Assembly (NCBI GenBank): GCA_018873225.1
Contig: JAEILZ010000009.1
Span: 611,501-675,500, forward strand
Direction of reading: 5' to 3'
DNA: 64,000 nucleotides
Source of the DNA: [Phialemoniopsis] sp. UDSM-2020
Lineage: Eukaryota > Ascomycota > Sordariomycetes > Thyridiales > Thyridiaceae
Part shown: one piece after another, positions 1 to 64,000 of the stretch
How positions within the stretch are numbered: position 1 is the first letter of the stretch
How the letters are laid out: each line of letters starts with the position of its first letter
Translations under genes and position numbers: made by a program
The notes under the pieces: model-generated
What the model was told of the DNA's origin: nothing
Database searches by the model: none
Seen by the model: the letters and a program-made list of their open reading frames with translations, nothing else

Positions 1-1529
1 CTCTTAAACACAGCAACCGAGCAGTTGCACCACGAGTCCAATGTCGCCGCGGCGCGCCGGAGGAGAAAGTCCAGTGCTCTGGGAAGCGAGCTCCGTGTTG
101 GTGATACTGGGGCCCCGAGTCTGGCCACAAGCCTGGCACATCTAGGTGGCACGCCGGACAGCCCACAGTTCAAGGTTCGTGATACTAAGGGCACTTAGCC
201 ATCGCCCACCCTCCATGGCGGGCTACACCCGGCGACGGGGGCAACGACCTTGAGTTCGCAAACAGACAATCCATCATACTGACGCTTCAGCTCTATCACC
301 AGTCCGACGGCAAGGAGAAGCGCCTGTCCAAGCGCCGCAAGGCCCGGTCTCTTGCGCGCCGGGTCAAGAACTTCGCCCTCAAGCACACCTGGGTCCTGCC
401 CCTCGTCATCCTCCTCGCCTTCCTCTCCGTCTACGCCGTGAACCCCACCGAGTCCAACCCGGTCCACCACTTCATCTTCCTCTCCTACCGCCTGCCCACC
501 GCCCCGGGCCTACCGGCGCAGTATGGCAAGGGCCCCTGGGACGTCGCCCTCGTCAGCTTCTACACTGTCGTCCTGTCCTTCACCCGCGAGTTCGTCATGC
601 AGGAGCTCCTGCGGCCCCTCGCCCGCTTCTCCGGCCTGACCTCGCGCGGCAAGCAGACCCGCTTCATGGAGCAGATGTACACGGCGCTCTACTTTGCCAT
701 CCTCGGCCCCGCTGGCATGTACGTCATGAGCAAGACGCCCGTCTGGTACTTCAACACGACCGCCATGTACGAGGGCTTCCCGCACAAGACGCACATCGCC
801 GAGTTCAAGTTCTACTACCTGTTCCAGGCCGCCTACTGGGCCCAGCAGGCGATTGTGCTCCTGCTCGGCATGGAGAAGCCGCGCAAGGACTTCAAGGAGC
901 TTGTCGGCCACCATATTGTCAGCCTGGCTCTGATCGGTCTGAGCTACCGTTTCCACTTCACCTACATTGGTTTGGCTGTGTACATCACCCACGACATTAG
1001 CGACTTCTTCCTTGCTGTATGTTCTACCCTTACCTAGTTTTCGCCCTGAAATGATCCCAAGCTGATATTACTCGTTCTTTCACAGACCTCCAAGTCGCTC
1101 AACTACGTCGACGGCCCCTTCATGGGCCCTTACTTTGCCGTCTTCGTCGCGGCCTGGGTCTACCTGCGGCACTACCTCAACCTGCGCATCATCTGGTCCC
1201 TCTTCACCGAGTTCCGCACCGTCGGCCCCTTTGAGCTCGACTGGGCCGCCGAGCAGTACAAGTGCACCCTCTCCCAGGCCATCACCACCGCCCTGCTCTG
1301 CTCCCTCCAGGGCCTCAACCTCTTCTGGTTCTACTGCATCCTGCGCATCGCCTTCCGCTTCGTCTTCAAGGGCCAGGCCAAGGACGACCGCAGCGACGGC
1401 GAGGACGACTCCGAGGAGGACGAGTCCGAGCCCGTCGACGACGAGAAGAAGAGAGCCGCGGCGGCGGCGACGGGTGTGGCTTCCAACGGCAGCGCGGTCG
1501 CCAGGGCGAACGGCAAGGCTAAGAAGTGA
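1..1529 (+). CDS. lag1: Ceramide synthase, LAG1/LAC1 family (5' partial)
   Basis: Joins a long-chain or very-long-chain acyl-CoA to a sphingoid base in the ER membrane. Exons seen: <1-174, 291-1016 and 1086-1529. The introns (175-290 and 1017-1085) have GT..AG ends, and the frame closes exactly across both. The start lies left of the window. The first exon carries a Ser-rich N-terminal segment. Exon 2 begins at Leu-Tyr-His-Gln, then a basic patch, and a first membrane helix (VLPLVILLAFLSVYAV). The TLC/Lag1 domain follows, with the diagnostic GHHIVSLALIGLSY and HDISDFFLA elements; the latter is split by intron 2. The C-terminus is acidic (DGEDDSEEDESEPVDDE) and ends in a basic tail, typical of fungal ceramide synthases. 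Family assignment is strong; which paralogue (LAG1, LAC1 or BarA) cannot be decided here. Confidence 0.93.
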
Positions 1530-3036
1530 ATGCCACTTCGCAATTCTTCTCTGTGTGATGATGTGTCCGGTTGAGGGCAGGACAAGAGGGCGTGCCCTCT
1601 TCGTGTCAGTCCTCAAAACACACGTGCACGCAAATGTAATATCTAATTCTTTCTCCCCGAGTCACTCGCTCTTACATCCTCGGCATGTAAAACCCGTATA
1701 TTCTTGTCTTATCTCTTTGTAATTTATATAACATAACGCATTGGGGCGCCGGGGCTTTCTTGGAACAGCAAAGAAGAACGGATCCTTCACCCACAACATG
1801 AATGAAGGGAAAGGGAACTTCTCCCCCCCTTATCTCGGGAGAGGGGGGAGGAGGGTGTTGCGTGGCCTTGCCCACTGGTGTATTAGGCGTTTTGTCCCCT
1901 TTGTCACCTTCCCCAACCTGCATGTCATGGGGGAGAGTGCCGGTGGACAGCTGGGGGAGTTTTGTGTTGTTAGAGGAGCATTATAATGTCATAAAAAGAC
2001 ACACATTCGCTTGTTTACACCTCGACGAGGTTGGCCTTCCATAGTCTCGACCGTGACATCTGTACGCTATCTCTGTTGAATCTTCCCTCAGAAGATCGTT
2101 ATGGCCACATATGTCAGGAATGTCCTTGTCACGCAGCATCCCACATTACATCGTTCACGAATGATAGCATCACTGTAAATGAAAACCTTCGATTGAACGA
2201 TCCGCTCTGATTTGTATCTCATCGCCCCTGTCTAGCAACACCACCCACCGGCCAGATTGCCTGGCCCTCTTTTTCTAGCGAAGAACAACACACTCCGGGG
2301 CCAACCCTACCAGGGTGACCAACTCTCTTGAGTTTCCCCTTCCGAGAGCAGGAGATAGCTATGGGTCAACGAAAACGCAATGAGATTGTGTGCCAAAACC
2401 CAGCCCGCAGAATAGTAATAAAGAAGAATTAAGGGCGGCGGTGGGTTTGGCAACACGCAACTAACAAAGAATAACAAAAAAAGCCAATCCTCCTAGAGAC
2501 AATTTCCCCTCCCTTTCCCATATGCAACATTCAGTGGTTGTCGGATGCTGTCGTTAAGTTGATTATTACGGGTTTTGTGGTTTCGAAACCCGGTTTGGTT
2601 TGAACGTATAAATCATCGTGTAGACAATGATATGTCTTTGTCGTAAGCGCAAAAGAACAAGAAAAGCAGCAGAGCGAGAAAGAAAGAAAGAGAAGAAATG
2701 TGCCGCTGCAAAATGATGCAAACAAAAAGTTGAGCAAAAGCCATGTTCCGACACCAAAACACCAATCCTTTTGGCCATTCCGGATCCTCGATCTCGCAAT
2801 GAGTCCACCTCTTAACGCCAGTTATGCAGTGATGCTTCCTGCTCTGAGTATTTTGAGTATTTCGTCTCTTCGTGAATTAAGACAAACAAATAAAGTTTCC
2901 GTCGAGTAAAAAAAAATCATCGCGAGAGTGGTGTGTATAACAGAACGGTCGTTCTGCAGTCGTCGGTAATTGTGCTGTCTGGAAGAGATGCCAAAGGGTT
3001 CTTTGACGCAAATCCACTACCCACGGGACAAGCAAA
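1530..3036. other. Convergent 3' intergenic region
   Basis: Lies between the stops of the ceramide synthase (+) and the ABC transporter (-). It is AT-richer than the genes, with a GAAA-type microsatellite near 2680-2698. I see no coding frame with codon bias; it is presumably the two 3' UTRs and spacer. Confidence 0.6.
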
Positions 3037-6000
3037 CTACTCCGGAGTCGGCTTGCCGATCGTGGTTTTGTTAGTGGCCTCATCTTCTGATGACGATGAT
3101 GATGAGGAGGAGGAAGAGGAGTCCTCTGATCGCGCAACACTACGGGCGCCCGGAGTTGTTGGGCCGGTGTGCAGAAGCGTCGAGGATGCGACACTATAAT
3201 CATCCGAGCTATCCTCTCCGGCCTGAGGTTCACCGATATGGGCTTGGCGCAGAAGTCTAGTCGCACGCCTAGTCGCGCTGCGGGCCTGGAAAGCCGCCTC
3301 CTCCGCCTTGGACTGCTTGTCCCACATGGAACTGTACCGTCCGCCCAGGTCTAGTAATTGCTGGTGAGTGCCCTTCTCGACGATAGCGCCGGCGTGAAGC
3401 ACAATAATCTGGTCCGCCTGTGTGATGGTGGACAGCCGATGCCTATGAAGTGTGTTAGAGCGGGTGGTAAAGTGCAGTTATCGCAGGATCACTTACGCAA
3501 TGACAAGTACAGTCCTATCGGTGCCAAGATCCTTGTTCTTGATCAACGACGCCTGCACCCGGTGTTCAGTCTCGCTGTCAAGGGCCGAAGTAGCCTCGTC
3601 GAGCATGATGATGCGGGGGTTCTTGAGGATGGTACGGGCGATGGCCACCCGCTGCTTTTCGCCGCCACTGAGCCGCATCCCGCGATCACCGACCTTGGTG
3701 TTGTAACCTTCGGTGAACGACATGATGCGCTCGTGGATGCTGGCTGCCTTGCAGGCTTCGTACACCATCTCGTCCGTGGCGTTCTGGTTCGCGTACTTGA
3801 GGTTGTACATGATGCTCTCGTTGAAGAGGATCGTGTCCTGTGGAACAACTCCTATGTAGCGTCGCACGGAATCGATCGTAACATCCTTAACGTCTTGGCC
3901 ATCGATTTCAATAGCTCCTTGGTGGCAGTTGTAGTAACGGAACATGAGCCGAAACACCGTAGACTTGCCACCTCCAGACTCGCCAACGAAAGCCGTGGTC
4001 GTGCCAGGCTTGCACTCGAAGTCAAGGTCGTGCAGTGCCGGCTTCTTTCTGTCGTAGTAGAATCGGACTTTCTTCCAGCGGATGTGACCCTCGCAGGATG
4101 CGAGGGCCTTCACACCGGGCCTGTCCACGACCGTCGGCTGGATCTTGAACAACTCCAAGAGGCGCTCCCCCGAGATCATGGCCTGCTGCACGGTTCTGTA
4201 GAAAGTGCCAAAGAAGTTGAGAGGTCCTTGAAGCTGACCGAGGTAGGAGATGAGAATCATGAAATCGCCGACGGTACGGAAGCCCTTGGCAACTTGGTAC
4301 GCGCCGAGTAACAACATGCTCAGCATTCCGCACATGAATACGAGATTCTGGCAAATGTTCATGAGATTCATTCCCACAGTCACCTTCTTCTCGGCAACCT
4401 GGAAGCTGTTGATGGCGCTCCGGTAGCGTTGGAATTCGTAGTCCTCGGCATTGAAGTATTTGACAGTCTCGTAGCTGGTGATCGAGTCGTTCTTGACTGC
4501 CTCCTCTTCACGGTCGGCATTGACCATGTCTCTACGCTGGTCGGCCCGGGTCGACGCCATGCGAATTGTCATGTGCAAGTAATACCAGGTGACGATACTA
4601 GCGATGGTGGCATATGAAATCCCGAACTTGCCCAGGAAGTAGAGAATGGCGACAAGGAGATCAATGAGCATAGGGAAGACCTGGAAGGTCACCTGCTCGA
4701 GGAACGAGTTGATCGAAGCGCCCTTGTTGAGGGCGGACAAGACCTCACCGGTGCGTTTGCCCAGGTGAAACTCGAGCGAGAGGGAGTGGACATGTTCGAA
4801 CGCGGCGGTTGTCAAGGCCCTGTATGAGTACTGCGACACGGGAATCCACAGCAACGAGCGGAACGATCCCAACAAGCCAGACTGTCCCTGGAGTATCTTA
4901 AGGCCGATCAGAAGACAGAGCTGTGACCATGGCATCTGCCCTCCATTCTTTGACAAGGCATCTGCCACGACACCGATCTGGTTAGGGACCAGGAAGTTGA
5001 CGATTCTCTGTAAAATCAGAAGGATGAAGCATATCAGAACGATGAATCGCAACTTGCGGTTGTCTTGGGGCCAGAGATAGGGGAAGAAGAGCGAGTAGCC
5101 CCGAAAGTACTCCCACCAGGTCTTGTGAGGTAGTTTCTCCGGGCGATGAAATGCCGCAGCCTGCTCTGGATCCGCAGCAGCACCATTAGTGTTGTTAACA
5201 TCTGCGTGGCCAAGGCTACGACGATCGTCGCGGCCCACACTTCCTCTAGCGGTGTAAGCCCTGCCGTTACCATTGCCGTTACCGCTGGCGTTGAGAAGCG
5301 GCGTCGTTTCGCTGGGGGCTGCCGATCGGTCTTCCTCGTCTTTGAACTTCTCGCGCAGCTGATCGATGCTTCTCCTCAAGTAAAAGATGAAGTACAAGAC
5401 CATGACAACTGTGATGATGAACAGTCGTATGCTTCCGATGCCGACGCCGGCAAGGTCCCAGGTGTCTGGCCCCTTGACCTTGATGTATTCACTCTCGCGC
5501 ACATTGGTAAGAACAAGGTGCTCGCCTGTGACTCGACAGACGTTGGATACAAAAATGATGACCTCTCCTGCAAAACCGAGCACCCAGAAGACGAGGTAGA
5601 CAATTGTCGGCGTCGAATGTCGAGACTCGAGGAGGTTGATCATGATGTAGAGGTAGAGGAAGGCACCTGCGACGATATAGACCTGTATGTGTGTTCATTA
5701 GAAAGTGGTCTTGCTTGGATGTAGCAAGCATGCGACTAGTGTTTGGGACCGAGAGTTGAGTTCACATACCGCGTGTTCTTCGCCGCACCACCAGTTGTTT
5801 TCCCCGCTTGCTATGACATGCAAGCCGATTGCGATTCCGTCAGCAAGGAAAGTAGAAGTCATGAATGCCATCATGAACTGGAAAATCTGGGCCATGAAGG
5901 GCCGCGCTGTCGTCGTGGGCTCCTCGGCGTCTTTGCGAGGGGCTCGAGTTCTCTTCTTGCGCTTCTTGCTCATGGGCAACGGCCTGCCACCAGGGCCCGT

Positions 6001-6156
6001 GGCCGTAGCGGGAACGGCTTCATCCTCGCTCTCCGAGGTGAAGATGCTGTAGACGCCACAGAGAACGACGAACACAAGCAGCAGAACCGGCACGTAGGCC
6101 AGCTCTGCCACATGCTGAACCGTCTCAGCGGGCGTGAGAACCGGAGACACCATCAT
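3037..6156 (-). CDS. hmt1: Half-size ABC transporter, HMT1/ABCB6 type
   Basis: Exons on the minus strand: 6156-5770, 5682-3497 and 3442-3037 (992 aa). Both introns (5683-5769, 3443-3496) keep frame; the second splits the codon just before the H-loop (HRLST). The N-terminus has several extra hydrophobic helices (a TMD0 region), then a basic linker and the ABC membrane domain. One nucleotide-binding domain follows: Walker A GESGGGKST, signature LSGGEKQR, Walker B IIMLDEAT and the H-loop. This TMD0-TMD-NBD order with one NBD is that of S. pombe Hmt1 and mammalian ABCB6, which move heavy metal, phytochelatin or porphyrin-like substrates into vacuole-type compartments. Substrate and membrane are inferred. 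The tail ends in a long Ser run followed by acidic residues, encoded by a TCA/TCC/GAT-type low-complexity tract at about 3080-3130. Confidence 0.92.
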
Positions 6157-8796
6157 GTCGTGCTGGAGATGGAGCAGTCAGCAAGAGCAAGCCGACCACA
6201 CATGCTGTCTCCCGCCCCAATTCAGAGTCGCCTTTTTGGAAGCGAGTTGATGACAGTACGTACGTGTCAAAGGAGAAGAGTGCACCGCCTCAAATCATTT
6301 CCAGGGCCGTGGCAATTGGCACCAAGCTACCAAACACGAGGTCAGTGTCAGTAGGCATTCCCAAGGGTCTCTGTCGGCTGTAGAGAATTCCCGATGGTGG
6401 GGCAGGTGACAGACTTATTAGTGGCAAAACCCACCCACAAGCGGTTCTAGGCTGAGTCAAATGAGGTAAGTCTAACTGGAGACTGCTGAATGGGTGAGCT
6501 GATATGAAGGCTCCAAGGGTTTGGAGTGAGGAATCGATCACAATCGAAGGGAAAGAAGAGGGGAAAGTGTTGAGTTGGTGGAATTGAATGTGAGGGAAAA
6601 GGGGGGGTAAGTGAATGAACGTGAGTGACGATGATGATGTCTGTGATGTCTGTCTGTCTGGCAGGACACTTTGATCCGCCGGTGTGCTGTTTGGCAAAAT
6701 TGTATGGAAAAGAGGTTGGAGGGGGTTCACAGGGACAACAACGAAGAGCTGGCTGGGGACGATCTGGTCTTGTTTTGAGAGATGTCACGGGGATGGTGAA
6801 GTCGCAAGTCAATGGCAGCAGCAGCTTTTGCAAGAAAGGAAGCCTCATGCTCGACCTCCTCTCTCTCTCTCTTCGTTTTTCCCACCTCTCTACTTCCCCC
6901 TACCTTCTCCCTCTCTCAAAGACATACACTCGCGCACATACACACACACATTGATTGTCTCTTTTCCCTCACAGAGAAGTCCCTCCTCGGGGTCGATTGC
7001 ATTTCCTTCTCCCTCGAGAACACACACACTCACTCGTGCTTTTGAACGGGGCTGCAGTAGTAGGAGACCATAAAGCAAAGTACTGGGGGTACAAAGCAAG
7101 GTACCATTTACTTACCTGGAAACGGGAACGGGTCCAGACCTTTGGTGCACCGCTTTCTGTCTGTGGAGCGGAGAAGGGATCGAATGAGGCGCCGCCAAAA
7201 TGGACCAACTGGGGAAGATCTAGGTCTGGTTAGCAGGTTAGCAGGCCAGAGGAGGCACAGGTAAACGAGATGGACGATGGACGTGCGACCCTCTTTGGGT
7301 CCCCTCCTCCCCCAGCGAGTGGTAGAGGCAAAAGTGGATTCCCGGGTCCAGGCGCGTGCACGCGCGGGCCAGAGCGAACCAAGCAAAAGCGGGCAGAAAG
7401 CCCAGCGAGGGATGCTAGGTACATACAAACGTACAGTAGATCTGGCACCGGCTCCAATAACGGGAAGAATAGGCAAGTTTCTGTATTGCGTATCCTGTAC
7501 TTTGGGTTCCCAATGGCATTGTTGTCAAGAGACAATGGGCGAGGATGGGCGGCCTCGATCCCTGACCTCCTTTTCCTTTTCCCAAGCCCAATTCATGAAT
7601 CAGTGACCTCGGGGGCCAAAAGCAAGCAAAAAATGGGGTTGCCCTTGTCGTGTCCGGTTGGTGTCGGCTAAGTACCTAAGCATAAGTAGCCAGCCGGCAG
7701 TGACAAGTCCTCCACTGCCTTGGAAGCTGGAGCTACCTTACCTTAGCGGGCGGGACTTGGAACTGTGGTCCCGCGGCGTCGTGCTTGTGTTAGCAGCTTG
7801 TGGACGTTGTGTTGTTTAGCTTAGACACTCAAGACACTCACCTAGCGGTTCTCGTACACTGGTTCGCCGGCGAGTGTCGTGCAACAGCCAAACGGCTTGT
7901 CGCCATCTTCACCGCCTTGCGGCCCCATCGCCTGAGAGTGGTTGTGCAGGGGTCATAGAGGGGAGGTGCAGCTTGCATGCATTTGCTCCTAGCAATGTAC
8001 ATATGTAGGCATGCTTGTATGCCACATAATAACTCGGTGCTGTGACAATCGAACGGTGCATGCACTACCTAGGTAGGGAGCCAGGGCTGCCATTCCGTAC
8101 ATGGAGGACCAGGTACCGTGACAGGACGACAACTTTTGGACCCGGTGGTGGGACGAGTAATGCCTGAGCCCTGTCTTGTTACCCAGGGAATGTCAGTTCG
8201 CTTGGGATTCCGGGGCCTTATCTCACACATCACCTATCAAGATCAAGGCGGACCGGCTGCGGCGTTGGTGGACGGTCAGCTCGTGGACGACGGGGGCCAA
8301 GAGCCGTCAGGGAGGGAATCTGCAAGGTAAGTATTCCTTTGGGTTCTTCCATGGATGAAATGGCCTGCATATTTCATGCAATCAACCACCTTTACCAACA
8401 TGGCTCCTCCAATCGAGTGTTTGTGTCATTGTGTCAGTCTTCTGTCTACCTAGGTAGCCATGTGTTCTTGACAAGGTATCTACCTGTGGTACTGTTGTCA
8501 GGATAAATCAATGAGACACACATACATCAGACGGTCGAAAGGGTAAAACCATCAGCGTACCTCGCAATGAAACTCTGCCGCAGGGCTCAATTTCCACGAA
8601 CCCGGAAGATCTTCGATCGAGCCGCTTTTTCAAGCTGCCAAAAGGAACCAAAAATAAAAAAATGTTCGAGCTCATGCTGGAAGCTTTTCCCCGCGACTTC
8701 CCTCTCCAGGTTCCCGCAAGCAAAGACAAGCACATGCTCCACCGCAGTTGAGATACCTGACGAGAAGGGGGGACCTTTCTCCATCCTTTACCGCAC
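6157..8796. other. Gene-poor spacer upstream of the ABC transporter
   Basis: About 2.6 kb. It holds pyrimidine-rich tracts and a CA microsatellite near 6935-6952, presumably promoter or leader sequence. Two copies of the 10-bp palindrome TACCTAGGTA lie at 8066-8075 and 8447-8456. Short open frames here lack codon bias and splice support. Confidence 0.5.
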
Positions 8797-10855
8797 TCAT
8801 TCTTGCTTTTTTCGCTGGACACATGGCTTTGCTGGCTCAAGCCCTGCATCACGTCGTGGAGATGGTGCTTCCTCGGCCGTGATTACAGGATCTGCCGCAT
8901 TCTGAGATGATGAAGGGGAGGAATCCGTCTCGCTGCCGCCAGCTTTTTGCTTTTCCTCCCAAGCCCTGTACACGCGAACAATGTCAGTCTACCACACCAC
9001 GTCCTTGTCGGCCCTCGGACCACGGCCCAACGCACGAAAACAGCAAAATGAACGAGGTCATCGGGAGAAAATCGCTCAGCATATTCCATCTCGACCTGCC
9101 GCCTCGTCGACCGAAGAGCGGTAAAGCTTCACTTGAAAGCAGACCGGTGAAGCAGTGGAGTAGTCGGACATCGGCTTCAGACTGGCCAGGTCAGTACGAC
9201 GGAAACTCGCCGTCGATCGCCTTGACCTTGACAGCCGGTATCAGAGTAGCGTCTGGGTAAAAAGCATGCATTTGAAGCACTCGTCCCGCTGTTGGGCTTC
9301 CTTCTGGCGGTATTCGATTCGACCGACGTGTCATGACTACAGGAGCCACGACAGCGCAGCCATGCAGATTGTTCCGCACACCCCTGGCCCGCACAGGCTG
9401 ACGCGACGCTAATAATGGAGCTGCAACGTGCAAGAGTGATACCATTCGACCGCAATGGGGCTTGTTATTTGATACCGCTTTCCCAAACCTTGGGTATAGA
9501 TGCAGCTCTTCTCTCACCGGCTGCCATATCCAGCTCGCCTTGACGGATATCATGGCGTCCGTGTGTCTCGGCACTTCGCTACCCATATTGGGCATCGACC
9601 CGCCTTGCGAAGACAATCCGGGTCATCTTGACTCCCCACTAGGGGAACGGCGAACTCAGCCATGATGATCTTTGCCTTTGCACCAGTGCCAGGAACCAGA
9701 GAGCTCCCTGCATCTCTCTCCCACCCAGGCGAGTTGGCATCAGCCATCATATGCTATTGAAGTCTCTAGGGGCCGTTTGATCATCGGGTGCACCCAAGGA
9801 GGTGTCGTCCTGGCACCACATATGCACTGCGATATGCAAAGTTGCCTTAAATCAAAACCTGGGGAATCGTGGAGAAAGGCAATCAGAGGTGCCAGTGCCC
9901 TCAACGTCCGCCCTGCTTATCACCAGGAGGCAGACATGGAAAGCCAACTTGGATGCCCAACGCAGGTCTGCTGAGAGACACGACGCATAAGTGCATTTAT
10001 GAGATGCTGTCCCATATAGCAAGCCTGGACACATGCGAAAGAAAACGAAAGAAACAGGGTGCTGAATAAGTTGTTCCAGTGCTGTGAGTCCCACTTGGGT
10101 CTCCGAATGCATCACGAGACGTCGAAGCCAATGACAATAGCATCGTGTTTTGGGCTGAGAATATGGGGGCACAACAGAACATTGGGGCTCAAGTGATTAC
10201 CTACCGTTCTCGAGCCATGGCCAACTCCTGTTGTCGAAAGTACTACGGCCTAGGTCAGCATCTTGCCAGTCTCGACAGAAAGGACCCTCGCATGAGTGAC
10301 TCACTTCTGCTCGCTGTGCTCTCAGCTGGGCACAGAGTCGGAGCGTCTTGATCTCGATCGGAGTGAGTGGTCGGTCTTTGGGCAAGGCAACGCCAGGCGC
10401 TCGCACAAGAGGATAAGGTATCTCTGCGTTGGGTCCGCCTTGCTTGGGTGTGTTTGATCTTGATCCTCCTCGCTTCAACGCCGCATTTTCCGGGCTCTCG
10501 ACGGATCGAGAAGCAGAACCAGCGGTGGTCTCTGGCTGCAAGTTGAGTGCAGCAAAATCTCGGACCGCGATATCATTGTCGGTCAGTTCTGCTTGTCATC
10601 GTCAGCGATACACAGTAGGAGTGGCGTTGTCTTGGGCTGGCTTACTTTGGTCGGCCTGCTCCGGGTCGGCCTGCAACGCTACAGTCAGCTTTCTGCGAGA
10701 CAAAGCATGGATACACTCGAGGCTGCATTAGTAGCAATCGATGTACAGACCTGGCTTGCACCGGACAGACGTGGGTCAGTCCGACGTGCCGGGGCAGCGT
10801 CGTGCTTGGATGAGCCGTTCATGGTGCGCTTGACATTTCTCGTGGAAGAGTGCAT
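8797..10855 (-). CDS. Conserved-looking small protein, five exons, function unknown
   Basis: Reconstructed by hand from frame-preserving splice sites. Exons on the minus strand: 10855-10751, 10670-10646 (25 nt), 10588-10305, 9095-9001 and 8965-8797, giving 225 aa. A second in-frame ATG at 10822 would give 214 aa. Introns 1 and 2 have clear branch points (GCTGAC) and CAG acceptors. The protein has a polar N-terminus, a Ser/Pro-rich middle, then the segment RPLTPIEIKTLRLCAQLRAQ, which runs into VEMEYAERFSPDDLVHFAVF as a likely helical domain. It ends in an acidic, Ser-rich tail (SETDSSPSSSQNAADP). I do not recognise the family. Intron 3 (9096-10304, 1209 nt) is exceptionally long for such a genome, so an additional exon may be missed there. 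Intron 4 (8966-9000, 35 nt) is exceptionally short. The reading frames of exons 1-3 are the best supported part. Confidence 0.6.
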
Positions 10856-12100
10856 ATGCTCTGAGTAATGGTTGCAGCGGAAGGCCAGTGGCCCTGCTTG
10901 CGTTGAACAGCTGTCTGCCGTTCTCTGGCTGGTGTAGGGGGTTGATGATCAATAGGGCTATCGTGGGAGAATGATGGATTTGATGGAAGGGTATTTCTCT
11001 CGGGGTAGACATCGACGAGTCCTCATACCTCTCACAGGGAAAGATGGAGAAGCTCAGGGATAAGGAGGGGGAGTCGGTCAAAGGCAGCTGCCGGGCGAGC
11101 TGTTTTCCCTACTCTTGCCTTCTTCGATAAAAAGGGGTTCGACAGGAAAGGGAGTACCTCAACTCGGCTACTGAGCAATTGTCCAGGATGGCACCTTGAG
11201 GCAAACATGACCAGAGGGCTATGACTTGGTCAGGAGAGGCATCGACAAGGGACAGCTCTGAGGTTGTTCGGGCAGGCACCGATGGGTTCCGGAACCCACC
11301 GGAGGTGGCCGGACTGGCCGCCCTGTGCTTCTGAACTTCCTCTCGGCAGTGGCTCCGCATTTCATCTGAAGCAGGGCATCTGTCTCTGGAAGGAACACCT
11401 AGGGGATCCCAGTGATGCCCGGCGGAAGCCGTACTGGTAGGGTTGGAATGATGACATGTGTGCATGACCGAGGGCTTCTTTAGAGCTGGGACAGGAAGCT
11501 CTTTCAGAACTGCATAGAGTGGTCAGGGGGCTTACTTGGCCGCAATACAACTACACGGCACAATCAGCCTGGTCATTTCACACATTTGTGATGTTCATTC
11601 TTTGATATTGACAACCTGTGGGTCAACCTGTGGATGCTTGTGCTTGTGATGGCGGATGAAGCAGCACCCTCATCGACAGGATATGCCTACCCAATGGGTC
11701 ATACCAGTAGTCATCATCCTACCAACAAGCTGCAAAGATCCGGCCACCCTTTTCGAGCATCATTTCATAGACGAGCCGCTTGGTTTTACTCCTTCCATAC
11801 TCGCCTTGAGATAGTATAAATACCTTGAAGAAACATCTCAGGAGGTCAGACACACAAAGGGGTTTACCTGACAAGGACTTGTTTGTAGCCAACATGGCGC
11901 ACCTTCCTCGATGTCGCGGTCTTTTACCTACGGTACCTAGGTACATTATACCACCACTTCACTGTAGTCTCGACTTGGTCAGCGAAACGGCATTACGCCT
12001 TGAATTGACCTGGGGTTTCTCGCTATGGCACCTCGCGAGAGACACATCCTTCAATTTGGGCACAGCAATACACTGGACAGATACACTTGAATCTTCATGG
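10856..12100. other. Spacer, no resolved gene
   Basis: No frame with consistent codon bias is visible on either strand. One TACCTAGGTA palindrome lies at 11934-11943. Part of it may be the promoter or leader of the minus-strand gene starting at 10855. Confidence 0.4.
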
Positions 12101-13423
12101 TCATGCGAAGGCTATACTACGACCAACATTACCAACTGTCATAAGGGGACCATAGCCAGTCAGAAGTTCAGAGCAAGACTGCACTAGTGAAAGGTTAAGC
12201 ATCTGAGAGCCCACGAGATTGCATACCATCTTTATACTGGAAACCAACCCCTTGCATCGAGCCGTCTGTAGTTGTGACAAGCACCACGGGGTTCGAAGCC
12301 TCAATTGCCCAATCCAGCCTCTTGCAGATGCGCCATGGGATGTCCTCAGTTAGCTGCAGGAGCCAGCAGCAGATGCACTTTGACCAGCCGCCGCTCTCTA
12401 GCCAATGCGTAATGTGCATATATGCAAGTCTCGCAGGATGATCTACCCTCGATATGCCTCTCCCTGGCCCCGGTCAACAACAAGATCGATCGTACGTCGG
12501 CGATCATCGATTCTAGCGTCATCATGGGTATGGCCCGGCCGCAGATGTAGGCCGTCACCAGTCAAGCTTGATTTCACAGGGTTTCGGCTGCGGCCGTGGG
12601 GGTCTCTCCCAATGGAGGCCACTCAGGGGTAAATCCACGATTGCGCCAATTCGCTGTACCGCGAAGACCGGCTGCAGCGTGAGCAACTGCTTTTACAGCT
12701 AGGCAACAGTCTCACTCCTGTAATGCTTATGGTTTCTTCTGTGGAAGATGTTTGTCTTGTCAAGTAACCCCTTGGAGTTAGTGACTGGGAAAACCTCTAA
12801 GGTAAGAGGCCTCTATGAGGGCATTGATGTAGATCGGTTGATCACAAAATCAGCTGGAAGACCAGAGCTATTCAACTCTACGAGATAGGCACTATTCTTT
12901 TCTTCCAAGGATCCATAGAAGAGGTATCCTGGCTGAAGACTTTGGAGAGTACCTAGGTCACTGAACACATGTAGGCAAAAGCCATGTATATGGAGGTGAA
13001 ATCTCGTCTCCTCTCGTGCTGCAAGAGCTGATGCAGTAGGTAAAGTACTTATCTGATGCTTTATCGAGTCCCATACACCAAACAGAGATGAAGACCGGGG
13101 TCCGTCCAACTTGTTCGTTCAATTGTCTTTGGATCTCGTGGCGAGAGGGGCAGGTGTCGTGACGATTCTTGCTCAGTGCTTCGCTCCTGCCGTTCTCGGC
13201 AGGCATGCAGCAAGGCATCCTCAATGTGTTAAACCGGCGGCAGCTGCGGTCTTCAGCGCAGATACATCGATAAACCATGATCTTCCATTGATTCGATGAG
13301 CCTGATGAGTCAGTGACTAATTCGGCGCAGTTGGGTACCTTGCTCTTCAAGCCTGGCTTTGGTCCTTGCGATGTTCTTTCCTCTTTCTACCTCCAGGCGA
13401 GAAAGTAGGGGGGGGGGAAACAT
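12101..13423 (-). CDS. Possible multi-exon gene, structure unresolved
   Basis: Several signs of a spliced minus-strand gene. An ATG at 13423 opens a frame starting MFPPPLLSRLEVERGKNIAR and ends at a GTACCC donor at 13338, followed by a CACTGAC branch point and a CAG acceptor. Two other canonical short introns can be drawn at 12398-12446 (GTAGAT..CTAG) and 12179-12226 (GTATGC..GCTTAACC..GTGCAG). A 98-codon open frame covers 12813-13109. I could not join these into one unique reading frame: more than one frame reads plausibly, and stops separate some blocks. It may be a real intron-rich gene, a decayed gene or chance. No family is recognised. Confidence 0.25.
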
Positions 13424-14171
13424 CAATCGATTCCAGCTCCTTGCCGTGTGACGGAATTGCCGAGACCGTTATCAAGTAGAGTCTAGTAAATCAACCACTT
13501 CCTTGAGATCCCGCCGGAAGGACTGGACTCATCGATTGATCACCAATGTCATCCGTGATAGTCGATGCACAAGAGGGAGCACCGACACCGCTAACCCCAG
13601 ATCAGATTGATACCCCATCCCAGACCCCTGTACTGCCCCAGGCGAGCCAATTAAGTCGCCGACCGCATTCAGCCTTCCTTACCTACGGTGGGGCCGAAAT
13701 TGTTTCCCACACCCTCCTCAGTCAGCCTCGTACAATTGAAAGTGAAATGACCTAACTCTACGAATGTCTTGTCTCGACCCTCTTGCGATCAATCACAACA
13801 GCTCCCCTTCCGACCCCTCGACGGATCCCAGCGCACATTCGAGACGCCTGGTCATTTTCTGATTGATACGACGCCCCTATAAGCCGAAAGGAGACGGCAC
13901 CCCGCGACACCCAGAACAGCTCCAGCGATCGGCGCGGCGCGCCGCAAACAGCCATCCATTAGCCGCCTGTGCCTTTGCTCGCCCCCAACATCGCGGAGCT
14001 TGGTACAAGTCAGAACCACAACGGCGACAGACCTACAGCGTCTCCAACAAGAGAAATCCGTCGTAGCGGTATTCGACATTCTTCTCGAGGCCAGCTGCTG
14101 CGAGACTTCTCATTCGAAGCGCTTCTTTGATCCAAGCCTCACCAACACAACCACATCACATCGCCCCGGGC
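13424..14171. other. Intergenic, probable divergent promoter region
   Basis: Lies between the unresolved minus-strand locus and the plus-strand gene at 14172. A run of ten G lies just inside the former, at 13408-13417. No other feature is seen. Confidence 0.4.
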
Positions 14172-14833
14172 ATGCCATCAGCCATGTCCAACTCAAACGC
14201 ACCATCAACACCGGTCAAGGTGCCGTCCTCGGCCGCGAGCTACACCCCAGCCACGCTGGACCCAGACCTGCGATCTCAAATAAACACGGTATTAATACGA
14301 GACGGCCATGTCACAAAGTAAGCAAACAATGATCTGGCGCAACCTTTCACAGCACCTGCGCACAACATGACCACAAGACCCATCCTTTCCTCGCTCTTCT
14401 TTTCTGGAAACAGAGACTATATACAAACAAGACACATTCTATCAAAGCAATAGAGTGCTAACACCCCCAACCATCCAGGATCCAAGAACACCTCCTCCAC
14501 ACCCTCCACGCACACCCCTCGAACTGGCCCACCGCGGTCCAGAATCACGCCCTTGCCCTCCTCCGCTCGGGCGAGTGCTCCAACTTCCCCGCCCTCCTCA
14601 AGCGCGTCATGGACGACATACGGCAGGACACCGTCACGGGTGGCAGCAGCGGCAAGGCGGCCAACACCAACGGCACCTCCACCCCGGAGGTGAACGGCAA
14701 GAAGGCGACCAACGGCGAGGCCGCCGGCACGCAAAGCCTGGCCATCCCACAGAGCGTCGTTGACGAGGCACTCAAGGTCACGAGGGAGAGCCTGGAGGCT
14801 GTGTGCGAGATCGAGGACGGTGGCGCTGCTTAA
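14172..14833 (+). CDS. Small conserved fungal protein, possibly Sus1/ENY2-like
   Basis: Exons 14172-14317 and 14479-14833 (166 aa); the 161-nt intron splits a Lys codon and has a GTAAGC donor and CATCCAG acceptor. A second ATG four codons in (14184) is an alternative start. The N-terminus is Ser/Thr/Pro-rich. The core reads LRSQINTVLIRDGHVTK, then IQEHLLHTLHAHPSNWPT and ALALLRSGECSNFPALLKRV. A low-complexity Gly/Asn/Thr insert follows, then IPQSVVDEALKVTRESLEAV. This order of short helices (an INxxLIxxG start and a final xxPxSVxxE helix) is reminiscent of Sus1/ENY2, the SAGA/TREX-2 subunit. The resemblance is by eye only and could be chance. The protein is larger than Sus1 (about 100 aa). Confidence 0.75.
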
Positions 14834-15633
14834 CTATGGGATACGACCATGCTGAGGCGGATTGTCGTGTGGAAGGAAGGGAGGGTTCCTCGAGGTTTGG
14901 AAGCATATTCCAGAGGAGAATCATGTCATACACATCGTCTGGTACCCGGGCGTATGGTGCATCTAACCGGGGGAGATGGATATGGAAGAGGTGTACTTGG
15001 CCGACGATGGCCAGCCTGAGGGGAGTGAAAACAGATTGCGCAGCGGGAAGATGCTGCGAGCAACGCTGTACATATGAACACTACTTGGGATTTTTTTACG
15101 ATACGAGGCGTCTGGGTTTTTGATACTCTAGAAATAACCCCGAAGTGGGCAGTTTTACCAATATGCAGACTGCTGCACTCAATGTGCTAAGTTAGTGAAC
15201 CAGATGTGTGTCGAGGAAAAGGACGGCACGGTCATTACGGATCGACGCCACTTACTCTGATTATCTACATCACGCAATAAAACCGGACTGTGCATAATAT
15301 GTTCGTGAATGAAAGCATCAATTAGCTACTTCTATCTCGACTGCAAGAGCAGTGCATCCATCCTCCGTTGTCTACGGCACCCAGATGAAGTCACTTCAGT
15401 AAAAGCTTGACGACCAAGAGCCTCCTCGTTCATGACCAGAGAAATGAGTTATCAGCGATCTACCAACTCCGCTCACCCAATCCATGCAATGTACGACCAG
15501 GAGTATTACAGGGCGGGGCATCCTAAAGGACAGCGGAGAGCCGAGGCTGCCACCGCCGCATTCTTCAAGGATAAGCCGTCGGCTGCAGGGACTGGGTTTT
15601 GTGTAAAAACTAGAATACAGGGGCATGAACAGC
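14834..15633. other. Convergent 3' intergenic region
   Basis: About 0.8 kb between the stops of the small protein (+) and Cdc48 (-). No coding signal; presumed 3' UTRs. Confidence 0.6.
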
Positions 15634-18416
<2,783 letters not shown>

Positions 18417-21400
18417 TTTGTCAGCGTGATCGTGGGAGCAGGGTGACGGGTTTGTTTGTTGAGAACCAGGATGTCCGAGCGGGATCTGATCTAGACTTGA
18501 GAGGAGTAGAGGAGATCGTTTGAAAAACACAAAGTCGTGCCGACGAGAAGTTCTACTACCGCCAGACGAGAGAGATGAGAAAAGGATAAGGAAAGGTGGA
18601 AGGATGAGAGGAAGGTGAGGATTTTGGGAGAAGGTTTGATGATGGAGATAGGTAGAGATGGAGGATGAGCTGTCCGGAGTTTCGTAATGCCTAGTACAGT
18701 GTCTCTCTACCTTATTCAGTGCCCTCCAAAGGCGACAGCTGCGAGCAGTGACTAGGCGACCACTAGGATGACGACTTGAATGCGGCAAATCGGCCCCACT
18801 TCTTGCCTCCTCCAGTGAGAGACAGCCTGTGCCTTCCACTAGGTGGCCCAAGCTTCCCCTTTGGCCTTTGCTTCAGGCACAGAGTGGCCTTTTTGAAGGC
18901 CTTGGAAGCTTCCAACACCTTCCACACTTGCTGACAGACTTGACAGCCCGGCGGCCTGGTAGCACTTACCCTGCCACCTGTCGCCTCCTTACCTAGTAGT
19001 CAGTCCCTTTGCTTTACTTACTTCAGTTGCTGCCAAATGGCAATGCGGCTTTCAAGCTCGACCAGGTTGATGCCCAATAGATGACCATATGGGCAAATGG
19101 TAAAATGATATCGAAAATCTAAGACCCTTCGTACATCTTGTTAGCATTTTCCCTTTGAGTTTGAAAGGTGCTTCCACCTACCTGGCCAGCTTCAATTTTG
19201 AGCATGTCGCGATCATCCAAGGCCTCCCTCTTGAGCATGTTTGGGCTATGTATGATACATTAGCACTCGGACAGTCGCAACATGAAGACACATATCGTTG
19301 TCAAAGTGGACGATCAAGTTTACGTGCAATAATTATCTTGCACTTTTCTCATGATCGATCTGATTCACAATACCTTGGAAATTTTTAATTTGAAACAACG
19401 CCTGGCGAGAAGTCCAAACTATACATAATCTAGGTATGTTGAATGGCCGGTTCGTACAAGCGGGTCGCCAAGCCCAGGAGATCAACCCTCGTGTAAGACC
19501 GCACGCCTAAGTGGTCATCCAGACTTGATAATTTTCTTTTATTTTGTTTTAAGCAGAGCTCGAAGACATCCTTGTGAGGGAATTTCGACTGACGGGCAGA
19601 TCCGGTCCCTCGGTCCGTGATGTTGACGTTGCAAATGACTGATGATCAAGCTCAAGGCAATGTCGGAGTATTGTGCGCCGGCACCCTGAGCATAAAGGAA
19701 TAGCTGCGAAAGCACACTTCTGTCTTTTCAATGTTTCTTCGATACCAAGTAACACCACATATATTTTCGTCGTCACGTTCTGTCTCCCGTGTCACCGGGC
19801 CACGAAAGGGCGACTGCCGAACCCGTCGCCTAGCTCAGCCGCCGTGCGTTTGTTATTCAGGATCGCCAAGAGGACACCACCCTGATATCAGGCGCCAACC
19901 CGCGCGGTTGACCATCGTGGTTAAGCTTGGTCTCGATGACAGGCATGCCCCCTACTCACACAGTAACCTATTTGAGCCACCCTGATTTACCTATCTATGT
20001 CATCTTCCAAGCGACCAGTCTCACGGTTCTCACCTCCTCTCACACCCCCCTGCCGGGCCCTGTTCCGAGCGATTCCAGCGTGCATTGGGGTTTCATGGGT
20101 CCGTCAGCTTTCATATGATTCTGGTCATCCCAGCAAGTCGTATTCCGTCCAACCAGAAAGAGCCGAGCCCACCTTATTATATACCTGATCCGGGATTCAA
20201 TGCATCATCACCATATCACAACGACATAGATAGTAATTCGTCTGCCTGGCAAGCCGCCATCCAACCCTCGACAAACACCTGGTAGGTAGGATCAGGGCAG
20301 ACGGCCCTTGCATGCATCCTACTTGAGTTGTTGCCATGTGTGGTCAGCAAGCCCTCAGCAGAAAGTAACTAATCAGTTGGCCGAAATAGCATGTGCTGAG
20401 CCGTTAGAAGCCGTTACTTGGCCCTACCGGCACAGTCCAGGATGTGGGTGTTGCAACGGTCTTGAGCAGAGACAAGCTGAGAAGACACTTTTGCGAGTAC
20501 GGAGTATCCTCCACGTGCTAGATGGTCCAGACATAGACCTTACAGGTCAACTTCCTTGGATTTTATTCCCGGGTCTAAAGAGCATATCCACGGGGTTCCG
20601 TGGACATAGCTGTCCCCCGCCATTCCGACTGGGGCAATGTCCACGACTGGCTCGAAATCCCTGCGTCAAGACTTGGGATGATACCTTTACGTCAGCAGCA
20701 GATACGTTCTCGAAAGAGAGGGGGGGCACCAGGAACCAGTCGGGAAACCTGTCGATTTGGGTTTCCTACATGGTTAGCCGCACATCACAGTTGAGGGAAC
20801 ATTAACCGCGCTGCCTAATCGCTGTCATGCACTACCCTTGAGATGGCCTCGAGGGGTCGTGCCATGGCGGGTGGACACCCACTAAGAAACAGGATTTCAG
20901 GGATCGCTGAAGGGCCGATGCACTGGGACCAAATGAGAGGGTGATTTCAACAGGCGATCCACAATATTAGGTGTGTCGTCTGTTCGCCCACTCACCGGTA
21001 GGGCTGTGCTGTGCCATTAGTGTGCTTACAGCTCGGTCTTGCCCCAGTTTGCTCCTCATTGACTATCTTGTCAGTGGGTAGTCTGGCACTAAGGAGGTAA
21101 ACCTCCCCACGCTTCGGCGACCTGTCGTCGGAAGGGGAATCGGCGGTCGAGTGGATAGCTGCTGATGATGTCTTGTTGCATGATGGTTTGACAAGATCAG
21201 AACAAGGTTGGCGGCGTAGTTGCTTGCCGCAGTGCTGACCTAATCTTGAGCTGAACGAGGTTGAACGAAGCGGCCCAGACACGCCTGCCTGGGTTTGGAA
21301 AGGCAACCTCATCTCGATGGAGCAGGAGACATCCATGATACCTCCAGTTCTTCGGACAGGACGGAGGACTGGAGTCTGGTTGTAGCTGCGTCTCTTTTTG

Positions 21401-21790
21401 AGCATGTTAGTCGCTGCTGCCCTGTTCCAAGAAGACCGGCGTCTGGGCCGTGCGACAGCACTCATGCCCAATGTGGAAGGGTTGGTAACCCCCCCTTCGA
21501 GGCCCCCCTGGGCGCTGGAGACGGGGTCCTCCTCTCACTTATTGCCCGTTCGGCGCTATCCACGATCACAAGTCCCCGGCATAGAGTGCGGCCTGTGGAT
21601 GAAGTGCTTGAATGAAACTCCCCCAGATCGAGCCTTGAATGTTCTTTTACATTTCCACCGCCGATCTCTCCGCCGAATGTCATCTTGAAATTTTCCTCTT
21701 TCTTTCTCTCACTGCTTCATTCTTCTTCATGAACTCCCTTTCAGTTCTTCCCCCTTCTCCTTTGTTATATGCAGTTGCGGCAGCATCACC
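18417..21790. other. 3.4-kb divergent spacer between cdc48 and a transcription-factor gene
   Basis: Contains the leader and promoter of cdc48 (CT/GA-rich near 18480-18660) and of the Zn2Cys6 gene (pyrimidine-rich near 21690-21770). The middle part (about 19.0-19.6 kb) is noticeably AT-rich. Open frames up to 165 codons occur but lack codon bias, so I call no gene. Confidence 0.5.
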
Positions 21791-24125
21791 ATGAATCCCC
21801 TTTACAGCCGGCGCTACGTGCCCGAAATGGCCAACGACTCCGACTCCCCGCCCCAACGGTCCGCACCGTCTGGCCGGAAGGGCTCCAAAAAGGTCAGAAC
21901 AGGATGTATAACCTGCAAGTACGTGTCCATGAAGAGAGCAACAAGGGGAAATATTCTCTTCTTCTAGAAGATTGCCCTATGCAATGGCTAAAACGTAAAA
22001 TAGAATCCGCAAGGTGAAATGTGATGAGACAAAACCGTTCTGTCTACGGTGTACCAAGACGGGACGAAAATGCGATGGATATCTGGATCCCAAGGCCCTG
22101 GCCTCACGACGAAGATCTAAAGACCAAGATTCAAGACCATATTCGTCACTATCGTTATTATTAGAATGGGCTTCACCAGAGGAGCAACGGTCTTTCCACT
22201 TCTTCCAGCAAGTCGCCGCTCCTAAGCTATCCGGCGACCTTGATGCCTTTTTCTGGAAGGTACTTGTTCTGCAAGTATGTCAAAGCGAACCAGCGGTTCG
22301 GCATGCAGTTCTGGCCGTGAGCAGTCTATACGAAGACTTGATGCAGAACGCCTTCGATACAAGCGCTGTACACAAGCGCTCGTTCGCCCTTCAGCAGTAT
22401 AACATGGCCATTGCGTGCCTCCTCGACCAGATGAACGGTTCAGCGAATAGGCCGATGGGTTCTCTTCTGACTTGTGTGCTTTTCGTCTGCATCGAATTCA
22501 TGCAAAGTAAAGACAAGGAGTCGATGATCCATCTCGAACAAGGCCGGCAGATTCTCGTGCAATTAGACAAGCAGGGGACGGCATCTAGAGACCCGGACAT
22601 TGACATCATCAAGGAGCACCTCGTGCCAATCTACACGAGATTGAGTCTGAACTCGTTTCTGTTCGGCGGCACCCCGGTACCGATACCGCATTCTCTCAAA
22701 CTGCTTAGCCAAACTCCAGCATCATTCAACTCGATCTTTGAGGCTCGCTATACAGTATACGAATTCCTCGACCGAACGCTCAGGTTTACGCAGAGATCTC
22801 GGCCACTCAGGTTCAAAAAGCGGATATCTCGAGAGGTGCTGCGAGGTTTTGAATCCGAACAAGACTATCTTTTCGGTCAGCTGTCCAAAATAAACGTTGC
22901 CATGTCCCTTTTCCAAGCATCTTCGTCCAAAGACGCCACGGAAGCCGACCTTGCCGGCCTACGATTATATCTCCATATCGTCAAGATATGGATTGGCACA
23001 GCACTCAGCAACCGAGAATCAGATTTTGACAAGCACGTCGACTCGTTTTCGGCGGTTGTACCGCTGTGCGCAACCATCATCGAAGCCGCCGCCTCGGGTC
23101 GACAAAGAGAAGTGCTCCAATACCGGGCATCGAACGCTACTGCACCTTCGATATCTCGGTCAATATCACCCTCTATGACCTCGGGGCCACCGCCACGCGA
23201 CTCGTATTTCTTTACGATGGAAGCTAACACCATACCGCCGCTCTACTTCGTCGCCACCAAGTGCCGGCACTCGCTGATCCGCCACGCAGCCATCGACCTC
23301 CTGCGACGAAGCCCCGTGCGCAAAGAAAACCTCTGGCGGGCGGACATGGTGCTCCCCCTCGCGGAACATGTCATCGAGCTCGAGGAGAGGGCTATGCAGG
23401 AGGAGATGGGACCGCCCCTGGCGCCAATAGCCGCTCCATTTGGCTTCCCCAAGCAGGAGACCTCTCCGGAACCCTGGGGGAACCGGCTGGAGGAGCTCCT
23501 CATGGCGGACGCGTTCAACATGAGCGGTGCTACAGCGACCAACCATGGACTAGGAGTGCCAAGCAGACCCCTCTCGGCAACGAGCTTCCCCGACCCGGGC
23601 GCCGCGCTCGACCTCGAGATGCCCGTCGACCCGGCCATACTCATCGAGGCCGCCGAGATCGCCTCCTCGCAGCACTCGTTCGGCGGCGCCACGGCCTTCT
23701 CCTCGTCCTCCCCCGACGCGGCCCTCGGCGCGCTGAGCACCGCCGACCCGACGAATATCCTCCTCGACGCCGCGCCCCCGCAGGACGCCTTCCTCGGTAT
23801 CCCCGCCACGAGCGTGAGTCGCCGACAGGAGCCCGTCACGGCCGAGACTCTGGCGCGCATCCAGCACCAACAACACCGGTTCCCCTCGGGATCACCGGCC
23901 GCGAGTAGCTCGGCTGCTGGGGGGTCGTCGTCGCCCGGCCGGTCGCAGACGCATCAGCAGCAGGGCAATATGGAGCCGCCATTTGGACTGCCGGAGCACC
24001 TGCGCGTGCACGACGTGATCATCGGGCCCGAGGACGAGGGCGGCAGCTGGATCACGGCGTTTAGGAAGCCCGGGGGCTTAGATGGGGATTGGGATGTGCG
24101 GACGGAGTATGTTGCTGTGGCTTGA
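21791..24125 (+). CDS. Zn(II)2Cys6 fungal transcription factor
   Basis: Exons 21791-21918 and 22004-24125 (749 aa). The 85-nt intron falls inside the zinc cluster, right after the second Cys. The binuclear cluster uses Cys 39, 42, 49, 56, 59 and 66 (CITCKIRKVKC, then FCLRC and a final C of GRKC), so it should bind CGG-type half-sites as a nuclear regulator. The middle region (about 100-500) is a helical region like the fungal-specific transcription factor domain. The C-terminal 250 residues are Pro/Ser/Ala-rich and low in complexity, a likely activation region. No coiled coil is obvious after the cluster. The target pathway cannot be told from the neighbours, which are housekeeping genes. Confidence 0.93.
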
Positions 24126-24805
24126 GGAGGTGTGTATGGATGTAAGCCGGTGTATAGATCTGGGGAGATCAAGGAGACAGGTTTGATTTAGGGGGGCCAA
24201 AGATGTATCTCGCTGTTTTCACTATTGTCTCGGAATCTGGTTGCTTTTGGACGGTTCGGTGGCCTGGGAGGCGTTCTTGGAGATACCAGGTCTGGGTTGG
24301 GGCGTTTGAGGTAGGATGAGCTACCCGAATAGTTAGCCAAGGAGTTTTAGGTGTTTGGATAGTTCAACAAGCTCCTCGGGGAGTATTAGTACATATACTC
24401 TCTGAAGTCTGTATGTCTGACACTCATGCTGTCTTATGGTCACTTAGAGGCATTCATCAATCCACGGTCTGGTGAGTCGTATGACACAAAACGCCGTCTT
24501 TTGATATTCAACAGGAATCAGAGATTCCTTCCTATCGATACAACAGAAGAGATACCAACAACAAAGCAAAGATAAAGCATTCATCCCAGAAATGTATTCC
24601 CCTTTGGCCCCCCGTTGGTCTATAAAGAGCTTCTTTTTGTGCCGCCCACCGCTGCCTACCGGAGGTATCCCTCGATTCCCACCATTTCTAATATTACGTG
24701 CGTCGAATTACAACACATTCTCCCGATACTTTTCTTTCAGTCCTCACTGCGCGAGCTGGAAATCGCGAGCAGCTGGTATTGTTCTGTGGGGTATATGCAA
24801 TCTCC
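24126..24805. other. Convergent 3' intergenic region
   Basis: About 0.7 kb between the stops of the transcription factor (+) and the NADH dehydrogenase (-). Nothing coding is seen. Confidence 0.6.
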
Positions 24806-26695
24806 TTACTCTCGGGAGACGTCACGGCCAAAGACCTTGGACTTGACCCAGTCGTTGATAACGAGCAGACGGTTGCGGGCTGTTGTAGGACACATTGTCA
24901 GCAATGTGGACTTTGAACATGTCAAAGGGGTAAAAGAAAACTTACTGCTGAAGCACATGGAAAGGTAGGCGCTGCGCCAGAAGAGGAAGGTCAGGCTACC
25001 GCCGGTGGCGACGTTGCCGTTGAACCAGCTGACGTCGGCGACGGCCTTCTCGCTGCCAATGTAGGCCAGGCTGCCCTGGTGCGAGTAGTGGAAGGGCTTG
25101 ACGTCCTGGATGCGGCGCAGCTGGCGCTCGTGCTCCTCGATGCGCGTGCTGACCTCGGCCGAGTTGCCGGGCTTGAGGTTGAGCGACGAGCTCAGGTCGC
25201 GGATGCTGGCCTCGAGGGCCTCGGTCTTGGCCATGTTGTTGAAGAGGCGCGCGAGGAAGGTGCCCTCCTGGGAGGCGACCTGGGCGGTGGGCGCGTACCC
25301 GGCGACGGCGCAGTCGCCGACGGCCCAGATGTCGCGCGTGCCCTGGACGACGAGGTACTCGTTGACGGCGAGGCCGCGGCGCGAGTCGGCCTGGGCGGGG
25401 ATCTTGGACATGAGGTCCTTGATCATGGGGCGGACGGCGTTGCCCGTGGCCCAGACGAGCAGGCCGTAGTTGAACTTGACGCGCTCCTTCTTGCCGTCCG
25501 GGCCGGTGACCTCGGCCTCGACGGTCTTGTCGCTGACGTTCTTGACCATGGTCTTGGTCTTGATGTCGATCTTCTCCTCCTTGAAGGTGCTCTCGGTGTA
25601 GTCGATCAGCTGCTTGGAGAAGCTGGGCAGGACGTTGGGCAGGGCCTCGATCAGGGTCACGCGGAAGCGGTCGGCGATGTCGGGGATCAGCTTGCGGATG
25701 TCCTCCTCGAAGAAGTCCTGCAGCTCGCCGGCGAACTCGACGCCCGTGGGGCCACCGCCGACAACAACCATGTGAAGCAGGCGGTCGATCTCCTCGGGGC
25801 TCTGGTCCTTGAAGGCGGCGGTCTCGACGCAGTCCATGATCTTCTTGCGGATGCGCTGGGCGTCGCCAATCTCCTTGAGGAAGCACGAGTGCTCGCGGAC
25901 GCCGGGGATGCCAAAGGTGGAGTTCTCGGCGCCGACGCCGATGACGAGCATGTCGTAGGGGACCTCGGTCGCGACGACGTCGCCCTTGACGTCCGAGTTG
26001 TCAAAGATCTTGACGACCTTGCGGTCCGGGTCGATGGAGCTGGCCTCGGCCTCGTAGAACTTGACCGAGGCGCGCTTGTGGCGCAGGATGGAGCGGATGG
26101 GCTCCATGATGGAGCGGTGCTCGATCAGGCCGGTGGTGCATGACGGCAGCAGGGGGGTGAAGAGGAAGTAGTTGCGTGGGGAGATGACGACAACGTTGTA
26201 GTTCTCGGTGTCGAGCTGCTTGAGGAGGGAGACGGAGCCCCAGCCAGTACCTGTGATAAGGAAATTGAGTCAGCGCTGCTCAGTTTTTCGCTCTGTGCGA
26301 CTTGCAGAGATAAGCTTACCAAGGACGACGAGGGTCTTCTTGTTGGGATCAGCCTCGAATTGAGGCTCCGGGTGCCTGTCGAGGTAGACGCCGTAGCCAA
26401 TCCAGACCAGACCACCGAGGGTTGAGAGGTAGGTCAACCTCCAAATCCAGCGCAGGGTCCGGAATCTCCTGGGCTTCTTGGGCGCTACCACGGGGGCGGC
26501 ATCTGCGTACTGTCTCCTGAACTGGCGGGCGACGGGCCTCGTCGTCGTCCGGGCTGCGAGAGTAGCTCTGGCGGGAGTGGAAAAGGCATTGCGGGAGGAG
26601 GTCGAGAGGAAGCGGCTTGCGACCCGGGGAGCGGGTGTACCGGCTCCCAATTGAGCCGGCGCAAGTCGGCGCAGGGCTCTGGACGAGGCGGCCAT
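24806..26695 (-). CDS. nde1: External alternative (type II) NADH:ubiquinone oxidoreductase, mitochondrial
   Basis: Rotenone-insensitive enzyme that passes electrons from cytosolic NADH to ubiquinone without pumping protons. Exons on the minus strand: 26695-26320, 26250-24946 and 24879-24806 (584 aa). The only ATG that fits is at 26695. Residues 1-60 are Arg/Ser/Ala-rich, a mitochondrial presequence. A single helix at about 83-104 (WIWRLTYLSTLGGLVWIGYG) would anchor it in the inner membrane facing outward. FAD-binding motif VVLGTGWGS at 123-131; NADH-binding motif VVVGGGPTG at 287-295; second FAD contact WAVGDCA. The conserved tail ends WVKSKVFGRDVSRE. I see no EF-hand insert, so it is closer to the shorter NDE type than to calcium-binding NDE1. 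The gene number is therefore a guess. Confidence 0.93.
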
Positions 26696-28438
26696 GACTC
26701 TGCTGCAGCTGAGCAAAGAGCCCACAGGATGGGAGGGTAAAGATAAGGGAAGAGGAAGGAAAGGGCAATCAAGTTCAGGTCCTGCTCAGAAAAGAGGAAA
26801 AGCGAGGCACAAATGAGGGAGGAAAATTCCTAGAGTGGAGGACGAGATAATTGCTTAGGAGGAGATAGGATGGGTATGGGTGTAGCAGCATGTGTCAGTC
26901 ATGACGAGGGAGCCTCGTGCACCCTGGCAATCAATCAGTCACATCAACTGCCAGCTTCTTGTCTCTCAAACTTTTTTTTTCGTTCCTTTTTCGCTGGACC
27001 GGCCCCATCGACCTGGGTCTGGTGGCCCAAGCTTCCTGCACTCCCACGCTGTAGATTGGAGCGCTAGATCGTGAGAGCATGTGCTAAAAGCCGCTGCTAA
27101 GGATGGCCCTCGCTGGCGTGTACAGGGGCCACGGAGGTGGACATCCAACACCCGCGTCCGCCGAATTCCCGGTGGGTCGGGTTTGCGCCGAGAATGGGAA
27201 TCCACTGTGGACTCCATTCAATGGCACTAAACGGCGCCTGCACCTGCTGGCCAGCCAGCCTCCTCTGCAGTGGACTTATGGGTATCAGGGGCAGTCTTGG
27301 GCTAGGATCACAGGAAGTCTCAGTTGAAGAGAAGTAAATCGGAATTAGGATCCCGTTCGATACGGAACTTGGGGCTATCTGTCTATGTGGTGGTTTGATG
27401 GACCTATCGCGGTGTACTCATTTCCGTATCCAGCAGTGATGATGCTCGAGTAAGTTGACGAGTCTTGGAGTCCGGCATTCTCAAGTCACAGCAAAAAGCC
27501 TATATGCGGACAACCGTATCTCACCATTTTGGCCTTGCATTTCCTAGAGCGGCATCCATTACCGCTGCCAGGGCGGGCCTGGCGCCTCTTCATTTCCAAT
27601 TGCGACATTTTTATCAACCCCAAAACAGAGTGCTCTTCCCACTCGACTCCAAGGGTTCTCTCCAAAGTTTTACCCCAAGAGAGTCATTTTTTGCCAAACC
27701 CCATTACAGAGTGGAGAGGGCAGAAAACCTGTCCAGGCTTGCCAGGCGAACCAGACCATTCACCACGCGTCTAGGGGATCCATCAAATAGCCATTGCTCA
27801 TCTCTGTTGATAATTGAGGCTGATATACAAAGCGCGCCAATGGCATAATGCCCATACGTGGATTGCACCTTGCGATACCGGGCCGTGTGGCATCCCACCG
27901 ACCCGGAGCAGGGCACTCGCTCTTCGCTCTTCTCTCCGAGAGCCGTCTCGAAATTGTACCCGCAACCCACGACGATGGTGCAAGCGCCAAGGATGGCCAG
28001 GGCTTTCCTTCTGTCTGGGTGACACATGCCTCTAATACGGAGTAAGGTGTACTGTACGTTTTCACGTGTACCTTGTAGCCCTGCCATGTGCAAAATGCAA
28101 ATGGCACGGGAAATTCCCGTTTCGCGGCAAACGGAGAAAGCCCGAGCTTGACCCGACTCTCCTCCGGCTCCCACCGACATCACCGTCAGCATGTGAGATA
28201 GGCAACATTGCACCTTCACAAGCACAGATATCAAGTCAATGCTCTAGGGGCTACTCCGGAATCAGGAACTACAGGCATTCATCTAATTCGCAATTCAGAA
28301 TCCTGGGGTAAACCCCCTCTGGACCGCCCTTAGCGCGCTCCGGGACCTTCCGTACGCCCATTTCCTGCGACTCTCTCCGCTCGCCCGTGATATCCCGGAC
28401 CCGCCCGAGAGCAAGCCGCGAAGGGGGCAAGGCGGCTA
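26696..28438. other. Spacer upstream of the NADH dehydrogenase
   Basis: About 1.7 kb between the NADH dehydrogenase 5' end and the GNAT gene 3' end. Leader and promoter sequence of the former are expected at the left edge. A 176-codon open frame at 27704-28234 (-) has no ATG at its 5' end and no codon bias. Confidence 0.5.
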
Positions 28439-29456
28439 TCAGCCGTGCTCGATGGGCGCCTGCGGGTCTCTTATCATGCAGTAGAGCTTGGTGCTCTGGC
28501 CGTCGTCTTCGCAGCGGATGACTCCCGCGTGCCGGAAGCCCATCCGCTCGTAAATCTTTATGTTGGGCACGGCCTTGCTCGACTCGAGGTAGCACGGCAT
28601 GCCCTCCCTGTCGGCCCTCTCAGCCACGGCGGCCACGAGCTGCCTGCCTATGCCCCGGCCCCGTGCCTCGGGCGCCACGACCATGATGTTGAGGAAGTAG
28701 TACCCGCGAGGGTCTGTCCAGATCTGTTGGTGTGCCTTAGCCTGGGCCTCCCTCCAGATCCAGTAGCGCTGTGTACGAAGATTTCCATGTTAGTAAGATG
28801 ACATATGAAGTCCTCTCTCGTTCATTTTATTACATCCTACCTTTACGTTCAATCCTCCTCGGCCGTACCAGAGGTTCATACCGACTTGCTCAACCCATAT
28901 CCTCCAGTCGTCGAACCAGGAAGACCACGACTGTGGACGGTCAGCAGGCCGCGGCGGCAGCCACATGGACACACCCAGTGTCTTGCCCGTCTCTTCGTCT
29001 TTGGCAATGTAGTACAAACACTGGCGGATGCCCGACCGGCATCTGATGCCTACGGACGCTGCATTGCGTCTCTTATCATACTGTCGTCACGTGTAAGTGG
29101 TGTCGAGCCAACTTCAAACAAGACACTTTAGCCGTCCGAGGCAAACCTACCTTGGTCGTGTCAAATACCCAGTTGTGGTATGGATCATCAGCAAATGCCT
29201 CCCTGTGAGTCCCGGGCAGTCAGCAATGGTCGGAAAGCAGTGCCTAGTGTTGTAAGTGAATCAACAAGTAGCCGAGGCTGGATATGTAAACACGAGACCA
29301 GATACCGGATCCAATCATGAACGGTGACTCCCGGGTAGAAGTTCAAGGAGAAAGGAGAAGATATCCAGCGGAGAAAAGGGAAGGGTGATCCTACTGCACG
29401 GCAGAGACGGCTGCCGGGATATCTGCCTCGGTGAGGAGGCCGATCTTGACATGCAT
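28439..29456 (-). CDS. GNAT-family N-acetyltransferase
   Basis: Four exons on the minus strand: 29456-29395, 29202-29151, 29080-28841 and 28768-28439 (227 aa), with all junctions in frame. The start MHVKIGLLTEADIPAAVSAV joins to QEAFADDPYHNWVFDTTK, the usual opening of fungal GNATs. Motif A (acetyl-CoA pyrophosphate loop) is VVAPEARGRGIGRQLV, and motif B ends in NIKIYERMGFRHAG. The substrate is unknown. The context (membrane protein and NADH dehydrogenase) gives no hint, and such enzymes in fungi act on small amines, drugs or proteins. Confidence 0.88.
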
Positions 29457-31995
29457 TGTCGTCGGAAGTTTCTTTTGGCTAAAGAGGCTCCGAGTCGTGG
29501 ATCAAGGCTGTACCACCGCACAGAAAAAAGAATAAGATACCGCAACTTGCCTTTGGAATATGGGCTTTCAAATTTTATCAAGACCTGAATTTGGTTCCGG
29601 CACTGGCACATTCAAGGATGTGTCATAAGAGACGATGAGTAATTCTTTGTTCAAGGTTTTGTGAGCCAATGCAGCCGTCCGTGGTGGATCGCGCTGGCTC
29701 GGTGACATGACATGACTTGCTTTCCCCAGTCTTTACCGAACATGAACACCGCCGCAGCCTTCCTTTCTTGAGCAACTCTTGACCTGTGGTGATAATATAT
29801 CGCACAAACACGATCTACTGTAGATGTTATAAAGTTTTGTCCCCAGAGGTGGTGGGTAGCGTACATTTTCAGCCAGCTAGATAAACAATCTTGCACCGCC
29901 ACTTATAAGACGGTCAGCATCAAAGCAAGCAAGCGGATCAAACCTGTCTCTTAAAGCAACGAAAGGCAAACATCTTTTCTCGCGAGGAACCATGGATTCA
30001 TGAAGCGGGTCGAATCGCCAAGTTCTCCCACTTCTGGGTCTGGCTGTGCTCTTCGTACCGAGGGTCAAAGCATGACAGAAACGAACCAGGGCACTGGGAT
30101 TAATCCACACGATGATGATGATGATGATGGCGGCCGGGGTCTTTGCATACAGCTTCGTCTGTATTCTCCACTGCTTGGAAGACCAAGACAGATCGGCCGG
30201 AAGCTTGTTCTCGCAACTCATGGCTGAATCTGGGGGTTCTTGCGGACACTGAGCTGGGAATGGTAGGTCCGAGAGCCACAGACTGGGGGTTATTGCCGGA
30301 TTCCGAAGGGGCTCAGCACATTGGGAAGTCTCTGCATGAAGACGTAAAAGAAGGAGGTACTACAAGGTGTGAGCGAAGGTGTCTTCCAAACAACTCCTGA
30401 TTCGCATGAACTACACGGACATCATCACCAACACTCCTTCAAGTCTCGAAGCGAGTTTCCGGCTGAGTTTCCGCTTCGATGACACCTAGACATCATCCCT
30501 ATTGGAGCCCTGATAGATAAATGGTTGCCGTACAAGTCTGGAAATCAAATAATAAGCCCCAACACCCCTGGGCAAAAGGACAACTGAACTGAAGGTTGAT
30601 TGACTGGAATGCAATATGCACTACAGGATTGGCTAGGAGTAATTGGCAACTACGGAGAGAATGGTTCGTCAATAATTCCATCCGTCCTTCCTCTGAGTAA
30701 GCGGGCCGGGCCTGCCTTCTTAGGCCTCCAGGCAGGTGCACAGGCCTGCCCCTGACGCTTTGAAACCCACTGTGGCCTGCTGAAACAGAAACCCCCTGCT
30801 CCTCATGAGCTTAGCCGTCCAGCCTGTCGCATCACAGCTGCACAAACTCCACATGACGACGCTCATTTCTTGGTACCAGGCTTGACTTTGAAACTCCGAA
30901 AGATGCAGTCTCTCTCTTCTCTCGTTCACCTTGCTCGAACAAAGGCCCGTAGCGCAGACTCAATGCTCGTTGTTGTTTCGCACATCTTCAGCGAGCGCGC
31001 GCCAAGTGGATGTTTCTTGGTGGGCCAGTATCCAAGAGCCATCCTCCCTGTCGCACCAATTCGCTCCCTTCTGGCCTCTACCTATGCGGCCTCCCTCTCT
31101 GGGGAGCGCCCCCCTAGTTCCATATGGCGTCGATGAGGCTCTCGCGGCCTGAGAACGGCGCCCCCTCTCTACTCCGTACCTACTCCATCATTCTCTCTAG
31201 CAGGCCGGGGAGGCAGCTTTCGCCAGATTGATCCGAGCAGAGTTCCACTTCGTAACCTCCTACACTCTACCCTGGTCACATACCCTGGCTATTGGGATGG
31301 TCTTGCCTCCCATCTGGTGCCCCAGGTGAGATCTTGCATGTCTGGAGGAGGCTCGTATGCCTCCTTAGCCACGCTTCAGCCAGTGTTGACGCGCACACAT
31401 GCCGGAACATTTGAGATGCCCACCCGTCAAGCCTTTGACCGGGGTTCGCTGGCTGTCTGCGGCCATCCCTGACACACTGGGCTGTCCACACACGAAGTAT
31501 GTAGGTGCTCAGAGCTTTTGCCTCCTCTCCCTCGGTTTATGCTGTTCTCCTTGAACAGATCCCCCCCGCCCATCGAGACGTAGATCTGCCAAGTCTGCGA
31601 CGCCTGGCTAGACGCTACCCTTCTCCTACCATTCTCTTCATTTCCCAAACTTGCCAATGCTGTAATCTTCTCTCTTCCCTTTCTTCCTCAAGGCGGGCCT
31701 TTTCTTTGATTCGTATAATCTTTACATTCTTTATCGCGCCCTTGCGTGCTGCACGCGGCTTTCGTTCTCTTTTGTGTCCAGTCTTTCAGATATTGTGCCT
31801 TTTTATATACAAGCCTTCTACTTCTCCGACCTCGACAGTACTCGCCCGGTTCCGTCGAAGCGTACGCATCTTGAAACGCCACAAACTTCCGCAGGAACTG
31901 GCTGGATATCTCAGTGCCGGATGTCATAAACTTCGATTCTTTCGTCATACCTGCGGTACGAGGTACGAGCCAAGGTTGCTCACAGGGCTGGCGAA
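29457..31995. other. 2.5-kb divergent spacer
   Basis: Upstream of both the GNAT gene (-) and the membrane-protein gene (+). A (GAT)6 microsatellite lies at 30111-30128. The last 500 bp are pyrimidine-rich, as fungal leaders often are. No gene is supported. Confidence 0.5.
30111..30128. repeat. GAT trinucleotide microsatellite
   Basis: Six GAT units in the spacer between the GNAT gene and the membrane-protein gene. Confidence 0.9.
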
Positions 31996-33944
31996 ATGGC
32001 GCCCTTCGTATATCGGGCAAAGAGGGGTGTGACTCGACGGGCAGACCTGTCCTCATTACCGCCGTCACGCAGGTCCCCCAAAGGAGACTCTGACAACGAT
32101 AGTGATGACGACGATGCTTCCAGCGACTCTCGCAAGGGGAAAAACCGCGCGCAGTCCAACACGGTTGACATCGACATCGATTCAGACAGTGACGACGATG
32201 ATGAGGTCCAGACCCGGCGGAAAGGTGCGAACCGAGACGGCAGCCGGATTGGGCTCGATCAGTCGAGCAGCGCTGGCTCTGCTACTCTGACCAGCACGAT
32301 ATCTGTCGGGAACACACTTGACAAGAATGGTATTGGTAGTGATATCAGTCTTGGCTCTGGCAGTGGTCAGAGTGGGTCAAGGGACGGCATCGCCAACGGT
32401 GTCGGCAGTGGTATTGTCAACGGTGCCCAGCGAGAATCTCCCGAACCAGAAGTCACAGAAACCAGCACACCTGTGTCTATCCGAACGTTAACGCCATTGG
32501 TTCCGAAACCCACGCCCTCGGCTGCCTCAACCGAAACAGCTAGGGTGAGCATAACAGATACGGCCGCTGCTACGGTTGTTACCGATGCTAGCACAGTCGT
32601 TATTGTCTCGACTGTCATGGCCCCGGCTGTAAGTATACAATTTGAAAACCTAATCCCCAGGATATTCTCACAGATTGCTCACAATCATGCATAGGAACCT
32701 GTGGTTACTAACTTTATTCCGTTGATGTCGGCTATCGACCCGCAGGGGGAGGCTGCCAACGCTGCTCGAAAAGGTCTCGAGTCAGAAACCCTTCCCTTCA
32801 CCAGCAATATCCGGTTCACCAGCGTTACATTGATCCCGACCATGATGGCCTCCGGCACCGCGCTTCCCGCAACAAACCCTACCGGCGTCACCAATGGCCA
32901 GAAGAAGGGCTCAGACGATAATGGCGGCATGGATCCCACAGCTCAGCACGCCCTCATAGGCTCTGGTTCTATCGGTGATTTAAGCTTTTCTGTATATGTC
33001 TTCCCTATCGAGTACTAACGGATGTCTTCACAGGCGTCTTTATTCTCGTGGGGTTCCTGGGCTGGTTCATCTGGAGATCGCTCAAGAAGAAGAGGGGAGC
33101 TGAAGGTGGCAACCCAAGCATCGACGGACCTCTGCCCAACCGCTTCCTCAACAAGATTCCCTACTTCAACCGCCGCGTGAAGGCGTGGCAGAACCTCGAG
33201 GGCTCTTCTGCTGCGAGTGTTCATGACGTGAAGCTACCTTTTGACCCGTCGAGGGGCATGGCAGCGACGGCTCCGGGGTTTTTCGCGCCTAACCCTTCAT
33301 ATGGTCATCAACACAGTGCATCTCTACCCGGAGCACCTCAGATGGGTGGGGCTATCGCCAGATCAAACACCGTCGGCTCTGTATACTCTAGTCAACCCGG
33401 CCAAGCCGCCAATCGGACAGCTGGAGGCCCCGCCATGAGCGAGGTCAACGGCAGCAGACGTTCCGACATCATTGACTCTTACTACACCCTCCCGGACATC
33501 TCCCGCAACCCCTCAAGTGGCTATGACGCAACAAGAAAGCAGGGCAGTAGAGACTCACAGGTCTCGTCGCTGTCCTCAGGCTTTGGAGACTTCGACATGG
33601 TGGTGCCCCAGCAGCAACCGCCCCCGGCCGCGGCCTATGGCCCGGCCACGGCGCGCTTCTCGTGGGTGAGCCGGAACGGCAGCGGGCGCCGCGAGACCGT
33701 CTACACCGAGACGAGCGAGGACTCGCCACCCAAGTTCCGTCCCATCTCGTCGTGGGTTAATCAGCAAAGCGCCCGGGTTCGCCGTGCCGCCGCCCATCAG
33801 GATGATGACATCCCTCCCGTACCGGGCATGCCAGTGCCCGGGCTCCACCAGATGCCGCCCGAGCAGCGATTCAACATGATGGAGGACGACGGCGAGGTGC
33901 CTCGGCGGCCGGACACCATGTCGCCGACCGAGACCAGGCGGTAG
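31996..33944 (+). CDS. Single-pass membrane protein with Ser/Thr-rich region and basic juxtamembrane motif
   Basis: Exons 31996-32628, 32695-32974 and 33034-33944 (607 aa). Both introns are GT..AG and in frame. The first 80 residues alternate basic and acidic blocks (DSDNDSDDDD, DIDIDSDSDDDDE). A Ser/Thr/Gly-rich stretch follows, with many TVVTDASTVV-like repeats before residue 211. One hydrophobic segment lies at about 297-318 (IGVFILVGFLGWFIW), followed by RSLKKKRG. The 290-residue tail is rich in Ser, Pro and Arg. This stalk, helix and basic stop-transfer layout recalls fungal Mid2/WSC-type surface sensors, but no signal peptide follows this ATG and no WSC or Cys-rich domain is present. 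Either an upstream exon is missing or the N-terminus is cytosolic. Function unknown. Confidence 0.8.
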
Positions 33945-34746
33945 GTGGGCCGCATCCCATCCAACACATGATCGGAGTTCTTCGGTGCGAGAGAGGGGCG
34001 GTAATAACGAGGGCATATGCACTGCCTGGCGTGGAGTCAACATCTTTCTGGGGAAGGGGGCTTTTCTTATAATTATACCACATATTCTGGACTGGACTGG
34101 TCGCATGGGACACTTGAGCAGGCGTTTTGCGAGCCTGTTTGCTCTTTACATATGACCACACCTCTTTTTTATACATAACTTAGTTACGAACGAGGCGATG
34201 GCTGAGCGGCTCTTGAGAAGCCGTTCGGCCACCGCTTCGACTTGTCCTTCTTTCAAGCCTGGCGCTTGGGTCAAGGAGATCTTGGGGTTAGGGGGGGCGC
34301 AGAAGGATGGTCGGTACCAGTCGGTGCCGATCAGGTCTTTTGCTTGCGGCTGTTGTATGTACTACCCAGAGTGAATGAATCGCAAAGAGAATATGAATCT
34401 ACTAGACATTGACTATGTTGGTTGCGGGAACGTTCTGTCATATGCACTTTGTCACTTTAATCGTTACACAGATTGATCGTGGAGGAAAACCAAGGACTTA
34501 TTAATTAGACTCAAGAGGGTATCACCAGTCAAAGGAGTACTGCCTCCCATCCTAAAAGAGCCGTACATCACCGAACATCGGAAGAAATGAAATAGGGAGC
34601 TGAATAAGAGATTGCGACAGAGTCAAACGAAACCAACGGAACAAATTAAATCACCACACAGAAAGCCGGCAATTAAGGAGAAGGGATGAAAAGGAAATCA
34701 TTCCCCGGGCTGAAACAGACAAAGACAGCCCAACCCCCGGATCAAA
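33945..34746. other. Convergent 3' intergenic region
   Basis: About 0.8 kb between the stops of the membrane-protein gene (+) and the RRM gene (-). No coding signal. Confidence 0.6.
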
Positions 34747-35898
34747 TCAGCGCTCACGCCGCCGAGACGTACCATCCACAACCACCGGTGCAGCCGGGTA
34801 CGACCCGCCGCCGCCGCCGTCACGGTCGTGATCCCGATCCCGCCCCCGGTCCTTGGCATGCCGATCACCTTTATCCTTGGGTCGCCCGCTCTTGCTGCCA
34901 CGCTCTTTTTCTTTGTCCTTACTGCCCTTGTCTTTCTCTTTACCCTTGCTCTTCGACTTGCCGCCGCTCTTGCCTTTCTCCCCGGCGCCCCGTGGTGGGC
35001 CGGGCGCGACGCCGCCGGCCCAGGACGTCGGAGCGCCGGCACCGTGGTACGCGTCGGCGGGCATCGCGTAGACCTCGGTAGACGTGTAGCCCTGCGCGGT
35101 ACCGGTGGAGTACATGGCGCCCGCCGAGGACGGCATCTGCGAGTACGACTCGTAGTGCGCGGCCTGGCCGCCGTACGGGTAGGCGCCAGCGGCGGTGGAC
35201 GAGGCGGCGCCCGGGTCGGGCATGCTGTACCCGTAGCTCGATGTTCCATACTGTGTTTTGTGTCTGTTTAGCCATTCGTTCTCTTTGTGCTGATTTTACT
35301 TGGAGGTGACTTACAGTGTTGTACGATGCGACAGAAGCGCTGCCGTACATGGACGGATCGGACCGGGCGTACGAGGAGGAGCCCATGTCCGAACCGCCGT
35401 AGCCCGTGCTGCTGGCCGAAGATGCCGCGTGCTGATATGCAGTAGCATCACCAGAGGCCACGGTCACTCCGCGGATTGTGATTGCATTCTCGGCGTTGCG
35501 ATCACTCGCGATGATGGCACGGTCACAGAATATCCCGCCGTTGAGACGTTCTGTGCACAAAAAGTCTTTGTGAGTCTTTTTCTCATAGAAACTCCAGCAA
35601 GATCATAGTATATCACTTACGGAATGCCGCTCGGAAATTGTTGTAGCCCGTCACTTTGACCCAGCCGCTGGTGCTATCCGGGAACACCTCGACGCGGTCA
35701 ATGTCGGCCACACACTTGACAAAGTCCTTTAGTTGTTGCCAGGTGGACTGGAAGGGGAGCTAGAAGGAAAACGTTAGCAGCCATCTCGTAGATACCGGCA
35801 AACAGTGACATAGAGACTCAACGGACATTGGCTACGGGGATGTAGTATACACCCGTATCCCTCCCTGGAGGAACGGAGCTGCTGTAAGTAGAAGACAT
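34747..35898 (-). CDS. RRM-domain RNA-binding protein with Lys/Asp-rich tail
   Basis: Exons on the minus strand: 35898-35827, 35759-35621, 35550-35315 and 35250-34747 (316 aa), all in frame. One RRM spans about 15-90: RNP2-like VYYIPVANLPF, then the helix STWQQLKDFVKCV, a degenerate RNP1 (SGWVKVTGYNNF) and the second helix FRAAFQRLNGG. After it comes an Ala/Ser/Tyr/Gly-rich prion-like segment with several Tyr. The tail repeats KDK, KEKDK, RGRDRDHDRD, as in splicing and mRNP proteins. It is probably nuclear. The weak RNP1 (no aromatic pair of the usual kind) suggests protein contacts or unusual RNA binding. A GTCCGT donor ends exon 1 and is not a strong consensus. The start is chosen as the first ATG in an otherwise stop-limited frame. 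Confidence 0.82.
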
Positions 35899-37626
35899 GG
35901 GCTCAGATTCGGTAGCCTTGAGCTTCTGTAGAGATACAGCGTCGAAGTGCTTTGGCGTTTCTGTTGCTGTTCTGAGATATTGCAACCCGGTCTTTCTCAG
36001 GTCTGTCAAAGACAAGCTTTCTTTAAATTAATGTATGGGCTCTTGTAGAGCTGCTTCGCATATGCCTTTTGGAACCAACAAAATTGATCGCGTTGAAGAA
36101 TCAACAAGTAATAGACTTTTGTGACAGAAAGCCAACGACGCCCCAATATTAGATGACAAGACACGAGGTAATGAACAAGCAAAGTAAGAGAATAGTCGTT
36201 CAGTTGGTGTCTTTAAATATTGCGAATAGGAAGATCAGTCATGGTGACTCGTCAGAGGCGCTGAATGGGCAAGGAAACTGGCTTCTTGTTTCCCAGATAA
36301 AATGTAGCAAACAATCGTCAGACAGCCTGACGCACGTCTTATAGACAGTCTGGATCTCACAGGATCTGCGTCTCGAACTTGCTGCTACGTAACGATCTCC
36401 TGGCGTTCAGCCTGCGAGAGTGTTTCACTGGTCGATAGCGCCTTGCAGTCCGAGGCAGAGGTTTCCCATCACGATGTGTACTGCAAAAGCATGGGGGGTT
36501 ACATAGACGCGAGGCCAGCCTCTGACTGGTGAGGCAGGGCAGGGAGCAAACCGCCGCCTGCAACTGACGAGGGTACGGGCCGACAGCACCATGCATGGCG
36601 GTTCGCCCCGTGTCATAAGCAATGACAGAGCGAGAAAAGTTGGACGGTACGGCGTATATGTATTATTCTATTGATCCAGTGTGTCTTTTGTGCTGCATGG
36701 CAAATACCATTGGACGGGTACGGATGCCAACGGCATCTGCCGGATAGACTAAGTCAAGCCATCGTGAAGGGATCCGGGTTCCTGGTCCGTCATTTTCAAC
36801 GATTTCTCGCTCCTGCGGCTTGATCTGGGTGTGACTGTGGAGTGCTTTCAACAATCTCAGCTTCCGTGGGCAAGTCCCGTGAGTGAGTCCAGCCTGCCAG
36901 GATTGTACCGAAATCTGCGGCTGCTTCCAATATGCAGTTGCTCGGTCGCACAGAAAGTCTGGTGGGTGCACATTGTCACATTGACAGCTCGGTCGACTCT
37001 GTACTTGCCCGCTGGGCAGGCCTCCAACAAGTAGCCGTGGTGAATCCAAATCGGCTTTGTTTCGCAATTTGATACTTTCCGGGATCGCAACGCCCGAATC
37101 ATAATCACATCCCATTACAGTGAAGACAAATCCACGGTGAGAGCGAGGTTTCCCGTCATCGTGGTCGAGCCGGCTCTGAGTGCTGCAGGACAGGGCGTGA
37201 TTGACAATGGTGCGGTGCGGCCCAGCAGTTGAAACCGGCGAGCAGCAACGGGTCCGGGGTCTGCCAGCCTCACAGCGAACCTTGCAGCCCCCAAATTATG
37301 CAATGCCGGATGGCCTGTTCTAGGCAAGGATTGCGAGAGGAGCAGAACGGCGACGGCAGCACATCCTCTTCTTGGCCAGACTCGGTGTGCCTGCGACACC
37401 GTACGCGGTTTAGCCCAAGCCCAGTTTGACAAGGCTTGCATGAGCGTGCGCAGAATTGCAGGCCGCGCCACAACTGTTGGCCGCGGATGTCGCGTCAATT
37501 CCCCGTCCAGGTCAGCAAACCGCGGAGACTATGCTGCAGACCGTATTCTTGTCAATCGTGACTTGCATCCCTCCAATGCGAATGGTTGGAAGGGAAATCA
37601 TTGCCTGTTTGTCCCGTGAACATCCA
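35899..37626. other. Spacer, no gene supported
   Basis: About 1.7 kb between the RRM gene 5' end and the Wdr8 gene 3' end. A 150-codon ATG-initiated frame (36663-37115, -) has no family resemblance or codon bias. Confidence 0.45.
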
Positions 37627-39311
37627 TCACACCTCCCGTTTGAAGTGAAAAGTGTCGTCTAATTCGTCGTCTTCGCTGTCGTCTGCATCCATCTCGCCTG
37701 CGGGGATCAGTTCCAATGGTGACTCGGCCCTACGTTCGGCACTGGGCCAGTCGACGTTCGATGGCACCTGCCAAGGGGGCATGTCTTGATCGGAGTCTGC
37801 CATGCAGGCAAACATGTACTCGATCCCATTGTTAAAGAACACCGTGGGGTAGTCTGTTGACTCGACGTTCAGCCATGAACTACGAGGCTTGCCGGGGCGG
37901 CTGCGTTCCGTCTGAGAGTGACGGAAATCGATAGACCTGGGTCCTTCGGACAGTGGATCCCAGACGAACGACATGTGCCCAGTCTGTTCCCCATCACACT
38001 GCACTAGAAGTGTTTCCCGGATCTTTGGGTGCCATGAGAAGTCGACAATTGAAGCGTGAAACATGAGCACTGATCTGAGTTCAGCAGACTGGACATCCCA
38101 GATCCAAAGGGTGGTAGGAAAGTCCTCAAGTTTGGTGGCCACCAGCGCCGAGGAGTTTTCGAAAGCAATACGAGAAGCACCTGTCTTCGATTCGGATTTC
38201 TCACCAGGCGCTCTGCCAGGAGGTGCAAGTGCTTGTGTAGCCTTGACAAACTCGTATACCGATGGGCCAGTCATAGTCGACGTGCCTTGTTCTTGCCAGA
38301 CCTACATTAGCCTGTGATTAGTGACGCCAGTTCCTAGATAGGTTTCGGATGTGTCTTCTCACCTGGAGGGTATCTCTGGGCTCTACGATGGCCGGATGCT
38401 GTAGTTTCATAGTCTCGCTTACAGATGCCATGTCGAAGATGCAGATGCACCGGGTGCTGTCACCCACAGCAAGCAGCTTCGCATCGGGCGAGAAATGCAC
38501 GGTCCTGACACCTGCGCCGAGCCCATGCTCCTTCGAGTCCGGAGCTTGTGGTCCCAGCCAAGTTTTGAAGACGTGGCCGTCGGGCGTATAGAACAGCATC
38601 TTATGGCCCTGTCCCGCAGATTCCCAGACAACCAGCCACTGGCCATCTGGGCTCCAAAGGAGCCCTTGAGCGTCGACTGTATCCGGAAACCAGGATCTCA
38701 GCACATCCAAGGTAGAAGGTGAGTGGATGCTGATCATGTCCTTTCCCGAGGATCGGGTCAGGAGGGCAAGATGACGTGTCTCATGCCTGACGGAGAAGCC
38801 TTTCGTAGCAGTACCCGCGCTAAAGAACTTGGGATTGCTGATCTCGACTATCTTTGACGTCTGAAGAGCGTAGATGGAGAATTTGATCCCAAAGGACGAG
38901 CAGATGTAGACATGACTTCCACTTGGGTCAAAGTCCACAAAGGAAGGCCTAGCTCCTGGTGGGGTAGGGTTCCGGATCTCTGCATGGAATGGCTTGTCCT
39001 GGAGGGCAGAGTAGACGTGTATCTGATCCTCGACGGCGACTAGAATACGCTGGGACGTGGGGGACCATCGGAAGCTGAGTATGGGACCGGCCAGGTCCTG
39101 TGGCAGCTTGATGACATTGATGACTTGCAACGACTCTACTTGGCGGATGTTGACCACACCCGGGAAGAGTGTCGCAACTAGGCTTCCATCGGGACTTGGA
39201 AGGCAGTGCGGTGAGGCTACGAGATAACGTTAGCGATGCTTCAAGCTATGCATAGTCTAGGCCTGGTCTTTTTTTCTCTCACTCACACTTTGTTGGTGGG
39301 GAGATGCGCAT
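37627..39311 (-). CDS. wdr8: WD40 protein, WRAP73/Wdr8 family
   Basis: Exons on the minus strand: 39311-39287 (25 nt), 39216-38363 and 38301-37627 (517 aa), in frame. The N-terminus MRISPPTKSSPHCLPSPDGS is followed by WD-like blades. The stretch DAQGLLWSPDGQWLVVWES and the segment ending RTVHFSPDAKLLAVGDSTR match the conserved core of human WRAP73 and S. pombe Wdr8. In fission yeast Wdr8 forms a complex with Msd1 that delivers and anchors microtubule minus ends at the spindle pole body. In human cells the protein is centrosomal. The C-terminus carries an acidic DADDSEDDELDD stretch. It is divergent from the molybdenum-cofactor gene, with 600 bp between starts. Confidence 0.87.
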
Positions 39312-39911
39312 CGTGAAGAGCAATTGTGGGGTGACTTGGCTGAGCGAGAGATGGATGCCGCGACAGGTGGTGGCAGCTCAGGTGAGAAGAGATGACCAAG
39401 ACACAGGCATACTCATGATAGAGAGGACAGTTGAGGTTATCGTCGTCACACAGCGCGGTCTTTCCGAATTGGGAATGTTTGTGCGATCCTGTGTAGCATC
39501 AGGCAGGTACAGTGTTGTGAGTGTTTACTTTGGGGTTCCTGTTTTGAGTCTAGCGTCGCCAGTTGACAACCAGCATCCATTGAAGCTCAAGTGCTCCGTT
39601 TCTTTATGTTCCAGCGGCTCTTTTTAGTGGTCCGGCAGGTGCTGGTCAGCACTTCCGCGGAGGGCGTCACTCGTCATTTTGACAAGCAACTGCCCCACTC
39701 TGCCCTCGGCGGTTGCTTATTAGTGGCCATCACGGGCGCCGCCCAACATCGGATCTCATCTCGAGGCCTTGCCACATCTACTCAAGACGGCTCCCTGACA
39801 AACTCAACTCATCGAATTCATTATCTGGCAACGACTCTGCATCTGCTATGCAGAACTCATCATCTTGAAAGCTCTCAGGGGTGTGGTTAAGGCCACTGCG
39901 TTGTGCCAAGG
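39312..39911. promoter_or_regulatory. Divergent promoter region (wdr8 / molybdenum-cofactor gene)
   Basis: 600 bp between two divergent start codons, so it must hold both promoters and leaders. No TATA box or known operator is obvious. Confidence 0.5.
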
Positions 39912-41255
39912 ATGAGAACGGCCCTTGACTCGGTGCGCCTCGCACCGAGAGCCGCACAGCATCTCCGTCCCGGGATCTCCAGGAGTCGCTCTCAGCTCCC
40001 GATTGGTCACGCCAGAAGCATCGGTACGAGTATAACTCTGAGGAAGCCTATCAGAGAGGAAGCCGGGGTCAGCAAGCCTGAGCTCATCCCGGGCGCGGTA
40101 CAGAACATCTCACGGCGCGAGAGGGTCAAACACGCGAAGCCGTTTTCTGATTTCCTCACGGACAATTTCAACCGCCAGCATGACTATCTGCGCATATCAG
40201 TCACGGAGCGTTGTAACTTGCGCTGTGTTTATTGCATGCCGGAGGAGGGCGTACCCCTGAGTCCTCCTCGGGAGCTGTTGACCACGCCGGAGATCGTCTT
40301 GCTCTCGTCTGTCTTCGTCTCGCAGGGCGTAACAAAGATCCGGTTAACAGGAGGCGAACCAACGGTACGCCGAGACATCGTCCCCCTCATGCAGCAGATC
40401 GGAGATCTGCGGCGTCACGGTCTCCGCGAACTATGCCTCACGACGAATGGGCTGTCACTGCATCGCAAACTAGAGAGCATGGTCGAGGCCGGCCTGACGG
40501 GAGTCAACCTGAGCCTCGACACTCTAGATCCGTGGCAGTTCCAGATCATGGCGAGGCGGAAGGGTTTCGATGCAGTGCAGCGCAGTATAGCGCGCATCTT
40601 GGAGCTCAACCGCGCCGGCGCGGGAATCAAACTCAAGATCAACTGCGTCGTCATGCGCGGTGTGAACGACAGGGAGATCCTTCCCTTCGTGGAGATGACT
40701 CGTGAGAAGGACATCGAGATCCGGTTCATCGAGTACATGCCTTTTGACGGCAACAAGTGGAGCAAGGGCAAGATGTTCAGCTACGAAGAGATGCTCGAGC
40801 ACATCAGGGAGAAGTACCCTGCACTTGAGAAGGTCCGGGATCACAAGAACGATACCAGCAAAACTTGGCATATACCGGGCTTTGCAGGACGGATAGGGTT
40901 CATTACGAGTATGACACACAACTTTTGCGGAACATGCAACAGACTGAGAATCACGGGCGATGGCAACCTTAAGGTCTGTCTATTCGGCAATGCCGAAGTT
41001 TCCCTGCGAGACATTCTTCGCAAGATCAACAACGGCGAGCCCATCGACGAGGAGGCATTGGCGACCCTGAAGCAGCTTGCGCTGGCCCAGAGGCAGGACT
41101 TGTCGAATATTGATGTGCTGTTGACCATGGCTCCCAATTCCAAGGAGCTACTGGAGGTCATTGGCGCGGCAGTCAAGAGGAAGAAGGAGAAGCATGCCGG
41201 AATCGGTGAGCTGGAGCATATGAAGAACAGGCCGATGATTCTCATAGGTGGGTAG
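39912..41255 (+). CDS. cnxABC: GTP 3',8-cyclase (MoaA / MOCS1A), mitochondrial radical-SAM enzyme
   Basis: First step of molybdenum-cofactor synthesis: a radical-SAM rearrangement of GTP to 3',8-cyclo-GTP. Uninterrupted frame of 447 aa. The ATG at 39912 opens an Arg/Ser-rich presequence of about 45 residues, consistent with the mitochondrial location of this step in eukaryotes. The SAM cluster uses Cys 101, 105 and 108 (CNLRCVYC), followed by the RLTGGEP loop. The second [4Fe-4S] cluster that binds GTP uses Cys 339, 342 and 356. The protein ends ILIGG-stop; the terminal Gly-Gly is essential in MoaA/MOCS1A. The two glycine codons overlap a GTGGGT splice donor at 41248, so splicing would remove the stop and continue into the downstream MoaC frame. 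Aspergillus cnxABC and human MOCS1 also combine both activities in one gene. Confidence 0.95.
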   Translation: MRTALDSVRLAPRAAQHLRPGISRSRSQLPIGHARSIGTSITLRKPIREEAGVSKPELIPGAVQNISRRERVKHAKPFSDFLTDNFNRQHDYLRISVTERCNLRCVYCMPEEGVPLSPPRELLTTPEIVLLSSVFVSQGVTKIRLTGGEPTVRRDIVPLMQQIGDLRRHGLRELCLTTNGLSLHRKLESMVEAGLTGVNLSLDTLDPWQFQIMARRKGFDAVQRSIARILELNRAGAGIKLKINCVVMRGVNDREILPFVEMTREKDIEIRFIEYMPFDGNKWSKGKMFSYEEMLEHIREKYPALEKVRDHKNDTSKTWHIPGFAGRIGFITSMTHNFCGTCNRLRITGDGNLKVCLFGNAEVSLRDILRKINNGEPIDEEALATLKQLALAQRQDLSNIDVLLTMAPNSKELLEVIGAAVKRKKEKHAGIGELEHMKNRPMILIGG

Positions 41256-41429
41256 AAGATTCCGCTCCGTTCACACGCCATATACCTTTGCATCGCCCTT
41301 CGATGCTCTATTATCCCCATCTGGTGTACACCCCTCGATTCCGTCCTGGCGAGCTCCGAGTCGAGTTCATACGCGATATGAACTAAGGAGGTAATACAGA
41401 CCCTACACATCACCAACAGACGACACTAG

Positions 41430-42340
41430 CCACTGTTACCTGGAGGCCCATCGGACTGGCCGGCACTACATTCGCAAACAACCCTACGACCTTGATCCGG
41501 AAATCAACAGCATTCATAACTGCTCGTGCTTCCCACGGCCAACATGCACCGACCGCACGTCTGTTCTCAACTTCAGGAAGACGGTATGGCGACGAGCAAA
41601 TCAGCGAGGTTAAGCTCAGCAGAAATCAGGCCAAACGGCTGAAGGCCAAGATGGAGAAGGCCAGTAAGGCCGAAGAAACACCAGTCGACCCAGAAGCGCC
41701 CCCGGACAAGCAAGGCAGCAAGTTTACGCTCAGCCAAAAGAAGGCCAAGAGAGAGAAGGCCAAAAGAGAGAAGGCCGAGATGGAGAGGGCCAAGATGGAC
41801 AACGCCATTAAGGCAAAGAAACCACCAGCCAACCCCAAGGCGCCCAAGCTCACACACGTCTCCCCCGCGGGCACCGCGCACATGGTCTCCATCTCCGCCA
41901 AGAAGGTCACCTCGCGCATCGCAACCGCCGTCTGCGCCGTGCGCTTCTCCCACGGCAGCCCCGCGGGGCGCCTCATCCGCGCCAACGAGATGCGCAAGGG
42001 CGACGTCCTGGGAGTGGCGCGCGTCGCCGGCATCATGGCCGCCAAGCGCACGCCGGACCTCATCCCACTGTGCCACCCCGTCGCCGTGTCGCACGTCGCC
42101 GTCGAGCTCAACGTCGCGGCCGACGATATGGCCGTAGAGGTCCGCGCCACGGTCGAGTGCGACGGCAAGACGGGCGTCGAGATGGAGGCGCTGACGGCCG
42201 CGAGCACGGCGGCGCTGACGGTGTACGACATGTGCAAGGCCGTGGACAAGGGTATGCGGATCAAGGGGCTACGGGTCGTGCTCAAGGACGGGGGCAAGAG
42301 CGGGCGGTGGGTAGAGGGCATGCAGCAGGGCGGTTCGTAG
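41430..42340 (+). CDS. cnxABC: Cyclic pyranopterin monophosphate synthase (MoaC / MOCS1B) part
   Basis: Converts 3',8-cyclo-GTP to cPMP. Read as the second exon of the MoaA gene: donor at 41248, acceptor CACTAG ending at 41429, intron 182 nt. The frame closes as ATA-G|CC-ACT, giving a 748-aa fusion. The first 40 residues of this exon include TARLFSTSGRRY, which looks like a mitochondrial presequence. A charged Lys/Glu/Ala-rich linker (KKAKREKAKREKAEMERAKM) follows, then the MoaC domain: LIPLCHPVAVSHV, CDGKTGVEMEALTA and YDMCKAVDKGM. No good ATG precedes the domain except Met within the linker (41651), so independent translation seems less likely than fusion by splicing. Confidence 0.9.
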
Positions 42341-45300
42341 GGGCAGTGTGGCTGCGATGATTTCGCGCCGGGGGTCATGAGATTGTTTTGGAGAATGCTA
42401 TATCAAGCCTTTTTCCAGTCGGGTTCACGATAGTCACAGTAGTCTATAGAGCGGCTGGAATCTAGCCCTACGAAGACCGCGTTTATACAGAGATCTAGCC
42501 ATTGCGCGCGGTCTACGGCCGGAGGCAGCCACAATCATGCAGTTGTTTTGCAATACAATCTAGAGAAACAAAAGACCAGCCACTCGAGACAAGTTCACTA
42601 CAGCTTACGCAGGGGCACGCGACCAGGTCCGTCAAGATGCACGCATACGTAGTTGTATCCGCGCCTCGAGGGTGATGTCGTAGCACCTACATGCTTAGCG
42701 GCCTCCCCGACCTTACTCCGCGCAGAGAGCTAGCATGCTTCCATCCACCGAAGCCGAGGCTTCTGGAAGGACTTGTGGCGCAACCCCGGCTTGCCATCGG
42801 TCGCACTGGGAGGCGCAACCGGCGTTGGCACGCCGGGAAGAGGCAATGAGCAGCAGGCGGCAAGAAGAGAGGTGAGAAAATAGGCCGCCCGCGTCCCAGC
42901 TGTCGTTGTTCGACGGGAACCCCCACTGAGGCGAAGAAGGTCGCGTGGGTAGCAATGTGTGCTAAATCCAGGAACCAGGCGGCGCAGTACCCGTCCTTTT
43001 GCATTGCCGACGATATCGCCCCGACTCGGAACTACCTACCTAGCAGTCGCTTTCTTTCTCTCGGCTGGCAACCGACGAAAGATCTCATGCTCGAATGTTT
43101 ATCCCACCTTTGAGAGAACGAACCAAGAGAGAATGAGAGCAACAAGCAACACTTTGGCCCTGGCTCTCGCCAAGTCCCGGGCCTAGACTAGTGCGGCGGC
43201 GGGAGGCAATCTATTAGCTAATGGGGACCCATCCCGGGGCGGGTCTCGCTGCGTTCTGGGTTACTGCTCTCAGTAAGCCCTCCCGGGCTCGACGCCGACC
43301 TACGCAACGAAGGTTAGAGCGAGCGACAGGCGGACGCGTGGGCGAGGCACCAAACTCATCAGTGCCCACTTGTGAAGATTCAGGGTCCTTTGTGTCCGGC
43401 GATGCACTAGCATGTTTTAGCAGGGGATAGAGCACTGGACCGGGTTCTGTTTTAGGAACCCGTTGTCGAGCTCTGTCGTAGCCGTTTTTGCCATGCTTGC
43501 TTCTTCTTACTTGAGCTGTTTACGAAACATACTTGCGGTCAAGTGGAAATTGAGCAAAGAAGTGTTGTTGGTCTCGCGCGCCTCCAGATGGCCCTTTCAG
43601 CTCTGAGTAGTACCGTATATCCTCCTCAGCTCCAAGGGAGGTAGCATGCGTGCTTGGTCGGTAATGTCGGCAAACGGTCGGCATGAAGCCACCAACACCA
43701 ACAGAACAAGCAACACCGCCGCCTGGGTGGTAAAGCTTTACACACAATCCCATTAAAAGACGCATCGCCGATAGGCGCGGCAGTGACGTGCATGGCTACA
43801 AGCGAGCTGTTCCAGGAGAGGCTCTCACCGCCCGCGAGGCTGCTGGCTACGTCAATCGTCAATTGGCCCGCCATTCGATCTGCTGTCGGTGATGCAACAG
43901 GACTCGAGATCTCCATGACGGTGTTTCGAGGGGACCTCCTTAGGCTTGCAGAGCACGGCCTGACCGACATGGGCTTGACTTCATAGTCGATCTTAGTGCG
44001 GCGCTCCGTCTCCGTTAGTCGAGACATCCAGAATTCCGCCAGGATCAACAAGCCAATCACATCCCGACGATAAGATGTAAAGCAGTGACCAATGAGATGT
44101 TGTACTCTGAGATTAAGCAGACCCGTTGAATATGCAAGTGCAGGGATGTCGAATCCAGGCGGAAAGGCTGGGCAATATTTTGCATGGGAGGAGGCGGGCG
44201 TGTTAGGCAGGGTGCAGCAGAGCAAGCATCGTGAGGAGAAGGAGGAGTGTTTTCCCCTCATTGAAGGTTGAAGCGGTGAGAGCATCGCCTCGTCCCAACG
44301 ACCTGCCCATCATCACCTGGTGTGATTGCTTGCTTTGCATTTATGCAGTGATCCCGGTCGGTGTGTTCCTCGCAATGGGCTGTCCAAACCACGGGGGCTA
44401 GATCTCTGGGCGCGCAGAATGACACGTGAGAGAGGGACGTGGTGGGATATTCCCCCAGTATTCCCAGCTCGCGACGGCCTGCGGATTAACTACGGGGGAC
44501 AGAGCAACGCGGCAGGCCGCCTCGCCCGTCAACCCGCCTCGCCCATGGCCTGCCCGCCTCTCCCTGAACTTTGTGGGACCGATACCCAGAGGCGGTGGAA
44601 CTGCTGGGCCAGGATGTCGGGGCCAATGAGCACACGACCAAAGATAAGACGGGGAATGCCAGAATGCCAGGCGGAGCTTTCGCTGCGGGAAGGGAGTCCT
44701 TCCCTACCTACTCAGTTGATTGAAATAGATTCAATCTGTTGTTGATCTCTCACTTCGTCGCCTCTGTATGTACTTTAGGAGAGCTGTATCCTTCTGGAAG
44801 CCCACCCCGGCACCACGAGCCGGCATGTCTCAATGCGGCAGCCACCCAAGTCATACCCTGGGCGGTTTGGGACGGCTGACGAGGTGGCAATTTGACGACG
44901 ACGATGGTCGTATTGAGAGATGAGAGATGAGCGATGCACTGGTGGTGTGGTGTGGTGGTAGCGGGTGGTGAGTGGTGGGTGCTTTTTGACGGTAATGGTG
45001 GGGACTTTTCAGGTGCGAGTCTAAATTGCGACCGGCGTCACTGCAGCTCTGGGCCATCTCGACTCAGGATGAACCAGCGCACGCGAGTCGAGAGACAGAG
45101 ATGGGTCCAGTCTTTAAGTTTTTGTTTAAACATGTCAATCCTTTACCTATATGGATAGTACTGAGAAATGTTTGTTGAGAGGTATTAGTTGTGAATCTAG
45201 ATGTAATATCATGAAGTGCATGAGGGGAAGAAGAGCAGAAGAGCAGTAGGTATGCATAGAGGCAGTCGAGGGGTTCAACACCACCGTTGTAGCAGATGTC

Positions 45301-46966
45301 TCAGTGTTGCACGCTGTGAGCAGGGATGTCTTCCGACCGCGGAGGTGATATCAACGCCATATTTCGCAGGTACAGCCGGCCGGCCACCGTTGCAAACAAC
45401 AAGACGGGAAGCGGGCGCGGAACATTGAAACCGTCGCTGAAATCTCCTGAGAATTAGAAGGATGTCTATTCTCTCCTACACGTCCGCATTAGGTTTGGAT
45501 AGTCAACTGTCAGAAAAGCAGACCACACGATCGCCAGGGCTATGACGCCAGTAGCGTCACAAATCGAATTAGGGATCAAGGGATCAGAGATGCGATTCTG
45601 GCACTTCTGGGCATCTATGGCATCCCCCCTGAATTGAAATCTGATGATACCAACCACAAAGCAATCGAGACCTGACGTCGTCGACGGTGTGCATCAGTCC
45701 TCTTCGCGGCCAACCGAGAGACTGATGGGCGGTCCTTCACTTGTTTGGGCAATTGAGCAGACGACGAGGGCCCATGTCTCTCCTCTCACACCCAGACAGC
45801 GTGGGATCCATCCACCATCCCGGGCCCCATCGAGATTTGCCCAGAGCATTGATCCCAGAGCACCATGCAAGCCATCGCCCAGAGCTACTGCACAAGTGAA
45901 CCATGCCATCGCTCCGCTATGTGGGACAGAGACACGAACAAACGAGCGAATCCACGCCTGCGCCGCCAGCCGGGATTGCATGCGACGCTAGAGATCCCCT
46001 AAACGGGCGGGCATTACCCACCGCCCATTTGGACCGACCGACCAAGATAGTCATAGTGTAGTGTACACAGAGAGAGGGCCACAAGAGAGAGTGAGTGAAA
46101 GAGGGCGAGGAGTCTCCATGGGGTGCCACTCCCCGAGTCCCGCGAGTAAGATCGGCTGTATTTGACAACAAGAGGAAAAGGCCCTCATCCATCCAGACCG
46201 TTTAAACAGGCCAATGTCTCTCTCTTTGAGATCAGACCCGAGGATAGAGGCAGCCCCTGCTCTTGTACCTTATGTATTGCGCGGTCCGCTTTTGAAGGAA
46301 TGAAATAGGACCCCTTCCCTCACCTTACATGCCTTATCTCATGCCCATATCATAATCAATCATCCTTGGAGGCGAGACCCTTATTCCTCTGTGCTGTCAC
46401 CTTATCTCCTCCCCCCAGTGACAGTCCGCGACACAGACCACTCACTCACTCTTCCTGCTCACAATTCAAACAACAACAACTCAACATCCCCCATGGCTCC
46501 CCAAAACCTCTAGATCTAAAAAAAAAAAAAAAAAAAAGGTGTGTTGGTCTGGGAGGATTTGCTGCATTGCTAGCCCTCTCCCGAAAAAGTCAACTTTGTA
46601 CACCGACTGGGCAGAGCCCGCCAATTGCCGGCCCTCCATCTCACACCCCAAAGCGGCGCTACCGACCGACCGACCTGCGCATTACTTAGACCACTTCGCC
46701 GCCCGACACACACTCCTACCCGCCTTCACAAACATCAACAACCAAAACGACACAAGAGGTCACTCCTCGAGTCTTGGGTTAAAGGAGGGACATTACGGAC
46801 TGTCTCTTGCTTTTACAACATACTATAGCTACTGAGCTTTACTCGACATCCTATCTCTCGAGTCCACCGCCTCGGTCGCACGACTCGACTTACCTGCGGT
46901 CGCATTTCCCCGACCTCCCGCCCGCCACAAACAACCTCACAATCAACTCAACACACAACACAGATT
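42341..46966. other. 4.6-kb spacer, no supported gene
   Basis: The left part is the 3' region of the molybdenum-cofactor gene. The right part (about 46.3-46.97 kb) is the leader or promoter of the FYVE gene, with a run of 20 A at 46518-46537 and CT-rich blocks. A 219-codon ATG-initiated frame at 43626-44285 (-) shows no codon bias and no recognisable domain. Confidence 0.5.
46518..46537. repeat. A20 homopolymer in the FYVE gene leader region
   Basis: Twenty consecutive A about 430 bp before the FYVE gene ATG. It may be a nucleosome-excluding promoter element or lie in the 5' UTR. Confidence 0.85.
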
Positions 46967-47930
46967 ATGGCAACGCAGTTCATAATGCCAAAGGCGCCGG
47001 GTCCTGCGCAAAACAACTTTCACCAGGCACAACACACCCAGTTGCCGCCTTTCCAGTCTTCTCACTACAACCCCAATTACCGGAGCAGCCCTCAGATCTC
47101 GCCTCTGAGCACGATGAGCTCCTCGACCGGCTCCTCTCCAACTTCTCCCAAGCCACGATGCGCACGCCAGCTACCTCCTTCATACATCCCCGCCGTTCTG
47201 CGCCCGACCCAGCACTCTTGCAAGGCGCCCTATGCGAGGCAGAAGACCGAGGAAGAGGCCGTTGACGATGATGCGCCACCGCGCTCGAGCGGCAGCTTCA
47301 TCAGTCTGCCCGGCTTGGCCGCGATCGGCATTAGCCGCCTGAGCAGACGCTCTACTGGCGATAGCGGCAAGTGTGTCGACGGAAGCTGGAATCTGGACCA
47401 GTTCCCCGAGGTCAAGGGTCTCCCATCGAGGGATCACTGGAAGGTACGCTGCCCCGGTCGCCATTCCTTCGAATGACACAGCTTGTTTTTTGAGCGCAAA
47501 CTAACTCACACGACCATAGCCCGACCCCGACTCGACCATCTGTGACGAGCCCACGTGCAAGCGACACTTCACCTACTTCAACCGGCGCCACCACTGCCGG
47601 CGCTGTGGTAACATCTTCTGCGACATGCACTCCGCATTCGAGGTCCCCCTCGACGAGAACGCCAACTACAACCCCCGCGGCTCTCCCTCCCGCTCCTGCT
47701 CCCACTGCTACAGCGAGTTCAAGTCGTGGCGCAGCCGGGCCAACAGCGAGTCCTCATCGACCTCGTCGGTGGACTCTCAAGGACCTGCGACGCCTCTCAC
47801 TCAGCATACGGTCTCTACAGCCCCGACTACCCCCGTAGTCGCCTGCAAGAGCGGCGGTCTGAACCCGCCAAAGGCACCAGCCGAGGTCGCCATGAGCGTG
47901 CCGCGGGACTGGAACTGGAGCACGTTCTAG
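46967..47930 (+). CDS. FYVE zinc-finger protein
   Basis: Exons 46967-47443 and 47520-47930 (295 aa); the intron has a GTACGC donor, CTAACTCAC branch point and ATAG acceptor. The N-terminal half is Ser/Pro/Gln-rich and probably disordered. The FYVE domain begins at WKPDPDSTICDEPTC (exon junction after Trp-Lys). It has the basic RRHHCRRCG patch that contacts phosphatidylinositol 3-phosphate, and the zinc ligands continue through IFC and SCSHC (in place of the usual RVC). It should bind PI3P on endosomal or vacuolar membranes. The protein ends MSVPRDWNWSTF-TAG. The same frame stays open for another 51 codons beyond that TAG, described separately. Confidence 0.88.
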
Positions 47931-48086
47931 GTGAACGACGATTATCTCTTCAGTCCTACTCCACCGCCGCCAGAGATGCTCTTCCCGTTCACAGAGGCCG
48001 ACGTCACAGATCCGGCCAAACGCCTGTACGATCTGGGGCGGCGCAAGGAGATTGACGCTTTCTTCACCGCAAAGGATCTAAAGTGA
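47928..48086 (+). other. In-frame extension beyond the FYVE gene stop, with stop codon in a hairpin loop
   Basis: After TAG (47928-47930) the same frame runs 51 codons to TGA (48084-48086): VNDDYLFSPTPPPPEMLFPF, then TEADVTDPAKRLYDLGRRKE and IDAFFTAKDLK. Codon choice and composition look coding. The TAG sits in the loop of a perfect stem, CGTTC-TAGGT-GAACG (47923-47937). Recoding of the stop to Trp by A-to-I editing, or read-through, would give a 347-aa protein. A weak alternative is splicing with a GTCGCC donor in the preceding codons and CTAG as acceptor. Confidence 0.55.
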
Positions 48087-49912
48087 ACTCTTGGGGTCTT
48101 GCTTTCCCTTTTCACAGCCAGCCGAGCGATTTATGAGTTTGGTTGCAATTACTGCGATATACCCAACTACGATATTCCGACACATACTACACCGCCTCAC
48201 CCTCCAAGGCCCATCCATTGCCTGTTCACCAACTATGGCTTTGCTAATTCACACAAACGATGGCTGGCCTCTGAACACACAATCCTCTCAACATCTCACC
48301 ACTATCGACCTGACATGATCAGTCAATGAGTATAGACGGAGTGTTTTATATCCCTCTTTCTCTCTACTATTGCTAGCAAGCATGACTTGATGGACATGAC
48401 CTACTAGACGATTGGGGCATTGGCACAAAGACATCTCTCTGCGAGATGATCTGCCATCCTCAGCATTTGCATTTTAATTTCCCTTTGGACTCCTGTTCTT
48501 GGATGTCCCTTGCACAGCAGTGGCGTTTCGGTGCGTTTCTATACCTGGGATATAGATCTGGGGGGTTTCTGTTTTACCGGCGAGATTTCTTTTCCAATTT
48601 TTTGCAAGCCTTTTTTATATACCCTTCCCCCTTTCGGGAGGATGTGTGATGTGCACATCATCATGGGAACTGGAGTTTGATATTGCCGTCTTTCATTGCA
48701 TTTGAACTCAAGGAGCACTTCTCACAGTGGCCCTCCCAACCCAGTCTGATATAGAAGGGAGGGCAGTGCTTTTGATCATCTCTTGCTAGCCTTTGGGACA
48801 CATGCATTGGGTCGGTTGCTTGATACGTCAAGCTGCTTGAAGACTAGACAGATACCATGAAGTTAATGAAAGGAAGACTGAATACCTGCAATTACTTGAC
48901 CTGTCCCCACTGTCCCTTACACGTGGTGCTTGATTGTGCCAATGTCTCTTACCATCCAGCCCGCCTGCAGTAAGGGGCATGATATTTACAAAGGGCCTTC
49001 AGATTCCTTTGGCATGGATCTGATGCTAAGGACGAAAAAGTGCCTTGCTATAAAGCCTCATTAAGCAAAAAGAGATAAGGCAAACAAAAATACTAAAAAA
49101 GGAAACACCAGGTGGCCAGCCTGTACACATTCAGGGGAGAGGAGAGGGGTTATACTTTGCTTACCTTCTACGCCAGTTTTGCCAGGCTTTTGATCACGGT
49201 AGCGATCAGGGTTTATCGGTGACTGAATGTCATCGGTGATGTGGTTTATTTATGAAGAGGTTTATGATCGCAATCGATCACAAAGTACAAGTCGAAGTAA
49301 GTTTCTGGCTGCAGTCCAGAATCGAACAGGAGACTTAGAAAGTACCGTCTCGTGAGATTACGGTGTGCAATACTAGAGAAGGTGTTAGTTTAGAGGGCCA
49401 TCAGTGTGATCACGATGCTGTACAGGCTGGCCAACCTGGTGTTGTTGAGGTAATGATCAAAATCTCAAGACTGATAAGTGGGACGGGCAGGCATCAAGCC
49501 AGGCCAGACATCACACTCACCACTCACATCACGAAGAGGTGCTTCTGCAGAGAATAGGATTTCAAATTTCCGCTAATATCAAATAACGCCAGTCACATGT
49601 ATCCCGCGCCTCCTTTCCTTTTTTCGCTCCCTTTTTGATGCTCCGGGCTGCATGGCAGCAGCAAGCCCCATGGTTGCCACGTCTATATCTCTAGACCTCA
49701 TCCCCCTGCTGTCGTCTTCCTTCACTCTAGTTCTTCTATCGCTCGCCATTTTGTTCTGAAAAGGACACAAAATACAATTCGACTTGCTGTTTGGGAAAGC
49801 ACGAATGCCAAGTATGGTGAGTGCACATCAGCTGCACTCGATGACGGCCAGGTTATTGTCGTCTCCGCTTCCTTGACCCCGTCAACACGACTCATCGCCT
49901 TTCGCATCCCCT
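48087..49912. other. Convergent 3' intergenic region
   Basis: About 1.8 kb between the FYVE gene (+) and the elongase gene (-). AT-rich with T-runs near 48590-48620. No coding signal. Confidence 0.55.
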
Positions 49913-51477
49913 TTACCGCTTGCTCTTCTTGCCGGCCTTGGCTTTGCCATTGGCTCCCTTGGCAGGCACAGCCAAGGTGGCCGGTACCGGCTCAGCCTCG
50001 TCATCGTCAAAAACAACAGCGCCATCGCCGTTGCTCTCGCCGTAGACCTCCTTCTCCAGACCCCTGGCGGCGTCCCAGCCGGCCTTCTCAGCCAGCGTGA
50101 CGTTGCTCAGGCGGCGCAGGGCGCTTTCGTCGTCCTTGCTGTCCGACGTGGCGATGGCCTTGCTCTTCTTGCTGGCGCGCGCGTTCTCGGCCGTGCTACG
50201 GCGGATGTACGAGGCGATGAAGAAGCTGACAAAGAGGTAGGTCAGGGGCGCCAGGTAGAGCACGTTGAGCCAGATGGCGAAGGTCTGGCTCGCCGTGGTG
50301 ATGCAGGGCACGACCTTTTGCGCGTAGGTGAACTCCTCCGTGGCGGCGGTGGCGGCGGGCTGCGAGGCCGCGGGGGCGATGGGCTGGGCGACCTTGGATG
50401 CGGCACCGAGGATCAGGTTCTTGATGTTATCAATGAGCGCTGGCTGCTCGGCGGCCGGGGCGGAGGCACCGGTCGTGGTGTTCTGGGTGACCTTGATGGC
50501 GACGGGAATGGTGTAGGAGACGAAGGAGTGGGCCATGGCGTACGAGGCGCCGACGAGGAACTGGGTGATCTGCATGGTGGTGAGGGAGCGTTTGATGAGC
50601 ATGGGAACCCTGATGTTGAAGGCCGTGACGGTGTAGTAGGTGTACTGTTGGTCACAGTCAGTATACACTGGTTTCAAACCTGGATAGCGCAACACCAGGC
50701 GCAAAGACGTACCATCATGGCGTGAATGCCCGAGTTCACAAAACAGAACATCCAGATCGGGGCGCTCATGTAGCGCATCCCGGCCCACATGCACATCATG
50801 GCGCCGGCGTGGTGGTAGGTCTGCAGAGTCGAGCTGAACTTGCCCTTGGCCAGGATGATGAAGGTATCGAGGACCTCATAGAACTTGCTCAGGTAGAAGA
50901 TCCAGCCGTAGAAGGCCAGTCCCTCGTTCCACATGCGGCCGGGCTGGGTGCGGCTAGGGTCGAGGCCGGCAGTGGCGCCGTAGGCGTAGCTCTCCCATTG
51001 GTTTGTGTCCTCGTTGTAATAAGCAGAGTTGCCAAGTCCCGGAGCGCCGTTGAGCTTGCAGAAGCTGTCGACGGTTCCGGCCAGTCCAGTCGGGGCCATG
51101 GGGCTCACGATACTGCGGCGCAGGGCGCCGAGCATGCCCCAGAAGGTCCATGCAGAGTAGACGGCAAGGAAGACATTGTGGAGGACGACAAACCAGTTGA
51201 AGGTCTTGGTCTTGCTGATGCCCCAGGGCCTCTTGTTGGTCGACTTGTTGTACTTGTTGAGGGCCTTGGCGGTGATGGCGTAGACAGTGGCAATGGTCAG
51301 GGGAACCTTGGGGTCGAGAAGCGCCGTGTAAATATGATCGGGAATCTCGAAGGGAGGAGCAAAGGCCGTGGAGCCCGGGGGCGGAGGAGGAATGAAAGCC
51401 GGGCTCGCAGGAGGCGGGAAGAAGTTGAAGAGGGATGAGGAAGGCAAGGTTGCCATGACCGGAGGTGCGGCAGCCAT
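49913..51477 (-). CDS. ELO-family fatty-acid elongase (3-ketoacyl-CoA synthase)
   Basis: Condenses malonyl-CoA with a long-chain acyl-CoA in the ER, feeding very-long-chain acyl groups to sphingolipids. Exons on the minus strand: 51477-50713 and 50644-49913 (498 aa, long for the family because of extra termini). The first 45 residues are Pro/Ala/Ser-rich. The signature KFYEVLDT is at 198-205. The histidine box is LQTYHHAG with His 222-223, so the first His of the usual HxxHH is Gln (QxxHH). NSGIHAMMYTYYT crosses the exon junction. Several hydrophobic helices follow. The C-terminal 100 residues are charged (KKSKAIATSDSKDDES) and end KKSKR, a lysine-rich ER-retrieval-like tail. QxxHH is known from some PUFA-type and fungal elongases. 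The substrate is not determinable here. Confidence 0.92.
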
Positions 51478-54400
51478 TGTGAGACGATAGGGCTGAAACC
51501 GTTGCTCTGAATGTGTTGAAAGGTGAAAATAGACCTGCCAGAAACTCGACAGGACCAAACTATCGTCAATTGACCCTGGAAAAGGGAATTTGAGAGTCTG
51601 AGAAAAGTTGTCGCAGTTATGCGACTGGGCACACGACACACGCCGAGGCTGGTGGGGCGCCGAGCTCAACAAAAGATGATCTCGAGCTTTGGATCTGCCT
51701 CTTGCCCGAGCCGGTGACGCAGATTGTGAGGTAAGGTGTTCAAAACGTGGTAATATGGAAATACCAATATGCAAACACAAAAAGGAAGAGGTTTGTCTGT
51801 CTGGGACCCTTTGAAACCTAAACGTCTAAAGGAAAGGAAGGTTGAGAGAGGGAGACTTGATAAATGGAAGGTATGTATAAGTGCGGGTCAGAAGCACGGA
51901 GGCGTCGGCAGGAAGCAGATCAACCTGGACCCCGGGTTTTAAAGGGTTCTTGAGATGCCTATTTGTACAAGATAGATGGGTCCCGAGTAGTTACTTCGTA
52001 AAGATTATTCTCTGGACTGTCTCCCCTTTCCTACCGTTACGGAGGACTGCTGCCAAACTCGGCAACTGGGCATGCAGAAAAAAAAGGACGATGCCATACA
52101 AAATACAGGGTCCTGGCCGGCCTGTGGGGAAAGATATTGAGAATGACCAGGGCATGGAAAGAGGCGAGATCCACTTGACGGCCACCCGCTCGCACGACAG
52201 ACCCGCGGCACTACGCAGGTGCTGATGCTCGGTCGTGTTGAAGCGTGCCGAATTTCGCTTCAGCGACCAACGACGACGACGATTCTAGAGGAAATACATG
52301 TACATAGAGACATGTGAACCCACGTGGATGATGCTTGCTTATCAGGACGACCCGAGATGGCTCAGATATGGGTGGGACTGTGGATCACGAAATGCCGTTT
52401 GCATACAAACGGTATGAAACATGATCACCAGGAAAACAAGTCCCGACGGGCATGCTGAGGTCCGCCTCTGAAAGCAATGCATTCTTGATTGATGCGGTGA
52501 AAAGGAGTCGATGAATGTTGGAACGACATACGTAGAATTATCCTGTAACCGGATGCACGTCAGGTCTCGGCGGCGAAGTGGATTGTAGGAAAAGGAGATG
52601 CTAAAGCAGGCAGTCGGAAACCAAGACAGTTTTGTTGGGAAAAGTCTAGGGTAGCCAACCAGAGCGCCGGGACAAGACCGCCACCGCCGTCCAGTCGGGA
52701 TGGTGCTGCATCTGCTCTACTCTAGCCTCAGAAGAAGGACGACTGGAAAGCCCTGCCATATTCATTTGTCTTATGAATTTTCCCTGGGCAGAAGCAATTC
52801 GGCATTTAGAACAACTGCCTAATTCAACCTACCTACGCTATCTCGCTCCTTGTGGATGGGACGGATAGATTAACATCTCGGATAGAAATCAAGCTGTGCC
52901 AGAAGCGAAGAGCCTCAAGCAGGGGACTTGGGATGTCCCAGCGAGACGAAAGAAAGAAAAAGTCCCTGGTGTTACCTAAAAGGGACGCCAGCACCGCCCG
53001 AGAGAGCAGACCCTGGGAGGCGATGGAGTCCAAGACCGCCCCGCATCGCCCCCGGTCCTCAACAAACTCGGCATCACATTCGCCCAGGCGCACGCACGCC
53101 TTTCAGCGGCTGTCACAAGCCAAAAAAAACACAAAGGGAAAAAAAAGAAAAAGAGCCCACGGCCATCGGCGGACTGGCCTCGTCTCGACAATTGCTTTAT
53201 CGACTTGATGGCAACACATGCCTTAATACCGACAAGATGAGATTCCCTTCTCTTGTTCTTTTTACCAAGAAAAAAAAAACCCCGAGACAACTGTAGAAAG
53301 AACACCAGTCCAGTTTAACAGATTATTGTCCTGTAAGTGCCTCATTCCGTTCGGTAGGTAGCTCTCAGCCCATTGGAAAGACCATGCCTTGCAGTGGAAG
53401 CTTTGACGATGAAGTTCACTGGGCTGTCCTTCATGATTGGATGCCTGGCCGAAGCAGGAATTAGTTACGGCCAAGCCTGCCACAATGAACCTCCAATGCC
53501 TCACAATGGTACAGCAAAGACCAGCAACTATCCATGCTTCGACTCTTCCTTTTTGATTTTTGCTTCAGCTCCAGTGACACTCGCAATGATCTGATCATAA
53601 TGGAAACCACTACCTAGGGAGGTAGTACATAGTACGTACATATGAGCACTTGCTCGCCAAATGAGGAAATCGCGACCTACCACCGTCACGCAAATTCCTA
53701 TCCTCTCATTCAAAGGCATCTTCATGGCAGGAATGAGAGAGGTAAGGAAGAGCTGAGGTAATCACAAGCCCTTGAGCTGCACGAGCTGAAAGAAGGTTAT
53801 TCTTCCTCCTATCGCCAACAAACCGAGGCTGACCTGAGCTTCCCCGCATTCTGGGATGGCCCCCAATTGTCAATGACACCCATTGAAGGTCTCTGTTTGG
53901 CTGGCTCGCGTGTAACACAGACCCAGACATGCAGCCAGGCCCATCCGTCCCTCGTCCCGGTGCGCAAACGTCACCTTATTGAGTAAGTGATCATTGCCTA
54001 CTCGCTTGGATCGACTCACCTCGAAAAGATCAATTCCGAAGGTGGCTGCCGTCGTCCCATTAGCCTTCCCAGGCCTTCCCTTTGCCGGGCCTGAGGGGAG
54101 CGAGCACACAGAGGCGTCGTGCCAACGGATGAGAAAGCCTACCCATAATCAAGATGTTCGTCAATCGCAGCCACATATTGTTCAATTTCGAACAAACGTG
54201 GCCAGCCGAGACATTCCAACAGCCTTTGCCACAGGATTGAAGGTTTCCACCCATTGTCCTTTTTGCCCACTTCACTCCACGTCTGCAAAGTGACAGCATG
54301 GGGTATTGTCCTTTTTTAGCGGCCTTCAGCAGCCCGCAGCACTCTCTTAAGCTCGTAAGCCATTCCCGATCAGGCCTCGCGATCCCCACACACAACGCAC

Positions 54401-54749
54401 GACGCCGGTAGACGCCCGTCTCCAATTGCTCCGAGTGGAGGAGAGGGGCGCGCCCGCCCGTTTGTCCTTTTTGGAGCTCTGATCTTCATTTCTTCGCGAT
54501 AGCCTGCACCGTAAGAGGCAGACTTGGGTCTCATGTCGTCTTCAGCTCCTTGTAGGCTAGCTCTCATGGTCCTGCACCCGTGTTGTCCGGCTCACCTGCC
54601 CTGGTGCGAGCTGCCCAGACGCGGTAGGTCATATATATATCATGACCGTGCGACCCCTCACCCTTTGGCTCTTGCACTAGACCTCATTGCTTCCTGGATA
54701 CCTGTGACAGTAGATGTGAAGCTCTTGCACACACCCACAGCGTGCGGCC
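51478..54749. other. 3.3-kb divergent spacer between elongase and fatty alcohol oxidase
   Basis: Contains the elongase leader or promoter (left) and that of the oxidase (right), including a TATATATAT stretch at 54631-54640 about 110 bp before the oxidase ATG. Between the two, an ATG at 54642 opens a 12-codon frame that would be a short uORF if transcribed. A 62-codon frame at 53409-53594 starts with a hydrophobic segment. Confidence 0.5.
54631..54640 (+). promoter_or_regulatory. TATA-like element upstream of the fatty alcohol oxidase gene
   Basis: A pure AT alternating decamer about 110 bp before the start codon at 54750, in otherwise mixed sequence. Position and composition fit a core promoter; no transcript data are available. 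Confidence 0.4.
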
Positions 54750-57359
54750 ATGTCTCCCTCCACCTACTCACTATACTATGTCCCGGACACGGCTCCCCTG
54801 GCCGACCTCAAAGCTCCGACCCCTCCGCCTCTGGCTGCGGCACCCACGATAGACTTTTGGAATGAGACGCAATGGAAGGTGCTGCTGTCTCTGCTCGACG
54901 CCGCCGTCCCGTCCATCGTGGACGAGTCGGAGGTAACAAACAAGTTTGACCAGCACAAGCTTTCCCCGTCGGAGTACTCCAGCGCCGCCGCCAAAGCCCA
55001 GACGTCTGTGCAGATGAAGCCCAGTTCGAAATTGTTCAAGGCGTACCTGCAAGAGAGGGCGCTTGACAACCCGGCTTTTGTGGACAACCTGAAGAGAACC
55101 CTGAACAACCTGCCAGGCAAGCTGAAGAACGATCTGGGAGGTGTCCTCTCGCTGCTCTCGTAAGTCATCCCCGGTTATATAGCTTCCTCGCATGCTTGTT
55201 CGTCAAAATCGTTCGCCCTAACACGAGCGCTCTTCGCTGCAGGTCCAAAGCCGGTGCCTTCGTCCTGACCGGCTACTGCACCCCGGTACAAGAGCAGCCC
55301 ATCCACATCCGCGAGGCCATCATCGCGTCATGGCTCAAGTCCTGGATGGGCACACTCCGCGGCCTCGGCAAGTCCATCACCATGGTCGCCCAGGTCGCCT
55401 ACCTCGAGGCGTCACCCCTCTTCAAGGAGATCACGGGCTACCCGGACGTGCCCGTCGACTGGAAGGCCGGCCCGCACTTTGAGTACACCTTCCTACAGTT
55501 CCCCGCCGCAGACGAGCCGGCCGTCATCGAGACCGACGTCGTCATCGTCGGCTCCGGCTGCGGCGGCGCTGTCGCCGCCAAGACGCTCGCCGAGGCGGGC
55601 CACCGCGTCGTCGTCGTCGACAAGGGCTACTACTTCCCGCCCTCGCAGCTGCCTATGCCCCAAGAAGAAGCTACTCGCTACATGTACGAGAACGGCGGCT
55701 TCGTCGCCACCGAGAACAACTCGGTCAGCGCCGTGGCCGGCGCCTGCTGGGGCGGCGGCGGCGCCGTCAACTGGGCCGTCTGCCTGCAGACGCAGGGGTT
55801 CGTGCGGCGCGAGTGGGCGCGCAAGGACGGCCTGACCTTCTTCGAGACGCAAGAGTTCCAGGACTCGCTCGACCGCGTGTGCGACTTCATGGGCGCCACG
55901 GACGAGGGGCTCCGGCACAGCCACAAGGCGCGCGTGCTGCTCGACGGCGCGCGCAAGCTGGGCTGGCACGCCAAGGCGACGCCGCACAACTCGGGCGGCA
56001 AGGAGCACTACTGCGGCCACTGCCACCTCGGGTGCGGCAGCGCCGAGAAGCAGGGCACCGTGGTGAGCTGGCTGCCCGCGGCGCAGCGGGCGGGCGCGCA
56101 GTTCATCGAGGGCTTCCACGCCGAGCGGGTCGTGTTTGACGAGGGCGGCAAGCGGGCCACGGGCGTCGTGGGCCGGTGGACGTCGCGGGACGGCAAGGGC
56201 GGCGTCAGCGGGCCCTTGTCGGAGAGGAGGACGCGCGAGGTCGAGATCCGGGCCAAGAAGGTGATTGTGTCGAGCGGCACAATGTGGAGTCCTCTGCTCC
56301 TGATGAAGAGCGGTATCAAGGTGAGTATTTTCCCCTTACATCTTCAGTGGTGAGGGACATGCAATTGCTAACCAGACCGCACGCAGAACCGAAACCTCGG
56401 CCAGAACCTCCATATACACCCGTGCAACTTTGTCAATGCCTACTATGAGGAGGAGACCCGACCCTGGGAAGGTGAGTTTGGGACAGCTGCCCTTCTTATA
56501 CAGTAGCCAGCTGACGAGTCCACTTTGCAGGCGCGCCAATCACCGCGGTATGCACAGATTTCGAGAACCTGGACGGGCAGGGCCACGGCGTCAAGCTCGA
56601 GTCGACGTGTATGCTGGTAAGCGATGTCCCGGGCGGCGGCCGACGAATTGCCCAGATAGCCTATTCCCCCTCCCTCCCCCACAGTAAACCGGCAACCCGT
56701 CATTGTTCCATCCGCTAACATGAAGGAAAAAACAGCCTTACACGGCATGGACCTGGATCCCCTGGCGCAGCGGCCTCGACTTCAAGCTCGCCGTCATGCG
56801 GTACCGGCACGCCGCCTCCTTCATCTCGATGGCGCGCGACCGCGACACGGGCTCCGTGTTCCCGGACCCCGTCACCGGCCGGCCCCGCATCAACTACAGC
56901 CCCTCGGCCTTCGACGCGGGCCACATGCTCGAGGGCTGCATCGCCCTGGCCAAGATGTGCTACATCACGGGCGCCACCGAGATCACCGTGCAGACCCCCG
57001 GCGTGGAGCCGTTTGTGCGCAGCAGCAGCACCACCGCCGGCTCCGCCGACAAGGACGGGGACCTCGGCGTCACGGACCCGGCGTTTGAAAAGTGGATCGA
57101 GCACGTCCGGCGCGTGGGCAACGCGGCGCCGGACTCGATGTACAGCTCGGCGCACCAGATGGGCACGTGCCGCATGAGCAGCCACGCCGGGGCCGGCGTG
57201 GTCGACCCCAAGGGTAAAGTGTGGGGCCGCGAGGCGCTGTACGTGGCCGACGCGAGCGTGTTCCCCAGCGCGAGCGGCGTCAACCCCATGGTGACCAACA
57301 TGGCGATCGCGGACCACATCGCGAGGGGCGTGGCGCGGGAGCTGGATGCGGAGAAGTAG
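54750..57359 (+). CDS. fao1: Long-chain fatty alcohol oxidase (GMC-type flavoprotein)
   Basis: Oxidises long-chain alcohols (omega-oxidation and alkane or wax use) to aldehydes with H2O2 release, probably in peroxisome or ER membranes. Five exons: 54750-55159, 55243-56320, 56387-56471, 56531-56616 and 56736-57359 (760 aa, normal for the family). All junctions keep frame. The N-terminal 230 residues contain the family-specific helical region. FAD motif VVIVGSGCGGAVAA at about 236-249. A Cys-rich stretch, HYCGHCHLGCGSAEKQG, is typical of FAO enzymes. The C-terminal GMC region carries the catalytic-type SSAHQMGTCRMS and the second FAD contact VADASVFPSASGVNPM. No SKL-like tail: it ends LDAEK. 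Confidence 0.93.
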
Positions 57360-57970
57360 GTTGTAGGATGACTGATGATGATTAGGGGAGGGGTATGACT
57401 GGGTGTTGTCAGCATCGTTTGGAGTGGTGTGCGTTTATGCTTGGGTGATGTAAAAAGAGATTGTGAGCGTGCGATATATCCTCTTAGTTACGTGGTTCTA
57501 CCTGTCTCCTCAGGAACTACGAATATGAATATGTTTAATCTACTTCTCATCCAGTTGCACCCCTTAGAGAGGTCAAGACACTGAGTGCCCATCATCGAAG
57601 CACACAGCTGGCTGTCCCTGATCGATGAGTAAAACACGGAGTGTAAGTGACATGCCTGTTCGCATACACATGAATGGTCCCGTCATCATAGCCGACTACA
57701 TGGACCGAGTTCCCCCAGTTTCGCTATGTATGTAAGTGGCATTTTTTGCAAGAGCGGACGACCACGTGCACGGCAAATCATGACTACACCTTGGGGGTGG
57801 CACTTCATATCGTCAAAAAGACTCTGTCGGTGCATGACAACTCTAGTCGACCGAAGCATCCGGATAGAACACACTCTTGCGCCCTTGGGGTCCCGTCATC
57901 ATCTCAACATACACCCCATCCCGTCCCGTGCTTAGTCGACACCAACCCCGTTGATGAGCAGACCTAGATG

Positions 57971-58021
57971 GATGTACTGTACATCGACCTTGCGAGAGCA
58001 GGTGCGATGTACTGTACATCG
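57971..58021. repeat. Pair of direct repeats, each a near-perfect palindrome
   Basis: GATGTACTGTACATCG occurs at 57971-57986 and 58006-58021. Each copy is an inverted repeat, GATGTAC-T-GTACATC, with a single central base. Start-to-start spacing is 35 bp. Two identical dyads in tandem suggest a protein-binding site, but their distance from genes (about 0.6 kb past the oxidase stop) leaves the role open. Confidence 0.6.
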
Positions 58022-60333
58022 TGGAGTTTGGCATGCACGCACAATCCTTGGCCCTGCGTGATGAAGCAGGTCCGCCTTCACCGACGTTGGATGTTGATAT
58101 AAGATGTTGGGCCTGAAAAGACGGCCTCGTTCAGCCTCGAATCGGGGCGGCGTCTGGGTCTGGTCAGTCAGCCCCCCTTTTGGGTTCGCACGAGCGGGCG
58201 GTTTGGTTCATGGTCCTGCCGCTCGACGAGCACGTTGCGGTCTAGTTCAGGGAGTCCAGGTCGTCCAGTAATGTCCTCAAAGTCGACTGCCGCTTTTTCA
58301 GGCAAGAGCCTCAACTAGGCAGTGTTGGTTGTCGTTGGGCAGTAGGACTTTTAGCGCAGTGAGCAGTGTTGTCGGTTTCCCAAGACGACAGCTGCGCCTG
58401 CGAGGCTGCAACATATTGTTAGAGAGGCCCCCTTTTCGATGATGCCGGCCAGATCGCGATGCCCAATCTCCGGGCTCGGCGTCGCCTTCTTCTCAAATTT
58501 GCAGCAGGAAATAGGCAGGAGATGTATGTCATCCGAGTAGAACATCCAGGGATCAATCTGTAAGCCAGGGCAGGCAGGCAGGCAGGCCTCTTCGTTCCCA
58601 TGCCACGGCCCTGCCGGCTCGGACTCGGCATCTCAGCAAAAAGGAAAAACCCATCCGAGCACAGCATGGGAGACAGAAAACGTCTTTCAAGGCTGCAGAT
58701 GCGAGTTAGTCCCTCCGCTCATCCGGCGATGCCTTCTCCCGCACGCAGGGTCGGATATATCACTGCCTAGAAACCTCCCTCACCCCGAACGAGCCGGGGC
58801 TTATACAGCAAGCGCAGTAGAAGCTTCCAGTGAATTGTTGTTTGGCCATGCACATGCATGCAAGGCACGCGCCACTCCCTCCCAACCAGAACTCACCACT
58901 GCTCCCCTTATGCGCCCCAACAGTCTTCCGCCGGGCACACCATTAGCCGGTATAGACGCTGACGGCGCGCGGAGAGAGAGACGCCCGAATACTACCTAGC
59001 CCGTCATGTCATCCCCCCGCACCAACGAAACAGGCAACGGCGTCACTGTTTGCGTCCTGCGGTCAGCCCGCTGCCCCAAACCTGGGTAAAAGGGGCTTAC
59101 ACAACCCATACTATACTGCAAAGGGAGGAAGAGGTGCTCTTTGCTGCCTCTCTGATGACTGTTGCGGCTGCGCGGGCTGACCGCATCTCGCATGCACCTA
59201 TGCATGCATGCGTGCCCGCAGATCCCGCGCCCGCCGTTGCGCACCGCTGCGGCGAAGGGGGGGCATACACCCCCTACAAAGTAGAGTGCGAGGGGGAGGC
59301 AGGGAAATACACCTTGCCAGGCTGACAGGATTGCTCACTGACCGCTGGGTCAAAAGTGCAGAAAAAATTGAAGCATATGCGGTGCATGAGAAGATGCGAA
59401 AAGGGGAAGCGCGAGGCTGCCGCGCCGCCGGTGACGGCCGAGACGGAAAAAGGAAATAGGCAGCCAGCAAGGGGCTATCGTCGTGTTTAATCTGACGCCC
59501 CTTCCGTGTGCCATCGCGCGGCTCTCATCTCACCTCACCTCACCTTCGAGGACTTTTGGGAAGAAAAAGGAGGCCAAAACATCGTCCAACGAGGAGGCGT
59601 CCCAAGCACCTCCGCAACAGTCGCAAAGGACGGGTGCCCGGACTGTCGGGTCGGTCGGACGCTGACCGGACGTGTTGGCTGGAAACGGGATACCGGGAGA
59701 TTCTTATTTTTCCTTTTTCTCGTATTTGGGTCCAATCGTGCTGACAGCCTTTTTGGAACGGCAACCTGCCCCAACCCCTTGGAGTTGGGACATATTGAGC
59801 AGCTGCGTAACACAAAATAAATGAGAGAAGAAGAAAAAAAGCTTGCCTGATCGACTGAAGGGTCGTAGAAGTGCCAGAGCCTATTGGATCGCAGCACGAG
59901 ACAATTCCTTCGCACGACTTCTAGAACAGTTACACACAACACACTCTGCTTCACAGTCGAAACTCCGTAATCCGGACCCAAAGACACAGGAGAGTTATGT
60001 TGTCAGCGTCTTCCCCCTTCCCACCACCCACGTGCGATCCGAACATGCCGAGGGTCTCACCTATTTTCTGCTCTCCCAGCAGGAGGAAAGGGGAGGTACC
60101 AGGTAACTATCCCCGATGTCGTGCCCTCTCTGACACAATAATGCTGCTGCTGTACCACCGCCACCCCGCTCCTCTCGTGTAAGACAAGAAGACAGCAGCA
60201 GCGGGTGATTTTGCCAAAAGCGGGCAACAGTCTCGTCTCGTCCCTTTGCCGGCCGCAGTTCGGAGGCAGGTGGTCTCGGATTGCTGATACCACCTGCCCT
60301 CCTCAATACGGGAATCGTGTATCACCGAGTTGC

Positions 60334-60352
60334 GTGTGTGTGTGTGTGTGTG
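60334..60352. repeat. GT dinucleotide microsatellite
   Basis: About nine GT units in the gene-poor spacer. Confidence 0.9.
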
Positions 60353-62400
60353 TTGCGGTGCTGAAGAACTCCCTCCCGTTCATGCTTGGGGTAACAGTAT
60401 CGCGCGGGTTTCGTCGGCACATGCTTTGCTGGCCGCGCGCGTGCGTGCGTTCGTGCAGGTGCACAGCCACGATGAAAAACTTTGGAAGAATTAACCATGC
60501 AATACTCTAGAACCAGAACTGTGCGCATCCAATTATACCGTCACCATGTGCATGCGGTGACGAGTGGGTGTCTACACCGGCGGCGAGTGAAACGGTTCCG
60601 TTATGAGACAAGTCACCCACCACCAAACACGGTCACGTATAGCAAAGCCACAGAACGCAAAGGCCCCCAGCCGGCAGTTATTTTTTTTGACAACGGTTGC
60701 TTTTTTGTTAATTTCTGTTATTTGCTCAGATTAACTACTAAGGACAAAAACCAGTGTGACGCAATGGTCCAAACACTGTTTTCTCGGTGTGCCCGCAGAG
60801 GGGGTGTGCAGCAGCCGCCAGGGCCGGGACACCGCCTCTGATCCACCACTTGAGAACTTTCCTGCATCTCATGCCAGATCCCCAGGGAGGATACCAGAGC
60901 CTGCACGGCAGGTCTGCTCCATATTCCCTGGGTGGCGCGCCTTCGTCACTTCTGCGGATGATGTTGTAGATGAGTACCGCTCCCGCATAAGGACTGTCGG
61001 CATGTGGTGAGATGTTGCCACATTTTGCCGGCTCTGCCACTTTCCCTGATGACTGCCCCTTTGTGACTCGTGTAGAAACCCGTGACAAGAAACAAGTCGA
61101 TGCAGGAGTAGCCATCCGTCGATAAGAGTCCCTGTCTAGCAGTGAACGGTATATCTCGAGATAGGCTACTAGCACCGACCTGCGTCGTGTCAGGGTCGGA
61201 GTCATCAAAGGGGCGAAGCCGCGGGGGAAGCTGACGTGGCAGAGGTCACGGCGAAGAACGACGAATAAAGGGGCCCCTTGCATCTCCCTGTCCAGCAGTC
61301 ATGCCACAGTACGGGTGCCCGGCCTTTTTCTTCATGTCGGTTCAGTTGGATTCCCACCTCGCTCCAGATCCCATCTGCGTCCGGCGGTGCCGGCAGGTAA
61401 TCTGAGCGGAGCAGACGCCTTGGTCCCGTCGACAACCAGTGTCTGCCGGCGAGAGCCCATACCTGACAGACCCTCGCCGGCTACGGATGATTCGTATTTT
61501 CGTGTCGAGCCTTGAAGTAATGCGCCATGTCGGATCCGGTCCGAGCATGAACACATCCGATAAAACCGTAACTAGCTTTGGCCGGTTTCGCGAAGAAGAT
61601 TGACGTCTAACATCAAGTCGTAATCGATCTCGTTCGTTTGTCGAAAGTCGTTATTAAGCTCATTAGGTTCCTTTCGTAGTCGTCAAGTTCGTGGATCATC
61701 CATAAGACAGGGTGAAAAAAGAGATTAAACCAAGGCTGAGGGAGAAAAAGGAAATCCTGAAGCGAGTGCGTCGTGGTCAATACGACCATTATGCGTGTAG
61801 GGTATCTCTGAAGAAAAAGAGCCTCTTTATGCCGTGTACTCCGAGGAATTTGTTAAAAAAAAAAAAGAAAAATCCAGAAATCTGTCCCGGTTTGCCTGCC
61901 GAGCGGCGATGGTGCATTGCTGCGATGTCCTCTTTGTATAGCGAACAGATAGAGAGAAAATGTAAAGAAAAAGGACCTCCTGTATATACCCAGCTGTAAA
62001 TGCAACAAGTACCCGCCCAGGACCCAGCCATGATGAGGTGATATGAAACAGCTTATTGACCGAGCTTGCGGGTGTGGTGACGAGGTCGAGTAGCCTCGGG
62101 ACGAAATAGAGAAAACAATGACGGCGCTCGCTTGCTAACAGGAAATGAGAGGAAAACAAACAAAGGAGACGGAGATTAATTTCGGGCCAAGATGAGTTGA
62201 GTTCGTCGAGTGCCGCTCCGCTGATGCTGTGCCCAACGCCGTGAATGTGATGCTTCTCTATGCCGCTGTGCAAAACGCCGTACAGGGGTGGGTATATAGT
62301 GTGACATGTAGCAATGGACCTCTCTCGCGACAGAGACCGGGATGATCTAGGAGGTTGTGACAACCGGGTAGCTTGTGCTAGTCGTGGCTGGCGGTGATTG

Positions 62401-63435
62401 TCACATGGTGGTGGTGTACTCCTGATAGCGATCCCAGCCGAAGCCACCGTACCCGACGCCCACGCCGCACTGAGGCATCAGCATGCTCGGCAGGGGCAGC
62501 GACGGGATGGGTGCTGTCACAACAGGCGACGACGCGTAGAAGAAGCCTGCTGTTGAGAAGGGCTGGCTATATGACGGGGTGGGTGAAGGAAGCTGAACCT
62601 CCGTCATTGTCATGGTAGCCCACATGGAGGCGTTGCTCGAGTCGGCAGACGTTGATGTCACACTGGGGCTTGACGGCAGGACCCTCCATGCCTCTACAGG
62701 CGCTGGGAGCGACGAGGTTGTCGCAGCCTGGGTCCACATGCTGGCATTGGCGGGAGAGCTGGGGAGAAGTGGCGGTTGGTGCACGACGTTGACGATCTTC
62801 GGGGGCGGCGGTAGTAGCGGCTTGAGCAGGCCCATGATGTTGTTCTTGACCTCCTCGCTCTTTCCGCACAGCAGCTCGCCGGCGCCGTCCTCCTCTAGTC
62901 CCTCGAGAGCGGATACATGAGCCCTGAAGACGAACTTGTTGATCGCCTGGACGAAGTCTTCGTGGAGCTTCTTGCACTGCTGTTCCTTTTCCGACCAGTC
63001 GTACGTGTTGGCCTTGGCGTTGACGCAGTGGATGTCCTTGTGGTACTCGATGAGCGACTCTATCGTATCCGGAGTCAGCTTGTATGCGACCTCGTTGCGC
63101 AAGACCATGTCGACATGGACAATGTAGGCCTCCACATGGATGAGCTGGTAGTTGAAGAGGGCCTCCACGAGCGGGTTGTTATCCTGCCTCAGGTCGGCAT
63201 CCGGCGCCTTGGCGAGCATCAGAGATGTGAGGGTCCATATGGCGTTTGTCGAGGAGAGGGTTTCCGTCAGACACCTCTGATGCTGGGGAACACTGTTGAG
63301 CGGGCGCTTGATCCGGTTGATGCGCTTCAACGTCTGGGTTAACCACGGCTCCACCTTGGATCCTAGAACAACATTGACAGAGGATGCTCTGGGAGCAAAC
63401 GCTGCTGCCGAGGCCGGGAGTAGTTGCGGAGGCAT
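62401..63435 (-). CDS. Hypothetical protein
   Basis: Intron-free frame of 344 aa with clear GC3 bias. The ATG at 63435 is preferred; the frame stays open upstream to another ATG at 63879, but that part is pyrimidine-rich and reads like a 5' leader. Residues about 30-230 are predicted mostly helical, with several aromatic and charged positions (for example EALFNYQLIHVEAYIVHVDM and IEYHKDIHCVNAKANTYDW). The last 110 residues are Pro/Ser/Thr/Met-rich and end in Gly/Tyr-rich sequence (GVGVGYGGFGWDRYQEY). No family is recognised, and there is no signal peptide or membrane helix. It may be a regulator with a disordered tail; that is a guess. Confidence 0.7.
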   Translation of the reverse strand: MPPQLLPASAAAFAPRASSVNVVLGSKVEPWLTQTLKRINRIKRPLNSVPQHQRCLTETLSSTNAIWTLTSLMLAKAPDADLRQDNNPLVEALFNYQLIHVEAYIVHVDMVLRNEVAYKLTPDTIESLIEYHKDIHCVNAKANTYDWSEKEQQCKKLHEDFVQAINKFVFRAHVSALEGLEEDGAGELLCGKSEEVKNNIMGLLKPLLPPPPKIVNVVHQPPLLPSSPANASMWTQAATTSSLPAPVEAWRVLPSSPSVTSTSADSSNASMWATMTMTEVQLPSPTPSYSQPFSTAGFFYASSPVVTAPIPSLPLPSMLMPQCGVGVGYGGFGWDRYQEYTTTM

Positions 63436-64000
63436 GATGCCTTTGATTTCTTTTGAGAGGTGAGTAGGTGGGATGGAGTGGAGTGGAGACGATGAGGCGC
63501 TTGGCTTGGTGAGAGACCGGAGGGCTGGATATCGACGAGACGAGGGAGGAGGAAAGATGAATAATAATAAGGAAAACAAGTGACGGAGCTGGGCGGTCCC
63601 AAAACAAGGGAAATAGCTTGCACGCCTGCAACCGCAAATGGAAAAGAAGAGAAACGGAAGACGAGGTACTCGTGAAGAAGAAGAGGGAGGGTAAGAAATC
63701 GTAAGGGATGTCGGGAGGGTGGTGGGGGTGGTTATAAGGCCACTGTAAGCAGCCCCGAGGAAGGGAACCCACCTCCAGGACGGCGGGCTCACGACTATAG
63801 GGCAAGATGCGATGGAGGAGACTAGAGGGGGAGGTACTGTAGCATTCGGTATAGTGGTCAGGACGGCAAGGTCTGGCATGCAAGAGTAGGAGGAGCACCT
63901 AGTCTACGGAGTAGCTGCATGCAAGTCGGACGGGGGTGTGGTTGGAGGCGCCGGACTCTAAAGAGCGCATGCATGGGCATATGGGGCTTACGCCGTCGAT
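63436..64000. other. Leader/promoter of the hypothetical gene, to window end
   Basis: On the minus strand this is CT-rich and has an in-frame ATG at 63879, which would add 148 residues of low-complexity sequence. Nothing else is seen. Confidence 0.4.

Follow-up and report, generated by a model that had tools for sequence, protein, structure and literature searches.

The window, that is, the whole 64,000-nucleotide stretch of DNA that was analyzed, belongs to a genome of 44.2 Mb in 11 contigs and carries, at positions 46967-47930, a gene of two exons and one intron that encodes a FYVE protein of 295 aa. The parts of the gene are listed below.

46967-47443, plus strand: exon 1 of the FYVE gene, 159 codons (ATG-initiated frame with a phase-0 join to exon 2)
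47444-47519, plus strand: intron of 76 bases in phase 0, GTACGC...ACTAAC...CATAG (donor, branch-like site, and acceptor)
47520-47930, plus strand: exon 2 to the TAG, 136 codons, with the FYVE zinc finger and the conserved tail SVPRDWNWSTF
approximately 47523-47723, plus strand: FYVE zinc finger (PF01363, E 5e-15)
47928-47930, plus strand: canonical TAG stop with the candidate edited A at 47929 (from the frame and the context at positions -2 to +4)

The intron is supported by the alignment of homologues to the spliced product, and exon 1 additionally by the best homologues, which span 84-85% of the query. The hallmark of FYVE domains is an R(R/K)HHCR motif together with cysteine ligands. Exon 2 contains RRHHCRRCG, and RRHHCR, C29, and G30 are invariant across 36 aligned rows (the window and 35 of the 120 listed homologues). 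The PF01363 match scores 55.8 bits against a cut-off of 27.8, and the nearest solved chain is Vps27 (1vfy_A, E 1.8e-10). As judged by these matches, the gene product is a small FYVE protein (PI3P-type zinc finger) with putative PI3P binding. It shares the PF01363 match with the FYVE domains of the Vps27/EEA1 type and, as the names of its homologues indicate, is akin to fungal pep7-like and C9B6.03-like proteins; unlike the Vps27/EEA1-type domains, however, this family has a conserved W-x-W-S-T-F end outside the FYVE domain. The top match from a named species at 84% query coverage (P0002) is 57% identical, whereas P0009, a partial homologue with 89% identity across 46% of the query, indicates that sequence of a close relative exists. 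Named homologues include some from Pleurostoma, Podospora, and Hypoxylon, genera of the Sordariomycetes; the genome is evidently that of a filamentous ascomycete.

Elsewhere in the window, at 39903-42337, MoaA-like radical SAM and MoaC domains are encoded in neighboring plus-strand frames that probably constitute one molybdenum-cofactor gene.

Conserved C-terminus of the FYVE protein

Among the 120 listed homologues (of 622), 118 have W-x-W-S-T-F as their exact C-terminus, 84 end exactly with SVPRDWNWSTF, and none has residues past W-x-W-S-T-F. Nine of the final eleven residues (S, V, P, D, W, W, S, T, and F) are invariant in the window and 35 of the 120 listed homologues. The two listed proteins without the motif are P0009, encoded on a contig of 1070 bases, the final letters of which look like its intron, and P0074, which ends earlier. 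Our literature search returned no mention of WNWSTF. From these alignments, the TAG is the true and widely conserved end of the FYVE protein and, because 118 homologues stop at the same residue, not a premature stop; therefore, any editing at this site would be stop-loss editing of a canonical stop.

The same comparison bears on the possibility of a recent nonsense mutation that left the former C-terminus behind the TAG as coding-like sequence. Although the frame behind the TAG does look coding, almost all listed homologues end precisely there and none extends further, making this explanation extremely improbable. The reading of the gene as a pseudogene with a premature stop was rejected on the same shared end residue.

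Coding quality of the in-frame tail

Behind the TAG, the frame of exon 2 stays open and is followed by a second stop.

47931-48083, plus strand: in-frame extension of 51 codons with coding-like codon use
48084-48086, plus strand: TGA that closes the extended, open frame

The letters agree with the original prediction, which had placed the TAG in CGTTC-TAGGT-GAACG and followed the open frame over 51 codons to the TGA. Its read-through form of 347 aa was also reproduced once the phase-0 intron was removed: the spliced frame is 295 aa long to the TAG, and read-through adds 52 residues, a W at the TAG and 51 more, with the sequence ...STFWVNDDYLFS... across the former stop. The 347-aa form contains a proline-rich stretch, and its end is possibly helical. 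In a structure model of exon 2 plus the tail (188 residues, mean pLDDT 58.7, insufficient for fold searching), a low-confidence helix occupies residues 165-187.

For codon use, a scoring model was derived from 264 kb of the same genome, with 51 long frames as its training set; these were picked mechanically, and some may be wrong. With a mean of 0.271 bits/codon, the tail exceeded both exon 2 (0.240) and exon 1 (0.141), in line with the good codon bias claimed originally. Scores were -0.14 and -0.22 in the other two forward frames of the tail, between 0.02 and -0.18 in its reverse frames, and between -0.20 and -0.28 in the three frames behind it. In this first test, the tail scored above 73% of 632 coding windows, and its score was attained in 1.2% of 1322 open non-coding windows. 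The open length of the tail alone is not above chance, with 16 of 106 other in-frame stretches behind the stops of long frames also extending over at least 51 codons; none of these 106 combined such length with a score as high as that of the tail. The second test was corrected for the base composition of the tail itself. Here, the score of the tail lay above that of 87% of 427 coding windows and was reached by none of 5000 shuffles. Among 211 post-stop stretches, a set from which the FYVE frame had been displaced by a longer overlapping frame, one reached it while open. The codon use of the tail is thus unusually coding-like, better than chance, and constitutes the strongest evidence in this case.

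The single stretch that reached the score, L025 (plus strand, coding score 0.42), follows a TAA at approximately base 482 and perhaps reflects an intron/exon effect. On the minus strand of L020, a TAG at approximately base 9767 of the reverse complement is followed by 51 open, coding-like codons with a composition-corrected score of 0.24, close to the 0.246 of the FYVE tail; this could be a second stop-loss candidate or an intron artefact.

The main rival to stop-loss editing is that the stop is an ordinary one and the tail a 3' untranslated region, the open frame and codon bias of which are coincidental, with any editing being a low-level, functionless by-product. The end residue shared by the listed homologues, the frequency of equally long post-stop stretches, and the failure of protein searches to find a homologue of the tail all favor this explanation, and some selection was built in, given that the earlier reader had scanned the whole window. 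The outcome of both codon tests and the drop in score in the frames behind the tail argue against coincidence, which we regard as somewhat less probable than editing.

The protein searches that yielded no tail homologue required shared five-letter words and so would miss a diverged tail or one located behind the stops of relatives; a stop conserved in relatives would by itself leave the tail absent from such searches. One tail search gave 9 candidates although many homologues share W-x-W-S-T-F, and its sensitivity is accordingly doubtful. The original prediction had proposed a comparison of orthologues as a check on both the stop and the tail: at the protein level, the stop recurs as described above, but no relative that encodes the tail was found. 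Searches for DNA of relatives gave 40 pattern matches in bacterial and archaeal contigs and 5 in viral contigs, none of which was confirmed. The possibility that the tail is a copy of another genomic sequence was rejected, as a search of the organism's own genome found only the tail itself.

The coding-like tail could also be translated from an alternative transcript, through either an intron that removes the TAG or an alternative last exon. The letters TTCTAG (47925-47930) are similar to a 3' splice site, and an intron ending at 47930 had been named originally among the findings that would overturn the editing hypothesis. However, across 47400-48090 there is only one branch-like site, that of the known intron; a simple consensus scan for donor, branch, and acceptor sites found no intron of 40-400 bases spanning the TAG; and such an intron would cost the protein part of its most conserved sequence. 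We thus consider an alternative transcript unlikely. Programmed ribosomal read-through of the unedited UAG would likewise accommodate a coding-like tail, but TAG followed by GTG is not known as a read-through context, and the end of the tail lacks a peroxisomal PTS1 signal. Fungal read-through extensions are on record for a case that uses a short UGA context (PMC4207609), in contrast to the TAG-GTG found here, and this mechanism appears improbable.

Hairpin, editing context, and editing machinery

The TAG lies within a short inverted repeat.

47923-47937, plus strand: perfect hairpin with a 5-bp stem and the TAG in a 5-nt loop, CGTTC-TAGGT-GAACG

The sequence CGTTCTAGGTGAACG at 47923-47937 forms a stem that is perfect over 5 bp and encloses a loop of 5 nt. 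The stem forms in a 23-nt fold and has a probability of 92-94% in the 61-nt fold (±30 nt), which falls to 26% at ±40 nt, to at most 3% at ±20, 50, 75, 100, and 150 nt, and to 28-36% in the spliced model mRNA of 1625 nt. The probability that A47929 is unpaired varies similarly, being 0.03 at ±20 nt, 0.94-0.98 at ±30 to 50 nt, 0.08 at ±75 nt, and 0.80-0.88 at ±100 and 150 nt; the model mRNA gives 0.47. The stability of the 61-nt fold (z = -1.32) was equaled by 25 of 200 shuffles. Of 4382 TAG trinucleotides, 2.1% are surrounded by a stem of at least 5 bp, as are 4 of the 95 TAGs that end ORFs. The 61-nt fold places the A in a hairpin loop for 40 of these 95 and for 31% of 1500 sampled TAGs. Given the conservation of W-x-W-S-T-F, the S-T-F codons leave the 5' arm of the hairpin little freedom; with this upstream side held fixed, 2.3% of 5000 shuffled downstream sequences yielded an equally good stem. 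Thus, the perfect stem with the TAG in its loop described in the original prediction is present and forms at ±30 nt, but the hairpin is of a common kind and dependent on the folding window. With about 2% of TAGs having an equal stem, it is weak evidence, not better than chance, and adds little.

Fungal A-to-I editing sites show neighbor preferences (PMC9600606), and by these the context of A47929 has the preferred letter at five of six positions (C at -2, U at -1, G at +1, G at +2, and G at +4), U at +3 being the only disfavored one. An equally good context, five of six, was found at 844 of 4402 TAGs in the sample.

The genome was also searched for the marks of an editing system. In L012 (G000:C1:4067000-4069500), a kinase match on the minus strand (C1:4067587-4067775) contains an in-frame TAG followed by TGG, reading D-TAG-TGG-S inside the kinase domain. 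Related kinases presumably have D-W-W-S at this position. In perithecia, the kinase-domain UAGUGG of the Neurospora crassa PUK1 orthologue becomes UGGUGG (PMC4817773), and the kinase in L012 appears from its sequence to be PUK1-like; we infer orthology to PUK1. When the 61 nt around this TAG are folded, the A pairs and does not fall in a loop; the loop rule therefore predicts little here. Editing of FgRID is known from Fusarium graminearum (PMC11156358), but the 5 C-5 methylase matches of the genome studied here contained no in-frame stop.

Two DUF726 genes, L036 (C5:3853316-3854433) and L038 (C1:8507983-8509042), were compared with the residue positions described for Ame1 (PMC11087585). Relative to the active-site Ser, L036 has E (+15), R (+17), D (+58), and H (+98), as well as an M-V pair, whereas its paralogue L038 has R, G, D, and G at the same offsets and L-D in place of M-V. 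The M-V pair of L036 is one residue closer to the Ser than in the published Ame1 spacing (PMC11087585), and the match holds only if a difference in length of one residue is allowed for; such a difference may also be the cause of the missing H in L038. At the sequence level, L036 resembles Ame1, and L038 appears to be without the Ame1-type contact residues. One TAG lies inside the domain match of L038 in a six-frame search, perhaps within an intron. The genome has 8 deaminase-domain matches, among which Tad2 and Tad3 were not singled out. From the PUK1-like TAGTGG and the Ame1-like DUF726 gene, the genome is probably editing-competent.

Proposed stop-loss editing and its precedents

A conserved C-terminus, a coding-like tail, a favorable editing context, and genomic marks of an editing system are all observed for this gene, and we consider the TAG at 47928-47930 a candidate site of sexual-stage stop-loss A-to-I editing, with a probability of about 0.45. 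In vegetative cells, the 295-aa FYVE protein would be made. In fruiting bodies, a Tad2-Tad3-Ame1 complex would deaminate a fraction of A47929, converting UAG to UGG, and on the edited transcripts, ribosomes would add W and 51 further residues to give the 347-aa form. The deamination step has strong precedent; its occurrence and outcome in the FYVE gene, its stage, translation of the tail, and any effect of the tail we infer. A47929 is looped in the 61-nt fold, the window size used in the field, which counts for editing. Counted against it are the word-based protein searches, which produced no tail-bearing relative, the hairpin, which is common and lost in most folding windows, the many other TAGs with an equally good context, the shifted M-V pair of L036, and the poor conservation of individual editing sites between species (PMC5381528). 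The original proposal is thus partly supported, by the UAG, the U at -1, the preferred neighbors at five of six positions, the loop at ±30 nt, the coding-like tail, and the genomic marks; the weight placed on the hairpin is not retained.

Stop-loss editing has been reported for 323 genes in F. graminearum (PMC4817773). In Sordaria macrospora, peptides support stop-loss events in 15 transcripts, among them white collar 1 with a tail of 131 aa, and 73% of these 15 events are conserved in N. crassa (PMC6794485). The FYVE candidate shares with the fungal cases (F. graminearum, N. crassa, and S. macrospora) a canonical UAG, U at -1, favorable neighbors, and an open tail; in contrast to peptide-supported cases such as white collar 1 of S. 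macrospora, it is predicted from DNA sequence. The other established type of stop editing, premature-stop correction, affects PUK1 and another 70 genes in F. graminearum (PMC11156358). The FYVE site would share with this type the in-frame change of UAG to UGG, but its stop is a conserved protein end and does not lie inside a domain. No paper joining FYVE, RNA editing, and perithecia was found in our literature search, nor was FYVE found in literature combining A-to-I RNA editing, stop-loss, and Neurospora. The FYVE gene is thus a new candidate of an established class, strengthened by its tail but unproven.

Fungal stop-loss sites number in the hundreds, but a 2024 review notes that, for sexual reproduction, no function of such editing has been described (PMC11156358). 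A stop located right behind a strongly conserved C-terminal motif and followed by gene-like codons makes a clear test case, in which editing could disable the motif, supply a targeting signal, or have no effect. Judging from this case, how coding-like a tail is may rank stop-loss candidates better than the hairpin.

Near its end, the tail has one further sequence feature.

48057-48077, plus strand: AFFTAKD, a speculative phospho-FFAT (VAP-binding)-like core, by resemblance to the consensus

Phospho-FFAT motifs have an E-F-F-D-A-x-E-like core with S or T at position 4, located after an acidic tract (PMC7610837). The tail ends with AFFTAKD and two further residues and fits the F-F-S/T-A-x-acid core of this consensus (PMC7610837). 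AFFTAKD is preceded by GRRKEID, which is not clearly acidic, and its first residue, A, stands where the canonical motif has E. Because the resemblance was noticed after the fact and the flank is not clearly acidic, we offer it only as a bold reading: editing confined to fruiting bodies would give the PI3P-binding FYVE protein a tail with a phospho-FFAT-like end that binds VAP/Scs2, a protein of the endoplasmic reticulum, and builds contacts between endosomes and this compartment, with the otherwise free C-terminal W-x-W-S-T-F being masked. We consider this very improbable; if true, stage-specific editing would re-target an endosomal protein. In its loose form, the core occurred in 1.1% of 20000 shuffled tails, and the 120 listed family members all lacked it.
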